NCBI GenBank assembly: GCA_021324155.1
Contig: JAJPJQ010000023.1
Location: forward strand, 62,001-126,000
DNA: 64,000 nt
From: Pseudomonadota bacterium
GTDB taxonomy: Bacteria > Desulfobacterota > Binatia > UBA9968
Direction: 5' to 3'
Shown here: piece by piece, positions 1 through 64,000 of the stretch
Numbering within the stretch: position 1 is the stretch's first letter
Layout: the number at the start of each line of letters is the position of its first letter
Notes under the pieces: model-generated
Told to the model about the DNA's origin: nothing
The model's input: the letters and a program-made list of their open reading frames with translations, nothing else
The model's database searches: none
Translations under genes and position numbers: made by a program

Positions 1-48
1 GTCTGGTATCTGGTGAGAAAAATCCGGCGCGACCGCAAGGCGTCATAA
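1..48 (+). CDS. C-terminal end of an upstream gene (partial)
   Basis: The first frame reads 15 residues ending in a TAA stop at 46-48. The tail is basic and begins with an aromatic-aliphatic stretch (VWYLV, then RKIRRDRKAS). That pattern is common at the cytoplasmic end of an integral membrane protein such as a transporter permease. It stops 15 bases before the next gene, so the two are probably co-transcribed. A permease would fit a following solute-binding protein, but the fragment is too short to prove it. Confidence 0.4.
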   Translation, partial: VWYLVRKIRRDRKAS

Positions 49-63
49 GAAGGAGGCTTTTCC

Positions 64-981
64 ATGGCGGACAACGTACGCATAGGCACATTCGGCAAGG
101 ACGCGGCGCTGCTCGCAGCCGAGCAGCGCGGCTTCTTCGCGGCGGAGAAAATCCGCACAGACGTCGACATCGTGACCGATTCGCCGACGCTGCTGCGCAA
201 TCTCATCTCCGGCCGCTACGATCTCATCCTCAATAACGCGGACAACGTCATCGCCTGGGCCGAAGGCCAGGGCGCCGACCCGAAACCGAACGACTTCGTC
301 ATCTTCATGGGCGGCCAGCAGGGATTGAAACAGAAGCTGGTCGTCGTTCGCGGCGTGAACGGTTTCGCCGACCTCAAAAACAAAGTCCTGGCGGTCGACG
401 CGCCGACGACCGGCTTCGCGATCGTCATGATCGCCATGCTGAAGCAGAACGGCTTGGAACAAGGGCGCGACTATACCCTCAAGATGTTCGGCAACACGAC
501 CAAGCGAGCCGACGCCCTCGAGCGCGGCGAGGCGTGGGCGGGCATGCTCAACCTCGCCGACGATGAGATCGCGAAGCGTGGGCTCAAAGTTCTCGCCCGC
601 GCGGAAGACTACGTGAAGCACTACGCCCGCGGGCTCGGCGCCGCGCGGCGCGATTGGGCGAAGTCGAACGAGGACTTGCTCGTGCGCTTCATCCGCGCGA
701 CGGTGCGCGCGACCGACTGGACGCTGGAGGCGAAGAACAAAAACGACGTGATCGCGCTGCTGCTGCCGGAAAATAAAAATAATCGTGCGCACGCCGAAGA
801 GGCCTACGAGGAGACCGTGAGTCCGCGTTTCGGCCTCATGCCGCGCGCGCGCATCGACATGGAGGGCATCCGCTCGGTGCTCGACCTCCGCGAGACCGCG
901 GGTCTCATGAAACCGCCGGTTCCCAAGGCGGAGAAGTACGTCGACCAGCGCTATTACGAAAAAGCGCTGGCGACGATCTAG
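64..981 (+). CDS. NMT1/THI5-like solute-binding protein without signal peptide
   Basis: This 305-residue protein has the look of the NMT1/THI5-type periplasmic-binding fold: an N-terminal strand (VRIGTFG), then a statement-like DLILNNADN segment and a GVNGFADLKNKVLAVDAP segment, all typical of ABC-type substrate-binding proteins for small organic solutes. The start is set by a strong AAGGAGG at 51-57, seven bases before the ATG. Unlike the other binding proteins in this window it has no hydrophobic N-terminal signal, so it should stay in the cytoplasm or be exported in another way. Either it is a cytoplasmic binding protein or enzyme-like relative, or it has lost its signal. The ligand cannot be read from the sequence. 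Confidence 0.7.
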   Translation: MADNVRIGTFGKDAALLAAEQRGFFAAEKIRTDVDIVTDSPTLLRNLISGRYDLILNNADNVIAWAEGQGADPKPNDFVIFMGGQQGLKQKLVVVRGVNGFADLKNKVLAVDAPTTGFAIVMIAMLKQNGLEQGRDYTLKMFGNTTKRADALERGEAWAGMLNLADDEIAKRGLKVLARAEDYVKHYARGLGAARRDWAKSNEDLLVRFIRATVRATDWTLEAKNKNDVIALLLPENKNNRAHAEEAYEETVSPRFGLMPRARIDMEGIRSVLDLRETAGLMKPPVPKAEKYVDQRYYEKALATI

Positions 982-991
982 CGGACTGCGA

Positions 992-1576
992 TCAGCGCGG
1001 CGGCCGGCGCATGTACCAGGTAGGCACGCCGATCACATTTTCATCGCGGACGACGGAGAAGCCGAACTTCTTGTAGAAATCCACGTTGCCGGCTCTGTCC
1101 GTTTCGAGATAGCCCTCGATTTTTTCGCCGTCGAGATGCTCGACATAGGGTTTCATCAGCGCCCGGCCGACGCCCTGACGCTGATAACCCGGGACGACCC
1201 CGATCGGACCCAAATGCGCGTGCGGCTCTTCCGGATCGAGACGTGCCCAGCGCGCGAACCATTCAATGACACGCGGCACCGCGTCTTCGAGCGGGCGCAG
1301 CTCTGCGGCGGCGAACGCGGGAAGCGCCTCGGGCGGCGGCAGGCACTGCGGTGCGGTATTAAAATGCATGTAGCCAACGACTTCGCCGCCGTCGACCGCG
1401 ACGAACGCCGAGCCGGTGAACATGTGCCGGAGTCCGACACGAAAGAAAAATCGGGTGCGGTCGAGCCGCTCCGGACCGAACGCCGCGAGGTGCAGCGGAT
1501 TCGTAACGAACGCGGCGGCGAGCGCTTCGAGGGTCGCGTCGAGCCGCTTCGGAGAATAGGGTTCGACAGCCACCAT
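992..1576 (-). CDS. GNAT-family N-acetyltransferase
   Basis: This 194-residue protein carries the acetyl-CoA binding signature of GCN5-related N-acetyltransferases. A beta-strand GPIGVVPG (about residues 123-130) is followed by the QRQGVGRAL pyrophosphate-binding loop (132-140). The C-terminal part, NVDFYKKFGF, is the usual motif B region. An upstream VDGGEVVGYMHF strand (61-72) fits the central sheet. It likely moves an acetyl group from acetyl-CoA to an amine on a small molecule or protein; the acceptor cannot be predicted. It is convergent with the preceding binding-protein gene (10 bases apart). Confidence 0.85.
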   Translation of the reverse strand: MVAVEPYSPKRLDATLEALAAAFVTNPLHLAAFGPERLDRTRFFFRVGLRHMFTGSAFVAVDGGEVVGYMHFNTAPQCLPPPEALPAFAAAELRPLEDAVPRVIEWFARWARLDPEEPHAHLGPIGVVPGYQRQGVGRALMKPYVEHLDGEKIEGYLETDRAGNVDFYKKFGFSVVRDENVIGVPTWYMRRPPR

Positions 1577-1653
1577 GATATTTACGTTACCGCAAGGATG
1601 AACGAGTTCAAGCGCCCTCTTCCAAAAGCCGGCGCGTGCTTTAAACTAACCGC

Positions 1654-1848
1654 ATGAAATACGAAGTCCGGAAATCCGAAGAGCGCGACGGCGCGTACGC
1701 CGCCGTCGCCGTGAACGAAGGCGACGAGCGGGGCGAGACTCCTTGCGCGGTGTTCATCGGCCCCGAGGCGAGGCAGCGCGCGCAGGATTACGCCGATTGG
1801 CAGAACAGTCAATTGGCCGTCAGCGGAGAGCAGCTGCTGCGCCGCTGA
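1654..1848 (+). CDS. Small hypothetical protein, 64 aa
   Basis: This small open frame starts with ATG and ends ten bases before the gluconokinase start. The product is hydrophilic and charged (KYEVRKSEERDGAY at the start; EARQRAQDYADW later) with no membrane segment. It reads like a small soluble beta-alpha protein. I do not recognise a family. Its position directly upstream of gntK on the same strand suggests co-transcription, but no clear ribosome binding site precedes it. Confidence 0.5.
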   Translation: MKYEVRKSEERDGAYAAVAVNEGDERGETPCAVFIGPEARQRAQDYADWQNSQLAVSGEQLLRR

Positions 1849-1858
1849 TCCGCGTCTC

Positions 1859-2341
1859 GTGATTGTCATCATCACCGGCGTGGCGGGCGCCGGCAAGACG
1901 ACCGCCGGCGCGCTGCTCGCGCGCGAGCTCGGCTGGCAATTCCACGACGCCGACGACCTGCATCCCGCCGCGAACGTCGAAAAGATGCGTCGCGGCGAGC
2001 CGCTCGACGACGCCGACCGCGCCCCGTGGCTCGCCGCCGTGCGTGTGATCATCGAGAATGCCGTCGCGCGCGCCGAGAACGCGGTCCTCGCCTGCTCGGC
2101 GCTGAAAGAATCTTATCGCGCGACGCTGCGCGTCAGCCCCGACGTGGTTTTCGTTTACCTGAAAATCGATCCCGCGCTCGCGAAGGAGCGCCTCGCGCGC
2201 CGCACCGGCCATTTCATGAACCCGACCCTGATGCAAAGCCAATTCGATACACTCGAAGAATCGGCCGCCGCGCTGGAGGTCGACGCCTCCGCGCCGCCCG
2301 CAGAAATTATTAAAACGATCAGAGCGCGTTTGAAGATTTAG
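1859..2341 (+). CDS. gntK: Gluconokinase
   Basis: The protein phosphorylates D-gluconate to 6-phosphogluconate with ATP, feeding the pentose phosphate or Entner-Doudoroff pathway in the cytoplasm. At 160 residues it has the normal GntK length. A P-loop GVAGAGKTT lies at residues 7-15, followed by the family-typical FHDADDLHP and ACSALKESYR motifs. A lid-like RRTGHFMNP segment follows. The start is GTG; the P-loop would be cut by any later start. The stop codon overlaps the stop of the convergent LOG-family gene by two bases. Confidence 0.9.
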   Translation: MIVIITGVAGAGKTTAGALLARELGWQFHDADDLHPAANVEKMRRGEPLDDADRAPWLAAVRVIIENAVARAENAVLACSALKESYRATLRVSPDVVFVYLKIDPALAKERLARRTGHFMNPTLMQSQFDTLEESAAALEVDASAPPAEIIKTIRARLKI

Positions 2342-2928
2342 GTTCGACCGCGCGAGAAACGCTGCGGAGCGCCTTGGTGGATGATGTCGTCGAAGCGGTC
2401 GAGAAACTTCTCCGGAATCGCTTCGACGATGAGCATCGCGCGGTGTTTCGGCTTTAAAAAGCCTTCCGCCACCGCGTGATCGAGAAAATTCACGATGCCT
2501 TCGTAATAGCCGCCGACGCTCAGCAGCCCACACGGCTTTTCGTGCAAGCTCAATTGCGCCCAGCTCAGCACCTCGAAAAATTCCTCCAGCGTGCCGATGC
2601 CGCCGGGCAGCGCCATGAAGCCGTCGGCGAACTCGGCCATGACGGCTTTGCGCTCGTGCATCGACTTTACGACGCGGAGTTCGGTGAGCCCGCGGTGCGC
2701 GAGTTCCTTGTCGACGAGAAATTCCGGAATCACGCCGACGGCCTCGCCGCCGTGCTCTAACACCGCATCGGCGACAACCGACATGAGACCGATGTTCCCG
2801 CCGCCGTAGACGAGGCCGTAGCCGCGCTCGACGAGCAATCGACCGAGCTCTCGCGCGGCCTCGGCGTACTCCGGCCGGTCGCCGGGCGCGGAGCCGGTGA
2901 AAATACAGATTCGTTTAATCTCGATCAT
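2338..2928 (-). CDS. LOG-family (TIGR00730) nucleotide 5'-monophosphate phosphoribohydrolase-like protein
   Basis: This 196-residue protein has the two signatures of the LOG/Rossman-fold family. GGGNIGLMS (residues 42-50) binds the nucleotide, and PGGIGTLEEFFE (108-119) holds the catalytic Arg/Glu region. Family members hydrolyse cytokinin riboside monophosphates or AMP to the free base and ribose 5-phosphate. In most bacteria the real substrate is unknown, so the name should be read as a family label. The ATG start and length match the family. It is convergent with gntK. Confidence 0.88.
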   Translation of the reverse strand: MIEIKRICIFTGSAPGDRPEYAEAARELGRLLVERGYGLVYGGGNIGLMSVVADAVLEHGGEAVGVIPEFLVDKELAHRGLTELRVVKSMHERKAVMAEFADGFMALPGGIGTLEEFFEVLSWAQLSLHEKPCGLLSVGGYYEGIVNFLDHAVAEGFLKPKHRAMLIVEAIPEKFLDRFDDIIHQGAPQRFSRGRT

Positions 2929-2931
2929 GCT

Positions 2932-3309
2932 TCACGAGTTTCGGCTGTGCGAACGTGATGCCGCGCCTTCGCCCTGTTGAAGATGAAACTTATGCAGAAA
3001 ACGATGGAAGATCGGCGCAAAAATAATGCCCGCCGCGACGAGAGCGACGAAACCGGAGTAAAGGGCGTAGCCCGACGCGAAAAGCTTGCCTGGGACCGTT
3101 TTCACTGGATCGACCGGCCCCATGCCGCCGAGGATCATCGAGGCATTGAGCAGCGCGTCGATCCAGGGAAGGTCTTCCAGGAAATGATAGCCGAGGATGC
3201 CGATCGAGAGCGAACCGGCGATGAGGCCAAAAGAAGCGCCGGCGTGTCGGCCCAGCCGCCGGAAAAACTTCGCGCGCGACAGCAGATGCTCGGTGCGGCG
3301 CTCGTACAT
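2932..3309 (-). CDS. Small membrane protein with two hydrophobic segments
   Basis: The product is 125 residues if the ATG at 3309 is used. The longer open frame to 3426 runs into the methyltransferase gene and its extra residues look like noncoding translation. It begins with a basic cytoplasmic segment (MYERRTEHLLSRAKFFRRLGRHAG). A first hydrophobic helix contains FGLIAGSLSIGILGYHFL and a second contains YSGFVALVAAGIIFAPIFHRFLHKF. Between them lies a DALLNASMILGGMGPVD loop. It resembles small uncharacterised two-helix membrane proteins. It lies 22 bases downstream of the methyltransferase and three bases before the LOG gene start, so all three are likely co-transcribed. Confidence 0.7.
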   Translation of the reverse strand: MYERRTEHLLSRAKFFRRLGRHAGASFGLIAGSLSIGILGYHFLEDLPWIDALLNASMILGGMGPVDPVKTVPGKLFASGYALYSGFVALVAAGIIFAPIFHRFLHKFHLQQGEGAASRSHSRNS

Positions 3310-3331
3310 AACGAACGATACTACTTCAGCA

Positions 3332-3967
3332 TCACACCTTTCGCCATACGCTCGCGAGCCAGGGCTGCTGGTCGCGCGGAAGGCCGGTAGGTCGGTAGTA
3401 GTGCTCCAGCTCGACGAAGCCGGCACCGGTCATATATCGCCGCCAGCTTTCGAGATCGTGAAAAGCGCAGTAGCGCTCGCCCTGCCATCCTTCTTCGTTG
3501 TCGCCGCGCGGATTGGAGCTGAACAAGACTCCGCGCGGCTTCAGCGCCGCATGCAGCTCTTTGAGCACGCGCGGCAGCTCGGCGCTCGGCACGTGAAAGA
3601 GCGCCGCGTTGGCGAAGACGCCGTCGAATTTCTCCCGCGGCAGATCGAGCCGCAGAAAATCCTGTTCCCACACCTCGCAGCCGCTGTTGGCGCGCGCCAT
3701 TTCCGCGAGCCGGTATGAGCCTTCGAGGCCGATCGCGATGTGACCGCGCCGCGTGAAATCCTTGAGATCGCGTCCCGGCCCGCAGCCGAGATCGAGGATC
3801 GTGAACGGCGGCGCACCTTCGATGTGTCTCAGCAGCGCCTCGATATTCTGGCTGACGTCATGATCTTTCGTGCCCTGCCAGAACTCTTCGGCGTGGCGTT
3901 CGTAGTGCGCGAGCGTGGTGCGGGAGATTTCTTGCAGGTCCTCGGCGCGCTTCATCCCTCGAAGCAT
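3332..3967 (-). CDS. Class I SAM-dependent methyltransferase
   Basis: The 211-residue protein has the SAM-binding motif I ILDLGCGPGRDLKDF at about residues 57-71. An acidic residue follows the next strand (IGLEGS), then a motif II/III region FDGVFANAALFHV and PRVLKELHAALKPRGVLFSSNPRG, as in class I methyltransferases acting on small molecules. The substrate is not predictable. The annotated start at 3967 could instead be the fifth codon (ATG at 3955), which would remove only MLRG. It heads a short minus-strand run with the small membrane protein and the LOG gene. Confidence 0.85.
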   Translation of the reverse strand: MLRGMKRAEDLQEISRTTLAHYERHAEEFWQGTKDHDVSQNIEALLRHIEGAPPFTILDLGCGPGRDLKDFTRRGHIAIGLEGSYRLAEMARANSGCEVWEQDFLRLDLPREKFDGVFANAALFHVPSAELPRVLKELHAALKPRGVLFSSNPRGDNEEGWQGERYCAFHDLESWRRYMTGAGFVELEHYYRPTGLPRDQQPWLASVWRKV

Positions 3968-4016
3968 AGCCTGTTTTCCGCAAGCGCGAAAACGCCGGCC
4001 TTATGAACTCCTCCGC

Positions 4017-4472
4017 TCAAGGCAACGCGGCGGTAAACGCCGGGGCGCGCCCCGCAAGATCGCCCAAGATTCGCTGCCATGCCGCCGTCGTAATCTCCGG
4101 ATTCCAGGCATTCCCTTTGATCCACTCGGCGCCGAACTCGGCATCGGACGCGAATCCTTCGCGGCCGCCGAGCGCGACCGCGCCGCTGCCGACGCGGAAG
4201 CGGATCGTATGCGTCCACTGCGCGAGGGCGAAGACTCTGCCGCCTAGTATCCGCGCCGCGAACAAACGATAGTAGACGCCGAACTCGATGCCGGGAAGCT
4301 CACGGACGGTTTCACCCAACCGTTCGCCGAGATCAGGATGCGTCATCAGCTCGCCGATCGGCACTTCGGCGACCGGCCGGAAGCGCCCTGCCTTATCGAG
4401 CCATTCGCCGTCGACACCGCGCATCATGCCTTCGAGAACGGCGATTACTTGGGCGTCGGCAGCTGAGTTCAT
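4017..4472 (-). CDS. Hypothetical protein, 151 aa
   Basis: A soluble protein of 151 residues with no membrane segments or signal peptide. It contains a VYYRLFAARILGGRVFALAQW strand-rich core and an LGGREGFASDAEFGAEWIKGNAWNPE segment. I do not recognise the family. The ATG start lies directly after the stop of the upstream membrane protein gene (4474), so the two are probably translated from one transcript. An alternative frame at 3952-4218 overlaps it but has atypical composition, so I take this one. Confidence 0.55.
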   Translation of the reverse strand: MNSAADAQVIAVLEGMMRGVDGEWLDKAGRFRPVAEVPIGELMTHPDLGERLGETVRELPGIEFGVYYRLFAARILGGRVFALAQWTHTIRFRVGSGAVALGGREGFASDAEFGAEWIKGNAWNPEITTAAWQRILGDLAGRAPAFTAALP

Positions 4473-4473
4473 G

Positions 4474-5526
4474 CTAAGAGTTGCCCAATACGCGTCGAGC
4501 AGCAGGTGCCCTAAATCTCAGCGTCGTGCACGTAAAGATTACCTCGAGCAAAAATCCGATGACGAAGAGCGTGGCACCGGCGATCGCCGGACCTAAATGA
4601 CTCAACGTCGTGTAACCTTCGATATAATGAATGCCTATGGCGCAACCAAATCCCGCCAGCCCGGCGATGCCGAGCGCCTCCCAAAAGGCTCGGCTCGGCG
4701 GCGCGTACCAGGCGCACATCGCGACAAGCAATCCGGACGAAAGCAACCCACCGCCAAAACCTGCGCGGTCGTGCGCGATTAAAGGGATCAGACGCGGACT
4801 GATGACCTGAAGCGCTTCCCGGCTCAAACCCATAAAACCCAAGTCCTCCGGAACAAAGACGCGCGTCACGCCGATAACTAAAATCGAAATGCCCGCGAGC
4901 ATTGTTCCGGCCCCGGTTATGATAAGGCACCAACGGCCGATGCGCGCCGGCCCTGGCTGTGCCTTTCCCTCAGGCGTCGACAACCAGCCGCGCGTGTAAG
5001 CCGTCGCGACACTCTTCGATCTAATAAGGCCAACGATAAAAAAAGGCAGCAAAGCCAATGTCGCGACGCCGTGCCAGCTGTCGAGGTAACCGTAGCCAAG
5101 ATAGGCGAGAAAGCTCATGAAGCCAACGACGCCACTAGCGGCGAAGGCATTCCACGCCCATCGAGCGCCAGAGCGAAGGGGAAAAGCGGCAAGCCACAAA
5201 TACAAGGTTGCAATCGCAATTAGGGTGCCTCCGAAAGCAACACGATCGTGAAACATGAAAGCGACGATCCGGCAGTTTGCATGCCGGCAAAGCTCCGCGG
5301 CCGTCATTCCGAGGTAATCGACATCGTGAGGAAGAAATTCGCGGCGCGCGGAGAGAAACAATGCGAAGGCTCCCGACAGGAACAAAGCGACTCCTGTGAG
5401 AGTAAGAAGCGGGCGGCCATCACCGCAAAGGGCTTGAAGTAATCCCTCGTTCAACTCTTCGCGGTCTATCGATGGGGCCGCCAATCCGTACTCCGGCTTC
5501 TGCGTTTTACCGGCTCGATACCTCAT
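4474..5526 (-). CDS. Multi-pass membrane protein with internal tandem duplication
   Basis: This 350-residue protein has about eight hydrophobic segments after a short soluble N-terminus. Its two halves repeat. The first half contains a loop with DYLGMTAAEL then FMFHDRVAFGG, followed by three helices. The second contains DLGFMGLSREAL then LIAHDRAGFGG and again three helices. The shared HDR-(V/A)-(A/G)-FGG element after a loop of similar length argues for duplication of a four-helix unit. No known enzyme motif is obvious. Its start overlaps the end of the lipoprotein gene by 20 bases, so the two genes are coupled. Function unknown. Confidence 0.75.
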   Translation of the reverse strand: MRYRAGKTQKPEYGLAAPSIDREELNEGLLQALCGDGRPLLTLTGVALFLSGAFALFLSARREFLPHDVDYLGMTAAELCRHANCRIVAFMFHDRVAFGGTLIAIATLYLWLAAFPLRSGARWAWNAFAASGVVGFMSFLAYLGYGYLDSWHGVATLALLPFFIVGLIRSKSVATAYTRGWLSTPEGKAQPGPARIGRWCLIITGAGTMLAGISILVIGVTRVFVPEDLGFMGLSREALQVISPRLIPLIAHDRAGFGGGLLSSGLLVAMCAWYAPPSRAFWEALGIAGLAGFGCAIGIHYIEGYTTLSHLGPAIAGATLFVIGFLLEVIFTCTTLRFRAPAARRVLGNS

Positions 5527-6316
5527 GGCTCTTCGCCTGCAGCGCGCGGGCGGTAAAATTCTTCACGAACTCCTTCGCGAGATTCTTCTGCAGCTCGACG
5601 CGGATGTCGGTGATGAGATTGCGCAGCGCGCTCTCGGAATAGCGGCTGCTGGCGATGCCGTGGCTCGCGGTCTCGGCCGCCGTGCTAAGCACGATGCGGT
5701 TCTGCTTGACGTCGATCAGGACGGCCATCGCGCGACCCTGGAGCGAGTGCGCTTCGCTCGGAATGATAAAGGCGCCGACGATCGTGAGATCGAGGAGCTT
5801 GAGCACCGCCTCTTCTTTGGTGCGGAAGTCGATCGAGCCGCCATAAACGAGTAAATAATCGCTGCCCATATCGAGGCTCATGAGCCGAAGCTCCTGGAGA
5901 AAATCCTTCGGCGTGAGCGGATCTTTGGAGTCCTGCTGCGGCGCGCGCCGCCGCTCGGTTCCGCCCATCGAGACGCTATTCTCTGTGTATTGATAAAAGC
6001 CCGCGAGGTCCGGCGGGACCGCCGGAATGCTGCCGACGCTAGCGAGCAGCTCGGGACTGTTGCGCAGCTCGCCGAGGAAGTTCGACGCGGCATTCAGCTC
6101 GCCCAGCTGCGCGACGGCGAGGCGTGCCGGGATTTTGACGGCGAGCGGCGCCGCGGCGGCGGCCTGGTGCATGCGCGGATCGTTGCGGTAGAAATCCAGC
6201 AACAGCGCGCTGTAGTTCACCTGATACGTCCCTCGCGGCACCTCGCCGCCCTGGTACGTAGCCTGTGAGCAGGCGGAAATCAGCAGCGCGAGGACAACGG
6301 CGAGTCTATGCATCAT
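5507..6316 (-). CDS. Predicted lipoprotein, function unknown
   Basis: The 269-residue product starts with a lipoprotein signal peptide: HRLAVVLALLISACS gives an I-S-A-C lipobox, so the cysteine near residue 16 should be lipidated. The mature part has a YLLVYGGSIDFRTKEEA segment and an alpha/beta composition, with VLIDVKQNRIVLSTAAETAS resembling lipoproteins of unassigned outer-membrane function. A ribosome binding site GGGAG precedes two adjacent ATG codons (residues 1 and 2); either may be used. A perfect TTGACA lies upstream (see the promoter entry). The downstream membrane-protein gene overlaps its 3' end. Confidence 0.75.
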   Translation of the reverse strand: MMHRLAVVLALLISACSQATYQGGEVPRGTYQVNYSALLLDFYRNDPRMHQAAAAAPLAVKIPARLAVAQLGELNAASNFLGELRNSPELLASVGSIPAVPPDLAGFYQYTENSVSMGGTERRRAPQQDSKDPLTPKDFLQELRLMSLDMGSDYLLVYGGSIDFRTKEEAVLKLLDLTIVGAFIIPSEAHSLQGRAMAVLIDVKQNRIVLSTAAETASHGIASSRYSESALRNLITDIRVELQKNLAKEFVKNFTARALQAKSHEVSSR

Positions 6317-6352
6317 AGATTACTCCCGTTTGGTACTGTTAAGGCGACGGCA

Positions 6353-6381
6353 ATAGTCGCCGTTTGCGGTGCTTCTGTCAA
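6353..6381 (-). promoter_or_regulatory. Candidate sigma-70 promoter for the lipoprotein operon
   Basis: On the minus strand a perfect -35 hexamer TTGACA (6376-6381) is followed after 17 bases by GACTAT (6353-6358), a poor -10. Transcription would start near 6346, about 30 bases before the lipoprotein ATG. A 6-bp inverted repeat GGCGAC/GTCGCC at 6343-6361 overlaps the -10 and could be an operator. Confidence 0.4.
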
Positions 6382-6410
6382 GCATGCGTTGCTAAGTTCC
6401 GGGCCTGCCT

Positions 6411-6439
6411 TTGAATCCGTCCGCGTGTTAGGCTATTTA
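6411..6439 (+). promoter_or_regulatory. Candidate sigma-70 promoter for acnA
   Basis: TTGAAT (6411-6416) and TATTTA (6434-6439) are separated by 17 bases. The start of transcription would be near 6446, leaving a leader of about 27 bases that carries the ribosome binding site AAGGAGAG before the acnA ATG. Both hexamers are moderate matches. Confidence 0.4.
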
Positions 6440-6472
6440 TTAGTCTCACCCACCACTTGTAAGGAGAGTTAG

Positions 6473-9175
6473 ATGCCACAGATGTCCCTGGACAGCTTCA
6501 ACACCGCTGCGGAGCTCAAAGTCGGCAGCCGCTCGTATAAAATCTTCCGCCTCGATCGGCTCGAAAAGGCCGGCTTCAAAGACGCCGCGCGCCTTCCGGT
6601 TTCGCTCAAGGTGCTGCTCGAAAACCTTTTGCGCAACGAGGACAACCGGCTCGTGACGATGGCCGATATCGACGCCCTCGCCGGCTGGAACCCGAAGGTC
6701 AGGAAGGAAAAAGAGATCGCCTTCATGCCGGCGCGCGTGCTGACGCAGGATTTGACCGGCGTGCCGTCGGTCGTCGACCTCGCCGCGATGCGCGAGGCGA
6801 TGAAGCGCATGGGCGGCGACCCGAAAAAGATCAACCCGCTCGCGCCGGTCGATCTCGTCATCGACCATTCCGTCCAGGTCGACACCTTCGGCTCGTCCGA
6901 GGCGTTTCATCTGAATTCCAAGATCGAGTACGAGCGCAACGTCGAGCGCTACGCGTTTCTTCGCTGGGGTGCGAAGGCGTTCAGCAACTTCCGCGTCGTG
7001 CCGCCCGACACCGGCATCTGCCATCAAGTGAATTTGGAGTACTTGGGCCAGGTCGTCTTCCGCGCATCGGAGAACGGCGCGACGCTTGCCTATCCCGACA
7101 CCGTCGTCGGCATGGACTCGCACACGCCGATGATCAACGGGCTCGGCGTGGTCGGCTGGGGCGTCGGCGGCATTGAAGCCGAAGCCGCCGTGCTAGGCCA
7201 GCCGCTCATCATGCTGATTCCCGACGTGATCGGCTTCAAGCTCCACGGCCGGCTGCCGGAGGGCGCGACCTCGACCGACCTCGTGCTCACGGTCACACAG
7301 ATGCTGCGAAAGAAAGGCGTGGTGGAGAAATTCGTCGAGTTCTACGGCCCGGGCCTCTCCGCGCTCGGCGTCGCCGACCGCGCGACGATCGGCAACATGG
7401 CGCCGGAATACGGCGCGACGATTGGCTTTTTCCCTGTCGACGCCGAAACGCTCAAATACCTGGAACTCACCGGCCGCGATCCGGAATTGATCCGCCTGGT
7501 CGAGACGTATTCGAAGGACCAGGGCATGTTCCGCACCGACTCCTCGCCCGACCCGGTTTTCACCGATACGCTCGAGCTCGATCTCGCCAATGTCGAGCCG
7601 AGCCTCGCCGGCCCGCGCCGGCCGCAGGACCGCGTCGCGCTCAGCGACGCGAAGAAGAATTTTAAGGAAGTGCTGCCCGCGCTCATCAAGACCGGCACGT
7701 CGGAGAACCAGGCGGTCGCGCGCATGAACGGCGACAGCGCGACGCTGAAGCACGGCACAGTCGTCATCTCGGCGATCACGAGCTGCACGAATACATCGAA
7801 CCCATCGGTGCTTATGGCGGCGGGCCTGCTGGCGAAAAAGGCGAACGCGAAAGGTCTCAAGACCAAGCCGTGGGTCAAGACGAGTCTTGCGCCGGGCTCG
7901 AAAGTCGTCACGGATTATTTGAAAGACAGCGGCCTGCTGCCCGAGCTCGAGAAGCTGGGCTTCTTTCTCGTCGGCTACGGCTGCACGACCTGCATCGGCA
8001 ACACCGGACCCTTGCCGGAGCCAATCTCGGCCGCAATCCAGGAAGGCGACCTCGTCGCCTGCGCCGTGCTCTCCGGGAACCGGAACTTCGAGGGGCGCAT
8101 CCATCCGCAGGTGCGCGCGAACTATCTCGCGTCGCCGCCGCTCGTCGTAACCTACGCGCTCGCCGGCAGCATGGAGGTCGACCTTCACACCGAGCCGCTC
8201 GGCACCGACGGCAAAGGCGCGCCGGTCTATCTGAAAGACATCTGGCCCGAGCCCGAAGAGGTGCGCAGCGAGATGCAGCGCTACGTCAAGCCGGAGATGT
8301 TCAAGAAAGAATACGGCGAGGTCTTTACGGGTGACGAGCGCTGGCAGAAGATGCCGACGCCCGAGGGCGAGCTGTTCGCCTGGGATCCGAACTCGACCTA
8401 TGTGCGCGAGGCGCCTTACTTCGTCGGCATGACAAAGACGCCGCTCGCGCCGAAGGACATCGCCGGGGCGCGCGCGCTGGCTATGCTCGGCGACTCGATC
8501 ACGACCGATCACATCTCGCCCGCCGGCTCGATCGAGAAAAACGGCCCGGCGGCGAAATATCTGACCGAGCACGGCGTACAGCCGAAGGACTTCAACCAGT
8601 ACGGCGCGCGCCGCGGCAACCACGAAGTGATGATGCGCGGCACGTTCGCCAACGTGCGGCTGAAAAACATGCTGGCGCCCGGCACCGAAGGCGGCTGGAC
8701 CGTTCACCTACCGGACAAGGCGCAGATGTCGATCTACGACGCCGCGATGCAGTATCAGAAGGAAGGCATTCCGCTCGTCGTTATCGCCGGCAAGGAATAC
8801 GGCACCGGCTCGTCGCGTGACTGGGCCGCGAAAGGTCCGCGGTTATTGGGCATCAAGGCCGCGATCGCGGAGAGCTTCGAGCGCATCCACCGAAGCAACC
8901 TGATCGGCATGGGCGTGCTGCCGCTCCAGTTCAAGCCCGGCGAGAGCGCGAAGTATCTCGGCATCACTGGCTTCGAGACCTTCGACATCGCCGGCATAGC
9001 GGCGGGGCTGAAGCTCAAACAGGAGCTGACCGTCAAGGCGAAGCGCGACGATGGCAAGACGATCGAATTCAAAGTGATCTGCCGCATCGACACCCCGGCG
9101 GAGTTGGATTACTACCGCCACGGCGGAATTCTGGAATATGTGCTGCGGCAGCTGCTGAACGAGAAGGGAAAGTAA
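6473..9175 (+). CDS. acnA: Aconitate hydratase A
   Basis: The enzyme interconverts citrate and isocitrate through cis-aconitate in the TCA cycle, using a [4Fe-4S] cluster. At 900 residues it matches the AcnA/IRP family length. The three cluster ligands are visible as Cys438 in [10 protein letters not shown] and Cys504 and Cys507 in [12 protein letters not shown]. The C-terminal swivel domain has [11 protein letters not shown]. An early DHSVQVD segment and [10 protein letters not shown] are further active-site motifs. AAGGAGAG lies seven bases before the ATG. It stands alone, divergent from the lipoprotein gene. Confidence 0.97.
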
Positions 9176-9184
9176 AACTCAACG

Positions 9185-9213
9185 TTTCAAATTTCGGGTT
9201 TCAGGTTTCAAGT
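9185..9213 (+). repeat. Copy A of a GTTTC-type dispersed intergenic repeat
   Basis: Between the convergent acnA and protease genes lies a run of related units, TTTC-AAA, TTTCGGG, TTTCAGG and TTTCAAG. Its last 16 bases (9198-9213) match 51293-51308 at 15 positions. The 25-base end of the run matches the complement of the right arm at 54616-54637 at about 20 positions. The same family therefore occurs three times in this window, each time between genes. Confidence 0.55.
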
Positions 9214-9249
9214 ACAGAGGCTGCTGCGTTTTCTTTGCTTCTGTTTTTT

Positions 9250-10761
9250 TTAGTGCTTCTGCGCCACTTCCCAGACAGGCCTTAAATCGTCCGAGAACTG
9301 ATATCGTATTCCGAAGTCTTTCAGCAGGTCTTCGGTCGCCGCGATCATCGCGCGGCGGTTGAAGACCATATCCTCGCGGTTGCGGTTCGTCATCCTGGCG
9401 AACTTGAACGTCACGTCCGCGTTTTTTCCGTCGCGCAGCACCTCAACCATCTGCTTCAGGTTCTTGATCGCCACGCCGTCGACCTCGCTCACAACGTAGT
9501 TGTTCGGATCGTCGTATCCCTTCGTGATGGGGTGCGGCAGCATCGGCGAGCATACGACGACCATCTCCTCGCCTGGAAACGACGGTTTGTCGAAGCGCCT
9601 CAGGATCAGCGGGTTGCCGGCGCGCGTGTGAAACAACTCCCACTGGCTGCCCAGCTTCTCGATGTACTCCTGCGTTGCGGCGCAGAAAACCAGCGGACCA
9701 TAGATAAAATACCGCGGGCTCCTATTTCGCAAATAAGGCACGACGAGCTGGCGCTGGCGCGCGACGGGAATGCGCATCTGGAGCGGCGCACCGCCGCGCT
9801 CGATCGTGACGTCGAGCATGCCGTCCTTGGCGTATTTCTGCACCAAGTAGAGCGCCGATAGGCGGAGATCGTAACGAACGCTCACCTTGCCGTCGCTGTC
9901 GATCGTCTTGCCGCCGATGGCGGTGATCACGTCCCATTCCTTCAACGGGTAATTCGATTCGCTGCTGTAGGGCTCGGCGACCATGAGGCCGCCGACGCCC
10001 TTCGCAAGCCCCAGCCGTTTTCTCAACGTGTCGTTTTCTACCGTCTGAAAGCGGTCGTGGAGCTGCGGCTTGCCATCGTAGGTGCCGTCGGTGATGTCGT
10101 CGAGAAACAGCCGCACCTCCTCGATCGGAATGACGTAGCCGATGCTCTGCGCGTTCGGAATGTTGCTGAAGACGATGCCGACGAGCTTGCCGCGCGACAC
10201 CACAGGCCCGCCGCTGTTGCCGGGATTGAGCGCCGCGTCGACCTGGATGCGCAGCCCGTGCGTGAACTGGTAGAAACCGGTGAACTCGATGCGCGAGACG
10301 ATGCCTTCGGTCACCGACAGTTCCGTGCCGCCGGTCGGAAAGCCGTAGACGCTAACGGCGTCCTTCACCCGCGGCAGGTCGTCCGCGAATTCAAGGTACG
10401 CGCGCTTCTCGAAAAACGACTCGTCGTCGATGCTGAGCAGCGCGAGATCGACCGGCTCGGCGATGGCGATGACGCGCGCGAGGTACTTCTCCGGCGACTG
10501 GTTCGGCTGCACGTAAATCTGGCTCGCGTTCTGCACCATGTGGGCGTTGGTGAGAATGCGCTTACCGTCGATGACAATGCCCGATCCGCTGACATTGACT
10601 GGATTCTGCCTCGTCCACGGGCGCACGAGATCGGGCTCGCGGCGCGTCGTGTGGATCTTTACGACCAGATCGCGGACCGAGTCCTGGGCTTCCGCGGGTA
10701 CGGCGATAAAAAGCAGCGCCAGGAGCGCCGCAAAAACAAACCCTCTTCCGTCAGACAACAT
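9250..10761 (-). CDS. Secreted trypsin-like serine protease with PDZ-like domain (DegP/HtrA-like)
   Basis: The product is about 503 residues from the ATG at 10761; an upstream TTG at 10782 is less likely. A signal peptide ends near VPAEA. The chymotrypsin-fold catalytic triad is His74 (ILTNAHMV), Asp105 (PVDLALL) and Ser183 (NPGNSGGP). A PDZ-like domain follows around GGLMVAEPYSSESNYPLKEWDVITAIGG, and a second, less clear C-terminal region near NNYVVSEVDGVAIKNLKQMVEVL looks PDZ-like too. HtrA-type proteases degrade misfolded envelope proteins. It is transcribed toward acnA, with no close operon partner. Confidence 0.88.
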   Translation of the reverse strand: MLSDGRGFVFAALLALLFIAVPAEAQDSVRDLVVKIHTTRREPDLVRPWTRQNPVNVSGSGIVIDGKRILTNAHMVQNASQIYVQPNQSPEKYLARVIAIAEPVDLALLSIDDESFFEKRAYLEFADDLPRVKDAVSVYGFPTGGTELSVTEGIVSRIEFTGFYQFTHGLRIQVDAALNPGNSGGPVVSRGKLVGIVFSNIPNAQSIGYVIPIEEVRLFLDDITDGTYDGKPQLHDRFQTVENDTLRKRLGLAKGVGGLMVAEPYSSESNYPLKEWDVITAIGGKTIDSDGKVSVRYDLRLSALYLVQKYAKDGMLDVTIERGGAPLQMRIPVARQRQLVVPYLRNRSPRYFIYGPLVFCAATQEYIEKLGSQWELFHTRAGNPLILRRFDKPSFPGEEMVVVCSPMLPHPITKGYDDPNNYVVSEVDGVAIKNLKQMVEVLRDGKNADVTFKFARMTNRNREDMVFNRRAMIAATEDLLKDFGIRYQFSDDLRPVWEVAQKH

Positions 10762-10825
10762 GGTGGAAAACCCTATCAGCAAGCACTTTGTATTGCTACA
10801 CAGAGAAAACGTGAAGGTCTCCGGA

Positions 10826-11545
10826 CTAGAGCGGCTTTTTCAGCTCGGCCTCGGAGGGCCGGAGATAAATCGGCGCGAGCGGCCCGACCGCATCGTAGTC
10901 GCCGCGGCTAATCTTATCTTCGGCGAGTCTTGCGACGGCGGCGGCCGTGGACGAATAGCCGGCGCCGAGCGTCGACAGCGCCTGGGCACCGAGACCGGCC
11001 TTGACAAGGGTCTCGTACGCGACGAGCGCGTCTCCGATGAAAAGGCAACGGGCGGAACCGATCTGCGTCCGCGCCGCGTCGAGGACCGCCGCAGGCGGCG
11101 CTACGACATCGTCGCTCACGCGCTCGAGACGTCCGCGATCACGGCGAAACAGCGCCGCATACACTTCCTTTTTCCGCGCGTCGAGAAACGGGCAGATGAA
11201 TCCCTCGTGGTCGTCGACGCGTGCGGCGACCGCGTGGAGCGTCGGCACGCCGATCAACGGCGTATCGGAGCCGTATACCAGTCCTTTGACGGTACTGAGA
11301 CCGATGCGGAGTCCGGTAAAAGAGCCCGGACCGAGCGTTACGGCGAATGCCTCGACATCTCGTAGATTGCGACCGGATTCTTGCAACAGCTGATCGATCA
11401 ACGGCAGCAACACAGCCGCATGATTGCTGCGCAGCGGTCCGCCGTTGCGCGCAGGTTCGTGGCGTACCTCGCCCACAATGTTGCCGCCGTCGACCAACGC
11501 CGCGCTCGCGGTCGTGGTCGCGGTGTCAATGGCTAAAACAAGCAT
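10826..11545 (-). CDS. tsaB: tRNA threonylcarbamoyladenosine biosynthesis protein TsaB
   Basis: TsaB is the partner of TsaD in adding the threonylcarbamoyl group to A37 of tRNAs that read ANN codons. This 239-residue protein has the ASKHA-fold start MLVLAIDTATTTASAALV and the diagnostic TLGPGSFTGLRIGLSTVKGL segment near residues 70-90. It is the last gene of the rpsB-to-tsaB run on the minus strand. A strong hairpin lies between it and rseP. Confidence 0.93.
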   Translation of the reverse strand: MLVLAIDTATTTASAALVDGGNIVGEVRHEPARNGGPLRSNHAAVLLPLIDQLLQESGRNLRDVEAFAVTLGPGSFTGLRIGLSTVKGLVYGSDTPLIGVPTLHAVAARVDDHEGFICPFLDARKKEVYAALFRRDRGRLERVSDDVVAPPAAVLDAARTQIGSARCLFIGDALVAYETLVKAGLGAQALSTLGAGYSSTAAAVARLAEDKISRGDYDAVGPLAPIYLRPSEAELKKPL

Positions 11546-11555
11546 GGAAAATAAT

Positions 11556-11584
11556 GTAGGGGCGGCTAAAAAAGCCGCCCCTAC
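11556..11584. repeat. Perfect 12-bp GTAGGGGCGGC hairpin between rseP and tsaB
   Basis: GTAGGGGCGGCT (11556-11567) and AGCCGCCCCTAC (11573-11584) are exact inverted copies separated by five A residues. On the minus strand the loop reads TTTTT. After the hairpin the minus strand runs ATTATTTTCC, which is only a weak U-tract. It lies within the gap between rseP and tsaB, both on the minus strand, so it could limit tsaB expression or be a small dispersed palindrome. Confidence 0.75.
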
Positions 11585-11612
11585 GCAGTCTGTGGTTCAC
11601 GCGCTTGGCTGT

Positions 11613-12683
11613 CTATCCTTCGAAGAATCTGGCGATGTCGTTATAAAAAGCGTAGGCCATGACGAGAATCAACAACACGACGCCCACTTGCTGCGCGCGC
11701 TCGCGCTGCTTCTCGCCCACCGGCCGGCCCAGAACAGCCTCGATCAGGAAGAAGAAGAGATGCCCGCCGTCGAGGACCGGAATCGGCAGCAGGTTCAATA
11801 CGCCGAGATTGATGCTGAGAATCGCGACAAAAATTAAGAAGGTGACGACGCCCTCGCGCGCCTGCTGGCCGGCCACCTGGGCGATCAGGAGCGGCCCGCC
11901 GAGCGTCTTCGGCGAGATATCGCCTTTGACCATCTTGTACAGCGCGACAAGGGTGACAAGCGAGAGGTTAGCGGTCTGTTGAAAAGCCTGCCCGATCGCC
12001 ACGACCGGCGTCACCTTCGTAACCGAGTCCTGCGGCTGGATGCCGATGAACCAGACCTCGCGTTTGTCGCCGTAGGCGTCGCGCTCTTCCTTTTTGACGG
12101 GATTGACGGTGACCTCGACGGTTTGGTTGTCCCGCACCAGCGTGATGTGAAGGGGGCCGCCGTCGCTGTCCTTGATGCGGCGCGCGAAGTCGGTCCAGCC
12201 CTCGACCGGACGCCCGTTGATCGCCGTGATCCTGTCGCCCTTCTGGATGCCGGCTTGCGCCGCCGGGTTATTCGGCGGCACGTCGGCGACCGTGGTGGTC
12301 GCGGTGCGCACGCCCGAAAACACCATGACGCAGGCGAAAATGAAGAACGCGAGCAAAAGGTTGGAAACCGGGCCGGCAGCGACGATCGCCGCGCGCTTCC
12401 ACAGCGGCTGGTGCGAGAAGGCCTTTTCGCGTTCCGCGGGGCTCACCTCTTCGGCGGGGTCCTCGCCCACCATCTTGACGTAGCCGCCGAAGGGAATGGC
12501 ACTAAGGGCGTATTCGGTCTCACCGACTTTTCGGCGCAAAATTTTCGGGCCGAATCCGATCGAAAACGTGAGCACGCCGACGCGGCTCTTTTTTGCCACC
12601 AGGAAATGGCCCAATTCGTGGATGACGATGAGGATGCCCAGCCCGACGACCGCCGAGAGGACCGATTGGATAACGTTCAACAT
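11613..12683 (-). CDS. rseP: RIP zinc metalloprotease RseP (site-2 protease)
   Basis: RseP is an intramembrane M50 protease that cuts anti-sigma factors such as RseA and signal-peptide remnants in the inner membrane. This 356-residue protein has the zinc-binding HELGH at residues 22-26 inside the first membrane helix. A PDZ domain follows around VPPNNPAAQAGIQKGDRITAINGRPV. The second catalytic motif is NLLPIPVLDGGHL. It follows dxr in the core operon, the usual neighbourhood in many proteobacteria. The PDZ count is one, not the two found in E. coli. Confidence 0.95.
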   Translation of the reverse strand: MLNVIQSVLSAVVGLGILIVIHELGHFLVAKKSRVGVLTFSIGFGPKILRRKVGETEYALSAIPFGGYVKMVGEDPAEEVSPAEREKAFSHQPLWKRAAIVAAGPVSNLLLAFFIFACVMVFSGVRTATTTVADVPPNNPAAQAGIQKGDRITAINGRPVEGWTDFARRIKDSDGGPLHITLVRDNQTVEVTVNPVKKEERDAYGDKREVWFIGIQPQDSVTKVTPVVAIGQAFQQTANLSLVTLVALYKMVKGDISPKTLGGPLLIAQVAGQQAREGVVTFLIFVAILSINLGVLNLLPIPVLDGGHLFFFLIEAVLGRPVGEKQRERAQQVGVVLLILVMAYAFYNDIARFFEG

Positions 12684-12698
12684 GCACGCACTCCTGTT

Positions 12699-13910
12699 CT
12701 ACGCGAGACTGCGGTCGAGCCGCGGCACACCCCGTAGTTTACCATACCGGCGGCGGCCGTTGCGAGCCAGCAGCCGGCCCGCTCGCTCGCGCGCCCAGCG
12801 GTCGGTCTCGAGGATCTCGCGGATGTCCGTGGCGTGGAACGGCGCGTGCGCCTCCATCGTGGCGGCGATGACGCGGTGAATGTCGCGGAAGCCGATGCGT
12901 TTGTCCAGGAACGCGGCGACTGCGACCTCGTTGGCGGCGTTGAGCACGGCGGGCATTGTCCCGCCGGCGGCGAGCGCCTCGAAGGCGAGGCCGAGCGCCG
13001 GGAAACGTTTTTTCTCGACCGGCAGGAAATTGAGCTCGCTCAGTTCCGTCAGCTCGAGACGCGGCCAGGTCGCCTGGAGCCGTCGGGGATACGAGAGCGC
13101 GTAGGCGATCGGGATGCGCATATCGGGGATGCCGAGTTGCGCGATCACGGAGCCGTCGCGGTAACGAACCATGGAGTGGACGGCGCTCTGCGGATGGATC
13201 ACGACCTCCACGCGCGGCGGCTCGAGGTCGAACAGCCAGCGCGCCTCCACGACCTCGAGACCCTTGTTCATCATCGTCGCCGAATCGACGGTGATCTTGG
13301 GCCCCATCTTCCAGTTCGGGTGCTTGAGCGCCTGCTTGACCGTGACGTGTTCGAGACTCTTGAGCGAAGCGCGGAGAAAAGGACCGCCCGAGGCCGTCAG
13401 AATGATCTGCTCAATGTCGTCGACGCTATTGCCCTGCAGGCACTGGAAGATCGCGCTGTGCTCGCTGTCGACCGGCAGCAGCCGCACGCCGCGCTCGCGC
13501 GCCTCGCGAATGAAGATCTCGCCGGCCATGACGAGGGACTCTTTGTTGGCGAGCGCAAGCTCCTTACCCGCGCGAACCCCGGCGAGGGTCGGCACGAGGC
13601 CCGCGCCGCCGACGATTGCGGCCAGGACAACGTCCGCGCCGCTGCACGCAGCGACCGCAGAAGCGCCCTGCTCGCCCCAAAGGATGTCGGTGTGGGTTTT
13701 CCCAACGAGCCGTTTAAGCTCGACAGCCGAGGCTTCGTCGGCCACGCTCGCGCAGGCCGGCTCGAATTCTTTGATTTGCGCCGCTAGGAGCTTGACATTT
13801 CGGCCGGCCGCGAGGCCCGTCAAGCGAAATTCATCGGGAAAGCTCCGCGCGATGTCGAGCGTGCTCACGCCGACCGATCCGGTCGAGCCCAGGACGGCTA
13901 CCCGCCTCAT
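12699..13910 (-). CDS. dxr: 1-deoxy-D-xylulose 5-phosphate reductoisomerase
   Basis: Dxr converts DXP to 2-C-methyl-D-erythritol 4-phosphate with NADPH, the committed step of the MEP isoprenoid pathway. The 403-residue protein starts with the NADPH motif LGSTGSVGVST. The metal-binding motif PVDSEHSAIFQCLQ is present, as is the conserved SGGPF segment. Its start overlaps the end of cdsA by four bases (ATGA type). The isoprenoid made here would feed UppS, encoded two genes upstream. Confidence 0.97.
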   Translation of the reverse strand: MRRVAVLGSTGSVGVSTLDIARSFPDEFRLTGLAAGRNVKLLAAQIKEFEPACASVADEASAVELKRLVGKTHTDILWGEQGASAVAACSGADVVLAAIVGGAGLVPTLAGVRAGKELALANKESLVMAGEIFIREARERGVRLLPVDSEHSAIFQCLQGNSVDDIEQIILTASGGPFLRASLKSLEHVTVKQALKHPNWKMGPKITVDSATMMNKGLEVVEARWLFDLEPPRVEVVIHPQSAVHSMVRYRDGSVIAQLGIPDMRIPIAYALSYPRRLQATWPRLELTELSELNFLPVEKKRFPALGLAFEALAAGGTMPAVLNAANEVAVAAFLDKRIGFRDIHRVIAATMEAHAPFHATDIREILETDRWARERAGRLLARNGRRRYGKLRGVPRLDRSLA

Positions 13911-14701
13911 CGGGGAAAGAACCTCACGTAATAAGCAATGAACACCAGTGGAAATATAAGACTATCGAGACGGTCGAGCAACCCGCCGTGGCCCGGCAGG
14001 ACGGAGCCGGAATCCTTGACGCCGAAAACACGCTTGATCCACGACTCGAAGAGATCGCCCGCCTGGCCGAGAAAACTCATGACTAATGCGACGCCGGCAA
14101 CCACAAACCAAGGATAAGCCGGCAGTAAATAAAACCCGACTAGCACACCGGTGGCGAGGCTCGCGACCGTCGACGCAACGGCGCCCTCGATGGTTTTATT
14201 CGGACTGACCTCCGGGTAAAGCTTGACCTTGCCGATCGCCTTGCCGACGATGTAAGCCGCGGTATCCCCGATCATCACGACGACGAGGGTGAAAAAAATC
14301 CATTGAGGCCCATCCGCCAGGCGGTAAACGAGCGCCGCATGCGGCAGAAGAAAGCCGATGTAAAGCGTCCCGATGGCTACCCAACCGACGCGATTGAAGC
14401 GATCGACGAGCGCCCCTCCGCCGAAGGCGGAGCCGAGAAGGAGAAGACAAACGGCAATCGCCAGCGTGAGCGCCGGGTGGTCTTGCACCACGCCGACGGC
14501 GACGAGCAGGCCGACGAGGATCGGCCCGATCCGCTCCCAGGCGGAAGAAAAGATCATGCGGTAGTATTCCCAGAAAGAAACGGCGGCGGCGAGCAGGATG
14601 ATCCAGGAAAATAGACGCGGCCCGCCCCAGCCGATAACCCACACGAGCGCCGGAACGGCGATGATCGCGGTAGCGACTCTGGCGGCAAGCGGCGAGCTCA
14701 C
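13907..14701 (-). CDS. cdsA: Phosphatidate cytidylyltransferase
   Basis: CdsA makes CDP-diacylglycerol from phosphatidic acid and CTP, the precursor of membrane phospholipids. This 264-residue protein has about eight membrane helices. The family signature S-x-LKR-x4-KDxxxxxPGHGGxxDRxD appears here as SWIKRVFGVKD, then LPGHGGLLDRLD near the C-terminus. The start is GTG, overlapping the uppS stop by four bases, so the two are translationally coupled. Confidence 0.95.
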   Translation of the reverse strand: MSSPLAARVATAIIAVPALVWVIGWGGPRLFSWIILLAAAVSFWEYYRMIFSSAWERIGPILVGLLVAVGVVQDHPALTLAIAVCLLLLGSAFGGGALVDRFNRVGWVAIGTLYIGFLLPHAALVYRLADGPQWIFFTLVVVMIGDTAAYIVGKAIGKVKLYPEVSPNKTIEGAVASTVASLATGVLVGFYLLPAYPWFVVAGVALVMSFLGQAGDLFESWIKRVFGVKDSGSVLPGHGGLLDRLDSLIFPLVFIAYYVRFFPR

Positions 14702-15474
14702 CCGGCGTCCGCCTCAAGCCCGTCCGCCCCGTTGCCATTGCCAAGCTGTTCGTCGGTACGGCCGAAGCGCCTTTGTCGCCGCTGAAAGTCGAGCAGCGCT
14801 TGAAAATACTGCGGCTCACGGAAATCCGGCCAGAGCGTCGGCGTGACGTAGAGCTCCGTATAAGCGATCTGCCAGAGAAAAAAATTGCTCACGCGCATCT
14901 CGCCGCTCGTACGGATGAGAAGGTCGGGGTCTGGCACCGCGCCGGTGGCGACGCGCCGCGCGATCAGCCGCTCGTCGATAGCGGCAACGGAGTATTTTCC
15001 CTCTTTGACGTCGCGAGCGATCTGCCGCACCATCGAGACGATGTCGTCGCGGCCGCTGTAGCTGAGGGCGAGTAAGACCGTCATGCCGTGATTTCTACGC
15101 GTCAGGCGCTCGACGTGTGCGAGAATGCGGCGCACGCTCGGCGGCAGACGCCGCCGGTTGCCGATTGCCTTCAGGCGGATGCCGTGGCGCATCATCTTGG
15201 GTTGCTCGGCCACGAGATAGTGCTCGAGCATACCCATGAGCGCGCTCACTTCGTCCTGCGGCCGGAACCAATTCTCGGTCGAGAAAGCGTAAAGCGACAG
15301 ATAAGGGATGCCGAGCTTGCGGCTCATCTCGACGACAGCACGGACGGACGCCGTGCCGCGGCGGTGGCCCTCGGTGCGGCCTTTGCCGCGGAGCTTCGCC
15401 CAGCGCCCGTTGCCGTCCATAATGACGGCGACATGGCGGGGCAGCCGACTCTTGTCGAGGCCGCTCAGATCCAT
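14698..15474 (-). CDS. uppS: Undecaprenyl (polyprenyl) diphosphate synthase
   Basis: UppS condenses isopentenyl diphosphate with farnesyl diphosphate to make the C55 carrier lipid for peptidoglycan and surface polysaccharide. The 258-residue protein has HVAVIMDGNGRWAK at residues 14-27, with Asp20 as the essential metal-binding residue. The RxxE-type end is seen in LLIRTSGEMRVSNFFLWQIAYTE. A short extra C-terminus (EQLGNGNGADG) follows the catalytic core. It lies between frr and cdsA in the core operon and would also supply the sugar carrier for the polysaccharide locus at 30-40 kb. Confidence 0.97.
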   Translation of the reverse strand: MDLSGLDKSRLPRHVAVIMDGNGRWAKLRGKGRTEGHRRGTASVRAVVEMSRKLGIPYLSLYAFSTENWFRPQDEVSALMGMLEHYLVAEQPKMMRHGIRLKAIGNRRRLPPSVRRILAHVERLTRRNHGMTVLLALSYSGRDDIVSMVRQIARDVKEGKYSVAAIDERLIARRVATGAVPDPDLLIRTSGEMRVSNFFLWQIAYTELYVTPTLWPDFREPQYFQALLDFQRRQRRFGRTDEQLGNGNGADGLEADAG

Positions 15475-15523
15475 TTGTGGGAGTTTATGCGCTTCGGCGA
15501 TTCACGGTAGGAGAGCGCTCGGA

Positions 15524-16081
15524 TCAAACTTCCATGATCTCGTTTTCTTTGCTTTTCAGCACCTGGTCGACCTTGTCGATGAATTCCTTGGTGATCTTTT
15601 CCACCCGCTCCTTGCCGTGTTTATGGACGTCTTCGGTAATCTCTTTCTTCTTCTCGGCGTCCTTCATCTTTTCCAGCGCGGTGTGGCGGTGGTTGCGCAC
15701 CGATACCCGAAATTCCTCGGCGATTTTTTTCACGTGCTTGACGAGTTCCTGCCGCCGCTCCTGTGTGAGCGCAGGGATCGGAATGCGGATGACCTTGCCA
15801 TCGTTGTTCGGCGTCAAGCCGAGGTCTGATTTCTGGATCGCCTTCTCGATGTTCGCCATCGCCGAGCGGTCATAGGGCTGGATGACGAGCAGGCGCGGCT
15901 CCGGCGCGTTCAGCGTCGCCACCTGATTGAGCGGAGTCTGGGTTCCGTAGTAGTCGACCATGATCCCTTCGAGGAGCGCGGTCGAAGCCCTGCCCGTGCG
16001 GAGTTTCGAAAGCTCCTTGCGAAAGGCGACGATCACGTGGTCCATTTCCTTCTGGAGCCCGGAATAGAAAGCTTCGTTCAT
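15524..16081 (-). CDS. frr: Ribosome recycling factor
   Basis: RRF, with EF-G, splits the 70S ribosome after termination. This 185-residue protein has the RRF length. Typical segments are RTGRASTALLEGIMVDYYGTQTPLNQVAT and the C-terminal helix with KHVKKIAEEFRVSVRNHR. It lies three bases downstream of pyrH, the standard pyrH-frr arrangement. Confidence 0.97.
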   Translation of the reverse strand: MNEAFYSGLQKEMDHVIVAFRKELSKLRTGRASTALLEGIMVDYYGTQTPLNQVATLNAPEPRLLVIQPYDRSAMANIEKAIQKSDLGLTPNNDGKVIRIPIPALTQERRQELVKHVKKIAEEFRVSVRNHRHTALEKMKDAEKKKEITEDVHKHGKERVEKITKEFIDKVDQVLKSKENEIMEV

Positions 16082-16084
16082 AGA

Positions 16085-16804
16085 TCACCGCGCAACCAGC
16101 GTGCCGATTTCCTCCCCGCACACCACCCGCTTGATGTTGCCCTTCTCCATGAGATTAAAGACGACGATCGGGAGATGGTTGTCCATACAGAGCGAGATCG
16201 CCGTCGAGTCCATGACCTTGAGCTCTTTATTAAGAACTTCGATGTAACTCAACCGGCCGTATTTCTTCGCTTCGCTGTTCTTCATGGGATCCGAATCGAA
16301 CACGCCGGCGACCTTGGTCGCCTTGAGGATCACCTCGGCGCCGATCTCCATCGCGCGCAGGCTCGCGGTCGTATCCGTGGTAAAATAGGGATTGCCGGTG
16401 CCGCCGGCGAAGATGACGACGCGGCCTTTCTCCAAGTGGCGCGTCGCGCGCCGGCGAATGTACGGCTCGGCGACCTGGCGCATCTCGATCGCGGACATGA
16501 CGCGCGTCACGACGCCGATCTTTTCGAGCGCGTCCTGGAGCGCAAGGCTGTTGATCACGGTCGCGAGCATGCCCATATAGTCGGCGGCGGCGCGCTCCAT
16601 GCCGCTCTCGCTCAGCTGCGCGCCACGGAAAATGTTGCCGCCGCCGATGACGATCGCCATCTCGCAGCCGAGCGCTTTGACTTCTTTGATTTCTTCAGCG
16701 AACGACCGGACGGTCGCGCTGTCGATGCCGTATTTTTCTTCGCCGCCGAGGGCTTCGCCGGAGACTTTGAGGATGACCCGCTTGTACTTGAGGACGTTGT
16801 TCAC
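16085..16804 (-). CDS. pyrH: Uridylate kinase (UMP kinase)
   Basis: PyrH phosphorylates UMP to UDP in pyrimidine nucleotide synthesis. The 239-residue protein shows the bacterial UMP kinase signatures: [14 protein letters not shown] at the start, then [11 protein letters not shown], and later [17 protein letters not shown]. It belongs to the amino-acid-kinase fold. It sits between tsf and frr, the conserved order. Confidence 0.97.
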
Positions 16805-16816
16805 CGGCCTCTTCCG

Positions 16817-17422
16817 CTACTTCTCTACCCCTTCGCCGACTTGATAACGCATGAAGCGCCGGACCTGGATATTCTCTCCCATGCGCGCGACCGCGTCCTG
16901 CAGGAGATCGCCGACTTTCTTGTCGGGATCCTTAATAAAGGACTGCTCGACCAGACAGATTTCCGAATAGAATCGATCGAGCTTTCCTTCTACGATCTTG
17001 TCCACGATCTTTTCGGGCTTGCCCTGCTCCAGCACTTGGCTGCGGTAAATCGCGCGCTCGCGCTCGATCTCTTCGGCGGGCACGTCCTCCCGCCGGATGT
17101 AACGTGGACTCGCGGCGGCAACCTGCATCGCGATGTCTTTGAGCAGCGCCTGGAATTCCGGCGTGCGCGCGACGAAATCCGTCTCGCAGTTCAGCTCGAC
17201 CATGACACCGATCTTGCCGCCAGCGTGGATGTACGCGCCGACGAGACCCTCGGCCGCTACACGGCTTGATTTCTTCGCCGCTGCGGCGAGGCCCTTCTGG
17301 CGCAGGTAATCGACTGCCTTTTCCAGATTGCCGGAGCACTCGGACAGCGCCTTCTTGCAATCCATGACTCCCGCGCCGGTCTTTTCTCTCAGCTCTTTGA
17401 CGGTGGCTGCGTTGACTTCCAT
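16817..17422 (-). CDS. tsf: Elongation factor Ts (short form)
   Basis: EF-Ts is the guanine-nucleotide exchange factor for EF-Tu. The N-terminal UBA-like region reads [19 protein letters not shown], and the core motif is [11 protein letters not shown]. At 201 residues it is shorter than the E. coli protein (about 283), as in several lineages that carry a single core subdomain. It follows rpsB by 38 bases in the same operon. Confidence 0.96.
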
Positions 17423-17460
17423 TGAAGTGTCTATCTCCGAACGATGTGCCTGTTACGAAT

Positions 17461-18234
17461 TTACGACCCGGCCGCGACGGAGGTCGGCGCCTCATCGATC
17501 GGCGCTTCCGGAGCGCCCTCGCCCGCCGGTCGCGTGAGCGACTGCTCGTGCAGTCCCTTGCCTTCGATGATGGCGTCGGCAACCGCGGCGCAGAAGAGCC
17601 GTATGGCGCGGATGGCGTCGTCGTTGCCGGGAACTTTGTGATCGACCATGTCGGGGTCGCAATTGGTATCGACGACCGCGACGACGGGAATGCCCAGCTT
17701 GCGCGCCTCTTTGACCGCGATCTCTTCCTGCTTCGGGTCGATAACGAAAATCGCATCGGGAAGCTTGCGCATCCCCTTGATGCCGCCGAGCGACTGCTCG
17801 AGCTTTTCCTTCTCGCGCTTGAGGCCGAGCATTTCCTTCTTGGTCAGAGCGTCGACGATCTTGGGGTCGTTCTCCATCTCTTCGAGCTTGCGCAGCCGCT
17901 CGATGCTCTGCCGGATCGTGGCGAAGTTGGTGAGCGTGCCGCCGAGCCACCGGTTTTGGACATGGAACATGCCGCAACGCTCGGCCTCTTCTTTGATCGC
18001 TTCCTGCGCCTGCTTCTTCGTGCCGACAAATAGGAGATTACCGCCGCCGGCCGCGAGATCGCGAACGTACGCCGCGGCAGTTTTGAACATGGTGACAGTT
18101 TGCTGGAGGTCGATAATATGAATGCCGTTGCGCGCGCCGAAAATATAGGGGCGCATCTTGGGGTTCCACCGGCTCGTCTGGTGGCCGAAGTGGACACCCG
18201 CTTCCAACAGCTGCTTCATTGAGATTTCAGTCAT
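17461..18234 (-). CDS. rpsB: 30S ribosomal protein S2
   Basis: S2 is a late-assembling protein of the small ribosomal subunit. The 257-residue protein begins [19 protein letters not shown], the usual S2 N-terminus, and includes [26 protein letters not shown] and the [23 protein letters not shown] stretch. It heads the core operon. A GGAGGAAAAAA-type ribosome binding site is present upstream on the minus strand. Confidence 0.97.
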
Positions 18235-18450
18235 AAACTCGTCCTTTGGTTTTTTCCTCCCCTCTCGTCGTCTGCTCGCGCGACCCGCAGGGGCACCCGA
18301 GCGAGCATCGGAAAGGGTGTGTAATTTTTGGAAAATCTACAATACGCGCCGTCAGTAACGGTCGTAGGACCGTCCGGACGCACGACTACCGCTCAAACGG
18401 TAACTGAAGATTTTTAACAGAGATCAACCGCCCGCGCAAGCAGGGGTAGA
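18235..18450 (-). other. rpsB leader and rho downstream region
   Basis: The 216-base gap between the rho stop and the rpsB start contains two short perfect stems: ACGGTC/GACCGT at 18358-18373 with a four-base loop, and TACCG/CGGTA at 18387-18402. Neither is followed by a clean T-tract. S2 leaders often carry autoregulatory structure, so these stems may belong to an S2-binding leader, but I cannot identify a known motif. I see no convincing -10/-35 pair. Confidence 0.3.
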
Positions 18451-19758
18451 TCAGGAATTCATCGAGTCCAGGAACTCTTTGTTGTTCTTGGTCCCGTGCA
18501 TCTTGTCGAGCAGGAATTCCATCGCCTCGACCGCGTTCAACTGGGAGAGCACTTTGCGCAGGATCCAGATGCGGTTCAGATCTTCCTTCGCGATCAGGAG
18601 CTCCTCTTTGCGCGTGCCGGACTTGTTCATGTCAATAGCCGGAAAGACGCGCTTGTCCATTAGACGCCTGTCGAGATGCACTTCCATGTTGCCGGTGCCT
18701 TTGAACTCTTCGAAGATGACTTCGTCCATGCGACTGCCGGTGTCGATCAGGGCGGTCGCGATAATCGTCAGGCTGCCGCCGTCCTCGATGTTACGCGCGG
18801 CGCCGAAGAACTTCTTGGGCTTGTGCAGCGCGTTGGAGTCGACGCCGCCGGATAATATCTTGCCACTCGGCGGCACGACGGTATTATACGCGCGCGCGAG
18901 CCGCGTGATGCTGTCCAGCAGGATGACGACGTCTTTTCCATGTTCAACCAGGCGTTTTGCCTTTTCGATCACCATTTCGGCGACCTGCACGTGCCGCGTC
19001 GCCGGCTCGTCGAAGGTCGAGCTCACGACCTCGCCGTCGACGGAGCGCTGCATGTCGGTGACTTCCTCCGGCCGCTCGTCGATCAGCAGCACGATCAGCA
19101 CGGTCTCTTTGTGGTTTTGGGCGATCGCTTTGGCGATGTGCTGGAGCATCATCGTCTTTCCGGTGCGCGGAGCGGCGACGATCAAGCCGCGCTGGCCCTT
19201 GCCGATCGGCGTCATGAGATCGACGATGCGCGTCGTGTAGTCCTCGGGCTGGTATTCGAGCCGCAGGCGCTCGTTCGGATAGAGAGGCGTCAGGTTGTCG
19301 AAGAGGATTTTGTCGCGCGCCCTTTCCGGGTCTTCGTAGTTGATGGTTTCGACCTTGAGCAGGGCAAAATAGCGCTCGCCTTCTTTCGGCGGGCGGATCT
19401 GGCCGGAGATGACGTCGCCGGTACGGAGATTAAAGCGGCGGATCTGGCTCGGCGAGACGTAAATATCGTCCGGGCCAGGGAGGTAGTTGTAGTCCGGGGC
19501 GCGCAAAAAGCCGAAGCCATCCGGCAGCGTTTCCAGGACGCCTTCGCCGTAGATGAAGCCGTTTTGCTCAGTCTGCGCCTGCAGGATGGCGAAAATCAGC
19601 TCCTGCTTGCGCATGTTGGCGGCGCCTTCGATGTTGAAATTCTTGCCGATCAGGGCCAGATCGCTGATCTTCTTTTCTTTGAGAGCCTTGAGATTGAGCT
19701 TGCCGTCTTCCACGGCCTCGGGCTCAGTCCTCTCGGCCCGGGGACTGCCACGGACCAT
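18451..19758 (-). CDS. rho: Transcription termination factor Rho
   Basis: Rho is the hexameric RNA helicase that ends transcription at C-rich untranslated RNA. This 435-residue protein has the N-terminal helical domain ([14 protein letters not shown]), the cold-shock-like RNA-binding fold ([26 protein letters not shown]), the Walker A loop APRTGKTMM and Walker [17 protein letters not shown]. An AAGGAGAGGAAGG ribosome binding site precedes the ATG. A strong promoter lies about 370 bases upstream, giving a long leader. Confidence 0.98.
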
Positions 19759-20138
19759 AAACCTTCCTCTCCTTTCGTGCGTTAACGTGAAGCGGCTTCC
19801 GCCGACAGACTACTAAACTTATTTCCCACTCGTCGATTCGCCGCGGACGCTTCGCGGATCGATGTCAGCACGCGCCGGGACGGCGTTCAGCGACGCATGC
19901 CTTCGTGCCCAAGCGATTCGAGACGCGATCGGCGATGGAGTTCAGGCTGATCATCCTGTCCGTCGTCATGCCGCGATGCGCGACACCCCGGCGGACCGAA
20001 CAGGTTGTGTGATACAGACGTGAATATTTCGCTCGCGATCCAAAATCAACTTGGCCGGGACTCAGTGAACCTTAAACGTGTCAAAATGTGGGATTTGGTT
20101 TAATGAATAACTTCGTGATGAAGCCTCAGGTACGTTTA
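19759..20138 (-). promoter_or_regulatory. Long untranslated leader of rho
   Basis: From the predicted transcription start near 20132 to the rho ATG there are about 370 bases without a convincing gene. The leader contains a 34-codon upstream open frame (start 19969, stop 19865-19867) without a good ribosome binding site. It also holds small stems such as CCGCG/CGCGG near 19840-19857 and GGC/GCC near 19798. A long leader with an open frame is the layout of the autoregulated E. coli rho gene, where Rho terminates its own message early. The parallel is inferred. Confidence 0.4.
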
Positions 20139-20167
20139 ATAATAAGAAACCACCGCCGCCTTGTCAA
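20139..20167 (-). promoter_or_regulatory. Strong sigma-70-type promoter for rho
   Basis: On the minus strand TTGACA (20162-20167, perfect) is followed by a 17-base spacer and TATTAT (20139-20144, five of six). This is the best promoter match in the window. The -35 overlaps the rluD stop codon. Transcription would start near 20132 and run into rho. Confidence 0.75.
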
Positions 20168-21207
20168 CCCCTTTTCTTTTCGCCTCGATCGACGACCCGG
20201 AGCTGGCCGAGCTTGAGCAAAAGCTCCCGCATGTCGGCCGGCGGCGGCGCGGAATATTCCATCGCCGCGCCCGTCGACGGATGGGCGAAGCGAAGCCGCG
20301 CGGCGTGAAGCGCTTGGCGCGGAAAGGCGGCCGGCGCTGCATTAACGCCATACCGCGTAAACGCCGCCGGCGGCGGCCCGTAAACCTGATCACCGACGAT
20401 CGGATGCCCTTCGTCGGCCAGATGGACGCGCAGTTGATGCGTCCGGCCGCTGTGCGGCTTGAGGCTCAGCAAGGTAACATGCGCAAAGCGGCCGCCGGTC
20501 GCCCCGGAAGGAAAGACTTCCTTGACACGCCAATTCGTCAAGGCTTCGCGGGCGCGGGCGAGCGCGCGCACGCTCGACATTTTTTTTCGCTGGCTGCGGT
20601 GGCGGCCGATGGGGCGGTCGATCGCGCCTTCCACCTTCGGCATAACACCCCACGCGAGCGCGATGTATTCCTTTTCCACGCGCCGCGCCTTGAAGTCGGA
20701 AGCGAGCCGGTGAAATGCCGCATCGTGCTTCGCGACGACCATGACGCCGGAAGTGTCTTTGTCGAGCCGGTGGACGATTCCCGGCCGCCGCTCCCCGCCG
20801 ATGCCGGGAAGATCGGGGCAGTGATGCAACAGCGCGTTGACGAGCGTTCCGGCGCTCCATCCCGCCGCGGGATGAACGACCATTCCCGGAGCTTTATTGA
20901 TGACGATACAATCAGCGTCCTCGTAAAGGATCTCGAGCGCAATCGGTTCGGCAACGAGCGCCGTGTCGACGACGGCCGGAGCGGTCATGATTATCTGATC
21001 GCCCGCTTTGAGCCGGGCCCCGGGTTTGCTTTTTCGGCTGTTCAACGTGACCGCGCCGTCCGCGATCAATTTCTGAATGGCCGAGCGCGTTAAGCCGCCG
21101 GCGGCGGCGAAACGGCGCGTCAGGAAGTGATCGAAGCGCATGCCGGCGTCAGCCGCCTCGATTAGCGCTTTATGCGGGCCCGCATTCGACGCCTGGGACT
21201 TATCCAT
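20164..21207 (-). CDS. rluD: Ribosomal large subunit pseudouridine synthase (RluD type)
   Basis: RluA/RluD-family enzymes convert uridines in 23S rRNA to pseudouridine. From the ATG at 21207 the protein is 347 residues. An S4-like RNA-binding domain comes first (DHFLTRRFAAAGGLTRSAIQKLIADGAV). The catalytic domain has the HRLDKDTSGVMVVAK motif with the essential Asp. PHSGRTHQLRVHLA and HPIVGDQVYG follow, as in the family. The longer open frame to 21846 overlaps ribF in another frame and is rejected. It lies 32 bases after ribF. Confidence 0.93.
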   Translation of the reverse strand: MDKSQASNAGPHKALIEAADAGMRFDHFLTRRFAAAGGLTRSAIQKLIADGAVTLNSRKSKPGARLKAGDQIIMTAPAVVDTALVAEPIALEILYEDADCIVINKAPGMVVHPAAGWSAGTLVNALLHHCPDLPGIGGERRPGIVHRLDKDTSGVMVVAKHDAAFHRLASDFKARRVEKEYIALAWGVMPKVEGAIDRPIGRHRSQRKKMSSVRALARAREALTNWRVKEVFPSGATGGRFAHVTLLSLKPHSGRTHQLRVHLADEGHPIVGDQVYGPPPAAFTRYGVNAAPAAFPRQALHAARLRFAHPSTGAAMEYSAPPPADMRELLLKLGQLRVVDRGEKKRG

Positions 21208-21239
21208 GCGTTCCTGTTCAGCAAGCCGGGGTTGCAAGG

Positions 21240-22202
21240 CTAGGCCGCGGGTCCGCGATTCGGCGGCATCGCCGCGAAGTTCGTCGCGCGCAGAATCTCG
21301 CGGACATTGGCGACGTCCTGCTCGATCTGCTGCGCCAGAGAGTCCGGCGTAGGAAATGTTTTTTCTTCGCGGATGCGTTCGACGAAATAAAGCTTCACAG
21401 CGCGCCCGTAAAGATCGCCGTCGAAATCGAACACGTAGCTTTCGATCGTCCTCGGACCGGCGCCGAATGTCGGATTGATGCCGATGCTCGTCGCCGACTG
21501 CCAGCGCCGGTCGCCGACTTCCAATATCGTCGCATAGATGCCGTCGAGAGGCACCGCCTCGGTCTGCGGCTCGATATTCGCTGTCGGAAAGCCCATATCG
21601 CGCCCGCGTCCATGCCCCGGGACAACGCGTCCCGAGAGGAAATGAAAGCGGCCGAGATATTGCGCGGCCTGCCGCATCTGACCGCGCTCGATCAGCGCGC
21701 GGACCCGGCTGCTGCTGACTCGATGACCGTCGATTTCGATCGGTCCGACGACGCCGACGGCGAAGCCGCGCTGCTGGCCCCATCGAATGAGATCCTCCAC
21801 GCGCCCCTTTCTCGCCCTGCCGAAGCGGAGATCCTTGCCGACCCACACCTTCTGCACACCGATGCGGCGGACAAGATATTCATCGACGAATTTCTCGGCC
21901 TCGATGTGGGCAAACTCCATATCGAATTTCTGTACGATCACCGTCTTGGCGCCGTAGAAATCGAGCAGCGCCAGCTTGTCGGCCTCGGTGAGAATCAGCT
22001 GCGGTGCGCGGTCAGGCGCGAGGAGTTTCAGGGGATGAGGCTCGAAGGTAAAGACGACCGCTCGGCCGCCGGACTCTCTCGCGTCGGCGACGGCGCTCCC
22101 GATCAATGCCTGATGCCCGAGATGGACGCCGTCGAAATTCCCGAGCATCAGCACAGGCCGGGGAATCGAGATAGGGCTATCTAGCTGCCGGAGAACTTCC
22201 AT
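21240..22202 (-). CDS. ribF: Bifunctional riboflavin kinase / FAD synthetase
   Basis: RibF phosphorylates riboflavin to FMN and then adenylylates FMN to FAD. The 320-residue protein has the nucleotidyltransferase start LGNFDGVHLGHQALI with the HLGH motif near residues 28-31. SSSRVRALIERG closes that domain. The C-terminal riboflavin kinase domain has GRGRDMGFPTANI and IGINPTFG. Both domains appear intact. It is followed by rluD on the same strand. Confidence 0.95.
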   Translation of the reverse strand: MEVLRQLDSPISIPRPVLMLGNFDGVHLGHQALIGSAVADARESGGRAVVFTFEPHPLKLLAPDRAPQLILTEADKLALLDFYGAKTVIVQKFDMEFAHIEAEKFVDEYLVRRIGVQKVWVGKDLRFGRARKGRVEDLIRWGQQRGFAVGVVGPIEIDGHRVSSSRVRALIERGQMRQAAQYLGRFHFLSGRVVPGHGRGRDMGFPTANIEPQTEAVPLDGIYATILEVGDRRWQSATSIGINPTFGAGPRTIESYVFDFDGDLYGRAVKLYFVERIREEKTFPTPDSLAQQIEQDVANVREILRATNFAAMPPNRGPAA

Positions 22203-22309
22203 TATCTACTATCTATCTGGGACAAGCGCTCGCGAAGTTACGGCATGCGTTTTTGCCGGCGTCGCGAACGTAACCGTCCGGTTATGCGCGACGTCAATCG
22301 CGGGGCAAA

Positions 22310-23188
22310 TCATCTACCGGCAGAAGGTGTCTTCGATGACGGGCTGTCGAGAGTCTTGAGTCTCTGCCGGGCCTTGGACGCTTCTTCAGACTGAGGATAG
22401 CGCGAGAGCAGGTCCTGCAGCCCCGATCGCGCCTGGGTCTTATCGCCCAATTCGGCGAAGGCGAAGCTCTGCTTCAACAGTGCCGCCGGCGCCTTGTCGC
22501 CTCGGGGCCATTTCCGGTTGACCTCGTCGAACGCGAGAATCGCCTGCTCGTAATCCTTGGTGGCATAGTAGCACTCGCCGAGCCAGTACTGCGCGTTGTC
22601 GGACAAGTCGCCGTTAGGATTTCTTCTCAGGAAGTCTTTGAGCTTGGGAATCGCCGTGGCGTACTCCTTGCGGTCGACGAGCCGCAACGCCTCTTCGTAG
22701 TCTCTTCGCGCCGACGCGCTCTCGGCGGCCGCTTTTTCGCGCGCCTCGTTGGCCGCCCTTACCGAAGCGGTCTCCGTCGCCATCGTCTGCATGTCGGCGC
22801 GGAGTTTGCGTAGTTCTTCGTCGCGCGTCTTGAGCTGGGCGGCTTGCGACTTGAGCTCTTCGGTCACTTTGGCGAGGCGGTTTTCGAGATCCTTGACGCG
22901 CTGGTCGCCGTCGCGGCTCGATTGGCCGACTTGGCCGATTCGGCGGTCGAATTGATAGCGGACTTCCTCGACTTTTTCCTTCAGAGCGTTCACTTCGCGA
23001 TGCAGCTGATCGAGGTTGGCGCGCGTGTCGGCGAGATTGGCGCGGACGGCATCGACTTCGCTGCGGCTCGCGACCGATTGGCTTTGGAGCGTCTTCTGCT
23101 CGCGTTGGAGGCTGTTAATTTGATCGGGAATATAGCAGGCCGGCAGAAGCAGCGCAGCCGAGGCGATCGCAGCGTAAAGTCGCTTCAT
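22310..23188 (-). CDS. cpoB: Cell division coordinator CpoB / YbgF (Tol-Pal associated)
   Basis: CpoB is the periplasmic protein of the Tol-Pal system that links outer-membrane constriction with peptidoglycan synthesis. The 292-residue protein has an N-terminal export signal that ends in LLLPACYIP, which suggests a lipoprotein. A long coiled coil follows (QINSLQREQKTLQSQ, and EVNALKEKVEEVRYQFDRRIG). The C-terminal TPR region starts at DYEEALRLVDRKEYATAIPKLKDFLRRNP. It is the last gene of the tol-pal run, in its normal place after pal. Confidence 0.9.
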   Translation of the reverse strand: MKRLYAAIASAALLLPACYIPDQINSLQREQKTLQSQSVASRSEVDAVRANLADTRANLDQLHREVNALKEKVEEVRYQFDRRIGQVGQSSRDGDQRVKDLENRLAKVTEELKSQAAQLKTRDEELRKLRADMQTMATETASVRAANEAREKAAAESASARRDYEEALRLVDRKEYATAIPKLKDFLRRNPNGDLSDNAQYWLGECYYATKDYEQAILAFDEVNRKWPRGDKAPAALLKQSFAFAELGDKTQARSGLQDLLSRYPQSEEASKARQRLKTLDSPSSKTPSAGR

Positions 23189-23245
23189 GAGATTATGAAA
23201 GCGAGGTGTCGAGCCCCGACTTTCGCATCGGGAGTCGCCGCCGAC

Positions 23246-23824
23246 TTACGAAGATGGTCTGCCGGTTGATACGACAAAGCGAGCGCGGCGGTTTTTCTGC
23301 CAGCAGTCCTCTGTCTGCTCGCGGCACACGGGCAGCTCTTCGCCGTAGCTGATGGTCGAGAGCCGCTCGGACGGTATGCCGAGGGTCACGAGATAGTCCT
23401 TGGCAGCCTGCGCGCGTTTCGCGCCCAGCGCGAGATTGTACTCGTTCGTGCCGCGATCGTCGCAGTGTCCTTCGATCTCGACGCGGACCGACTGATTGGT
23501 CTTCAGCCAATCGGCATTCCGCTTAAGCGTCGCGCGCGCGTCGTTGGAGAGATCGAAGCTATCGAAACCGAAGTAGACTTCCTGAAGCGGACTAGTACGC
23601 GGGGTCTCTGTGCTCTGACCTTTGCCCGCTTCGCTCAGACTTCCGCCTCCGGTGCCCAGGTCGGCAGACCCGGTCCGATCATTCGGGCCGGGCTGCCCGG
23701 TGGGACCGCGGGTGCCTGGACCCGATCCACCAGGACCGGTCGGGGCTGCCGTCTTGGAACATGCCGCCAAAGTAAGGGCGAAAACGACGATAACAATGTA
23801 CGAGAAAGCGTTCAACTTAGCCAT
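23246..23824 (-). CDS. pal: Peptidoglycan-associated lipoprotein Pal
   Basis: Pal anchors the outer membrane to peptidoglycan. The protein is 192 residues from the ATG at 23824, which has the ribosome binding site GGGGAGA placed just upstream; the ATG at 23836 lies within that site. A lipobox LTLAAC is followed by a Gly/Pro-rich linker and the OmpA-like domain, with IEGHCDDRGTNEYNLALGAKRAQAAKDYL as the peptidoglycan-binding motif. It lies 21 bases after tolB. Confidence 0.93.
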   Translation of the reverse strand: MAKLNAFSYIVIVVFALTLAACSKTAAPTGPGGSGPGTRGPTGQPGPNDRTGSADLGTGGGSLSEAGKGQSTETPRTSPLQEVYFGFDSFDLSNDARATLKRNADWLKTNQSVRVEIEGHCDDRGTNEYNLALGAKRAQAAKDYLVTLGIPSERLSTISYGEELPVCREQTEDCWQKNRRARFVVSTGRPSS

Positions 23825-23845
23825 TTTTCTCCCCATTTTCCTAAG

Positions 23846-25162
23846 TTATTCCAAGCGCGGGGACCATGACGGATTAGTATCATCTCCCCCAGAAGCTGTC
23901 AATCTTTGCTGGTTTTCTCCGTTTTCGCGCATCATGTAAAGGTGATACCGACCACCCCCCCGGTTCGAGGCAAAGGCGATAAACCGACTGTCCGGTGCCC
24001 AGGAGGGGTCTTCGTTGTCGCCGGTGCCGGAGGTGAGCTGCTGCGGCTCGCCCCCTTGCGCCGAAATAGTGAATATCTGAAAGCGGCCGGAGACCCGGCC
24101 CGTGTAGGCGATCTTATCGCCCTTGGGCGACCAATCGGGCGACGTATTGTAAGAGCCCGAAAAGGTGAGCCGGCGCGCATTGCCCGTGGCGATGTCTAGC
24201 AAATAAATCTGCGGGTTGCCGCTGCGGTTGGAGACGAACGCGAGGCGGTTTCCATCCGGCGACCAGGCCGGCGACACGTCGATGCCGCGGTCCTCGGTCA
24301 GCCTGCGGATGGTCCTGCCGCTGCGGTCGAGGATATAGATATCCGTATTGCCGCCGCGCTCGAAGGACACCGCGATGCGCTGGCCGTCGGGCGACCACCT
24401 GCCGCCGATGCTCGAGCCGTTCTGCTCGCCGATCGGCGTATGGCGTCCGGTCGTCAGATCGTACAAGTATAAGCTTCGGCGCCCTTCGCCGTACGAAGTA
24501 TAGAGCAGCATCCGGCCGTCCGGGCTCCAGGCCGGAGATAGATTGATCGATTTGTTGCTCGTCACTGGGAATTTGTCCATGCCGTCGAGATGCGAGAAAT
24601 AGACTTCCTTCAGCGCGCTGCCGCCGTTGGAGACGTAAGCGAGGCGCGTGTTGAACGGCCCGGGCGTGCCGGTCAATTGATTGATGATCTCGTCCGAAAA
24701 GCGGTGCGCGATGCGGCGGAAGTCGCGCGCCCTGCCGGTGTATTTTTTCCCAACGAGCTGTTTCCCCTGGTAAACGTCGAACAAGCGCAGCTCGACGGTG
24801 AGCTCGTCGCCTTGCACGCTGAAACCGCCCTTTACCAGTGTTTCGGCGCCGATCGTTGTCCAATTTTTAAAATCGAAGCTGTCCGGCGTTATCCCGCTCT
24901 GCGGACCCTCGATATAAGCCGAGCGATCGATGACGCGGAACCAGCCCGAGAGCTTCATGTCGTTCGCGATCGCGTCGGCCACGCCCGCCGAGATGCCGCT
25001 ACGATCATCGCCGGAGCTTAAATTTCTGAGCGGGGCGATCGCGATGGGAACAATGCGTCCGCCCGGCTTATCGATGTCGATGACAACGGCCGAGTAAAAC
25101 GGCGAGGCGAAAACAAGAATTCCGATGAGTGCGGATGCGATGAACAGGAAGTTACGCATCAT
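23846..25162 (-). CDS. tolB: Tol-Pal system protein TolB
   Basis: TolB is the periplasmic beta-propeller that docks on Pal. The 438-residue protein has an N-terminal signal-like helix (FLFIASALIGILVFASPFYS), a D1 domain (IAIAPLRNLSSG), and a C-terminal six-bladed propeller of repeated WSPDG-x-x-(I/L/A) units. It lies three bases after tolA. Confidence 0.95.
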   Translation of the reverse strand: MMRNFLFIASALIGILVFASPFYSAVVIDIDKPGGRIVPIAIAPLRNLSSGDDRSGISAGVADAIANDMKLSGWFRVIDRSAYIEGPQSGITPDSFDFKNWTTIGAETLVKGGFSVQGDELTVELRLFDVYQGKQLVGKKYTGRARDFRRIAHRFSDEIINQLTGTPGPFNTRLAYVSNGGSALKEVYFSHLDGMDKFPVTSNKSINLSPAWSPDGRMLLYTSYGEGRRSLYLYDLTTGRHTPIGEQNGSSIGGRWSPDGQRIAVSFERGGNTDIYILDRSGRTIRRLTEDRGIDVSPAWSPDGNRLAFVSNRSGNPQIYLLDIATGNARRLTFSGSYNTSPDWSPKGDKIAYTGRVSGRFQIFTISAQGGEPQQLTSGTGDNEDPSWAPDSRFIAFASNRGGGRYHLYMMRENGENQQRLTASGGDDTNPSWSPRLE

Positions 25163-25165
25163 CCA

Positions 25166-26175
25166 TCAACCCCCGAGTTCCTTGGAGCTGAAGCGAACGT
25201 TGACGTCCGCGAAATCCTTGCGAAAGGCCTCCGGCGGCGGCGGCAAAGGGCTAGCGCGCTTTATGGCCCGAAGCACCGAGTCGTCGAACGACCGATCTCC
25301 GGACGTGCCGACGAGTTTCATCGATGCGATTTCTCCATTCTCTCTGATGCTGAGATTGACCTCGACCTTCAAGTCGCTGCGCCTGCCGACCCAGGTCCAG
25401 CTGCTTCTCACTTGATTGGTGATCGTATTACGATAAGCGATGAATTCCGGGCTTGCCAGAATGTTGCCGCCGGCTCCGCCGCCGGCGCCGAGCGTAGCCG
25501 AGCCGGAAGGGCCAAAGGCGGTGGTCTTTGCCTGCTGCTCCAACCTCGCCTGGTCCGCAGCTCTTTGTTGATCGATCAGCTTTTGCTGCTGCAATTTGTC
25601 TTCAAGTGCCTGCTGCTGCCGCCGCGCTTCGAGCCTCTCGCGAAGATCGGCCAGCGCGGCCTCTTTCCGTTTTTTGTTGAGTTCTTCCAGCTTCGCGCGG
25701 CGCTCCGCCTCGGCCCGCTCGGCGGCGAGGCGCTTTTCCTCCACTTCTTTTTTGCGTTTTTCCTCGGCTTCTTTTTTCGCTTTAACTCTTTCGATCATCT
25801 CGGCGCGCTCTTTGGCCTTCGCTTCTTTTATCTCGTCCACCGCCGGCTTCTCCGGTTCCTTGGCTTTTTTGCTTTGTTTCACCGGCGGCGCGCTTTTCTC
25901 TTCCGGCGCCTGCGCCTCGGGCTTCGCCGCGGGCATGGGTTTAACCGAAGTTCCGGCGCCGCCGCCGAGCTTCTCGCCGCCCACTAAATCGACTGTGTAT
26001 ACGGGCGGCGGCGGTTTGTCTCCAGGACCGAATATGGGAACGATAAGGACAACGCTGACGATGACGACGTGCGCGATACCAGAGAGGATGACCCACTTCC
26101 ATGCCCGCGGCACTCCGTCGGACGGACCGTCGGGGCGGCCGATATATGGCAAAGGTTTAATCTGGCTTTTCGCCA

Positions 26176-26176
<1 letters not shown>
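25166..26176 (-). CDS. tolA: Tol-Pal system protein TolA
   Basis: TolA is the inner-membrane protein whose long arm reaches TolB and Pal, driven by TolQR. The 336-residue protein has a single membrane helix (WVILSGIAHVVIVSVVLIVPIFG), then a Pro/Lys-rich stretch, a long charged helix (many KAKKEAEEKRKKEVEEKR-type repeats), and a TonB/TolA-like C-terminal domain. Its ATG overlaps the tolR stop by one base (TGATG). Confidence 0.93.
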
Positions 26177-26601
<425 letters not shown>

Positions 26602-26613
26602 TTACAAGCCTCC

Positions 26614-26696
26614 GGGATTGGGCATTGGGGTTTGGGGACTGGCAGCAACGAATCTCATGTTTGCGTCCTCAATCCTTGATCCCGATCTCTGATCCC
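26614..26696. repeat. ATTGGGG-type imperfect palindrome between tolR and tolQ
   Basis: The 94-base gap holds a G-rich arm built from ATTGGG units (26614-26642) and a C-rich arm of AATCC/GATCCC units (26667-26696). Together they can fold as an imperfect hairpin. A related pair occurs at 41498-41572 upstream of the bactofilin gene. The gap is unusually long for a tol locus, where tolQ and tolR are normally adjacent. Confidence 0.5.
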
Positions 26697-27415
26697 TACT
26701 TTAAGAAGTGACGCTCTGCGATGTTCAAAAATTCATGCGAGAAGTTGTCCATATCGGCGGCAAGCTCCTTAATGCGCTGGACGAAGAAGTTATACGCCAT
26801 CAGCGCCGGTATCGCCGCGGCGAGCCCTGCCGCGGTAGCGATCAATGCTTCCGCGATGCCCGGCGCGACGGCCTGAATGCTTGAAGAATGCGTCGTACTC
26901 AGCCCGCGAAAGGCGTTCATGATGCCCCATACCGTGCCGAACAAACCGATGAATGGCGCCGCGCTCGCCGTGGTACCGAGAAACGAGAGCGACTTTTCGA
27001 GCTTGGTGATCTCGACGCTCGTCGCGCGCTTCATGGCGCGCGTTACATTGTCGACGCCGCCGAGCTCCGTCGTGAGCGGCTCGCCCGCGGTCGCGAGAAT
27101 TTCTTTTTTGCCGCGCGGGACCCGCAGCAGCTCTTCGTAGCCGGCGCGGAAAACCTGCGCGACCGGCCCCGCTTTCAAGTCGCGGCTCGCATCGTGGATC
27201 GAGGCCAAATTTCGGCTGTCCCAAAAAATCTCGATGAATTTTTCCGACTCTCGCTTGGCGCGGCGCACCTGGTTGGATTTGTAAAAAATGATGCCCCAGC
27301 TCAGTACGGAAAAAAGAATCAGCAGGTAGAGCACGCCCTGCACGAGCGGACTGGATCCTTGAACGAGATCCAAAATGCCGTGTTGCTGGGGCACCGTGAT
27401 ATCGCTCTGTGCCAT
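26696..27415 (-). CDS. tolQ: Tol-Pal system protein TolQ (ExbB/MotA family)
   Basis: TolQ forms the membrane ring of the Tol motor. The protein is 239 residues from the ATG at 27415. Three helices are visible: LVQGVLYLLILFSVLSWGIIFY, TTASAAPFIGLFGTVWGIMNAF and IATAAGLAAAIPALMAYNFF, with the conserved ExbB/TolQ glycine and threonine positions. The upstream ATG at 27457 would add 14 residues but lies about seven bases after the transcription start predicted from the TATAAT at 27471-27476, so 27415 is preferred. Confidence 0.93.
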   Translation of the reverse strand: MAQSDITVPQQHGILDLVQGSSPLVQGVLYLLILFSVLSWGIIFYKSNQVRRAKRESEKFIEIFWDSRNLASIHDASRDLKAGPVAQVFRAGYEELLRVPRGKKEILATAGEPLTTELGGVDNVTRAMKRATSVEITKLEKSLSFLGTTASAAPFIGLFGTVWGIMNAFRGLSTTHSSSIQAVAPGIAEALIATAAGLAAAIPALMAYNFFVQRIKELAADMDNFSHEFLNIAERHFLK

Positions 27416-27470
27416 GAGCTTAAGAAGTGAGAGGTGAGGTATCACGTATCCAGGCATTCGTTGAAAATGG

Positions 27471-27476
27471 ATTATA
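27471..27476 (-). promoter_or_regulatory. Consensus -10 element upstream of tolQ
   Basis: On the minus strand a perfect TATAAT lies here, with only a weak -35 (TTTATT at 27494-27499, 17 bases away). The start of transcription would be near 27464, about 50 bases before the preferred tolQ ATG. On the plus strand the same segment carries TTGAAA at 27461-27466 and TGTAAT at 27482-27487 as a poor divergent candidate for pgk. Confidence 0.45.
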
Positions 27477-27537
27477 ACCGCTGTAATTAACCAAATAAAG
27501 TCCCGTCTGGGTTTTTTCTCATGCGGGCGTGAGAGAT

Positions 27538-28710
27538 ATGATCCGCGACGTCAAACAGCTCGATATCGATGGCAAGCGCGTGTTCGTGCGCGTCGATTTC
27601 AACGTGCCGATCGAAAACGGCGAGATCACCGAGATGCATCGGATCGAGAGTACGCTGCCGACGCTCCGCTATATTTTGCCGAAGGCGAAAAAGTTGATCG
27701 TCGCCTCGCATCTCGGCCGTCCGGGAGGCAAGAAAAATCCCGAATATAGCCTCGCGCCCGTGCGCGCCGCGCTGGAGAAGCTGCTGGGATGCCCGGTCAC
27801 GCTCGCGCCGGATTGCATCGGACCGGAGGTCGAAGCGCTCGTCGGCCAAGCCGATCCAAAAGTCCTGCTGCTGGAAAATGTCCGTTTTCACAAAGAGGAA
27901 GAGAAAAATGATCCGGAGTTCTCGAAACGGCTCGCCGCGCTGGCCGATGTGTACGTCAACGACGCGTTCGGCGCGGCGCACCGCGCGCACGCTTCGACGG
28001 CGGGCATGGCGAAATGCTTCACCGAGAAAGGCGCCGGCCTGCTGCTCAAAAAAGAGCTCGACTATCTCGGGACGCTGCTCGCCAGTCCGGAGCGGCCGTT
28101 CGCCGCGATCCTCGGCGGCGCGAAAGTTTCCGACAAGATCGGCGTGATCAATAACCTCATGCCCAAGCTCGACAGCCTGCTGATCGGCGGCGGCATGGCA
28201 TACACGTTTTTGAAAGCCAACGGCGTATCGATCGGCCGTTCGCTCGTCGAAGAAGACCGGGTCGAGCTTGCGCGCGATCTTATCGCCAAGGCGAAACAAT
28301 CGAACATCGCCTTGCTGCTTCCGGTCGACCACGTCGCCGCCGAAGGGCGCGACAAGGATCCGGTCGCGGTCGGCGAGAATATCCCGCCGAAGCTGATGGG
28401 CCTCGATATCGGGCCGAAAACGATCGCGCTCTTCGGCGGTGCGATCAAAAAAGCCCGCATGATTCTCTGGAACGGTCCCGTCGGGCTTTTCGAAGACGAG
28501 AAATTCAGCGCCGGGACCAAAGCGGTCGCCCGCGCCGTGGTGGAGAGCGGCGCAGTAAGCATTGTCGCCGGAGGCGACACCGTCGCGGCGGTCGAGCAAG
28601 CCGGCGTCGGCGAGCGCATCACGCATCTCTCGACCGGCGGCGGCGCGACGCTGGAATTCCTCGAAGGCAAGAAGCTCCCGGGCATCGAAGCGCTTGAGGT
28701 CGCGCGGTGA
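27538..28710 (+). CDS. pgk: Phosphoglycerate kinase
   Basis: Pgk transfers the phosphate of 1,3-bisphosphoglycerate to ADP in glycolysis and runs in reverse in gluconeogenesis. The protein is 390 residues from the ATG at 27538; a GTG nine bases upstream is possible. Typical motifs are VFVRVDFNVPIENG at the N-terminus, ASHLGRPGG, and AILGGAKVSDKIGVI in the middle. The end overlaps the tpiA start by four bases. Confidence 0.97.
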   Translation: MIRDVKQLDIDGKRVFVRVDFNVPIENGEITEMHRIESTLPTLRYILPKAKKLIVASHLGRPGGKKNPEYSLAPVRAALEKLLGCPVTLAPDCIGPEVEALVGQADPKVLLLENVRFHKEEEKNDPEFSKRLAALADVYVNDAFGAAHRAHASTAGMAKCFTEKGAGLLLKKELDYLGTLLASPERPFAAILGGAKVSDKIGVINNLMPKLDSLLIGGGMAYTFLKANGVSIGRSLVEEDRVELARDLIAKAKQSNIALLLPVDHVAAEGRDKDPVAVGENIPPKLMGLDIGPKTIALFGGAIKKARMILWNGPVGLFEDEKFSAGTKAVARAVVESGAVSIVAGGDTVAAVEQAGVGERITHLSTGGGATLEFLEGKKLPGIEALEVAR

Positions 28711-29459
28711 CGCCGCTGGTCGTCGGCAACTGGAAGATGCACGGCGCGCTCGCCGAGGCTTCTACACTCGCGCGCGGGGTGGTCAACGGCGCGCGGGATG
28801 TTTCCGGGGTCGAGCTCGCGCTGGCGCCTCCTTTTACCTCGCTGCCGACGGTCGCGGCGATCACGCGCGACAGCGCCATCGCGCTCGCGGCCCAGAACGC
28901 CCACTGGGAGACGCGCGGCGCCTTCACCGGAGAGGTCAGCCCGGAAATGCTCCGCGAGCTCGGCTGCCGTTACGTTATTCTCGGCCATTCCGAGCGCCGC
29001 CATATCTTCACGGAAACCGACGAGATGGTCGCAAAGAAAGTCCCGGCGGCGATCGCCGCCGGTTTGCAGCCGATCCTCTGCGTGGGTGAGACGCTCGACG
29101 AGCGACAGGCGGACAAGACCGATGCGGTCGTCTCGCGCCAGCTCACCTCCGCATTGAAGGGTCTAAACAAAGGTGTTATAAAATTCGTCTCACTCGCGTA
29201 CGAGCCTGTGTGGGCGATCGGAACCGGCCATAACGCTACGCCGCAGCAGGTCGAGGAAGTCCATCGCGGCGTGCGCCGGGTGCTGGCTCAGCTCTGGGAC
29301 AAAGAACACGCCGGCGTCTGTCGCATTCTTTACGGCGGCAGCGTCAAGCCGGAAAACGCGGGGGAGCTGGCGGCGGTCCCAGAGCTCGACGGATTTCTTG
29401 TCGGCGGGGCGAGCCTTCAGGCGGACGGTTTTCTGAAAATCGCGCGGGCATTTCGATAG
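28707..29459 (+). CDS. tpiA: Triosephosphate isomerase
   Basis: TpiA interconverts dihydroxyacetone phosphate and glyceraldehyde 3-phosphate. The 250-residue protein has the active-site Lys in VVGNWKMHG, the catalytic His in ILGHSERR and the catalytic Glu in SLAYEPVWAIGTG. GTG is the start, in a GTGA overlap with the pgk stop. Confidence 0.97.
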   Translation: MTPLVVGNWKMHGALAEASTLARGVVNGARDVSGVELALAPPFTSLPTVAAITRDSAIALAAQNAHWETRGAFTGEVSPEMLRELGCRYVILGHSERRHIFTETDEMVAKKVPAAIAAGLQPILCVGETLDERQADKTDAVVSRQLTSALKGLNKGVIKFVSLAYEPVWAIGTGHNATPQQVEEVHRGVRRVLAQLWDKEHAGVCRILYGGSVKPENAGELAAVPELDGFLVGGASLQADGFLKIARAFR

Positions 29460-29463
29460 TCAT

Positions 29464-29841
29464 ATGATAATCGCAGTAACCATTATCCATATTATCGTCA
29501 GCATCGGCCTCATCCTGGTCGTGCTCTTGCAGACCGGCAAAGGCGCGGAGATGGGCGCCGTCTTCGGCGGCTCCAGCTCGACGATCTTCGGCAGCAGCGG
29601 CGCGGGGAATTTTCTCACGCGGCTCACGACCGGAATGGCGATCGTTTTCATGATCACGTCGTTGACGCTGGGATATTTTTCCGGCCGGCACTCGTCGACG
29701 AGCGTCTTCGACACGCGGAGCGAGTCCGCCCCGGCGAAACCGGCGCAGCCGATACCCGGAACGCCGCCGCAGGCGATTCCTAGTCCGGCGCCCGCGCAGC
29801 CGGCGCCCGCGCAGCCGACTCCGGCGCCGCAGAAGAAGTAG
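29464..29841 (+). CDS. secG: Preprotein translocase subunit SecG
   Basis: SecG is the small non-essential subunit of the SecYEG channel. The 125-residue protein has two membrane helices (MIIAVTIIHIIVSIGLILVVLLQ and TGMAIVFMITSLTLGYFSG) with the conserved GKGAEMGAVFGGSSSTIFGSSGAGNFL loop between them. An Ala/Pro/Gln-rich tail (SAPAKPAQPIPG and PAPAQPAPAQP) follows. It is four bases after tpiA and directly precedes the tRNA, a common gene order. Confidence 0.93.
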   Translation: MIIAVTIIHIIVSIGLILVVLLQTGKGAEMGAVFGGSSSTIFGSSGAGNFLTRLTTGMAIVFMITSLTLGYFSGRHSSTSVFDTRSESAPAKPAQPIPGTPPQAIPSPAPAQPAPAQPTPAPQKK

Positions 29842-29863
29842 ATAGGGGAACATGCCTTCCGAC

Positions 29864-29950
29864 GCGAGGATGGCGGAATTGGTAGACGCGCTAGTTTGAG
29901 GGGCTAGTGCCAGAAATGGCGTAGGGGTTCAAATCCCCTTCCTCGCACCA
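29864..29950 (+). tRNA. tRNA-Leu (anticodon GAG)
   Basis: An 87-base cloverleaf begins GCGAGGA and ends TCCTCGC-A-CCA, giving a perfect seven-pair acceptor stem with CCA encoded. The anticodon arm is CTAGT-TTGAGGG-GCTAG, so the anticodon is GAG (reads CUC/CUU). A long variable arm (GTGCCAGAAATGGCGT) identifies a type II tRNA, as expected for leucine. The T arm GGGGTTCAAATCCCC is perfect. Confidence 0.97.
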
Positions 29951-29996
29951 TCTCTTTTCTTTCCCAGCCCGCGAATCCGACCTCAAAAAGTTTCAT

Positions 29997-30025
29997 TTGA
30001 ACGCAGGCGTGCGTATCGGTAGAAT
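29997..30025 (+). promoter_or_regulatory. Candidate sigma-70 promoter for the polysaccharide locus
   Basis: TTGAAC (29997-30002), a 17-base spacer and TAGAAT (30020-30025, five of six) lie just after the tRNA. Transcription would begin near 30032, leaving a leader of about nine bases before the first glycosyltransferase ATG, which has no clear ribosome binding site. Confidence 0.5.
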
Positions 30026-30040
30026 CGCCGCTCACACGCC

Positions 30041-31219
30041 ATGCTCAGGGTCGGATATTATCTCAATTCAAATGCCGTCGGCGGCCTGGAGCGTCACGTG
30101 CTCACGTTGATCGAGCGGCTTCGCGGCGTGCATCACGTCGAAGTCTTCTGCGACGACGTTCCCGGCGCGGAGCATTTCCGCGCGGACCTTCGCGCGATCG
30201 ATATCGCGCCGCGCATGATGCGCGCGCACGCGGGATCGACGCGCGGAGTCGCCCGGCCGCTGATGGCAGGCCTGCCCGTCGCGCTCGAGGTCTGGAGCGC
30301 CTTCAAAACGGCGCGGCTCGATCTCGTCCATTTTCACGCCGGACAGCTGGGTCTCATGTACGCGCCCGCCGCGGCGGCCTGCGCCGCGGGCATCGCCTCG
30401 CGGATTCTTACCCTGCACAACCCGATCCTCCGTCATCCCGGCCTCCGCCGCGGCATCGACGCGCTGGCGCTTCGGTGTTTCAGCCGGATCGTAACGGTTT
30501 CCGAATATATGAAACACGAGCTGGTGCAGAAAAAAGGCGTCGCCGCCGACCGCATCTCCGTTATCCCGAACGGCGTCGAACCGAGAGAATTCGAAGCTAT
30601 TCCATCGCGATCCCAAGCGCTCGCGGAGCTCGGGCTGCAAGAAAACACCATGGCGGTCGGCCTCGTCGGCCGCTTGCATCACTTGAAGGGCGCCGATTAT
30701 TTGATCGAGGCGATTCCGCGCGTGCTGGCCTCCAAGCCGGATGTGAAATTCGTCTTCATCGGCGCGGGGCCGGAAGAGCAGTCGCTCAAAGCGCTCGCCG
30801 AACAACGAGCCGTAGCGGACGCGGTTCTTTTCGCCGGATACCGCCGCGATGCGCGCCGGCTGATGCCGGCCTTCGACATCGTTGTGCTGCCGTCGAGAGA
30901 TGAAGCGCAGTCGATCAGCCTGCTTGAGGCAATGGCTTGTCGGCGGCCCGTTGTTGCCGCTAACGTAGGCGGTGTGCCGGAAGTCGTGGACGATGGAATC
31001 ACCGGCTTGCTTTATCCCGCGGGGAATGTCCAAGCCCTCGCCGAAGCTGTCCTCGCACTGTTGAACGACGGCGGAAGAAGAAAAGCGATGGGCGAAGCCG
31101 GACGACAGCGGGTAGCAAATCGATTTTCCCGGCAATCGATGCTGCGCGCAACCGCGGCGCTTTACGAGCACCCGGCGGGACCGGCCTCGCTCGAAACGGC
31201 GCCTGGAGCCGGCGCATGA
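30041..31219 (+). CDS. Family 4 glycosyltransferase (copy 1)
   Basis: This 392-residue protein has the two Rossmann domains of GT4 retaining glycosyltransferases. The N-terminal VGYYLNSNAVGGLERHV segment carries the glycine-rich acceptor loop. VFHFHAG-type strands follow (DLVHFHAGQLGL). The C-terminal donor-binding motif is ALAEQRAVADAVLFAGYRRDARRLMPAFDIVVLPSRDEAQSISLLEAMACRRPVVAANVGGVPE, with the E-x7-E arrangement. It would add a sugar from a nucleotide donor during polysaccharide assembly. It is closely related in sequence to the gene at 38776-39927 at the other end of the locus. Confidence 0.88.
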   Translation: MLRVGYYLNSNAVGGLERHVLTLIERLRGVHHVEVFCDDVPGAEHFRADLRAIDIAPRMMRAHAGSTRGVARPLMAGLPVALEVWSAFKTARLDLVHFHAGQLGLMYAPAAAACAAGIASRILTLHNPILRHPGLRRGIDALALRCFSRIVTVSEYMKHELVQKKGVAADRISVIPNGVEPREFEAIPSRSQALAELGLQENTMAVGLVGRLHHLKGADYLIEAIPRVLASKPDVKFVFIGAGPEEQSLKALAEQRAVADAVLFAGYRRDARRLMPAFDIVVLPSRDEAQSISLLEAMACRRPVVAANVGGVPEVVDDGITGLLYPAGNVQALAEAVLALLNDGGRRKAMGEAGRQRVANRFSRQSMLRATAALYEHPAGPASLETAPGAGA

Positions 31220-31248
31220 AACTGGTCCGCCGGTAATCACCGCATACG

Positions 31249-32673
31249 ATGCACCGACAAGCGCTTTTTCCCCGCCTACTCGTTGTCATCGACGCGCTGA
31301 CGGTCACCGCCGCCTTCGTCGCATCGTACTATCTCCGAAGGCTGATTCCGCACATGGGATTCAGGCCGCTCGGCCCCATTGACCATTATCTCTGGATTCT
31401 TCTCGCGACGATTCCGATCTGGTGGTTCCTTCTGTTTCTGAACGGGGCGTACACGACAAAAGTGGAGCGTCCGTTGGCGATCGTTCGGGTCGCGCTTGTC
31501 GTCGGTATCGGCGGGCTTTTAACGCTCGCGCTGCTGTTATTCCTCATTAAATTCGAGACCTTTAACCGCAGCCTACTCGTGCTTTTCGTCGCCGTCGAGA
31601 CCGCGATGCTCGCGGTGACGCGCATCGCCTTCGCGTCATGGGTCGCCCTGTCGCGCCGGTCAGGACGGACCGCGCGGCATGCGCTCGTCGTCACCGCGGA
31701 TGACCCGGAATCCCGCCGCGAGGCTGGGCTTTTGCTCGAGCGCATGCGGCGGAACCCGAGCGACGGCGTCGCGCCCATCGGCGTTCTCACCTTCGGCCCG
31801 GCTTGGGAGAAAAAAGATCTCGAAGGTCTCGCGATTAATGGCGGCGTAGAGAAGCTCGCGGACCTGCTCCACCAAGCCGTCGTGGACGAAGTCTACTTCG
31901 TGGTTCCGCCGGCGATGCTCGAGCAGGTGAGCGACTATTTGAAATTATGCGAAGAGCTCGGCGTGGAATGTAAAGTACTGGCCCGGCTCTACCGGCCCAC
32001 ACTCGCCCGTCCCTATCTCGAAGTCTCATACGATATGCCGTTCTTTTCCTTCGCGCCAACGCCGCTCTACGTCGGCCAGCGCTATGCCAAATCGGTATTC
32101 GACTTCTTCGGTGCGCTCGCGCTTCTCGCCGTGTTCGCGCTGCCGATGGCGCTGATCGCGATTCTCGTCAAGCTCACTTCGCGCGGTCCGGTGCTCTTCC
32201 GGCAGGAGCGCGGCGGACTCCACGGCCGGCGCTTTTGCATGAACAAATTCCGCACCATGGTCGTCGGCGCGGAAAACCTGCAAGCCGGATTGGCCGGACG
32301 AAATCAAATGTCCGGCCCCGTGTTCAAGCTAGCGAAAGATCCGCGCGTTACGCCGATCGGCGGCTGGCTTCGCCGCACCAGCATCGACGAGCTGCCGCAG
32401 ATCATGAATGTGTTGAAGGGCGACATGAGCCTGGTCGGGCCCAGGCCGCTGCCGCTGAGCGAAAGCGCCGCGATCGAAGGCCCGCTGCGGCGCCGCTTCT
32501 CGATGAAGCCCGGCATGACGGGATTATGGCAAGCTAGCGGCAGGAGCAGCGTCGATTTTCACGATTGGATGCGCCTCGACCTGGAGTACGTCGACAACTG
32601 GTCGCTGCGTCTGGACGCGCAGATTCTGCTGCGCACGGTGATCGCCGTGCTTACAGGCAAGGGCGCGCACTAG
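31249..32673 (+). CDS. Polyprenyl-phosphate sugar-1-phosphate transferase (initiating glycosyltransferase)
   Basis: This 474-residue protein has the layout of the WbaP/WcaJ group: four N-terminal membrane helices, a cytoplasmic CoA-binding-like Rossmann domain around [17 protein letters not shown], a fifth helix ([24 protein letters not shown]) and the C-terminal catalytic domain. That domain contains [47 protein letters not shown] and [19 protein letters not shown]. Such enzymes transfer a sugar phosphate to undecaprenyl phosphate and start repeat-unit synthesis. Confidence 0.92.
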
Positions 32674-32900
32674 GCGCGGCTTAAGTTTTCCAGATAAGCG
32701 ACAATATTATCCACCGAGGCGGTGATGCGCCCCAGCGGCGCGTCTTCCGGGATCGATACGCCGAACTCGTTTTCCAGCGCGACGACGACTTCCAGCATTT
32801 TCAGCGACTCGAGGTTCAACCGCGTGCGCTCGAGGTCCGCCTCGGGGCCGAGCACGCGCCGGAGAATTTGCACGACCCGCTCTCTCCTTGTCGCCGCCAT
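32670..32900 (-). CDS. Acyl carrier protein
   Basis: This 76-residue protein has the four-helix ACP pattern. The site for 4'-phosphopantetheine is the Ser in LNLESLKMLEVVVALENEFG, where the usual DSL is ESL. It ends NIVAYLENL. It follows the acyl-activating ligase with no gap, so the two are coupled and probably act as a pair: the ligase loads an acyl group onto this carrier. It lies on the strand opposite to the surrounding polysaccharide genes. Confidence 0.85.
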   Translation of the reverse strand: MAATRRERVVQILRRVLGPEADLERTRLNLESLKMLEVVVALENEFGVSIPEDAPLGRITASVDNIVAYLENLSRA

Positions 32901-34361
32901 TCAACTCTCCGCGGCGCCGCGGCGCGGCTTGCCGGTCGCGGTTTTGGGGATGTCGCTCACGAACTCGACGCCGCGCAGCATGAAAAAGACCGACAGCTGC
33001 TCGTTCACGTAGTCGAGAATCTCTTTCTGCGCCGCCGCGCTGCCGCTGCGCAGCTTTATTTTCGCGCGCGGCGCTTCGCCGAAACGCGCATCGGGCGCGC
33101 CGTAGACGAGCGCCTCGTCCACGGCCGGGTGTGTGAGAAGGATTTCCTCGAGACGCTGCGGATGCACCTTTACGCCCGCGACGTTGATGATGTCGGTCGT
33201 CCGGCCGACGATCCAGTAATAGCCTTCGGCGTCGCGGCGCGCGAGGTCGCTCGTCCTGAACCAGCCGTTCTCTAGCACCTCTTCCTTCATCCGCCACGGC
33301 TTGTAATATGCGTCGAACAGACCCGGCCCGCGCACCAGAAGATCTCCAACAGCGTCCGGACCGCCGGCGTCGTCCGGAACGCCTTCGAGCTTGAATTCGT
33401 ATCCCCCGGTCGGTCGGCCGATCGATCCGCGCTTGGAAACGTCTTCGTTCCAATTCGAGCTCGCGCGGGCGCATTCGCCGGAGCCGTAGTATTGAACGAT
33501 CTCCCTGCCGAAGCGGCGGCGAAACGCTTCCGCGGTCGCCGCCGGGATCGCGGCGCTCGTACTCACGAAGTGCTTGACATTCCGCAGATCGTCCGCCGCG
33601 AGCGACTCCTCGTTCACCATCATCCTGTACGTGAGCGGCGCGGCATAGATCTGCGCGATGTGGTGTCGACGCAGCAGGTCGGCGAGTCCGCGGGTATCGG
33701 TTGCGCCGCCGAGAATCATGCAAGCGCCCATCGACACGAACAGCACGGGGCTCACGAAATTCATCGTGAGCGGCTGCAGCCACAGGACGGTCTCGTGATC
33801 GCCGAGCGGCAGATCGTCGCGTTGCGCGCGCACGCGCTGAATCAGCGTCGTGTGCGAGATGACGATGCCTTTTGCCACGGCGGTAGTGCCGGAGCTAAAG
33901 CGGATGATCGCAGGATCGAGCTGCAATAACCGAGCGCGCTCGGCGGCCGGAGTGTCGCGGACGGCGCAGGCGCCGAAGCCCGCGCGCGCGATGGCGTGCA
34001 AAGAACGCCGCTCGTACTTCGCCGGCAGCGACGGCTCGAGCTGCGCGTCGCAGCAGAACGCGTCGACTGAGATATCATCCGCGAGGCGCGCGATTTCCGC
34101 GGCGGTGAGAGCCGCCGGCATCGGCACCGCGACCGCGCCCAGCCGCAGCGCCGCGAAGAACGCAACGACGAATTCCGCGCAGTTGGGAAAAAGCAGCCCG
34201 AGCTTGTCGCCGGCTGCGACACCGAGCGCCTGCAGCTCGTCGGCGAGCGTTTCGACGGCGGCGTGGAGCTCGGCGTAGCGAACGCTCCGATCGCCGTCGA
34301 CGAGCACGATTTTTTCCGGCCACTCGTGCGCGGCTTCGGCGAGGACGGAATAGACGTTCAT
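32901..34361 (-). CDS. AMP-dependent acyl-activating ligase
   Basis: The protein is 486 residues from the ATG at 34361; the GTG at 34391 would add ten residues. ANL-superfamily motifs are present: the P-loop-like IIRFSSGTTAVAKGIVISH, YYGSGECA in place of the usual YG-x-TE, GWFRTSDLARRDAEGYYWIVGRTTDIINVAGVKVHP, and the C-terminal lysine region KTATGKPRR. These enzymes make acyl-AMP and transfer the acyl group to CoA or a carrier protein. The adjoining ACP gene makes carrier loading the likelier outcome. The substrate is unknown. Confidence 0.88.
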   Translation of the reverse strand: MNVYSVLAEAAHEWPEKIVLVDGDRSVRYAELHAAVETLADELQALGVAAGDKLGLLFPNCAEFVVAFFAALRLGAVAVPMPAALTAAEIARLADDISVDAFCCDAQLEPSLPAKYERRSLHAIARAGFGACAVRDTPAAERARLLQLDPAIIRFSSGTTAVAKGIVISHTTLIQRVRAQRDDLPLGDHETVLWLQPLTMNFVSPVLFVSMGACMILGGATDTRGLADLLRRHHIAQIYAAPLTYRMMVNEESLAADDLRNVKHFVSTSAAIPAATAEAFRRRFGREIVQYYGSGECARASSNWNEDVSKRGSIGRPTGGYEFKLEGVPDDAGGPDAVGDLLVRGPGLFDAYYKPWRMKEEVLENGWFRTSDLARRDAEGYYWIVGRTTDIINVAGVKVHPQRLEEILLTHPAVDEALVYGAPDARFGEAPRAKIKLRSGSAAAQKEILDYVNEQLSVFFMLRGVEFVSDIPKTATGKPRRGAAES

Positions 34362-34450
34362 GAGGTCGCGTCGCGGGATTTTCCGATACACTTACAAGAA
34401 ACCGTCCGATTTGCAAATTATCCGCCTGCTTGATAACGCCTGTTAAATTC

Positions 34451-35305
34451 ATGGAGGTTCGTTCCAGCCGCTTCCGGGCGAAGCTCAGCTTCTACAGAGA
34501 CCGCGGCATCACCGTTTTCAAAACCCTCTCCGGTAAAAAGCTCACGATCGACGATCTCCGCGTCGCGCGCGAGCCGGCGCTCGTCGAGCGCGGGGAAAAC
34601 GACGAAGGATTGATCATCGCGTTCACCGGTCTCGACGACCGGCTCTTCCTCCGCGTCTACGAATTTTTCGACACGACGAAATCGCTCGGCTACAGCCGCA
34701 TTCTGCTGCGCGACAAATACCGCCTCTGGTATCAGCACGGCATCGACGCCAGGCGGCCGGACTTTCCCAGCCTGATCGCCTATCTCGAAAGCGAGATCGC
34801 CGCGCTGAAGCCGCAAAAGGTCATGTGTTTGGGTACGTCGAGCGCAGGGTTGGTGGCGATCGCCGCCGGCCACGCGCTCGGCGCCGATTACGTCCATGCC
34901 TTCGCGCCGCAGACTTTCGTCGACACGAGCCTGGCGACGATTCGCAAGAGCCGCTACAAGCGCTCGCATCTGCGCCTGCGCTTTTCGCGCCGCGCGAGCG
35001 GCGAGCCGCTGGATCTCGTTCCGCGCCTGAAAGTCTCGAACGGCAAGACGCGCTATTTCCTGCATTACTGCGCCGCCAGCAGACGCGACGAGGAGCACGC
35101 GCAGCGGCTCGCCGGGCTGCCCGGCGTCGTCTTGATGGCCTATCCGTGCTCGGCGCACGCGATCGGCATTTTTCTCGCAAAAAAAGATTTTTTGAGGCAA
35201 ACACTGGATTTCGCCAATCAAGAAAATCTCGTTGAGTCCTCTCGCGCGGCGTTCGGCGACGGCATCCGGATTTCGGACGCCTATTCACCCCAACCGCTCG
35301 TATGA
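34451..35305 (+). CDS. Alpha/beta hydrolase-like protein in the polysaccharide locus
   Basis: The protein is 284 residues from the ATG at 34451; a TTG further upstream is unlikely. A CLGTSSAGLVAIAAG elbow near residues 126-140 resembles the nucleophile turn of alpha/beta hydrolases, with Ser131 as the best candidate. A late CSAHAIGIF carries a possible catalytic histidine. Related proteins are seen beside glycosyltransferases, where they may remove or transfer acyl groups. It is divergent from the acyl ligase gene, and its stop overlaps the start of the truncated glycosyltransferase that follows (ATGA), which shows the original operon order. Confidence 0.6.
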   Translation: MEVRSSRFRAKLSFYRDRGITVFKTLSGKKLTIDDLRVAREPALVERGENDEGLIIAFTGLDDRLFLRVYEFFDTTKSLGYSRILLRDKYRLWYQHGIDARRPDFPSLIAYLESEIAALKPQKVMCLGTSSAGLVAIAAGHALGADYVHAFAPQTFVDTSLATIRKSRYKRSHLRLRFSRRASGEPLDLVPRLKVSNGKTRYFLHYCAASRRDEEHAQRLAGLPGVVLMAYPCSAHAIGIFLAKKDFLRQTLDFANQENLVESSRAAFGDGIRISDAYSPQPLV

Positions 35306-35340
35306 CGGATCCGTTCATCGACATCGTCGTGTCTACCTAG
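35302..35340 (+). pseudogene. Stump of a second family 2 glycosyltransferase
   Basis: After the hydrolase the frame from ATG at 35302 reads MTDPFIDIVVST and stops at TAG 35338-35340. The intact glycosyltransferase at 35987 starts MSDPFIDVVVPTYNRR. The two starts agree at 31 of 39 bases, and the TAG takes the place of the TAC tyrosine codon of the PTYNR motif. The start is also coupled to the preceding gene by an ATGA overlap. I read this as the remnant of a duplicated glycosyltransferase gene whose body was lost when the following segment was inserted. Confidence 0.7.
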
Positions 35341-35816
35341 AAGACACGAAGTCACAAACGCAGCCTTTTATTTGTGACCGAAATCTTAATCCACCAATAC
35401 TAGGTCGCTATCGTATTGCTGTAAAAATATCGTCTGCATTCAACCTCAAGCGTTATCGGAACTCTGGGCAATCGGGATGGGGAATCCGGGTCTGGCCAAC
35501 AGATCACGCCTATATTCTGGCGTTTACAGTAAGCGACTCGAACGATCTTCAATGGCGAGCAACCATTGATGGCGTAACCCCGCAGTGGAATGTGATTCGA
35601 CAGATAGACCGGACGGCAACGCATCGTTATACAGTTCAAATGGAAAGCGACGGCACATTCACTTTGCTTCTGGATGGAAATGTTGAAGCATCGGGAATTA
35701 CCGCCGGTCCGCCAACACTGTGGGCGAACGGCTTTCATCGCGGGGAACTGCGTACCCAGGCGTTACAAAGCGGCAAACATTTGAACACCGTGTTCGATGA
35801 TGTTGTAGGTCGGTAA
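35341..35816 (+). pseudogene. Lower-GC fragment encoding a lectin-like (concanavalin/LamG-type) domain end
   Basis: One open frame runs through this stretch to a TAA at 35814-35816 but has no plausible start codon, since the only upstream start is a TTG inside the hydrolase gene. The translation has many short beta strands (GRYRIAVKISSAF, RYTVQMESDGTFTLLLDG, NTVFDDVVGR) and ends in the style of concanavalin A-like lectin/glucanase folds. By hand count GC is about 49% for 35341-35820 against about 65% in the neighbouring glycosyltransferase start. It also contains an 8-bp inverted repeat GTCACAAA/TTTGTGAC (35351-35378). It looks like a transferred gene fragment. Confidence 0.55.
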
Positions 35817-35890
35817 ATCTGCCGTTCGACAGAACTGCTAACCGCGTTCTGTGAATCCTGGCGAACGCACGAGCTTAAGTTGCAGCGCAC

Positions 35891-35919
35891 AAGGCGCGGG
35901 CGAATACCGCCCGCGCCTT
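35891..35919 (+). terminator. GC-rich hairpin, probable terminator after the inserted fragment
   Basis: AAGGCGCGGGCG (35891-35902) and CGCCCGCGCCTT (35908-35919) are perfect inverted copies with a five-base loop AATAC. TGCTTTGC follows, so the U-tract is short and interrupted. It lies between the lectin-like fragment and the intact glycosyltransferase and would end transcription coming from the fragment. Confidence 0.55.
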
Positions 35920-35986
35920 TGCTTTGCAGAAGAAAGCAGTTATCTTGGCTCGGACTTTATCGAGGGTAACTAACGCCCTTTACGGT

Positions 35987-36919
35987 ATGAGCGATCCTTT
36001 CATCGACGTCGTCGTGCCCACGTACAATCGCCGCGCGATGCTCGACCGGCTGATCGCATCGCTTCTCGACCAGAGTTACGCCGCCGATCGCTATCGCGTC
36101 ATCATCGTCGACGACGGATCGTTTGACAATACGTGGCAAGCGCTTGGCGAGTGGGCGCTGCGCGATCGTCGCATCGAGCGGCTGCAAATATCCCATGCCG
36201 GCGCCAGCGCCGCGCGCAACCGCGGCTGGGGCCACGGCACGGGCGAAATCGTCGCCTTTACCGATGACGATTGCGTGGCCGACCGTCATTGGCTTGCCGA
36301 GCTCGCGGGCGCCTTCGGCAAGGAGCCCGACGCACTCGGATTCTACGGTAAGACCCTGACCGAACCCGACCGAGTGACCCCTTTCACGCATCAAATCGCC
36401 GCTTCTAGGCCCAACAGCAATTACCGCGCCTGCAATATCGCCTATCGCAGACAAGCGCTTGCCGCCGCCGGCGGCTTCGATGAAAAATCCGCGTACGGCG
36501 AGGACGCCCAATTGGCCGCCGCCGTGCTGCAGCACGGGCCGATTCCGTTCTGTCCGACTGCGGTCATCATTCATCCGCCCCGCCCGCGGATTTTCTTGAG
36601 CCGGGAAATGTGGGAAGGCCAGCTCGACGGGCTCTTTCGTCTTTACTCGCGCCAGCCGAAGTTTTTTCGCCGTTACTGGGGGCGGAGCTTTCCTGCGGCC
36701 ATCGCCTGGCGCCTGGGCATCGGCTCGACGGCGAAGCAAGTGCTTCTTTTGAGCCCTTGGATTATGCGGAAGCCGGGGCTGTATTTTCAGTTTCTTCGAT
36801 TGCTCATCCGCGAGCGTCTCGCTCTATTTACTTTGCTCCCGCACTTCTGGAGCGAGCGACAACGAAGATCGAGCACTGCGAACGCTGGCGGCAAACCATC
36901 GTCAAAAGACGCCGCCTGA
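35987..36919 (+). CDS. Family 2 glycosyltransferase
   Basis: The protein is 310 residues from the ATG at 35987, chosen because MSDPFIDVVVPTYNRR is the canonical GT2 N-terminus; the longer frame to 35924 has no ribosome binding site. Donor-binding residues are VIIVDDGSFDNT and the metal site is FTDDDC (the D-x-D triad). GGFDEKSAYGEDAQLA supplies the typical ED catalytic motif. It is an inverting transferase acting on lipid-linked sugar in the cytoplasm. The stop overlaps the next start by one base (TGATG). The stump at 35302-35340 is its duplicate. Confidence 0.9.
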   Translation: MSDPFIDVVVPTYNRRAMLDRLIASLLDQSYAADRYRVIIVDDGSFDNTWQALGEWALRDRRIERLQISHAGASAARNRGWGHGTGEIVAFTDDDCVADRHWLAELAGAFGKEPDALGFYGKTLTEPDRVTPFTHQIAASRPNSNYRACNIAYRRQALAAAGGFDEKSAYGEDAQLAAAVLQHGPIPFCPTAVIIHPPRPRIFLSREMWEGQLDGLFRLYSRQPKFFRRYWGRSFPAAIAWRLGIGSTAKQVLLLSPWIMRKPGLYFQFLRLLIRERLALFTLLPHFWSERQRRSSTANAGGKPSSKDAA

Positions 36920-37731
36920 TGTCTCCCGCCTCAGAAACCCGGGCCAATGAATCAACGGCCGCATCCGCGGATGCGGTTCATCTTCTGGGCGTAAGGGTTC
37001 ATCCGCTCACGTGGGAGCGCTTGAGAAATGTCATCGTCGATGCGGTTGTAAAACGCCGCCGCTCGATCATCGCCAATCACAACCTGCACAGCGTCTACCT
37101 TTACCATCACGATGCCGGGCTGCGCGCGTTTTACGAAGACGCCGCCGTTGTTCATATCGACGGCATGGGACTCGTTTTCTTTGGAAAGCTAAACGGCGCA
37201 TGCCTTAACGCCGCGCAGCGGGTGACACCGCTGGATTGGATTCACCCGCTGCTCGCCGACGCGCAGCGGCGAAACTGGCGCGTCTTCTATCTCGGATCGC
37301 GGCCGGGCGTGGCTGCGCGCGGCGCGGCGATTCTCAAGGCGGAATTTCCCCGTCTGCAATTGGAGACCGCGCACGGTTATTTCGACGCTCGGCGCGAAAG
37401 CGCCGAGAATCGTGCCGTGGTCGAGACGATCAACCGCTTTGCTCCGGATTTACTCCTCGTCGGCATGGGCATGCCGCGGCAGGAAAAATGGATTCATGAA
37501 AACCGCGACGCGCTCGACGCGGGCGCGATCTTCAACGTCGGCGGCCTGATGGATTACATCGCCGGAGAGACGGCGACACCGCCGCGGTGGATGGGCCGCG
37601 TCGGACTCGAATGGCTGTTTCGCCTTTGCTCGGACCCGAAGCGGTTGTGGCGCCGCTACTTGGTCGAGCCGTGGTTTGTCATGAAACTATTTTTTGACGA
37701 GCTGCTGCGCAAAGGGCGGCCTGCGCTATGA
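36919..37731 (+). CDS. WecG/TagA/CpsF-family glycosyltransferase (GT26)
   Basis: The protein is 270 residues from the ATG at 36919. Family signatures are ANHNLHSVYLYHHD, HIDGMGLVFFGKL, WRVFYLGSRPGVA and LLVGMGMPRQEKWIHENRD, as in WecG (ManNAcA transferase) and TagA. These enzymes add a sugar to lipid-linked GlcNAc at the inner leaflet. The upstream part of the open frame is noise from another frame. The stop overlaps the deacetylase start (ATGA). Confidence 0.93.
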   Translation: MSPASETRANESTAASADAVHLLGVRVHPLTWERLRNVIVDAVVKRRRSIIANHNLHSVYLYHHDAGLRAFYEDAAVVHIDGMGLVFFGKLNGACLNAAQRVTPLDWIHPLLADAQRRNWRVFYLGSRPGVAARGAAILKAEFPRLQLETAHGYFDARRESAENRAVVETINRFAPDLLLVGMGMPRQEKWIHENRDALDAGAIFNVGGLMDYIAGETATPPRWMGRVGLEWLFRLCSDPKRLWRRYLVEPWFVMKLFFDELLRKGRPAL

Positions 37732-38774
37732 AAAAATGGCTCGCGCCGGCAAGAAGCCGCCGCTTACGGGCGGCACAGCGCCTGGCGCTGAAGGCGGCTT
37801 ACTACAGCGGGGCACTGCATGCGTACCGCGGCGCCCGGCGCGCAAGGATTCACGGGCTCACAGTCCTCATGTATCACAGCATCGGCGGGTCGGACCTCCT
37901 CGGCCCCGGCCTTGCCGTATCGGTGAAAAATTTCGCCGGCCAGCTCGAATATCTTGCGCGCAGCTTCGACATCGTTCCGCTCGACAGCGCGGTCGGGATG
38001 CTGCGCGCGGGCGCGCCGATACCGGACAATACGATCGCGCTGACTTTCGATGACGGCTTCCGCGACAATTACGAGGCCGCTTTTCCGCTGCTCAAGCGGT
38101 ACGGCGCGCCCGCGGCGATGTTCGTCGCGACGCAGCCGCTGACCGACGGCATTTCGCTCTGGCCGTACCGGCTCCGGTTCCTGTTTAAAAAGACGCAAGC
38201 CCGCGAGCTCCGACTGAATTGGCCAAGAACAACGGTCGGCCGGGGGGCGTTCAATCTCGCCAGCGCACGCAAGCGGCGGCGAGCCGTCGACGCGCTCGAG
38301 CCGGCGCTCATCGCCGCGGTGCCGAGCGAGCGCGAGCGCATGCTCGCCGAGATCGCGCGCGGCCTCGGCGTCGACGTAACCAGCGACCCCGCCGACGAGG
38401 CGCCGATATTGACCGCCGAGCAGCTCAAAATATTATCGGCGGGCGACATCGAGATCGGCAGTCACACCGTGACGCACCCGGCGCTGTCGTCGCTTAGCTG
38501 CACGGATGCCGCCGAAGAGCTAACCGCCTCGAAAAAGACGCTCGAAGCGGCGTTGGGCCGGCGCGTCAGATTTCTCGCCTATCCCTTCGGGGCATCGCAG
38601 CATTTCAATGCAGAAGTCGAGGATCTTACGCAGAAAGCGGGATATGAGGCCGCGCTGACGACAGTTCCGGGCGTCAACGGCCGCAGCGCCGATCTCTTCG
38701 CGATCAAGCGCCTCGGCGTGTACGACGATCCGCCGGCAATCTTCGCCTTCAAACTGTCGCGCTGGTTCGCCTGA
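37728..38774 (+). CDS. Polysaccharide deacetylase family protein
   Basis: This 348-residue protein has the NodB-homology motifs: LTFDDGFRDNYEAAFPLL (motif 1 with the metal-binding and base Asp pair) and IEIGSHTVTHPALSSL (motif 2, the H-x-x-x-H zinc pair). A final FLAYPFGASQHF gives motif 3. It has no cleavable signal peptide, so it likely acts on a nascent polysaccharide at the membrane or in the cytoplasm, removing N-acetyl groups. It is translationally coupled to the WecG-type gene. Confidence 0.9.
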   Translation: MKKWLAPARSRRLRAAQRLALKAAYYSGALHAYRGARRARIHGLTVLMYHSIGGSDLLGPGLAVSVKNFAGQLEYLARSFDIVPLDSAVGMLRAGAPIPDNTIALTFDDGFRDNYEAAFPLLKRYGAPAAMFVATQPLTDGISLWPYRLRFLFKKTQARELRLNWPRTTVGRGAFNLASARKRRRAVDALEPALIAAVPSERERMLAEIARGLGVDVTSDPADEAPILTAEQLKILSAGDIEIGSHTVTHPALSSLSCTDAAEELTASKKTLEAALGRRVRFLAYPFGASQHFNAEVEDLTQKAGYEAALTTVPGVNGRSADLFAIKRLGVYDDPPAIFAFKLSRWFA

Positions 38775-38775
38775 G

Positions 38776-39927
38776 ATGCTCGCCCGTCTGCGGATCGGCT
38801 ATTACATAGCGCCTTATTCCGAGGGCGGCATGGCGCGCCACGCGCTCGCGCTAATCGACTACATGCGCGCGCGTCATGAGGTCGTGGTGTTTTGCGATCC
38901 GCGCAGCCAAACCTTTCGCGAAGCGCTCGCCGGTCGGGAAATTGCTCCGCTCAATATCTTAAGCTATCCCGCGAAAGAACGCGGCATCGTGCGCCCCGCG
39001 ATGAACGGTTGGCGGCCTTTCCTCGCCGCGCGATCCGCCATCGGCGCAGAACGCCTGGATATCGTTCATTTTCATGCCGGCAGGCTGGGCGCGGTTTACC
39101 CGGCGATTCTCGCGAGCCGGGCCGCAGGAATTCCGACGCGGCTTCTAACCGTGCACAACGCGCTCGCGGGCCACTCTACGCTGCAGCGTTTTTTCGAGGC
39201 GCGCGCTCTTAGACGGCTCGATCGCATCGTCGCCGTGTGCCGCGAGGTCAAAGACGACCTCGTCGCGAAGAAAAACGTCGCGCCGGAAAAAATTTCCATT
39301 ATCGCCAACGGAGTGGATTCGTCCGAGTTCGACGTTCCCGTCGACACGGCCGCGCTGCGCCACGAGCTCGACGTCGAGGAATCGGCTCAGGTGATCGGCG
39401 CCGTCGGACGCCTCGATGCTGATAAAGGCATCGACCTGCTGATCCGCGCCGCCGCCCGCCTGCGCGCGCGCCGGCCGGCGCTCCGTGTCGTGCTCGTCGG
39501 CTCCGGTCCGCATGAAGGCGCGCTCAAAGAGCTCGCCGAGAGAGAAGGCGTTCGCGACATCGTCCGGTTCGCCGGCTATCGCGCCGACGCGCGGCGGTTG
39601 ATGCACGCGGTCGATATCATCGCATTGCCTTCGCGGCAGGAGGCGCAGCCGTTCACGCTGCTCGAGGCGATGGCGGCGCGAAAGCCGGCGGTCGCCGCCG
39701 CCGTCGGCGGAATTCCCGCAATCATGGTCGACGGCGTGACGGGACTGCTATTTCCATCCGGCGATGTCGAGGCGTTTACGATAGCGGTGGAAAAACTCTT
39801 GGCCGATGCAAACGCCAGGACCGCGATGGGCGACGCCGCGCGCGAGCGCGTGGAGCGCGAATTTTCCCAGACGGCGATGCTCGAAAATACCGAAAAACTT
39901 TACAAAGAGGCGTTGCGTAAAGCGTAG
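38776..39927 (+). CDS. Family 4 glycosyltransferase (copy 2)
   Basis: A 383-residue GT4 retaining transferase closely related to the gene at 30041-31219. Shared stretches are IGYYI/VGYYL at the start, LDIVHFHAGRLG, ISIIANGVDSSEF and the donor site IIALPSRQEAQPFTLLEAMAARKPAV. Start ATG lies two bases after the deacetylase stop. Having closely related transferases at both ends of the locus suggests a duplication whose copies now add different sugars. Confidence 0.9.
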   Translation: MLARLRIGYYIAPYSEGGMARHALALIDYMRARHEVVVFCDPRSQTFREALAGREIAPLNILSYPAKERGIVRPAMNGWRPFLAARSAIGAERLDIVHFHAGRLGAVYPAILASRAAGIPTRLLTVHNALAGHSTLQRFFEARALRRLDRIVAVCREVKDDLVAKKNVAPEKISIIANGVDSSEFDVPVDTAALRHELDVEESAQVIGAVGRLDADKGIDLLIRAAARLRARRPALRVVLVGSGPHEGALKELAEREGVRDIVRFAGYRADARRLMHAVDIIALPSRQEAQPFTLLEAMAARKPAVAAAVGGIPAIMVDGVTGLLFPSGDVEAFTIAVEKLLADANARTAMGDAARERVEREFSQTAMLENTEKLYKEALRKA

Positions 39928-39944
39928 AGCGCGATGCGCGAAAA

Positions 39945-41453
39945 CTATTTTCGGCCGGCGCGCGCTTTGGGCCGATCGGCCGCGGCGGCGTCGGACGATT
40001 TGAAGCCGTAGGCCTCCCATTTATCCAGCACGCGCTTGCGCACGTCTTCCGGCCAGAGATTCTCGAAGCTCGCCTTGATCGGAATCGATTCGGCGGGCCA
40101 GTCCTTGGGCCAGGTGCAGTCGAAAATCACTCCCGCGGCATCGCCGAGCAGACGCTCCTTCGGCGGTAGAAACGGCAGCAGCACGGGAAAGCCGGGAATG
40201 TGATCGACGGGGTGAATGCCGTTTACAGGATGGCATTTGGTCGCGATCGCGTGCAGCACTTCGTCGGTATTCGTCGGATCCACGTCGCTGTCCACCACGA
40301 CGATGTAGTACGTGAACAGCCCGGGCTTCGTTGCCCACACGGCGTGCGCGACACGCCGGGCGAAATTGATAAACGGCACCTCGGTCGAGACGACCGCGAG
40401 GTGGCCGACGGCAAAGGGCGGATAGTAAACGCCCTTCACCGGCAGGCCGAGCCGCTTGAGCTCCGAATAGACTTCGGCGCCTTTGATGAACGCGGTGACG
40501 ATCTGCGACTCGTGGACGGGCATACCCATGTTGGAGAACGTGAGAATCGGATCGTTCCGGTATGTGATCGCGTTGACCTTGAAGATCGGCTTGGGCGAGG
40601 ATTTTCCCGCCTCGTAGCCCATATATTCGCCGAACGGTCCCTCGCTTTTCCGCTCGTGGGGCAGCACCTCGCCTTCGAGGATGATTTCCGCGCCCGCAGG
40701 GACTTCCAAATCCACCGTCTCGCACTTGACGACCTCGATCGGCGCGCCGGCAAGCCCGCCGGCGATATCGACTTCGTTGACGTAGGGCGGAAGCTGCACG
40801 CAGCTCACGATCGGCGCGAGCGGCTGCGCGCCGATGGCGACGGCGGCCGGCATCGGCTTATTCATCGCCTCGTACTTCTGATACATCTGGCCGATGTGCT
40901 GCTGTAGCGGGAAGAGGCAGCCCATCGTGTTGCGATCGTGAATCATCAGGCGGTACATGCCCCAATTGACCCACGAGCTTTCCGGGTCTTTGGTGACAAC
41001 CGTGTGCCAGGTGCCGATGTAGCGCCCGCCGTCGCCGCCGTGGATGAGCGGCGCCGGGAATTTCAGCAGATCGACGTCCATTCCCAATCGAATATTTTCC
41101 TTGCACGGGCCGGTCTTCACCGTCACTGGTTTGATCGGCTTTTCCTTGCGCTCCAGGTAGTAATGCATGATCTCTTGCGGCGCGGTGTCCGGCGCGAGGC
41201 CGAACGCGAGGGCGATGCGCGCGTACAAGGAATGTCCCGGCTGGCGGCTCGGTCCGAGCGAGGCGCCGAGCGCGCGGAACCCTTTGGGATGATCTTTGAC
41301 TTTTTCGAATAGCGCGGCGGGCGCGCCGATGTCGTAGCAATGGCGGATGATCGCGCCCATCTCGAGATTCCAGTCGACCTCTTCGCGGATGCGCTGGAGC
41401 TCGCCGTGGGACTCCAACACGCGGATAAAATCACGCAAATCTTTCAGCGCCAT
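39945..41453 (-). CDS. UbiD-family decarboxylase
   Basis: UbiD enzymes decarboxylate or carboxylate unsaturated and aromatic acids using prenylated FMN. This 502-residue protein (ATG at 41453; a GTG at 41477 is a weaker option) has the family pattern: FRVLESHGELQRI at the N-terminus, WHTVVTKDPESSWVNWGMYRLMIHD, LEGEVLPHERKSEGPFGEYMGY with the catalytic E-x4-GPFGE triad, and STEVPFINFARRVAHAVW. No UbiX prenyltransferase is visible here. It is convergent with the last polysaccharide gene, and function in either ubiquinone synthesis or aromatic catabolism is open. Confidence 0.9.
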   Translation of the reverse strand: MALKDLRDFIRVLESHGELQRIREEVDWNLEMGAIIRHCYDIGAPAALFEKVKDHPKGFRALGASLGPSRQPGHSLYARIALAFGLAPDTAPQEIMHYYLERKEKPIKPVTVKTGPCKENIRLGMDVDLLKFPAPLIHGGDGGRYIGTWHTVVTKDPESSWVNWGMYRLMIHDRNTMGCLFPLQQHIGQMYQKYEAMNKPMPAAVAIGAQPLAPIVSCVQLPPYVNEVDIAGGLAGAPIEVVKCETVDLEVPAGAEIILEGEVLPHERKSEGPFGEYMGYEAGKSSPKPIFKVNAITYRNDPILTFSNMGMPVHESQIVTAFIKGAEVYSELKRLGLPVKGVYYPPFAVGHLAVVSTEVPFINFARRVAHAVWATKPGLFTYYIVVVDSDVDPTNTDEVLHAIATKCHPVNGIHPVDHIPGFPVLLPFLPPKERLLGDAAGVIFDCTWPKDWPAESIPIKASFENLWPEDVRKRVLDKWEAYGFKSSDAAAADRPKARAGRK

Positions 41454-41497
41454 ATCGGAATCTTGTGACAGAAGCACCTCACCTTGTCAACGAAAGG

Positions 41498-41572
41498 CGG
41501 CGATTGGGGATCGGGAATCGAGAATAAGATTGGACTCTTCTTGCAAAATCGTAAATCCTAATCCCCAATTCC
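41498..41572. repeat. ATTGGGG-type palindrome upstream of the bactofilin gene
   Basis: A G-rich arm with GGCGATTGGGGATCGGGA (41498-41515) and a C-rich arm AATCCTAATCCCCAATTCC (41554-41572) share the core ATTGGGGAT and can pair. The same kind of element lies between tolR and tolQ (26614-26696). The gap of 188 bases between ubiD and bactofilin otherwise holds only the bactofilin promoter. Confidence 0.5.
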
Positions 41573-41588
41573 TGTCATTTTTCGGCTC

Positions 41589-41617
41589 TGGACAATTTCC
41601 TCGACCTGGATTATACG
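41589..41617 (+). promoter_or_regulatory. Candidate sigma-70 promoter for the bactofilin gene
   Basis: TGGACA (41589-41594), a 17-base spacer and TATACG (41612-41617). Transcription would begin near 41624, leaving about 18 bases that include a GGGGGG-type ribosome binding site before the ATG at 41642. Confidence 0.5.
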
Positions 41618-41641
41618 GGGCGAAACTCAGGGGGGTGTCTA

Positions 41642-42073
41642 ATGGCGGATAACAGCAGGGCGGCCGGCGCTCGCGCTGCCGATTCGGGCGCGTATCTCGG
41701 CCCGGGCAGCAAGGCCAGCGGCCGTCTCGTTTTCGAAGGGCCGACGACGATCGAGGGGGAGATCGACGGCGAAATTTCCGTGCACGGGAGCCTCACCATC
41801 GGCGAGAGCGCGATCATTAAGGGCAAAGTGAACGCCACCTCCGTCCTCGTCCGCGGCAAGGTGACGGCGGACATTCAGGCCGACAAGAAAATCGACCTGC
41901 AGCCGCCGGCGGTCGTCGTCGGCGACCTGACGACGCAGGCGCTCGTCATCGGCGACGGCGCCCTTCTCGAAGGCCACTGCACGATGCGGAAAGAAAAGGA
42001 AGGCAAAGTCTTGCCGCTGCTGCGCCAGGAAGTCGGCGGGAGAAAAGCCGACGAGCCTGTGCTAGACCAGTAA
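41642..42073 (+). CDS. Bactofilin (polymer-forming cytoskeletal protein)
   Basis: Bactofilins form right-handed beta-helix filaments that shape or organise the cell envelope. The 143-residue protein has the DUF583 beta-helix pattern: YLGPGSKASGRLVFEGPTTIEGEIDGEI, then SLTIGESAIIKGKVNATSVLVRGKVTADIQADKKIDL, with repeated hydrophobic-glycine turns. The last residues are charged and flexible. Its 3' end overlaps the convergent adenine deaminase gene by 12 bases. Confidence 0.9.
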   Translation: MADNSRAAGARAADSGAYLGPGSKASGRLVFEGPTTIEGEIDGEISVHGSLTIGESAIIKGKVNATSVLVRGKVTADIQADKKIDLQPPAVVVGDLTTQALVIGDGALLEGHCTMRKEKEGKVLPLLRQEVGGRKADEPVLDQ

Positions 42074-43825
42074 AGGAACGATCTTCCGCTCTTTCGCGCT
42101 CACCAAACCGCGCGCCGTGATCCGCAGCGCAGGCAAAGTCACGAAAGTGAGAAACGCGAGCGCATAAACCGGCTTCGGGAAAGGCGCGCCGCGCTCGCGC
42201 AGCCGCCGGTGCGCGCGGTCCAGCTTGCGGCCGATCTCGCTCCACGGCTCCAGCGAAAAGATTCCCCCGACGGGAAATTCCATTCGCTCCAAAACATCGC
42301 CACGGTCTACGATCGCAATTCCGCCGCCGGAATCGATCAGCAGGTTGGCGCAGCGCGCCATGTCTTCATCGTCATAACCCGCGACCATCAGCGTATTCTC
42401 GTCTAGGTTGGTCGTCACACCGACAGCGCCCACGCGCGCGCCGAAACCTTTAAGAAAGCCGAGCGCGACGCCGCCTTCCGGTCTATGGCGCTCGAAAACG
42501 GCGATCTTCATGAGGTCTTCCGCGGGATTTGCATGGAGCGCGCCGTTGCGCGCCTCGAATTCGACGACGCGCTCGGCCGTGATCGTCTGGCCGACGAGCT
42601 GCATGACGCGCGCTTTCGCGCGCGCCGTGCCGCACGTGATGCGAAGTGCGTCGGGCTTCATGCCGGACGCGATGTTGAGCGAGTGAAAAGTATCCTCCGG
42701 CCATGCGATCGGCTTTGCGTCGACGAGCGACGCGCCGTTCTTCGCCACGACCTTGCCCTCGATAAGCGTCGCGCGGACGCGCACGCTGCGCAGATCTTCG
42801 AGCAAGGCGAAATCCGCGCGCCGGCCCGGCGCGATGCCGCCGACCTCCTGCTCCAGTCCGGAATACACCGCCGCGTTCAGCGTCGCGGCGCGAATCGCCT
42901 GAACCGGCGGCAGGCCGATCTCGATCGCACGCCGCACGACGAAATCCATATGGCCGTCCGAAAGGACATCGTCCGGGGACATACCGTCGGTGACGAGGAT
43001 GAGGCGCTCGGTGCTGACGCCGCGCGCGACGATCGGTCCGAGGGTCGCTTCGAGATCGCGGCGAAATGAGCCTTCGCGCAGCATCGTCCAGTAGCCGGAG
43101 CGCAGCCGCTGCAGCGCCTCGGCCTCGTTGATCGGCTCGTGGCACGAGGAGACTCCGGCGGCGGCGATCGCCGAGAGCTTGTGGTCGCGCGCGCCGGCGG
43201 TGTGGCCGTGGATGATTTTCCCGCGCTCTCTTGCCATCGCGATGCGCTCGAGCAACTCCTCGTCGCCCTGAAGCAGGCGCAGCCATGAAACGATCTCGCC
43301 CAAGCCGATGACGCGCGGATCGTCGAGCGCTGCCGCGACTTCGGCCTGCGTGAGCGACTTCGTGCTGCAAAGCAGCGGGTCCTGCGGCGCGACCATGGAG
43401 AGCACCGTGTAGACGCGCAGCGGATGCGCCGCGACCTCGTCGAGAAAGAGCTTGACGCCGCGAAAGCCGAAGACCGTCGCCTGCTCGTCGCACGACGCGA
43501 CGAGTCCCGTAGTGCCGTGCGGCAGATACGCCTGGAGATATTCGTACGGCCGGCAGTAATGGCCGATGTGCGTGTGTCCGTCGATGAAGCCGGGCGAAAT
43601 GTAGAGGCCGCTCGCGTCGAAAATTTCGGTGCTGTCGCCGCGCGCATGCGCCGCGCTCGGCCCGACGTGCACGACGCGCCCGTCGAGCACGGCGATCTCC
43701 ATGCCGTCGAGAATCTCGCCGGAATAGACGTTGACGAGCTGGCCGCCGGTCACGATCAGATCGGCCTTGGTCTCGCCCAGCGCGCCGCGCATCAGGCGCC
43801 GGATTTCCGTTGCGGAGAGCGGCAT
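42062..43825 (-). CDS. ade: Adenine deaminase
   Basis: The enzyme converts adenine to hypoxanthine and ammonia in purine salvage. The 587-residue protein has the amidohydrolase metal site PGFIDGHTHIGHY, the family motif KIIHGHTAGARDHKLSAIAAAGVSSCHEPI, and LVTDGMSPDDVLSDGHMD. The C-terminal domain contains AVGVTTNLDENTLMVAGYDDEDM, as in Ade-type enzymes. The metal ligands HxH and the following H are visible. Related proteins act on other purines, so substrate is inferred. Confidence 0.88.
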   Translation of the reverse strand: MPLSATEIRRLMRGALGETKADLIVTGGQLVNVYSGEILDGMEIAVLDGRVVHVGPSAAHARGDSTEIFDASGLYISPGFIDGHTHIGHYCRPYEYLQAYLPHGTTGLVASCDEQATVFGFRGVKLFLDEVAAHPLRVYTVLSMVAPQDPLLCSTKSLTQAEVAAALDDPRVIGLGEIVSWLRLLQGDEELLERIAMARERGKIIHGHTAGARDHKLSAIAAAGVSSCHEPINEAEALQRLRSGYWTMLREGSFRRDLEATLGPIVARGVSTERLILVTDGMSPDDVLSDGHMDFVVRRAIEIGLPPVQAIRAATLNAAVYSGLEQEVGGIAPGRRADFALLEDLRSVRVRATLIEGKVVAKNGASLVDAKPIAWPEDTFHSLNIASGMKPDALRITCGTARAKARVMQLVGQTITAERVVEFEARNGALHANPAEDLMKIAVFERHRPEGGVALGFLKGFGARVGAVGVTTNLDENTLMVAGYDDEDMARCANLLIDSGGGIAIVDRGDVLERMEFPVGGIFSLEPWSEIGRKLDRAHRRLRERGAPFPKPVYALAFLTFVTLPALRITARGLVSAKERKIVPLLV

Positions 43826-43873
43826 GAAGAATTTTTTACCATAGGCGGATCGGCTTTACACGCAGGCAGACAA

Positions 43874-43903
43874 TTGACATTGGTGCGCCCGAGCGCCTAT
43901 TTT
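43874..43903 (+). promoter_or_regulatory. Promoter of the amidohydrolase / nitrile-hydratase-family operon
   Basis: A perfect TTGACA (43874-43879), an 18-base spacer and TATTTT (43898-43903) lie upstream of the amidohydrolase. The start would be near 43911, with the ribosome binding site GGAGAAGGAAG before the ATG at 43925. No other strong promoter precedes the three downstream subunit genes, so they should share this one. Confidence 0.65.
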
Positions 43904-43924
43904 GAGCGGAGAAGGAAGCCGTTT

Positions 43925-44842
43925 ATGATCATCGATTGCCATTCACATCTGGTGCCGCAGAGCTGGCACAATCCGAAGTCGCCGCCGGCGATCTTCGACA
44001 TCCCGCGTCTGCTCAAGGAGCAGGACGAGGCCGGCGTCAATCTCACCGTCTTCGGCAACAACTGGATCCGCACGCCGCAGGGCGCGAACGCGCTCGATGT
44101 CGTCAAGCAGTTCAACGTATTCGCCGCCGAGGCGACAAACAAACATCCCGGCCGGCTGCTCGGCCTCGCCTCTTCGGTCGCGTTCGGCGACGACGGCATA
44201 CTGAAAGAGACCGAGCGCGCCGTGCGCGAGTACGGCCTGAAGGGCATCATGGTAGCTTCGAGCGTCGAGGGCGAATACCTCGATTCGCCGCGCGCGACGC
44301 CGTTCTTCGACCTCGTCACAAAATTGAACGTGCCGCTGTTCGTCCATCCGCCGCGCATCACGATCGGCAACGAAAAAATGGAGATCTTCCGCCTGCCCGA
44401 GTTGCTCGGCCGGCCGTTCGACACCACGCTCTCGCTCACGCGCTTCATCCTGACCGGCGGGCTGGAAAAATTTCCTAATTTGAAGATCGTCGCCGCGCAC
44501 GTGGGCGGCGCGCTGCCGCTGCTGCCGGGTCGCATCGGCATGGGCTACGAGATGCGCAAGGACATGAGCTTCGGGCCGTGGGAATCCGACGTGCTCACCA
44601 AGCACCCGGCCGAATACATCAAGCAGCTCTACATGGACACCGTGAGCCTGCATACGCCGGCGGTGCTCTGCACGGCGCAGACCATCGGCGTCGACCACGT
44701 GGTCTTCGGCAGCGACTATCCGCCCGTGCCGATGCCGCTGAAGCGCTCGGTGAAGGTCGTCCAGGATCTCGAATTGCCGGAGGAAGACAAAAAGAAAATT
44801 CTCGGCGGCAACGCGGCGAAGCTGTTGGGGCTAAGCGGCTAG
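43925..44842 (+). CDS. Amidohydrolase family protein (ACMSD-like, amidohydrolase 2)
   Basis: The protein is 305 residues from the ATG at 43925. It starts MIIDCHSHLVPQSW, the HxH metal-binding pair of amidohydrolase-2 proteins, and has PLFVHPPRI, LKIVAAHVGGALP and VVFGSDYPPVPM further on. The family includes ACMSD-type decarboxylases and hydrolases of organic acids and amides. It is the first gene of the operon with the nitrile-hydratase-family subunits, 13 bases before the next ATG, so it may process the substrate or product of that enzyme. Confidence 0.88.
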   Translation: MIIDCHSHLVPQSWHNPKSPPAIFDIPRLLKEQDEAGVNLTVFGNNWIRTPQGANALDVVKQFNVFAAEATNKHPGRLLGLASSVAFGDDGILKETERAVREYGLKGIMVASSVEGEYLDSPRATPFFDLVTKLNVPLFVHPPRITIGNEKMEIFRLPELLGRPFDTTLSLTRFILTGGLEKFPNLKIVAAHVGGALPLLPGRIGMGYEMRKDMSFGPWESDVLTKHPAEYIKQLYMDTVSLHTPAVLCTAQTIGVDHVVFGSDYPPVPMPLKRSVKVVQDLELPEEDKKKILGGNAAKLLGLSG

Positions 44843-44855
44843 GAAGGATTTAGAA

Positions 44856-45170
44856 ATGGCCAGAGGTCATCACGATATCGGCGGCAGCGAGCGCGATTCC
44901 GGACCGATCGACCGCGCTGAGCACGAGCTCGAAGACTGGGAGATCCTCGCCGACGCCGTCAACCAGGCGCTCGGCGTCGTCGGCGTCAAGCGCACCGACG
45001 AGCTCCGCCGCGCGCGCGAGGAGATGGATTCGGAGCTCTATCGCTCGCTGAAATATTACGAGCGCTGGATCGCCAGCATGGAGACGATTCTGATCGAGAA
45101 AAAGATTCTTACCAAAGAAGAGATCGACCGCAGGATGGCCGCGTTCGACAAAAAATGGGGCGAGCCGTGA
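44856..45170 (+). CDS. Nitrile hydratase beta-chain N-terminal half as a separate subunit (ScnB-like)
   Basis: This 104-residue protein matches the N-terminal part of nitrile hydratase beta chains: HHDIGGSERDSGPIDRAEHELEDWE at the start, and the helix pair LYRSLKYYERWIASMETILIEKKILTKEEI at the end. In ordinary nitrile hydratase this continues into an SH3-like C-terminal half in the same chain; here the chain stops at TGA 45168-45170 and the second half is the next gene. That split is the plan of the beta subunit of thiocyanate hydrolase and of three-subunit nitrile hydratases. Overlap with the next start is GTGA. Confidence 0.85.
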   Translation: MARGHHDIGGSERDSGPIDRAEHELEDWEILADAVNQALGVVGVKRTDELRRAREEMDSELYRSLKYYERWIASMETILIEKKILTKEEIDRRMAAFDKKWGEP

Positions 45171-45448
45171 GCGCAAGATTCAAGCCGGGCGACCGCGTGC
45201 TGGTGAAGATGGAAGACCGCCCCGGCCACATCCGCACGCCATGGTATGTGCGCGGCAAGCGCGGCTGGATCGAGCGCGTCTACGGCGAGTTTCGCAACCC
45301 CGAAACACTCGCATACGGCGGCGACGGCCTGCCGAAGCGCCCGCTCTACCTGGTCGGCTTCGAGCAGTCGCAAGTTTGGAACAAATACGAAGCGGCGAAA
45401 GACAAGCTCTTCATCGATATCTACGAGCATTGGCTCGAGCCCGCGTGA
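45167..45448 (+). CDS. Nitrile hydratase beta-chain C-terminal half as a separate subunit (ScnA-like)
   Basis: The protein is 93 residues from GTG 45167, in a GTGA overlap with the previous stop; an in-frame ATG at 45155 is possible but starts inside the preceding gene. It corresponds to the SH3-like C-terminal domain of nitrile hydratase beta chains: FKPGDRVLVKMEDRPGHIRTPWYVRGKRGWIERVYG, then YLVGFEQSQVW, and the end FIDIYEHWLEPA. It is complete for that domain and so is not a degraded fragment. Confidence 0.85.
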   Translation: MSARFKPGDRVLVKMEDRPGHIRTPWYVRGKRGWIERVYGEFRNPETLAYGGDGLPKRPLYLVGFEQSQVWNKYEAAKDKLFIDIYEHWLEPA

Positions 45449-45460
45449 AAGGAAATCGAC

Positions 45461-46102
45461 ATGAGCGACACGCACGACAAATCCGGGGAGCACGGCCACG
45501 AGCATCCGCGGCACGAGCTCGGCTACTACGCCCGGCGCATCTACGCGATCCGCGATCTGCTGCTGGAGAAAAAGGTGCTCACGCAGGAAGACATTCAGGA
45601 GCAGATCGATTATCAGGAGCAGCGCTCGCCCGCCAATGGCGCGCGCATCGTCGCGCGCGCGTGGGTCGATCCCGACTTCAAGGCGCGGCTTATCAAAGAT
45701 CCTAAAGCCGCGTGCGCCGAACTCGGCATCGACGCGACGAGCCTGAACGAATTCGTCGTGCTGGAGAACACCGACAAAGTCCGCCACATGGTCGTGTGCA
45801 CATTGTGCTCCTGCTATCCCCGGCCGATCCTCGGCCGGCCGCCGGACTGGTACAAGAGCCTCAACTACCGCTCGCGCGCGGTCAGCGACCCGCGCGGCGT
45901 CATGCGCGAATTCGGCCAGAGCGTCGGGCCGGACGTCGAGGTCCGCGTGCACGACAGCACCGCCGACATCCGTTATCTCGTGCTGCCGATACGGCCGTCC
46001 GGCACCGAAGGCCTGAGCGAGAGACAACTCGCGAAGCTCGTCACGCGCGACAGCATGATCGGCGTCGTCGATGCGCTGCCGGCGAGCGCTGCGCGCGCGT
46101 AA
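45461..46102 (+). CDS. Cobalt-type nitrile hydratase / thiocyanate hydrolase catalytic subunit
   Basis: The 213-residue protein carries the metal-binding claw VCTLCSC, with Cys113, Cys116, Ser117 and Cys118; the Thr in CTLC is the mark of the cobalt-type rather than iron-type enzymes. YPRPILGRPPDWYKSLNYRSRAVSDPRGVMREFG follows, the conserved C-terminal part of the fold. The N-terminal helix is long and rich in His (GEHGHEHPRHELG). Nitrile hydratases hydrate nitriles to amides; thiocyanate hydrolase makes carbonyl sulfide and ammonia. The gene order N-beta, C-beta, alpha is that of scnBAC. Which reaction it performs is not decided by the sequence. Confidence 0.88.
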   Translation: MSDTHDKSGEHGHEHPRHELGYYARRIYAIRDLLLEKKVLTQEDIQEQIDYQEQRSPANGARIVARAWVDPDFKARLIKDPKAACAELGIDATSLNEFVVLENTDKVRHMVVCTLCSCYPRPILGRPPDWYKSLNYRSRAVSDPRGVMREFGQSVGPDVEVRVHDSTADIRYLVLPIRPSGTEGLSERQLAKLVTRDSMIGVVDALPASAARA

Positions 46103-46157
46103 AAAGACCCGCTGCGGGTATTTGCTCTGGGCTCCCGCTCCGGGTTAAAATAACCTG
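46103..46157 (+). terminator. Weak hairpin after the nitrile-hydratase-family operon
   Basis: A small ACCC/GGGT stem with a five-base loop (46109-46121) is followed by ATTTGCTCT. A second small stem GGTTA/TAACC (46143-46155) covers the region before the next GTG. Either may separate the operon from the TonB-like gene, but neither is strong. Confidence 0.3.
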
Positions 46158-46988
46158 GTGAGCGCTGCGCGTAATCCGCTCTTTTCGTTCCTTTTAGCCT
46201 CCACCGCACTGCACCTGGCGCTGATGTTCGCGTTGCACGGGCGGTCGCTCAGGCCGCCGGTAATCGAGCAGATTCCGATCGAGATACTCGCGGCGCCGGA
46301 GCCGCCTGCGCCGGCCGTCGAAAAACCCGCGCCGCGACGCAGCCCTCCGCCGCCGCGAGCCAAGGCGCCGCGCGGTGACACGCCCACCCGCGCCGAATTG
46401 CCGCCCGGGCAGCACGCCAAAATCGATCGCTCCGGCGTCGAAGCGCCGCCCAAAAAGATCGCCAAAAAAGAGCCGCCGCCCGTAGAGAAAAACAGCGAGG
46501 AAGAGGAGGAGACGAAAACGCCGCGCGTCGCGACAGCGGACAACGGCCAGGCCGTCATTCAGCAGATGCCCACGTTGAAAGATCTTCTGCCGCCGGGGAT
46601 GAGGATGGCGAATAAAAATGGCGTGGAAGAGCAGGCGCCGATACGTCTGGACAGCCGCGATCCGCGCTATGTGGAATATTTAAGCCGCGTAAGGCAGGCG
46701 CTGAAGCTGGCTTGGGCCGATCCGACGATCGCCAGATCCGCGGTGCGGTCTTACGGCATCGACGGCAGGCTTATCGTCCGGTTTACGCAGACCGACACCG
46801 GCGAGCTCGACGAGCTTTACATCACGCGAACGTCCGGCTACGCCATGCTGGATCAGGAGGCGCTGCGTGTCGTCGCCGCCGCGGCCCCGAATTTCGGCCG
46901 GCCGCCTCGATCGTATGGCAAGCGCACGTTCGAGGTCACATTCATCTACGAGAAAAATACGATCTCTTATACCTTCACGCCGCGGTAA
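46158..46988 (+). CDS. TonB/TolA-type energy transducer, C-terminal TonB domain
   Basis: The 276-residue protein has one N-terminal membrane helix (LFSFLLASTALHLALMFAL), a Pro/Lys-rich periplasmic arm (EPPAPAVEKPAPRRSPPPPRAK and KEPPPVEKN), and a C-terminal TonB-like domain with LSRVRQALKLAW and RLIVRFTQTDTGELDELYITRTSGYAMLDQEALRVVAAAAP. Such proteins carry proton-motive energy to outer-membrane receptors. The start is GTG. No ExbBD or receptor genes adjoin it. The relation to the preceding enzyme genes is unclear. Confidence 0.85.
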   Translation: MSAARNPLFSFLLASTALHLALMFALHGRSLRPPVIEQIPIEILAAPEPPAPAVEKPAPRRSPPPPRAKAPRGDTPTRAELPPGQHAKIDRSGVEAPPKKIAKKEPPPVEKNSEEEEETKTPRVATADNGQAVIQQMPTLKDLLPPGMRMANKNGVEEQAPIRLDSRDPRYVEYLSRVRQALKLAWADPTIARSAVRSYGIDGRLIVRFTQTDTGELDELYITRTSGYAMLDQEALRVVAAAAPNFGRPPRSYGKRTFEVTFIYEKNTISYTFTPR

Positions 46989-47000
46989 TCGGGCGCGCGC

Positions 47001-47909
47001 TCAGTTCGCCGAGTTCTTGCCCTTGTACTTTTTCAACACCCGGATGAACGCCTGAACGAGCGGCGTTTTCTGCCGGCTCTTGTGGACGGCGATGTAGTTG
47101 CTGCGCTTGAGCTTCAAGTCCGGCACTTTGAGAATCTTCAGGTGCCCCGCCTCCACGTCGCTCATGACGTGACACTTCGCGATGAAGCCGATGCCGAGTC
47201 CGCCGGCGACGGCGCTGCGCACCGCGTCGCGCGCGCCGATGCCCAGTTCGAGATGGGGGGTGAACGGAACGCCGAGCTTGGCGAAGCGGTCTTCGATCAT
47301 GTCGCGCACCAGGCTGCCGCCCCTTTCCTCCGTGATGATCGACTCGCGCGCGATGCGCATGAGCGGCACCGAGCTCTTGCTGGCGAGCGGGTGGCGCGGC
47401 GAAGCGATCGCGACGACGTCTTCCTGATGGCACGCCTCGCCCATGATGAGCGGCGACTTCGGCGCGCGCCCGAGGATCGCGACATCGAGCTCGCCGTCGA
47501 GGAGGCTCTTCTCGAGGCTCACGCTCGTGGCGATCCTAAGCGTCATGTCGACCCACGAGAACTCGCGCTTGAACTGCTCGGCGACGAAAGGAAAAAACGA
47601 CGCGGCCGCGACCGCCGAACCGCCGACCGCGAGGCGCCCTTTCTTCAGCCCCTTGAGCTCGTCCATCCGCTCCTTCAGGCCCTCGGCCTTGGCGAGAATG
47701 TCTTCCGCGTCTTGCAGCAACAGCTCACCCGCGGCCGTCAGATTGATTTTGTGCCCGAGCTTTTCGAACAGCCGCACCTCCAGGTCCTGCTCGAGGTCCT
47801 TGATCACGAGCGAGACCGACGGCTGGCGCACGCCGAGCCGCTCGGCGGCCTGGGTGAAGCTTTTGATCTTCGCCACCGTCGTGAAGACTTTAAGTTGATG
47901 AAGAGTCAT
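47001..47909 (-). CDS. LysR-family transcriptional regulator
   Basis: This 302-residue protein has the LysR HTH at its start (MTLHQLKVFTTVAKIKSFTQAAERLGVRQPSVSLVIKDLEQDLEVRLFEK) and the two-lobe effector domain after it. It is on the minus strand just downstream of gcvPB with a 74-base gap that holds its own promoter. Regulated genes could be gcv or the operon on the other side; the sequence does not say. Confidence 0.93.
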   Translation of the reverse strand: MTLHQLKVFTTVAKIKSFTQAAERLGVRQPSVSLVIKDLEQDLEVRLFEKLGHKINLTAAGELLLQDAEDILAKAEGLKERMDELKGLKKGRLAVGGSAVAAASFFPFVAEQFKREFSWVDMTLRIATSVSLEKSLLDGELDVAILGRAPKSPLIMGEACHQEDVVAIASPRHPLASKSSVPLMRIARESIITEERGGSLVRDMIEDRFAKLGVPFTPHLELGIGARDAVRSAVAGGLGIGFIAKCHVMSDVEAGHLKILKVPDLKLKRSNYIAVHKSRQKTPLVQAFIRVLKKYKGKNSAN

Positions 47910-47951
47910 AGGTAAGAGTATCCCCTTTCAATGGCAAATAATTGGATTATG

Positions 47952-47980
47952 GCTATAGCAGGAACTGAAATTGACGTCAA
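47952..47980 (-). promoter_or_regulatory. Promoter of the LysR gene with a palindromic box
   Basis: On the minus strand TTGACG (47975-47980), a 17-base spacer and TATAGC (47952-47957). The -35 lies within the perfect palindrome TTGACGTCAA (47971-47980). A palindrome over the -35 is where an autoregulating LysR protein would bind; that is an inference. Confidence 0.5.
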
Positions 47981-47983
47981 ATA

Positions 47984-49456
47984 TCAATCGCCGCCGCCGG
48001 GCTCCCAGCGGAGGACGGGGCGCCGGGCGGCGCGCGCCTCGTCGAGGCGGCCGACGGGGGTGGTGTGCGGCGCGGATTTGACGACGGCGGGCTCTTCCTT
48101 CGCCTCGCGCGCGATGGCGGTCATCGCGTCGGCGAAGGCGTCGAGCGTTTCGCGCGTCTCGGTCTCCGTGGGCTCGATCATGAGCGCGCCGGAGACGACG
48201 AGCGGAAAATAAATTGTGGGCGGGTGAAAGCCGTAGTCGAGCAGACGCTTGGCGATATCTAGGGTCGTGACGCCATCTTTCTGCTGGTTTCGGTCCGTGA
48301 ACACGCATTCGTGCATCGACGGCTCGGGCGACGGCAGGAAATACGTGTTCTCGAGGCGCTTGCGGACATAATTCGCGTTCAGCACCGCCATCCGGCTCGC
48401 GTCTTCGAGGCCGTCCGAGCCGAGCGAGATCATGTACGTGTAGGCGCGGACGAGAATGCCGAAATTGCCGAAGAACGAGCGCACGCGGCCGACGGACTTT
48501 GGGAAGTCGTCGCGCAGCTCGCAGCGGTCGCCGCTTTTAACGATGCGCGGCACGGGCAGGTAATCCTTGAGGTGCGCCTTTACCCCGACGGGGCCGGCCC
48601 CCGGACCGCCGCCGCCGTGCGGCGTCGAAAAGGTCTTGTGGAGGTTGATATGGAGCACGTCCACGCCCATGTGGCCGGGCTTGGCGATGCCCATGAGCGC
48701 GTTCAAATTCGCGCCGTCGAGATAAACGAGCCCGCCGCGGCGGTGCACCGCGTCGGCGATCGCCTGGATATGGCGCTCGAAGACGCCGAGCGTGTTCGGA
48801 TTGGTGATCATGAGCGCCGCGACATCTTCGGACATCGCGCGCTCGACCGCTTCCGGCTCGATGATGCCCTGCTTGTTCGACGGGATCTGGACGACGTCGT
48901 AGCCGCACAGCGTCGAGCTCGCGGGATTGGTGCCGTGCGCGGTGTCGGGCACGAGGATCTTCTTGCGCGGATTTCCCCGCTCGGCAAGAAACGCGCGGAT
49001 GAGCATGAGGCCGGTGAGCTCGCCCTGCGCGCCGGCCGCGGGCTGCAGCGTGACTGCGTCCATGCCGGCGATCTCGGCCAGCATCGTTTCAAGCTCGGTC
49101 AGGAGCTCGAATGCGCCGGGAATCAATTCCGGCGGAATCAGCGGATGGAGCAGCGCGAAGCACGGCATGCGCGCGGCCACTTCGTTGACTTTGGGATTGT
49201 ATTTCATCGTGCACGAGCCGAGCGGATAGAACTGGCTCTCGATCGAGAAATTGAGGTGCGAGAGCCGCGTGAAGTGGCGCAGCACCTCGAGCTCGCCCAT
49301 CTCGGGAAAGCCCGCGATCTCCTCGCGCGACAGCGCGTCGGGAATCCCGCTCGCGCCTGTCTCCTCGGGCCAGAAAAAAGCGCTTCTGCCGGGCGAGCCG
49401 CTCTCGAAGATCAACGCCTGCGGCCCGCGGCTACCGCGCTGCGAAGGTTCCGACAA
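47984..49456 (-). CDS. gcvPB: Glycine dehydrogenase (decarboxylating) subunit 2
   Basis: The C-terminal half of the P-protein of the glycine cleavage system, encoded apart from its N-terminal half as in many bacteria. The 490-residue protein contains the PLP lysine Lys274 in HINLHKTFSTPHGGGGPG. LGSCTMKYNPK near residue 80 and PDTAHGTNPAS near 170 are family motifs. The start appears to be TTG at 49456 because LIFESGSPGRSAFF near residue 15 is a conserved N-terminal segment and no upstream ATG fits. It overlaps gcvPA by 26 bases. Confidence 0.95.
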   Translation of the reverse strand: MSEPSQRGSRGPQALIFESGSPGRSAFFWPEETGASGIPDALSREEIAGFPEMGELEVLRHFTRLSHLNFSIESQFYPLGSCTMKYNPKVNEVAARMPCFALLHPLIPPELIPGAFELLTELETMLAEIAGMDAVTLQPAAGAQGELTGLMLIRAFLAERGNPRKKILVPDTAHGTNPASSTLCGYDVVQIPSNKQGIIEPEAVERAMSEDVAALMITNPNTLGVFERHIQAIADAVHRRGGLVYLDGANLNALMGIAKPGHMGVDVLHINLHKTFSTPHGGGGPGAGPVGVKAHLKDYLPVPRIVKSGDRCELRDDFPKSVGRVRSFFGNFGILVRAYTYMISLGSDGLEDASRMAVLNANYVRKRLENTYFLPSPEPSMHECVFTDRNQQKDGVTTLDIAKRLLDYGFHPPTIYFPLVVSGALMIEPTETETRETLDAFADAMTAIAREAKEEPAVVKSAPHTTPVGRLDEARAARRPVLRWEPGGGD

Positions 49457-50777
49457 GTTCCTCGATCTCCTGTTCTTCGTTCATTTCCGTCACGCACACG
49501 AGCAACGCATCGCGCATCTCGGGATACCATTTTTCCAGCTCGACGCCGGGCACGATGCGCTTCGCGAAGAAGCGGCTACGGCGCTCGCTTAGACGATCGA
49601 CGTTCACCACGAACTCGTTGAAAAAAGGCCCGCTGAACGCCGGCGCGAGGCCGGCTTCCTCGACGAGACGGTCGCGCACCCGATGCGCGCGGCGCGCGTT
49701 GACCTCCGCGAGACGGCGCATGCCCGACTTGCCGAGCAGCGACATGAAGACCGTCGACGCGAGCGCGCAGAGGCTCTGGCTCGTGCAGATATTGGAGGTC
49801 GCCTTCTCGCGGCGGATGTGCTGCTCGCGCGTGGAGAGCGTGAGCACGAAACCGCGCCGGCCTTCGCCGTCGACTGTTTCGCCGACGAGCCGGCCCGGCA
49901 GGCTGCGCACGAATTTTTTTTGCGACGCGAAAAAACCGTAGCCGGGACCGCCGAGCGACATCGGAACGCCGAGGCTCTGCCCTTCGCCGACGGCGATGTC
50001 GGCGCCCCACGCGCCGGGCGGCTTCAAGAGCGCGAGCGACAGCGGCTCGGTCGTCACAGTCGCGAGCAGCGCGCCGTGGCGGTCGCAGGCGGCGCGCAGC
50101 GGCGCGAGTTCCTCGACCACGCCGAAAAAATTGGGGTAGCCGACGACGACGCACATCGCCCGGTCGTCGAGCGCGCGCGCGAGCGCGTCCGCGTCCGTCG
50201 CACCGTTCGCCGAAAAGGGAATCTCGACCAACTCGACGTCGATGAGATTGCGCAGGAACGTCGCGATCACCTGCCGGTACTGCGGATGCAGGGCGCGCGA
50301 GACGAGCACGCGATGGCGACCGTCTTGTATCCGGCGCGCCATCAGCACCGCCTCCGCCGCGGCGGAGGCGCCGTCGTAGACGCCGGCGTTCGCGACCTCC
50401 ATGCCGGTGAGCTGGCAGACGAGCGTCTGGAACTCGTACATCGCCTGCAGAGTGCCTTGGCTGACCTCGGGCTGATAGGGCGTGTACGACGTGGCGAACT
50501 CGGCGCGCGAGATGATCGCGTCGACCGCGCTCGGGATCGCGTGATGATAGATGCCGCCGCCGAGAAACAAGCTCCAGTCCTGCGCCGAGGCGTTTTTCCC
50601 GGCGAGCGCCGCCATTCGCCGCTTGACGGCGACCTCCGTGAGGCCTTGCGGCAGCGCAATTTGGGCGTTCTGTCTAAGCGCGGCGGGAATATGCCGGATC
50701 AGATCCTCGAAGGCGGAGGCGCCGATAGTGCGGAGCATCCGCTCCTTGTCGGCGGCGGTGTGGGGGGTATAGCGCAT
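49431..50777 (-). CDS. gcvPA: Glycine dehydrogenase (decarboxylating) subunit 1
   Basis: The N-terminal half of the P-protein, 448 residues. Typical segments are YTPHTAADKERMLRTIG at the start, FLGGGIYHHAIPSAVDAIISRAEF, TSYTPYQPEVSQGTLQAMYEFQTLVCQLTGMEVANAGVYDGASAAAEAVLMA, and GPGYGFFASQKKFVRSLPGRLVGET. With gcvPB it decarboxylates glycine and passes the methylamine to the lipoyl group of GcvH. Confidence 0.97.
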   Translation of the reverse strand: MRYTPHTAADKERMLRTIGASAFEDLIRHIPAALRQNAQIALPQGLTEVAVKRRMAALAGKNASAQDWSLFLGGGIYHHAIPSAVDAIISRAEFATSYTPYQPEVSQGTLQAMYEFQTLVCQLTGMEVANAGVYDGASAAAEAVLMARRIQDGRHRVLVSRALHPQYRQVIATFLRNLIDVELVEIPFSANGATDADALARALDDRAMCVVVGYPNFFGVVEELAPLRAACDRHGALLATVTTEPLSLALLKPPGAWGADIAVGEGQSLGVPMSLGGPGYGFFASQKKFVRSLPGRLVGETVDGEGRRGFVLTLSTREQHIRREKATSNICTSQSLCALASTVFMSLLGKSGMRRLAEVNARRAHRVRDRLVEEAGLAPAFSGPFFNEFVVNVDRLSERRSRFFAKRIVPGVELEKWYPEMRDALLVCVTEMNEEQEIEELVGTFAAR

Positions 50778-50786
50778 GCAGAGGAC

Positions 50787-51248
50787 CTATTTCTCGTCCT
50801 CGTCGTCGTCATCGTCGTCCTCTTCTTCGTTGTCGTCGTCGTCGTCGTCGTCTTCGTCTTCCTCTTTCTGCTGCTCGATGTATTCGGCGTACTCCTCGGC
50901 GTTCATGAGATCCTTGAGATCGTCCATATCGGTCATCTCGACCTTGATCATCCAGCCGTCGCCGTAGGGATCGTCGTTGATCGTCTCCGGATTCTCCGGC
51001 AGCACGTCGTTCACTTCGACGACCGCGCCGGACACGGGCGCAAAGACGTCGGACACGGCTTTCACGGACTCCACCGCGCCGAACGGGTCGTCTTTAACGA
51101 CCTTTTCGCCGACTTCCGGCAATTCGACGTATACGACATCTCCGAGCTCGTGCTGCGCGAACTCGGTGATGCCGATGATGGCGATCTTGTCCTCGACCAG
51201 CACCCATTCGTGCTCTTTGGAATACTTCAGTCCGTCGGGGAACTCCAT
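50787..51248 (-). CDS. gcvH: Glycine cleavage system H protein with a long acidic tail
   Basis: GcvH carries the lipoyl arm that shuttles the aminomethyl group between P and T proteins. The lipoylated lysine is Lys63 in GAVESVKAVSDV. The core of about 128 residues has the normal H-protein length and ends near AEYIEQQKEE. A tail of about 25 Asp and Glu residues then follows, ending EDEK. The tail is coded by a near-perfect GAC/GAT/GAA trinucleotide tract at 50790-50864. A GGAGGG ribosome binding site precedes the ATG. Confidence 0.95.
   Translation of the reverse strand: MEFPDGLKYSKEHEWVLVEDKIAIIGITEFAQHELGDVVYVELPEVGEKVVKDDPFGAVESVKAVSDVFAPVSGAVVEVNDVLPENPETINDDPYGDGWMIKVEMTDMDDLKDLMNAEEYAEYIEQQKEEDEDDDDDDDNEEEDDDDDDEDEK
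50790..50864 (-). repeat. Trinucleotide tract coding for the acidic GcvH tail
   Basis: Read on the plus strand this is mostly GTC and TTC/CTC triplets, so on the coding strand mostly GAC, GAT, GAA and GAG codons. Such tracts slip easily in replication, so tail length may vary between strains. Confidence 0.8.
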
Positions 51249-51292
51249 CGTGACCCTCCTGAGATCGATTTAGTACGGCTTTTCACTCGCGA

Positions 51293-51332
51293 GTTTCTGG
51301 TTTCAAGTATGATTCAGATAAAAATAAGTCAA
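51293..51332 (-). promoter_or_regulatory. Candidate promoter of gcvH, overlapping repeat copy B
   Basis: The 132-base gap between gcvT and gcvH has TTGACT (51327-51332) and, after 17 bases, TACTTG (51304-51309) on the minus strand. The -10 is poor and lies in the GTTTC-type repeat copy B (51293-51308), which matches 9198-9213 at 15 of 16 bases. A separate promoter would let gcvH-gcvPA-gcvPB be expressed apart from folD-gcvT. Confidence 0.35.
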
Positions 51333-51380
51333 GCCCTTTTCGGCTTTTCTTGAGCGGAAAATTTTAACCTCAAAATATGG

Positions 51381-52499
51381 TTATTGCGGCCGGCGGTAAA
51401 ACGGCAGCGGCACGACGCGCGCGCGGGCGCGGCGCTCGCGGATCTCGACCTCGACTTCCGTCCCCGGGGCGGCGTGCTCGCTTCCGACGTAGGACATCGC
51501 GATCGCCTTGCCGAGGGTCGGCGACTTGGTCCCGCTCGTCACCTCGCCCGTGCGCTTGCCGCCGGCGAAGACCGAATAGTGCGCGCGGGCGATGCCGGGA
51601 TCGATCAGCTCCAGACCGACAAGCTTTCGCTGGACGCCGTTTTCCTTCTGCCGCACCAGAGCGTCGCGACCCAGGAATTCCGCCTTGGAAAATTTCACGA
51701 CCCAATCGAGCCCCGCCTCGAGCGGCGTGGTCGTGTCGTCGAGCTCGTGGCCGTAGAGCGCCAGCGCGCGCTCGAGTCTCAGCGTATCGCGGGCGCCGAG
51801 GCCTGCCGGTTTGAGGCCGTCGCTCTCGCCCGCGTCGAGCAGCGCATTCCACAGCTTTTCCGCATCTTCGGCTTCGCAAAAAAGCTCGAAGCCGTCTTCG
51901 CCGGTGTAGCCGGTGCGCGCGACGAGCGAGCGGATGCCCCCGACGTCGCCGAAAAAAAAGTAGAACGACTTGACGTCCTTCAGCGGCGTCGGCGTCAGCG
52001 GCTGAAGAATTTTTTCAGCCGCCGGGCCCTGAAGCGCGAGCTGCGCATAGCGCGCGCTCGTATTCTCGACCGGAACATCGGACGGAGCATGGCCGCGAAT
52101 CCAATCGAAATCTTTATCGGTGTTCGACGCGTTGACGCAGATGAAGATAGCGCCCGGCTTGAGCGGATAGACGACGATGTCGTCGACCGCGCCGCCCCGC
52201 TCGTTCAGCAATAAATTATATTGCGCCTGGCCGGGCTTCGCGCGCGCGAGGTCATTCGGCGTCAGCTTCTGGCAGAAATCGAAAGCGCCTTCGCCGAGGA
52301 CTTCGACCTCGCCCATGTGGCTCACGTCGAAAAGGCCGGCGCGCGACCGCACCGCCAAGTGCTCGTCGATGACGCCGCTGTATTGCACGGGCATCTCCCA
52401 GCCGGCGAACTCGACCATCTTCGCCCCCAGGCGTCGATGGACGTGATAGAGCGGGGTTCTTTTCAGTTTCGGAGCCTGGGCTGCGGCTGGCGCGCTCAC
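51381..52499 (-). CDS. gcvT: Aminomethyltransferase (glycine cleavage T protein)
   Basis: GcvT moves the methylene group from lipoyl-GcvH to tetrahydrofolate. The 372-residue protein has LKRTPLYHVHRRLGAKMVEFAGWEMPVQYSG and HEDLAVRSRAGLFDVSHMGEV-type segments near the N-terminus (HLAVRSRAGLFDVSHMGEV here) and the C-terminal KRTGEVTSGTKSPTLGKAIAMSYV. The start is GTG. It follows folD by nine bases. Confidence 0.95.
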   Translation of the reverse strand: MSAPAAAQAPKLKRTPLYHVHRRLGAKMVEFAGWEMPVQYSGVIDEHLAVRSRAGLFDVSHMGEVEVLGEGAFDFCQKLTPNDLARAKPGQAQYNLLLNERGGAVDDIVVYPLKPGAIFICVNASNTDKDFDWIRGHAPSDVPVENTSARYAQLALQGPAAEKILQPLTPTPLKDVKSFYFFFGDVGGIRSLVARTGYTGEDGFELFCEAEDAEKLWNALLDAGESDGLKPAGLGARDTLRLERALALYGHELDDTTTPLEAGLDWVVKFSKAEFLGRDALVRQKENGVQRKLVGLELIDPGIARAHYSVFAGGKRTGEVTSGTKSPTLGKAIAMSYVGSEHAAPGTEVEVEIRERRARARVVPLPFYRRPQ

Positions 52500-52508
52500 A
52501 CGATTGGT

Positions 52509-53369
52509 CTAGCCTTCCCGCTGCAGCGATTCCTTCGCCGCGCGCAGGGTGTTGAACAAAAGCATGGCGATCGTCATGGGTCCGACGCCGCCGGGAACGG
52601 GCGAGATGTACGACGCGCGCTCTTTGGCAGCTTCGAACTCGACGTCGCCGGAGAGTTTTCCCGTCGGCAGCCGGTTGACGCCGACGTCGATCACGACCGC
52701 GCCGGACTTGATCCAGTCGCCGCGGACGAGCGCGGCCTTGCCGATGGCGGCCACGACGATGTCGGCGCGGCCGACTTCTTCTTTCAAATTGGCGGTGCGC
52801 GAGTGGCAGATCGTCACCGTCGCGTGTCGCTCGAGCAGCATGAGCGCGACCGGCTTGCCGACGATGTTGCTGCGGCCGATCACGGTCGCGTTCTTTCCTT
52901 TCAAGTCGCATTCGACGGAATCGAGCAGCTTCATGATGCCCATCGGCGTGCACGGCCTGAAACCCTCGCCGCCGGAAAGCAGCATGCCCTGGTTGACGGG
53001 ATGAAAACCGTCGATGTCTTTTTGCGGCGACACGGCGAGAAGAACTTTTTCCGGGCTGATGTGCGCCGGCAGCGGCAGCTGGACGAGAATGCCGTGGATG
53101 TCGCGGTCGCGATTGAGCTTCTGAATGAGCGCCAGGAGCTCGCGCTCCGAAACCGACGCCGGAAGCAGATGCTCCTCCGAGCGCATGCCGACTTCTTTGC
53201 AGGCTTTCTCTTTATTCTTGACGTAGAGATGAGAGGCGGGATCGTCGCCGACGAGCACGACGCCGAGGCCGGGCGACATTCCCCATCTGCGTTTCAATCC
53301 TTCGACTTCGTCTTTGATCTCCGATTGCAGCGCGCGCGCAACCGCTTTGCCGTCGATAATTGTGGCCAT
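52509..53369 (-). CDS. folD: Bifunctional methylenetetrahydrofolate dehydrogenase / cyclohydrolase
   Basis: FolD oxidises the methylene-THF made by the glycine cleavage system and hydrolyses the product to 10-formyl-THF. The protein is 286 residues from the ATG at 53369, which has a GGGGAAA site just before it; a TTG at 53390 is less likely. Motifs are [23 protein letters not shown] with the catalytic Lys, [11 protein letters not shown]-type segment ([12 protein letters not shown]) and [17 protein letters not shown]. It is first in the one-carbon cluster. Confidence 0.97.
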
Positions 53370-53392
53370 AATTTCCCCGATCGAACTCAAAC

Positions 53393-53420
53393 TCTATACA
53401 GGAAAAACTCTTTTTGTAAA
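53393..53420 (-). promoter_or_regulatory. Promoter of the folD-gcvT unit
   Basis: On the minus strand TTTACA (53415-53420), a 16-base spacer and TATAGA (53393-53398). The start would be near 53386, 17 bases before the folD ATG. A 6-bp stem CTCTTT/AAAGAG (53408-53423) covers the -35 and may be an operator. Confidence 0.5.
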
Positions 53421-53489
53421 GAGGAAGATTTGCAATACAGCGGCGCGGCCGCTAAGGTCTCCACAGCGCTCGCGGCGCGTGGCAAAACG

Positions 53490-54554
53490 ATGACTCTGTT
53501 GCTGAACAACGACGATATCTCGCGGCTGATTTCGACGCGCGAATGCGTCGAAATCCTCGACGACGCGTACCGCGAGCACGGTCTCGGCCGCGCGGCGCAT
53601 CGGCGCCGCAGCAACATCATGGTGCCGACCGGCGAAGGGCGGACCTACGTGTTCGCCAACTTCGAGGGAACCGTCATCAAGAGCGGCTATCACGCGATCC
53701 GGCTGCGCTCGGACGTGAACGAATGGCTCGACGAGAAAAGCGGACGCACGACTAAGTGGGCATCGCGCCCGGGCGTCTACTGCGGCCTAGCGCTGCTCTA
53801 CAACATCCACACCGGCGAGCTCGACGGGATTTTGAACGATGGCTTTCTGCAGGTGATGCGCGTCGGGGCGACGAGTGCCGTCGCCGCGAAATACTTAAGC
53901 CGCGCGAATGCGGCGACGCTCGCGATCGTCGGCGCGGGCAATCAGGCGCGCAGCCACGCCGAGGCGATGTGCGCCGTGCGGCCGATCCGCCGCATCAAAG
54001 TTTACAGTTTGCGCCGCGAAAGCCGCGAGGCGTTCGCGCGCGACACGGAAAAGAAGCTCGGCATCGAGACGCACGCGGTGGAGGGCATCGAAGCGGCGTT
54101 CGCGTCGAGCGACATCGTCTGCTGTTGCACGGACGCATCGAAGCCGTTCGTCCGTCCGCAATGGATCGAGCCGGGCATGTTTCTCTCCAGCGCGCGGCCG
54201 TTCGGCGAGGTCGGAAGAGAGCCGCTCGGCGCCTTCGACATCGCCGTGGTGCACGAGCGCGGTTTCGGCCCGCGCTTTCGCGCGGCGCAGGCCGCCGAGG
54301 AATTTTCCGCCGCCCCGCAGGCGCTCGGGGGCAAGGATGAGCGCGATCTGCCGAGTGCGATCACGCTCGGCGAGCTATGCGCGAGTCCGGCCAGAGGCAG
54401 GAGCGATGAGAACCAGAAAACCTACTTCGCGAACAACGAGGGGCACGGCGTGCAGTTCTCGGCCGCCGGCGCTTTCGTGCTCAAACGTGCGCGCGAGCGC
54501 GGCGTCGGCCGTAAATTGCCGACCGAGTGGTTTTTGCAGGATATTTCGACGTGA
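53490..54554 (+). CDS. Ornithine cyclodeaminase / mu-crystallin family protein
   Basis: The protein is 354 residues from the ATG at 53490; the long upstream frame is noise from folD and gcvT. Family motifs are LLLNNDDISRLISTRECVEILDDAYREHGLG, LALLYNIHTGELDGILNDGFLQVMRVGATSAVAAKYLSRANA and the NAD-binding VGAGNQARSHAEA. Known members cyclise ornithine to proline or reduce ketimines. The catalytic Asp region near FLSSARPFGEVG is altered relative to typical ornithine enzymes, so substrate is open. It diverges from folD. Confidence 0.88.
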   Translation: MTLLLNNDDISRLISTRECVEILDDAYREHGLGRAAHRRRSNIMVPTGEGRTYVFANFEGTVIKSGYHAIRLRSDVNEWLDEKSGRTTKWASRPGVYCGLALLYNIHTGELDGILNDGFLQVMRVGATSAVAAKYLSRANAATLAIVGAGNQARSHAEAMCAVRPIRRIKVYSLRRESREAFARDTEKKLGIETHAVEGIEAAFASSDIVCCCTDASKPFVRPQWIEPGMFLSSARPFGEVGREPLGAFDIAVVHERGFGPRFRAAQAAEEFSAAPQALGGKDERDLPSAITLGELCASPARGRSDENQKTYFANNEGHGVQFSAAGAFVLKRARERGVGRKLPTEWFLQDIST

Positions 54555-54562
54555 AAAAGAAA

Positions 54563-54637
54563 GTCCGGGTTTCTAGTTTCGAGAAAGAGCGTCGGAGATA
54601 TATCCGGCCCCCGTACTCGAAACCCGAAACCCGGAAC
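54563..54637. repeat. Inverted pair of GTTTC-type repeats (copy C) between convergent genes
   Basis: GTCCGGGTTTCTAGTTTCGAG (54563-54583) and CTCGAAACCCGAAACCCGGAAC (54616-54637) form a long stem with one bulge and two mismatches, with about 32 bases between. It lies between two convergent genes and could end transcription from both sides. Each arm is a copy of the unit seen at 9185-9213. Confidence 0.6.
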
Positions 54638-54645
54638 TCAAAAGT

Positions 54646-55485
54646 TCATTGATTCGAAGCGGTTAATTCCCACCAGTTCTTGTCGAGGTCGCTGAAGATA
54701 AAAGAAGTCTGGCCGTTGTTACGTTCCACATCCCACGTTTCCGTTATGCCGTAAGGATTGGATTGCTGCGAGAAGGCGTGATGCGCCTTCTCGACCTCTT
54801 CGGGAGAGCCGAGCTTCAGCGTGAAGCGGTTGACCGGCGCGAGATAATCGCGGTGCGGCATCGGCAGCACGACGATGTACCACGGGGTCGACGGATGCTT
54901 GATATACGTAGAATGGCGGCCGCCGCCGACAATATCGAGGCCGAGGACTTCTTTGTAGAAGCGGTCGCTCGCCTCCTTGTTGTCGCACTGAAGCGTCCCG
55001 TGCGACATCGCCTGCGGGACATAACCGCGGCCGGGGAAGCGATCCTCTGCCATCAGCTGCTTCCACGGCGTCGCGGCGATGCGCCGGCCGTGCTGTACGG
55101 CGTTCGGGTTATAATATTCTATTTCCAGATCGTTGCCGCCCGGCTCCTTAAAATAAATCGAGTAGGCGAAATGCGCCTCGTGAGGCTTGGTGACCGATTT
55201 GATGCGGTATTTGTCTTTTTGCGCATCGATGTAGCTGTAAGCGCGCTCGATCTCCTCATGATGAGCGACGCGAAAGCCGTAGTGATTGTTGTGCGGCTTG
55301 TTGCGCGCGTTCGGGCCGCCCTCGTGAACGACGAGCAGCCAGTCGGTGTTCGGGTGCTTCAACACTGCCTCGCCGTTGTGGCGATTGACGAGTTCGAGCG
55401 CGAGCAGCTCCTTGAAAATCGGCAGCGTCTCGTCGAGCGAGCGGCACTCGTAATGTCCGTGGGTCAATCCTACCGGCCGGAGCAT
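54646..55485 (-). CDS. VOC-family extradiol-dioxygenase-like protein
   Basis: The protein is 279 residues from the ATG at 55485, which has GGGAGG in place; the open frame beyond it is noise. Two VOC modules are visible. The first begins LTHGHYECRSLDETLPIFKELLALELV with His9 and continues to HNNHYGFRVAH and GGNDLEIEYYNP, giving H, H, E metal ligands. The second begins MSHGTLQCDNKEASDRFYKEVLGLDIVGG and ends DKNWWELTAS. It looks like a catechol 2,3-dioxygenase-type enzyme. It is third in the operon with the binding protein and the bicupin. Confidence 0.85.
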   Translation of the reverse strand: MLRPVGLTHGHYECRSLDETLPIFKELLALELVNRHNGEAVLKHPNTDWLLVVHEGGPNARNKPHNNHYGFRVAHHEEIERAYSYIDAQKDKYRIKSVTKPHEAHFAYSIYFKEPGGNDLEIEYYNPNAVQHGRRIAATPWKQLMAEDRFPGRGYVPQAMSHGTLQCDNKEASDRFYKEVLGLDIVGGGRHSTYIKHPSTPWYIVVLPMPHRDYLAPVNRFTLKLGSPEEVEKAHHAFSQQSNPYGITETWDVERNNGQTSFIFSDLDKNWWELTASNQ

Positions 55486-55550
55486 GCGAACCTCCCTTTC
55501 ACCAACCGCCTCAATTTTATATCGACAGGGGAATATCGTCAACGAGACGG

Positions 55551-56636
55551 TTAAGGGTTCTTGGGCATCATCACCGTCGCGCCGGCTTTGGCGCAGGCGT
55601 CCTCGAAGATGCGTCGGATCTCCGGGTCTTCGTCCTCGTATTCGATCTGCATGCCGCCGTCTTTGACCGAAACGTCCGATTTGATCTTTCCCGGCACCAG
55701 CTTGTGCCGGCGCGAGAGCATTTTGAGCGCAACGTAGCGCGCGGGCTTGCTGCCGGAATTGAAATGCTGATGAAACCAATTCTCCGGCGGCACGACCAAT
55801 GAGCCGGGGCGCCACTCGAAAAGCTTTTTTTCCTCGCCTTCCGGCCACATGAACGAATAGCCTTGGCCGGAGAGTATCATAACGTGCGCGCCCGGACCGT
55901 GCCGGTGCGCCTTCTTGTAGAGGCCGACGGGAAACTCGGAGACGTGCGCGCCCATCGTGCTCTCAGCCATCTCGAAGAAGATCGTCCGGTTGCCCTTGCC
56001 GCGCTCGTGCCACGCGACCGGCTCGATGTTGACGGCGTCGGCGACGAAATTGGTTTCCAGAACGCGGTCCTTGTAGAGCCGGCCGCGGCCGGTGAAATAT
56101 CCCTCTTCGCCTTTGAACCGGTCGGCGAAGATATACGGGTTTTTCATGACGAAGTCTTCGCAGTGGAAAAGATTGAAGACAAGCGGTGCCGAGGTCACGG
56201 CGATGAAGCGCGCTTCGCGGTCGCCCTGGCCGTTGAAGTGCTGATAGTACGCGTTCAGCGGAACCGCGAAGAGGCTCCCCTTCTGCCACTCGAAGCTCTG
56301 CTTCTGCCCGTTTTCCTGCCACATCGTGATCGCGCCGCGGCCTTCGAGGATGTAAACCAGCTCCTCGAAGAGATGCCGCTGCGGACGCAGGCTCTTGCCC
56401 GGTGGAATGCTGCAGACGTACGCGTCGTCGAGATAGCCGGTGCCTTCGAGGTTGATGAAGACGCCGTTGCCGCCCATGCGCTCCCACCATTTGAGCGGCA
56501 CGTCGTAGACGTTCTCGACGCCGAAGCCCTTGACGACGTCGATGCCCTGCGAGGCGGCCCAGTGGTCGTACGGCGTATCCATCCGCTCGGCGGCGGAATC
56601 GACTCTTTCGAATCCCGGCGTGCTCGGCGTGTCCAT
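55551..56636 (-). CDS. Bicupin protein
   Basis: The protein is 361 residues from the ATG at 56636 (eight bases after the previous stop); a TTG at 56657 is less likely. Two cupin barrels are visible: HLFEELVYILEGRGAITMWQENG and a later YKKAHRHGPGAHVMILSGQGYSFMWPEG with EWRPGSLVVPPENWFHQHFN. The His and Glu metal ligands of the motif G(X)5HXH(X)3-4E type are partly present. Bicupins include gentisate 1,2-dioxygenases and oxalate decarboxylases, so a ring-cleaving or decarboxylating role is possible, but sequence does not decide it. Confidence 0.85.
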   Translation of the reverse strand: MDTPSTPGFERVDSAAERMDTPYDHWAASQGIDVVKGFGVENVYDVPLKWWERMGGNGVFINLEGTGYLDDAYVCSIPPGKSLRPQRHLFEELVYILEGRGAITMWQENGQKQSFEWQKGSLFAVPLNAYYQHFNGQGDREARFIAVTSAPLVFNLFHCEDFVMKNPYIFADRFKGEEGYFTGRGRLYKDRVLETNFVADAVNIEPVAWHERGKGNRTIFFEMAESTMGAHVSEFPVGLYKKAHRHGPGAHVMILSGQGYSFMWPEGEEKKLFEWRPGSLVVPPENWFHQHFNSGSKPARYVALKMLSRRHKLVPGKIKSDVSVKDGGMQIEYEDEDPEIRRIFEDACAKAGATVMMPKNP

Positions 56637-56644
56637 AGCGTCCT

Positions 56645-57610
56645 CTATTTCTTCCAAACCGAATCGATGAAACCGTTTTTCTCGAGCTCGTCCACGATCG
56701 AGAAGTCGACCAGCCGCTCGGCCTTGAGGTCGAGCTTTTTGCCGCCGAGTCCGGCGTCGATCACCGCCTGCACGCCTTTGAGCGACGGCCGCGGCACGCG
56801 CTCGATGCCGGACGCGTACTCGCGCCAGGTCGCTTCGATCATCTGCCGGTCCTGGATCTGAGCGAATTTTGCGATGACCTTTTCGCTGAATGCTTTGTCG
56901 GTTTTGTAGCGGTGCATGCCGCGGATGAACGCGCGCATGAAACGAACCGCGACCGGTCGCTTCTGCGCGAGATACGATCGGGTGGTGATGACCGCGCCGG
57001 TGTTCTCCTCCATCGGCAGATTCACGAGCTCGCGCATGCCGGCCTGGATCGCCTTCAGGTTGAACGGGAACGACATGCGCTGGGCGTAAATCTTGCCGCC
57101 GATCATGGCGGCGAGACCCTCGGGCTGGCCGCCGGTCTGGACGATCGAGACATCCTTATTCGGATCGAGGCCGTTTTTCTCCAGGACTGTGCGCAGAACA
57201 AAGTCCGACGTCGAGCCGAACGTCGTGATGCCGAGCGGCTTGCCCTTCAGGTCGCGCACGTCCTTGATCTCGGGCCGCGCCATCACGTAATGGCGGTTGG
57301 TCCTGCTGATCGCGCCGATGATCACCGCGTCGGCGCCCTGCGCCACGGCCGGAACCATCGCCGGCTCGCCCGCATGGATCAGCTGGCCGCTGCCGCCGAT
57401 GAGCGCGGCGACGATGCGCGTGCTGCCGCCCACGCGCACCAGCTCGATCGAGATTCCCTCCTCGTCGAAATATTTCGCCTCCTTCGCGATCACCGGCGTC
57501 GCCCAGCTTCCCGCCGGGCTCGGGTAGAGAAACGTGATGCGCTCCTGGGCGAAGGCCGAGACGGCGAGCAGAACGGAGAGAAAACACGCGTATATAAAAG
57601 TTTTCATCAT
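56645..57610 (-). CDS. NMT1-type ABC substrate-binding protein
   Basis: The protein is 321 residues from the ATG at 57610 (57607 is a second possible start). A signal peptide (FIYACFLSVLLAVSAFA) ends before QERITFLYPSPAG. Family segments are GEPAMVPAVAQGADAVIIGA and KPLGITTFGSTSDFVLRTVLEKNGLDPNKDVSI. It binds a small organic solute in the periplasm. It is first in the operon with the bicupin and the VOC dioxygenase. No permease or ATPase gene adjoins it. Confidence 0.88.
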   Translation of the reverse strand: MMKTFIYACFLSVLLAVSAFAQERITFLYPSPAGSWATPVIAKEAKYFDEEGISIELVRVGGSTRIVAALIGGSGQLIHAGEPAMVPAVAQGADAVIIGAISRTNRHYVMARPEIKDVRDLKGKPLGITTFGSTSDFVLRTVLEKNGLDPNKDVSIVQTGGQPEGLAAMIGGKIYAQRMSFPFNLKAIQAGMRELVNLPMEENTGAVITTRSYLAQKRPVAVRFMRAFIRGMHRYKTDKAFSEKVIAKFAQIQDRQMIEATWREYASGIERVPRPSLKGVQAVIDAGLGGKKLDLKAERLVDFSIVDELEKNGFIDSVWKK

Positions 57611-57642
57611 CGCGAAAACGTCTATCCGCTCGCCGTCGGTGT

Positions 57643-57690
57643 TGTCAAGCAACCGCGTCTTGACAAGCGCGCGGCAGGACGGGATATCTT
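57643..57690. promoter_or_regulatory. Back-to-back divergent promoters for two binding-protein operons
   Basis: The gap 57611-57725 has a perfect TTGACA on each strand: plus at 57660-57665 with TATCTT 19 bases on (57685-57690), and minus at 57643-57648 with only a weak -10. The two -35 boxes form an 8-bp inverted repeat TTGTCAAG/CTTGACAA with nine bases between. One regulator could control both operons. Confidence 0.5.
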
Positions 57691-57725
57691 GTGCGGAAGC
57701 TGTAAACTCAGGGAGATCCCGAACT

Positions 57726-58757
57726 ATGAAGAAATTCCGGCCGCTTATTTTCGCGGCGGCGCTCGTTATCGCCGCCGGTTGGATGCAATCCGCACAAGCG
57801 CAACCCAAGGAGATCGTCGAGGGAGCGAAAAAAGAGGGCCACGTCGTTTTCTACACCTCGCTCACGCTCCAGGAGATCGACCAGGTCGCCGCGCCGTTCA
57901 TGAAAAAATATCCGTTCGTGAAGGTCGATCCCTTCCGCGGCAACTCCGAGCAGCTTTTGCAGAAGATCGCGATCGAGTCGCGCGCCGGAAGGCCGCAGCA
58001 CGATGTCGCGCAGTTCGACGCCTTCGAGGAATGGCAGCTCCAGAAGCTCGGCCTGCTGGAAAACTACAAATCGCCCGAAGCTAAGAATTATCCCGCGGGC
58101 TATAAGGACGCCGACGGCGCCTGGACGGCGATGTACTTGAACTACATCGTCCTCGGCTACAATCCGAAGATGGTCAAGGACGCCGAGCTGCCGAAAAAAT
58201 GGGAGGACCTGCTTCAGCCGCGCTGGAAAGGCAGCAAGTTCGCCATGGACCGCGACGAAGGAGTCTGGTACGGCGGCTTAAGCCAGTATTGGGGAGCGGA
58301 GCGCGCGGATAAATTCATGAAAGCGCTGGCGGCGCAGGATCCGAGCATGCGCAAGGGGCATACGCTCATCGCTACGCTGATGTCGACCGGCGAGTTTCCG
58401 CTCGGCCTCGTCTACGCGCACCGCGTCGAGGAGATGAAGGCCAAAGGCGCCGCGATCGATTGGACGCCGCTCGATCCGATCATCGTCACGCCCAATCTCC
58501 TCGCGATGGGGAAAAACACCGCGCACCCGAACGCGTCGAAGCTGTTCATCGACTTCCTGCTTTCCGTCGAGGGCCAGACCATCCTGCAAAAGCAGCAGCA
58601 CCGCACGCCGGCGAATCCCGACCTGCCGCCGGTTTCGCCCAAGATGGACCCGAAAAAGCTCAAGCTCGTGGTCGCCGACAAACGCGTCGCCGATCAGCAC
58701 GAGAAATTCGCCAAAGCGTTTTACGATCTTTTCGTACAGGGGAAGCCGGAACAATGA
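57726..58757 (+). CDS. Extracellular solute-binding protein (iron/organic type 1-like)
   Basis: The 343-residue protein has a signal peptide (RPLIFAAALVIAAGWMQSAQA) ending before QPKEIVEGAKKEGHVVFYTS. The VVFYTSLTLQEIDQVAAPFMKKYPFVKVD segment and ELPKKWEDLLQPRWKGSKFAMD are typical of family 1 binding proteins such as those for Fe3+ or organophosphonate. The ligand is not predictable. Its TGA overlaps the next ATG, so the hydrolase is coupled. Confidence 0.88.
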   Translation: MKKFRPLIFAAALVIAAGWMQSAQAQPKEIVEGAKKEGHVVFYTSLTLQEIDQVAAPFMKKYPFVKVDPFRGNSEQLLQKIAIESRAGRPQHDVAQFDAFEEWQLQKLGLLENYKSPEAKNYPAGYKDADGAWTAMYLNYIVLGYNPKMVKDAELPKKWEDLLQPRWKGSKFAMDRDEGVWYGGLSQYWGAERADKFMKALAAQDPSMRKGHTLIATLMSTGEFPLGLVYAHRVEEMKAKGAAIDWTPLDPIIVTPNLLAMGKNTAHPNASKLFIDFLLSVEGQTILQKQQHRTPANPDLPPVSPKMDPKKLKLVVADKRVADQHEKFAKAFYDLFVQGKPEQ

Positions 58758-60028
58758 GCAACTCGGCGGAAGCAGCGAGAAAATTCATCGCGGCGCTCAA
58801 TCGCGGCGAAGGGCTGCGCGACGACTTCATCTATTATCAGGACTGGGACGACTTCACCGCGTTTCCCGATCCGTTTCCGCGCCGCACATTCTCGGTCAAG
58901 GAAGCCGAAGAAACGATCGCCCGTTATCCGGACCCGGAGCGTCCGAACGCGCTCTTTCGCTGGGACGTTCACGGCCGTTTGCTGACGCCGGAAAAGGAAT
59001 CGCTGCCGGGCACCGCGATCGTCATGATCCATGGCGGCGCGGCGAACGAGTGCGAGTTTTTGTTCACGCCCGACGGTCCGGAAGAGTTCGCCGACCTGCC
59101 GAAGGTTTCGCCGACCGCCGCGCGCGTCGGCGTCGCGCAGCACATCGCGTCGCTGGGAATTCCGGTGCTCGCCGTCTCGCTCCCTGGCCATTACAGCCGC
59201 AAGCCGTGGCCGCCCATTCCGGAGCGGCGGCCGGAGTTCGTCATCGGGGAAGTTCCGTCGGAGCGCGAGCTCAATAATCGCCTGGCGGTTTATACGTTCC
59301 GCATGTGTCTCGAAGCGGTAAAGAAACTCGTCGAGACGCATCTGCCGCGCCACAATCTATACATCTGGGGCCATTCGACCGGCGGTGAATACTTTTATCT
59401 GATGGAACAGTACGGCCTCAAAAACCGCCTGCTCGGGGGACTAGGCTTCGGCACCGGCATGCCCGCATGGCTCAGGAAAGAATGGGACTTAGCCGCCGAC
59501 GAGAAGCCGCCGGAGGAGCGCGCGGCGAGGTTCGCGGCCGTCGTCGGACTCAGCCGCCGGAGCCCGAAAGGCTACGCGAAGAGCGGCTACGTCGGCCCGA
59601 ACCAGCCCTGGGGCAGCGTCGAGCGGTGGTTCGAACTCGAGAATCATCGCCGTCCGCAGTTCAAGCCGTATCTTCAGGACATCGAGCACAGCGCGCACGA
59701 CGTGCTGCGCGACGAGGTGAAGAAAAAATCCCGGCTGCCGGACGACGAGCTATTCATCACGTTCAACGCCGATCTGCGGCGCTTGCACGGCAAGCGCGTC
59801 TTCCATATCGTCGGCGAATTCGACAAAGGACACTGGGGCGACGGCGCCGATAAAGGTCTCGGCTTCCGCCGCGAGGTCTTCGCGCTTAGGCGCTTCGTTG
59901 AGCACGCGGCAGCGGTGCGCATGACGGTGGTTCCGCGTTTGACGCACTACGGCCATGTCGAATCGCACAACGAGCGGCTGGCGAATCTGATGGTCACGGC
60001 GATGCGCGACTACTTTCCAGCCGGCTGA
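58754..60028 (+). CDS. Alpha/beta hydrolase fold protein
   Basis: The protein is 424 residues from the ATG at 58754; the larger frame is noise. An oxyanion turn IVMIHGGAANECEF (about 89-102) and the nucleophile elbow YIWGHSTGGEYFYLM with Ser208 are clear. THYGHVESH near the end gives the catalytic histidine. The enzyme is larger than simple esterases, with an added N-terminal domain. It sits between two binding-protein genes, joined by ATGA and TGATG overlaps, so it probably acts on the compound that they bind. Confidence 0.88.
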   Translation: MSNSAEAARKFIAALNRGEGLRDDFIYYQDWDDFTAFPDPFPRRTFSVKEAEETIARYPDPERPNALFRWDVHGRLLTPEKESLPGTAIVMIHGGAANECEFLFTPDGPEEFADLPKVSPTAARVGVAQHIASLGIPVLAVSLPGHYSRKPWPPIPERRPEFVIGEVPSERELNNRLAVYTFRMCLEAVKKLVETHLPRHNLYIWGHSTGGEYFYLMEQYGLKNRLLGGLGFGTGMPAWLRKEWDLAADEKPPEERAARFAAVVGLSRRSPKGYAKSGYVGPNQPWGSVERWFELENHRRPQFKPYLQDIEHSAHDVLRDEVKKKSRLPDDELFITFNADLRRLHGKRVFHIVGEFDKGHWGDGADKGLGFRREVFALRRFVEHAAAVRMTVVPRLTHYGHVESHNERLANLMVTAMRDYFPAG

Positions 60029-61023
60029 TGAACATAGTGCGGCAAATATTTTGCGCGGCGCTGCTCGCCGCTATGTTGCTCGCGCAACCGGTCTCCGCCG
60101 AGACGCTGCGCATCGCTTACACTTCGATCGGAATTATCTTCGCGCCGCTCTGGACGACGCAGGCGGCGGGACTGTTCAAGAAATACGGCCTCGACGTCGA
60201 GCTGCTCTACATCGGCGGCGGTCCGCCGTCTCTGCAGGCGCTGCTCGCCGGCGACGTGAAGATATCGTTCACCGCCGCGGGCGCCGCCGTCGCGGCGAAC
60301 CTGGCCGGCTCGGACGTCGTGCTTCTCGGCACAACCTGCGACACGCTGCCGTTCGAGATTTGGGCCGCGCCGTCGATCAAGACGCCCGAGGCGCTCAAAG
60401 GCACGCGCATGGGCGTAACGCGCATCGGCTCGACATCGGATTTCGTCGGCCGCTACGTCTTGAAGAAATGGGGCCTCAGGCCCGGCGCCGATGTGACGAT
60501 GGTTCAGACGGGCGCGGGACCCGAGGTTTTCGCGGCGCTCAAGAGCGGGGCGGTTCAAAGCGGCGTGATGAGCGTGGGGCCGTACACGACGGAAGTGGAA
60601 AAGGACGGCTTCGTGCGATTAGCGGACGTCGGAACGATCGGGCTGCCGTATCCTTTCGGGCCGTACGCGACGACGCGCTCGTTCATCCGCGCGCAGCCGG
60701 ACACGGTGAGCCGCTTCATGCACGCCTATGTCGAAGGCATTCACCGCTTCAAGACCGACCGACGCCTGGCGCTGGCGACGCTCGAGAAGCAGACGAGACT
60801 CAAGACCACGCCGGCGACCGAACGCACGTACGAGATTTACGCGCAGCGCTACATCAAGCGCGTTCCCGAAGCGACGAACGAAGGCATCCAGACGATATTG
60901 GAGGAAGTGAGCGCGACGCGCGCGCTGCCGGCGGGCGTAACGCCCCAGCGCTTCGTCGAGCCGCGCTTCATCAACGAGATCGCGTCGAGCGGCTTCGCCG
61001 ACGCATTGTACCAGAAGCGCTAG
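60028..61023 (+). CDS. NMT1-type ABC substrate-binding protein
   Basis: The 331-residue protein has a signal peptide (IFCAALLAAMLLAQPVSA) ending before ETLRIAYTSIGIIFAP. GGGPPSLQALLAGDVKISFTAAGAAVAANLAGSD and GTRMGVTRIGSTSDFVGRYVLKKWG are typical of nitrate/sulfonate/thiamin-precursor-type binding proteins. It overlaps the hydrolase stop by one base. It is the second binding protein of this operon; none of the transport genes are present. Confidence 0.9.
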   Translation: MNIVRQIFCAALLAAMLLAQPVSAETLRIAYTSIGIIFAPLWTTQAAGLFKKYGLDVELLYIGGGPPSLQALLAGDVKISFTAAGAAVAANLAGSDVVLLGTTCDTLPFEIWAAPSIKTPEALKGTRMGVTRIGSTSDFVGRYVLKKWGLRPGADVTMVQTGAGPEVFAALKSGAVQSGVMSVGPYTTEVEKDGFVRLADVGTIGLPYPFGPYATTRSFIRAQPDTVSRFMHAYVEGIHRFKTDRRLALATLEKQTRLKTTPATERTYEIYAQRYIKRVPEATNEGIQTILEEVSATRALPAGVTPQRFVEPRFINEIASSGFADALYQKR

Positions 61024-61335
61024 CTAGCGGCCCTGTACTTGAAGATTATTGATGACGCGCCTGACGCCGCCGACCTGGGCTGCGAGCTGCTCGGCGCGCG
61101 CGCGGTCCTGACCGCTGGCGACGACGCCGTTCAGCGTTACGACGCCGCGAACCGTATCGACGTCGATGCGCGTGAGCGTCGAGGCCTTGTCTCCGGTCGC
61201 GAGCTTGGTCTTTACCGCGGCGGTGATATTGGTATCGTCGATGTTTTGTCCGAGGGTTTCCCCGGTAAGAGATGTGCAGCCGGAAATCGCGATGAGAAGC
61301 AGTATCCCTAACGCCAACATCCGCAATCCTCTCAT
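61024..61335 (-). CDS. BON-domain lipoprotein
   Basis: The 103-residue protein begins with a lipoprotein signal ending LIAISGCTS, an I-S-G-C lipobox. A BON domain follows: DDTNITAAVKTKLATGDKASTLTRIDVDTVRGVVTLNGVV and VGGVRRVINNLQVQ. BON proteins bind outer or periplasmic membranes or polymers and often help envelope stability. The AAGGAGG ribosome binding site is perfect. Confidence 0.88.
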   Translation of the reverse strand: MRGLRMLALGILLLIAISGCTSLTGETLGQNIDDTNITAAVKTKLATGDKASTLTRIDVDTVRGVVTLNGVVASGQDRARAEQLAAQVGGVRRVINNLQVQGR

Positions 61336-61421
61336 GAACCCTCCTTGTATCGGACTCGAAATTCGACGCGATTAATGCCATATCGAAAAGACCTTTTGCA
61401 AACCCGAAGAGGAGAAACGCC

Positions 61422-62051
61422 GTGAAAAAAATCAAAGAACAACACGTCCCGTACAACACCGGATGGTCCGGCGAGCTGAAGCAGGGACAGGTGATTCGCA
61501 TCACCGCAACGACCACCGTCGACTTCGTTTGCCTAAAGAAGGAAAATCTAAAGGAGCGCTTCGACCAGGCGCGCACGAAGGTCTATAACGGCAAGATTTT
61601 CATCTCAAAGGGCGACAAGCTGATGGGGCGCAATAACCAGCACATGATGACGGTCGTCGACGACAAGGCCGGCGAGGTCATGCACGATCTGCAGAAAGGC
61701 ATGTGCAGCGGCTACCGCTTCCAACTCGCAAAAAAAGAAGGCCGGCTGCGGGAATACTATCATCGTGACTTCAAGGAGGAGGACATTCCCGATCACGGCT
61801 GTTACGAGAACCTGACCAACGCGCTCAAGCCGTACGGCATCGATCCCGAGGACATTCCGAACCCGTGGAATCTGAACCAGCACATGATCATCGACGGCAA
61901 GACCGGCAAGATGGAGCACACGCACGTTCGCGCCAAGCCCGGCAGCTACGTCGACCTCCGGGCCGAGATGAATCTCGTCGTCGCGCTGAGCGCCTGCCCC
62001 GACATGCCGGTCGGAGGAAAGCCGGTCGATGTTCTAATTTACGAACCGTAA
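61422..62051 (+). CDS. DUF1989 (urea carboxylase-associated) family protein
   Basis: This 209-residue protein resembles the DUF1989 family, found next to urea carboxylase and various amino-acid catabolic genes. Diagnostic segments are KGDKLMGRNNQHMMTVVDDKAGEVMHDLQKGMCSGYRFQLAKKEG, PNPWNLNQHMIIDGKTGKMEH and the C-terminal LRAEMNLVVALSACPDMPVGGKPVDVLIY. The start is GTG after AGGAG. It is first in an operon with the two-module dioxygenase, 20 bases before that ATG. Its role is unknown. Confidence 0.88.
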   Translation: MKKIKEQHVPYNTGWSGELKQGQVIRITATTTVDFVCLKKENLKERFDQARTKVYNGKIFISKGDKLMGRNNQHMMTVVDDKAGEVMHDLQKGMCSGYRFQLAKKEGRLREYYHRDFKEEDIPDHGCYENLTNALKPYGIDPEDIPNPWNLNQHMIIDGKTGKMEHTHVRAKPGSYVDLRAEMNLVVALSACPDMPVGGKPVDVLIYEP

Positions 62052-62071
62052 TATCCCGTTTGAGGTGCGCT

Positions 62072-63289
62072 ATGTCAGCCTCGGACAAGTTTGATGTCGG
62101 TGGAGTTCTTCTGGATCGCCCGTTCAAAATCCGAAGGTTAGGTCATTTCGGCTTCAACCTGACGAACATGGACGAGGGCATCCGCTTCTATCGCGACCTG
62201 CTCGGCTTCCGCGTCTCCGACGTGATGGATTACTCCCGGCGCGCGAAGAGCCCCGATCAGCTCGCCGGCCTCGGCGACGCGCACGGCTACTTCACGCGCT
62301 ACGGCGGCGACCATCACGCGATGGTGCTTTTCCCCAAGCGCGTGCGCGACGCGCTCGGCCGCGCCGAGAAACCCGGCGTCACGATCAATCAGATCACCTG
62401 GCAGGTCGGCAGCCTGGCCGAAGTCGGCGGCGCGATCCGTTGGTTCGAGGAAAAAAAGATCAAAATCCAGCGCTCCGGGCGCGACATGCCGGGATCGAAC
62501 TGGCACACATACCTGTTCGATCCCGACGGCCATCAGAACGAGCTGTATTACGGCATCGAGCAGATCGGCTGGAACGGCCACAGCAAGCCGAAGCCGATGT
62601 ACGACCGGGGGTTCGACGAGGCGCCGGCGCTGCCGCAGATATCGGAGTTCGACGAAGTTCAGCAGGCGCTCAAGAAGGAAATCGATATCACGTCCGGCTA
62701 CCGCCACGTCGATAATTTACCCGCGACGTACGACGTCGACGGCGTCCTGCTGCCGCGACCGTTCAAGATCGTGCGCCTCGGGCCCGTCGAGCTTTTCGCC
62801 GCGAACATGGACGCCGCGGAAAAGTTTTATCGCGACACGCTCGGCTTCACGCTCACCGAAGAAGTCGAATGGCGCGGCCAGCGCTGTTTATATCTACGCG
62901 CCAACACCGAGCACCATTCGCTCGCGCTCTATCCGCTGGCGCTGCGCGAGGCGCTCGGGCTGAGCTCGCACACGACGTCGATGTCGCTCGGCCTCCAGCT
63001 CGCGAACTATCGGCAGCTGCGCGACGCGGTGAATTTTTTCAAAGAGCGCGGCGCGCGCTTCGCGGAGATTCCCCCGGAGCTTTATCCCGGCATCGACTAC
63101 GCCGCGCACGTGCTCGATCCCGACGGACACTGCATCAAGCTCTATTACTACATGGAGCAGGTCGGCTGGGACGGAAAGCCCCGGCCGAAAGAATTGCGGC
63201 GCAAGATCGATCACGACAAATGGCCTGAGACCGTCGAGCCGCTGCCCGACACCTACGAAGGCGAGCCGTTTTTCGGCCCGTGGGGATGA
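62072..63289 (+). CDS. Two-module VOC dioxygenase (catechol 2,3-dioxygenase-like)
   Basis: The protein is 405 residues from the ATG at 62072. Two VOC modules repeat the unit: RRLGHFGFNLTNMDEGIRFYRDLLGFRVSD and, from about residue 230, VRLGPVELFAANMDAAEKFYRDTLGFTLTE. HTYLFDPDGHQNELYYGIEQIGW and HVLDPDGHCIKLYYYMEQVGW close the modules. The first module keeps the His and Glu metal ligands; the second has a Lys where the Glu is expected (HCIKLYYY). It fits extradiol cleavage of an aromatic ring. It is larger than most extradiol enzymes because both halves carry extended regions. Confidence 0.85.
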   Translation: MSASDKFDVGGVLLDRPFKIRRLGHFGFNLTNMDEGIRFYRDLLGFRVSDVMDYSRRAKSPDQLAGLGDAHGYFTRYGGDHHAMVLFPKRVRDALGRAEKPGVTINQITWQVGSLAEVGGAIRWFEEKKIKIQRSGRDMPGSNWHTYLFDPDGHQNELYYGIEQIGWNGHSKPKPMYDRGFDEAPALPQISEFDEVQQALKKEIDITSGYRHVDNLPATYDVDGVLLPRPFKIVRLGPVELFAANMDAAEKFYRDTLGFTLTEEVEWRGQRCLYLRANTEHHSLALYPLALREALGLSSHTTSMSLGLQLANYRQLRDAVNFFKERGARFAEIPPELYPGIDYAAHVLDPDGHCIKLYYYMEQVGWDGKPRPKELRRKIDHDKWPETVEPLPDTYEGEPFFGPWG

Positions 63290-63298
63290 GGTGACGCG

Positions 63299-64000
63299 AT
63301 GATATCCAAGATCACGTTTCCGTCCGACGGACTTCAATTGTCCGGCATCGTGCAAACGCCGGAAGGTATGCGGCCGGGCGAACGCCGCCCGGCGTTTTTG
63401 GTGCTGCACGGCTTCGGCGGCAACAAGGACGGCCGCGGCCAAAGCGTCATTGCCGAGCAGCTGAGTCAATGGGGATACGTCACGATGCGCTTCGATTTCC
63501 GCGGCTGCGGCGAGAGCGGCGGCGAACGCGCGCGCATTCTGTGTCTCGATCAGGTGAAGGATACGTCCAGTGCCATCAGCTACATGGCGACACGACCGGA
63601 AGTCGATCCGCGGCGCATCGCGCTCGTCGGCAGCAGCTTCGGCGCCGCGGTCTCGATCTACACCGCCGGCACCGACGAGCGCGCCGCTGCCGTGATTTCT
63701 TCCGGCGGCTGGGGCGACGGCGAGCGCAAGTTCCGCCGGCAGCACCCGGGGGCGGAGGCGTGGCAGCGTTTTACGAATATGCTCGATGAAGGCCGGCGCC
63801 ACCGCGAGCGCACCGGCAAATCGCTCATGGTGCCGCGTTACGACATCGTGCCGATCCCCGAGAAGCTGCGCGGCAACGTGAGTCCCGGTTCGATTCAGGA
63901 ATTCCCCGCCGAGACGGCGCAGAGCATGTACGACTTCCGCGCCGACGAGATGGTAGACAAAATCTCCCCCCGCCCGCTGCTATTGCTCCACAGCGCGAAC
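63299..64000 (+). CDS. Alpha/beta hydrolase (partial, runs off the window)
   Basis: The frame starts at ATG 63299, nine bases after the dioxygenase stop, and remains open to the end of the window (234 codons). Motifs are FLVLHGFGGNKDGRGQS (oxyanion) and ALVGSSFGAAVSIYTAG with Ser113 as nucleophile. The last strand PRPLLLLHSAN leads to the missing catalytic Asp. It is a dienelactone hydrolase/acyl-peptidase type. Its place after a ring-cleaving dioxygenase suggests hydrolysis of the ring-fission product. Confidence 0.85.
   Translation, partial: MISKITFPSDGLQLSGIVQTPEGMRPGERRPAFLVLHGFGGNKDGRGQSVIAEQLSQWGYVTMRFDFRGCGESGGERARILCLDQVKDTSSAISYMATRPEVDPRRIALVGSSFGAAVSIYTAGTDERAAAVISSGGWGDGERKFRRQHPGAEAWQRFTNMLDEGRRHRERTGKSLMVPRYDIVPIPEKLRGNVSPGSIQEFPAETAQSMYDFRADEMVDKISPRPLLLLHSAN

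Follow-up and report, generated by a model that had tools for sequence, protein, structure and literature searches.

The analysed window, a 64,000-nucleotide stretch of contig JAJPJQ010000023.1 from a Pseudomonadota bacterium (GTDB lineage Bacteria; Desulfobacterota; Binatia; UBA9968), contains four tightly packed genes on the plus strand, which encode an amidohydrolase, the N-terminal and C-terminal halves of a nitrile hydratase (NHase) beta chain as free proteins (referred to as the N-half and C-half) and an NHase alpha chain (Table 1). The initial annotation had described the beta chain as two small complete genes, with an alpha chain carrying CTLCSC behind them and an amidohydrolase in the lead, and this is borne out by the profile matches, each half having its own start, stop and Pfam family. 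A GTG start at 45167 gives the C-half a 4-base overlap with the N-half, and the two frames overlap by 4 bases in the relatives L052, L063, L067 and L074 as well. The N-half retains the DExRR and YYERW motifs, the C-half retains H-x-R-x-P-x-Y-x-R-G, and the metal motif C-T/S-L-C-S-C is present in the alpha chain as VCTLCSC, which by the motif rule we take to be of the cobalt type. Elsewhere in the window, a glycine cleavage H-protein of 153 aa (PF01597; 50787-51248, minus strand) ends in a long Asp/Glu run.

Table 1. Features at the NHase locus, in window coordinates.
Feature	Position	Strand	Evidence
Adenine-deaminase-like gene, divergent; context, outside the enzyme	42062..43825	-	PF13382, 151.5 bits
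Promoter-like site TTGACA-18-TATTTT (weak assignment)	43874..43903	+	10/12 consensus matches
Amidohydro_2 gene (ACMSD-like metal hydrolase or decarboxylase)	43925..44842	+	PF04909, 122.8 bits
Free beta N-half of NHase (AnhD-type), P0001, 104 aa	44856..45170	+	PF21006 NHase_beta_N, 71.4 bits
Free beta C-half of NHase (AnhE-type, SH3-like), P0002	45155/45167..45448	+	PF02211 NHase_beta_C, 78.1 bits
NHase alpha, P0003, 213 aa, VCTLCSC, His-rich N-terminus	45461..46102	+	PF02979 NHase_alpha, 270 bits
Gene with TonB C-terminal domain, 3' of the set	46158-46988		

The genome of the window (4.8 Mb in 53 contigs, 98% complete) holds two alpha chains, two beta C-halves and one beta N-half according to profile searches. 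A separate intact beta gene elsewhere in this genome, which the initial annotation had named as evidence against its reading, was looked for with PF21006 and PF02211 and not found; the single PF21006 match over the cut-off is separated by frame or contig from both PF02211 matches. No activator was recognisable in the same genome with PF21006 and TIGR03889, each at E<=1. The activator-family search matched the N-half alone, below its cut-off, and the only other distant match outside the locus reached 12.4 bits over 30 positions of a 345-aa frame. PF21006 gives an activator of the thiocyanate hydrolase type 18.4 bits, a score which is below the cut-off but which the E<=1 threshold used for the own genome would still have admitted. 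Absence of an activator refers here to the PF21006 and TIGR03889 families, unrelated metallochaperones lying outside these searches. The genome gives four matches to amidase families, of a kind also present in 12 of 14 control genomes, and the enzymes concerned could process an amide product further.

The distribution of the gene set was followed through 58 genomes (the window's own included), 40 of which have a PF02979 match. There were 69 alpha matches above 150 bits, and the regions around 60 of them were read in addition to the window; the eight others belong to G050 (three), G027 (two), G034 (two) and G029 (one). One locus, L040 of genome G007, runs into a contig end and was left untyped. 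The loci were sorted by gene order. Group I, to which the window belongs, has the order N-half, C-half, alpha and comprises 22 loci of the order of the host, window included. In group II (14 loci) the alpha chain follows a domain of about 145 residues and the C-half comes next. In group III (five loci, one family) the C-half precedes an alpha chain that has a His-rich linker and in which the N-terminal hairpin is duplicated, and a separate beta N-half was not seen at these loci. Group III consists of L070, L072, L073, L091 and L092, and the sequence HGHDHSHDD is found in three of the five.

In 24 genomes of the order that carry a full-length alpha chain and lack a classical operon, a second, activator-like PF21006 match is absent at E<=1e-3, a threshold at which a divergent activator could be missed, with the exception of G006, which has one extra N-half-like frame. 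These genomes were typed from a whole-read locus in 21 cases and by coordinates only for G027 and G034, and the alpha chain of G007 is cut. A classical operon is also present in G004, G016, G017 and G020, and in all four an activator-like PF21006 match adjoins it. At one classical locus, L084, an activator was not seen in the stretch read. As a separate observation, a 13-kb stretch of G033 (G033:C1:2510638-2523649) holds 18 short, low-scoring PF02979 matches, which probably represent NHLP-type leader peptides from a cluster for a peptide natural product.

These loci were placed relative to NHases of other organisms in a maximum-likelihood tree built from 69 alpha domains. It includes all 16 plasmid loci chosen for variety out of 179 plasmid records in which an alpha chain was matched, and L104 alone of the group II loci from the named-genome scan described below; of the loci that were read, L061 and L062 (group I), L049, L050 and L064 (group II), L092 (group III), L011 and L058 (classical) and L040 were omitted. 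The 23 rows on the classical side of the tree (support 100/100) comprise the classical systems, two fusions of alpha and activator, and those split systems that have an activator. On the non-classical side are group I, whose 20 rows, sorted by gene order beforehand, form a clade (100/99) free of other architectures, group II (12 rows, 100/100), group III (4 rows, 100/100), nine further split systems whose locus shows no activator, and a thiocyanate hydrolase. The tree also bears on a refuting outcome named in the initial annotation, an alpha chain firmly inside the ordinary two-subunit NHases, which did not occur.

Among the rows without an activator at the locus, 45 of 46 lie outside the activator-bearing clade, the activator having been judged at the locus, not genome-wide, for plasmids and for group II loci of other phyla. 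The rule has two exceptions: the thiocyanate hydrolase lies outside in spite of its activator, and L084 lies inside although none was seen there. Of the nine split systems lacking an activator at the locus, three share their genome with classical operons that have activators (G037, G044 and G057). Two free beta halves, as in the window, are also found in Aminobacter sp. MSH1 (L117) and Gloeocapsopsis dulcis (L116), but there the order is alpha, N-half, C-half, activator, and the alpha chains lie inside the classical clade, so that their beta split is probably separate in origin. Judged from sequence relationships, splitting of the beta chain probably happened more than once, and the absence of an activator appears to track the alpha lineage and not the beta split.

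Several other readings of the locus can be weighed against this evidence. A frameshifted or decayed beta gene, and with it an inactive NHase, would likewise leave two short, adjacent halves. However, each half here has a start and a stop, the 4-base overlap recurs in four relatives and the conserved motifs are intact. Separate N-half, C-half and alpha genes are found at 21 further loci of the order, which argues against a sequencing error as well, and decay of the beta gene is so improbable as to be practically negligible. At one of the related loci, L065, the N-half is itself split over two frames. The initial annotation had classed the set as NHase or thiocyanate hydrolase and compared it with ScnB-ScnA-ScnC of Thiobacillus. 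Its three-subunit, NHase-family part with a split beta chain stands, whereas the thiocyanate hydrolase part does not. The beta split in the order given there for thiocyanate hydrolase speaks for that enzyme, as do the resemblance of the DExRR stretch of the N-half to EERRR of the thiocyanate hydrolase beta chain and the position of the window alpha on the non-classical side together with L080, a thiocyanate hydrolase locus of the same class (G042). The rows of L080, Streptomyces and Rhizobium, however, are grouped with a support of 84/57 only. The window alpha scores 211.2 on the model for the thiocyanate hydrolase gamma chain (TIGR03887), against a curated cut-off of 291.45, and 260.9 on that for the NHase alpha chain (TIGR01323), where the cut-off is 249.85. 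L080, the positive control, gives the reverse (392.2 on TIGR03887 and 217.6 on TIGR01323), and its alpha-family chain matches PDB 2dd4_C with 348 bits. An activator after the alpha chain, a trait of thiocyanate hydrolase, is absent from window positions 38000-52000 and from the own genome, whereas an activator-like gene adjoins the alpha-family chain of L080. On the curated cut-offs and the positive control, identity as a thiocyanate hydrolase was rejected, and this reading is considered very unlikely. Split beta halves and the CTLCSC motif are common to the window set and the enzyme of Thiobacillus thioparus (PDB 2dd4), and a genuine relative of the latter does occur in the class, as L080 has the full set of N-half, C-half, gamma chain and activator-like gene.

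The amidohydrolase raises a different alternative, in which the three-subunit NHase and the upstream enzyme act in one pathway, on the same substrate or product, as had been proposed from the gene order. The gene lies 13 bases from the N-half on the same strand, and the same four-gene order with a gap of 17 bases is found in G002. Yet 26 of 33 other genomes have an ortholog (69-80% identity), which was seen beside an NHase in G002 alone; orthologs also occur in G001, G003, G013 and G015, which lack any alpha match. No NHase part was found at the 20 loci fetched from the 25 other amidohydrolase loci; at three of them (L128, L135 and L143) the contig stops between 14 and 216 bases downstream (at 14, 111 and 216), making adjacency incompletely visible there, and G001, the host of one of these three, has no alpha chain. 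The commonest neighbour found is a homolog of the adenine-deaminase-like gene, on the opposite strand at 13 of the 20 loci. The gene 5' of the N-half in eight other group I loci belongs to a single family, whose member in L046 was read as PEP carboxykinase. The distribution of orthologs and their neighbours led us to reject the amidohydrolase as a working partner, within the contig-end limits at three loci, and a shared pathway is improbable. The nearest solved chains by sequence are ACMSD decarboxylases (E 5e-35). A bactofilin gene (41642-42073, plus strand) lies near the adenine-deaminase-like gene in the window, and homologs of both are found near the amidohydrolase in many relatives.

The amidohydrolase is likely the first gene of the transcript that includes the NHase set, and it is probably co-transcribed with these genes while not being their functional partner; most likely, the NHase set arrived behind a pre-existing pair of amidohydrolase and adenine-deaminase-like genes. 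The perfect TTGACA promoter of the initial annotation holds for one hexamer: the TTGACA at 43874 has no mismatch, but the −10 hexamer paired with it, TATTTT, agrees at only 4/6 positions, and TTGACA is absent from the 115 bases 5' of the orthologous gene in G002. A scan of 43600-46400 gave three promoter-like sites, compared with a mean of 0.4 after shuffling.

An NHase with this arrangement has been studied in Streptomyces canus, where the genes anhD, anhE and anhA encode a three-subunit enzyme whose D and E subunits correspond by homology to the N-terminal and C-terminal portions of the beta chain; as far as the consulted text of that report goes, no activator was recognised in the genome, and AnhD is reported to act as a metal and self-subunit-swapping chaperone in the absence of an activator (PMC7329996). 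The initial annotation mentioned neither the missing activator nor this precedent. Going by the published description of strain CGMCC 13662, AnhD-AnhE-AnhA shares with the window set the gene order, the three subunits and the lack of an activator gene. The host of the window is a distant organism, and the group I alpha chains form a clade of their own, apart from the alpha chain of a Streptomyces plasmid; the two are not sisters, and the non-classical side is all they have in common in the tree. The leading amidohydrolase is a further difference, being seen only in the window and G002. The same gene order with no adjoining activator is found on plasmids of Streptomyces sp. NBC_01176 and Planktothrix agardhii, while loci of Rhizobium, Microvirga and Polymorphobacter have the order C-half, alpha, N-half. 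The alpha chains on the Streptomyces, Planktothrix and Microvirga plasmids score over the NHase cut-off and under that for thiocyanate hydrolase. With the activator-free kind already described in S. canus and the same order present on plasmids, the operon of the window represents a known arrangement.

Classical cobalt-type NHases (beta, alpha and activator, as in Pseudonocardia thermophila and Rhodococcus) share the alpha family, the metal motif and both beta domains with the window set. They differ in having a single two-domain beta gene, the trait of the classical two-subunit enzymes, which the window set does not have; its beta chain is split, it has no activator and its alpha chain lies outside the classical clade. 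Among the arrangements listed in a review, as far as its consulted part shows, are thiocyanate hydrolase, ANHase and eukaryotic fusions (PMC7193024). Among the papers searched, no published link between nitrile hydratase and Binatota was found, and the word count listed for the Binatota genome paper gives 0 occurrences of "nitrile" (PMC8262859).

Gene structure, family membership, the absence of a recognisable activator, conservation and the position of the alpha chain in the tree identify the window set with good confidence as a three-subunit cobalt NHase of the activator-free kind, like AnhD-AnhE-AnhA. From these features we infer its NHase activity and substrate, its use of cobalt and a chaperone role for the N-half. 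Nitrile hydratases convert nitriles into amides by means of Co(III) and oxidised cysteines. In the proposed mechanism, the alpha chain would hold Co(III) in the VCTLCSC claw, and the two free beta halves would assemble around it and supply conserved arginines, giving a three-subunit enzyme that would hydrate a nitrile to the amide. The N-half is proposed as the chaperone because no activator is recognisable in the genome and because it is homologous to activators; it probably holds the alpha chain during cobalt insertion and would then transfer it via subunit swapping.

The second alpha chain of the genome belongs to group II (L034:5600-7378, on G000:C30), where a 351-residue alpha fusion, a GNAT acetyltransferase and an 88-residue beta C-half are encoded; the acetyltransferase is found at no other such locus examined. 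The fused domain of group II is about 145 residues long, conserved and mostly helical, with the pattern HMHD...AVEEDLEYY...EDNRKERGDYDDFF. A beta N-half was not recognisable at this locus or at the 13 others read, nor at E<=1e-3 in the genome of G014, which is 90% complete and in which group II alone was found. When two short peptide patterns were run against named genomes, 14 group II loci came up in metagenome-assembled genomes (MAGs) titled Deltaproteobacteria, Candidatus Binatia, Syntrophobacter, Chloroflexi, Verrucomicrobia and Rokubacteria, some of which are relatives already counted above. Among the 14, L109 is cut by a contig end, and L110, in a Rokubacteria MAG, consists of a 58-residue frame (L110:3444-3620) that joins the start of the domain to the end of a C-half and looks like what a deletion left of the whole locus.

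The group II domain was also considered as a divergent beta N-half, which was rejected since profile comparison with the N-half was negative (hhalign probability 2.7 and 4.5); TEDNRKER of group II resembles TDELRRAR of the N-half by eye, without statistical support. The domain gave nothing over the cut-off in Pfam and a best E of 0.075 in a profile search of PDB sequences. AlphaFold modelled the domain alone with a mean pLDDT of 46.7 and the full chain with a mean pLDDT of 74.4 and pTM of 0.65; the full-chain model has three N-terminal helices, but its residues 103-128, which include the EDNRKERG motif, are below a pLDDT of 50. In a fold comparison of the model the alpha part was matched, and among the matches listed those that mainly cover the N-domain had Z <=3.8, which is weak for helical bundles. 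A tentative proposal, somewhat less probable than even, is that group II is a new architecture in which the fused domain replaces the N-half and its arginine, and perhaps the activator, to give a self-contained enzyme of two polypeptides. The reaction may differ too, since the own-genome group II alpha scores 210.1 on the NHase model TIGR01323 and 151.8 on the thiocyanate hydrolase model TIGR03887, in each case under the cut-off.

If true, the group II fusion would be a third way to build an enzyme of the NHase family. For group I, the results suggest that an entire bacterial order, whose named relatives here are MAGs without exception, shares as a conserved enzyme the activator-free three-subunit NHase known from work on one Streptomyces. 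The order of events in the evolution of the family thereby becomes testable, namely whether a free N-half doubling as a chaperone or a dedicated activator came first, and activator-free NHases might be simpler catalysts to express.
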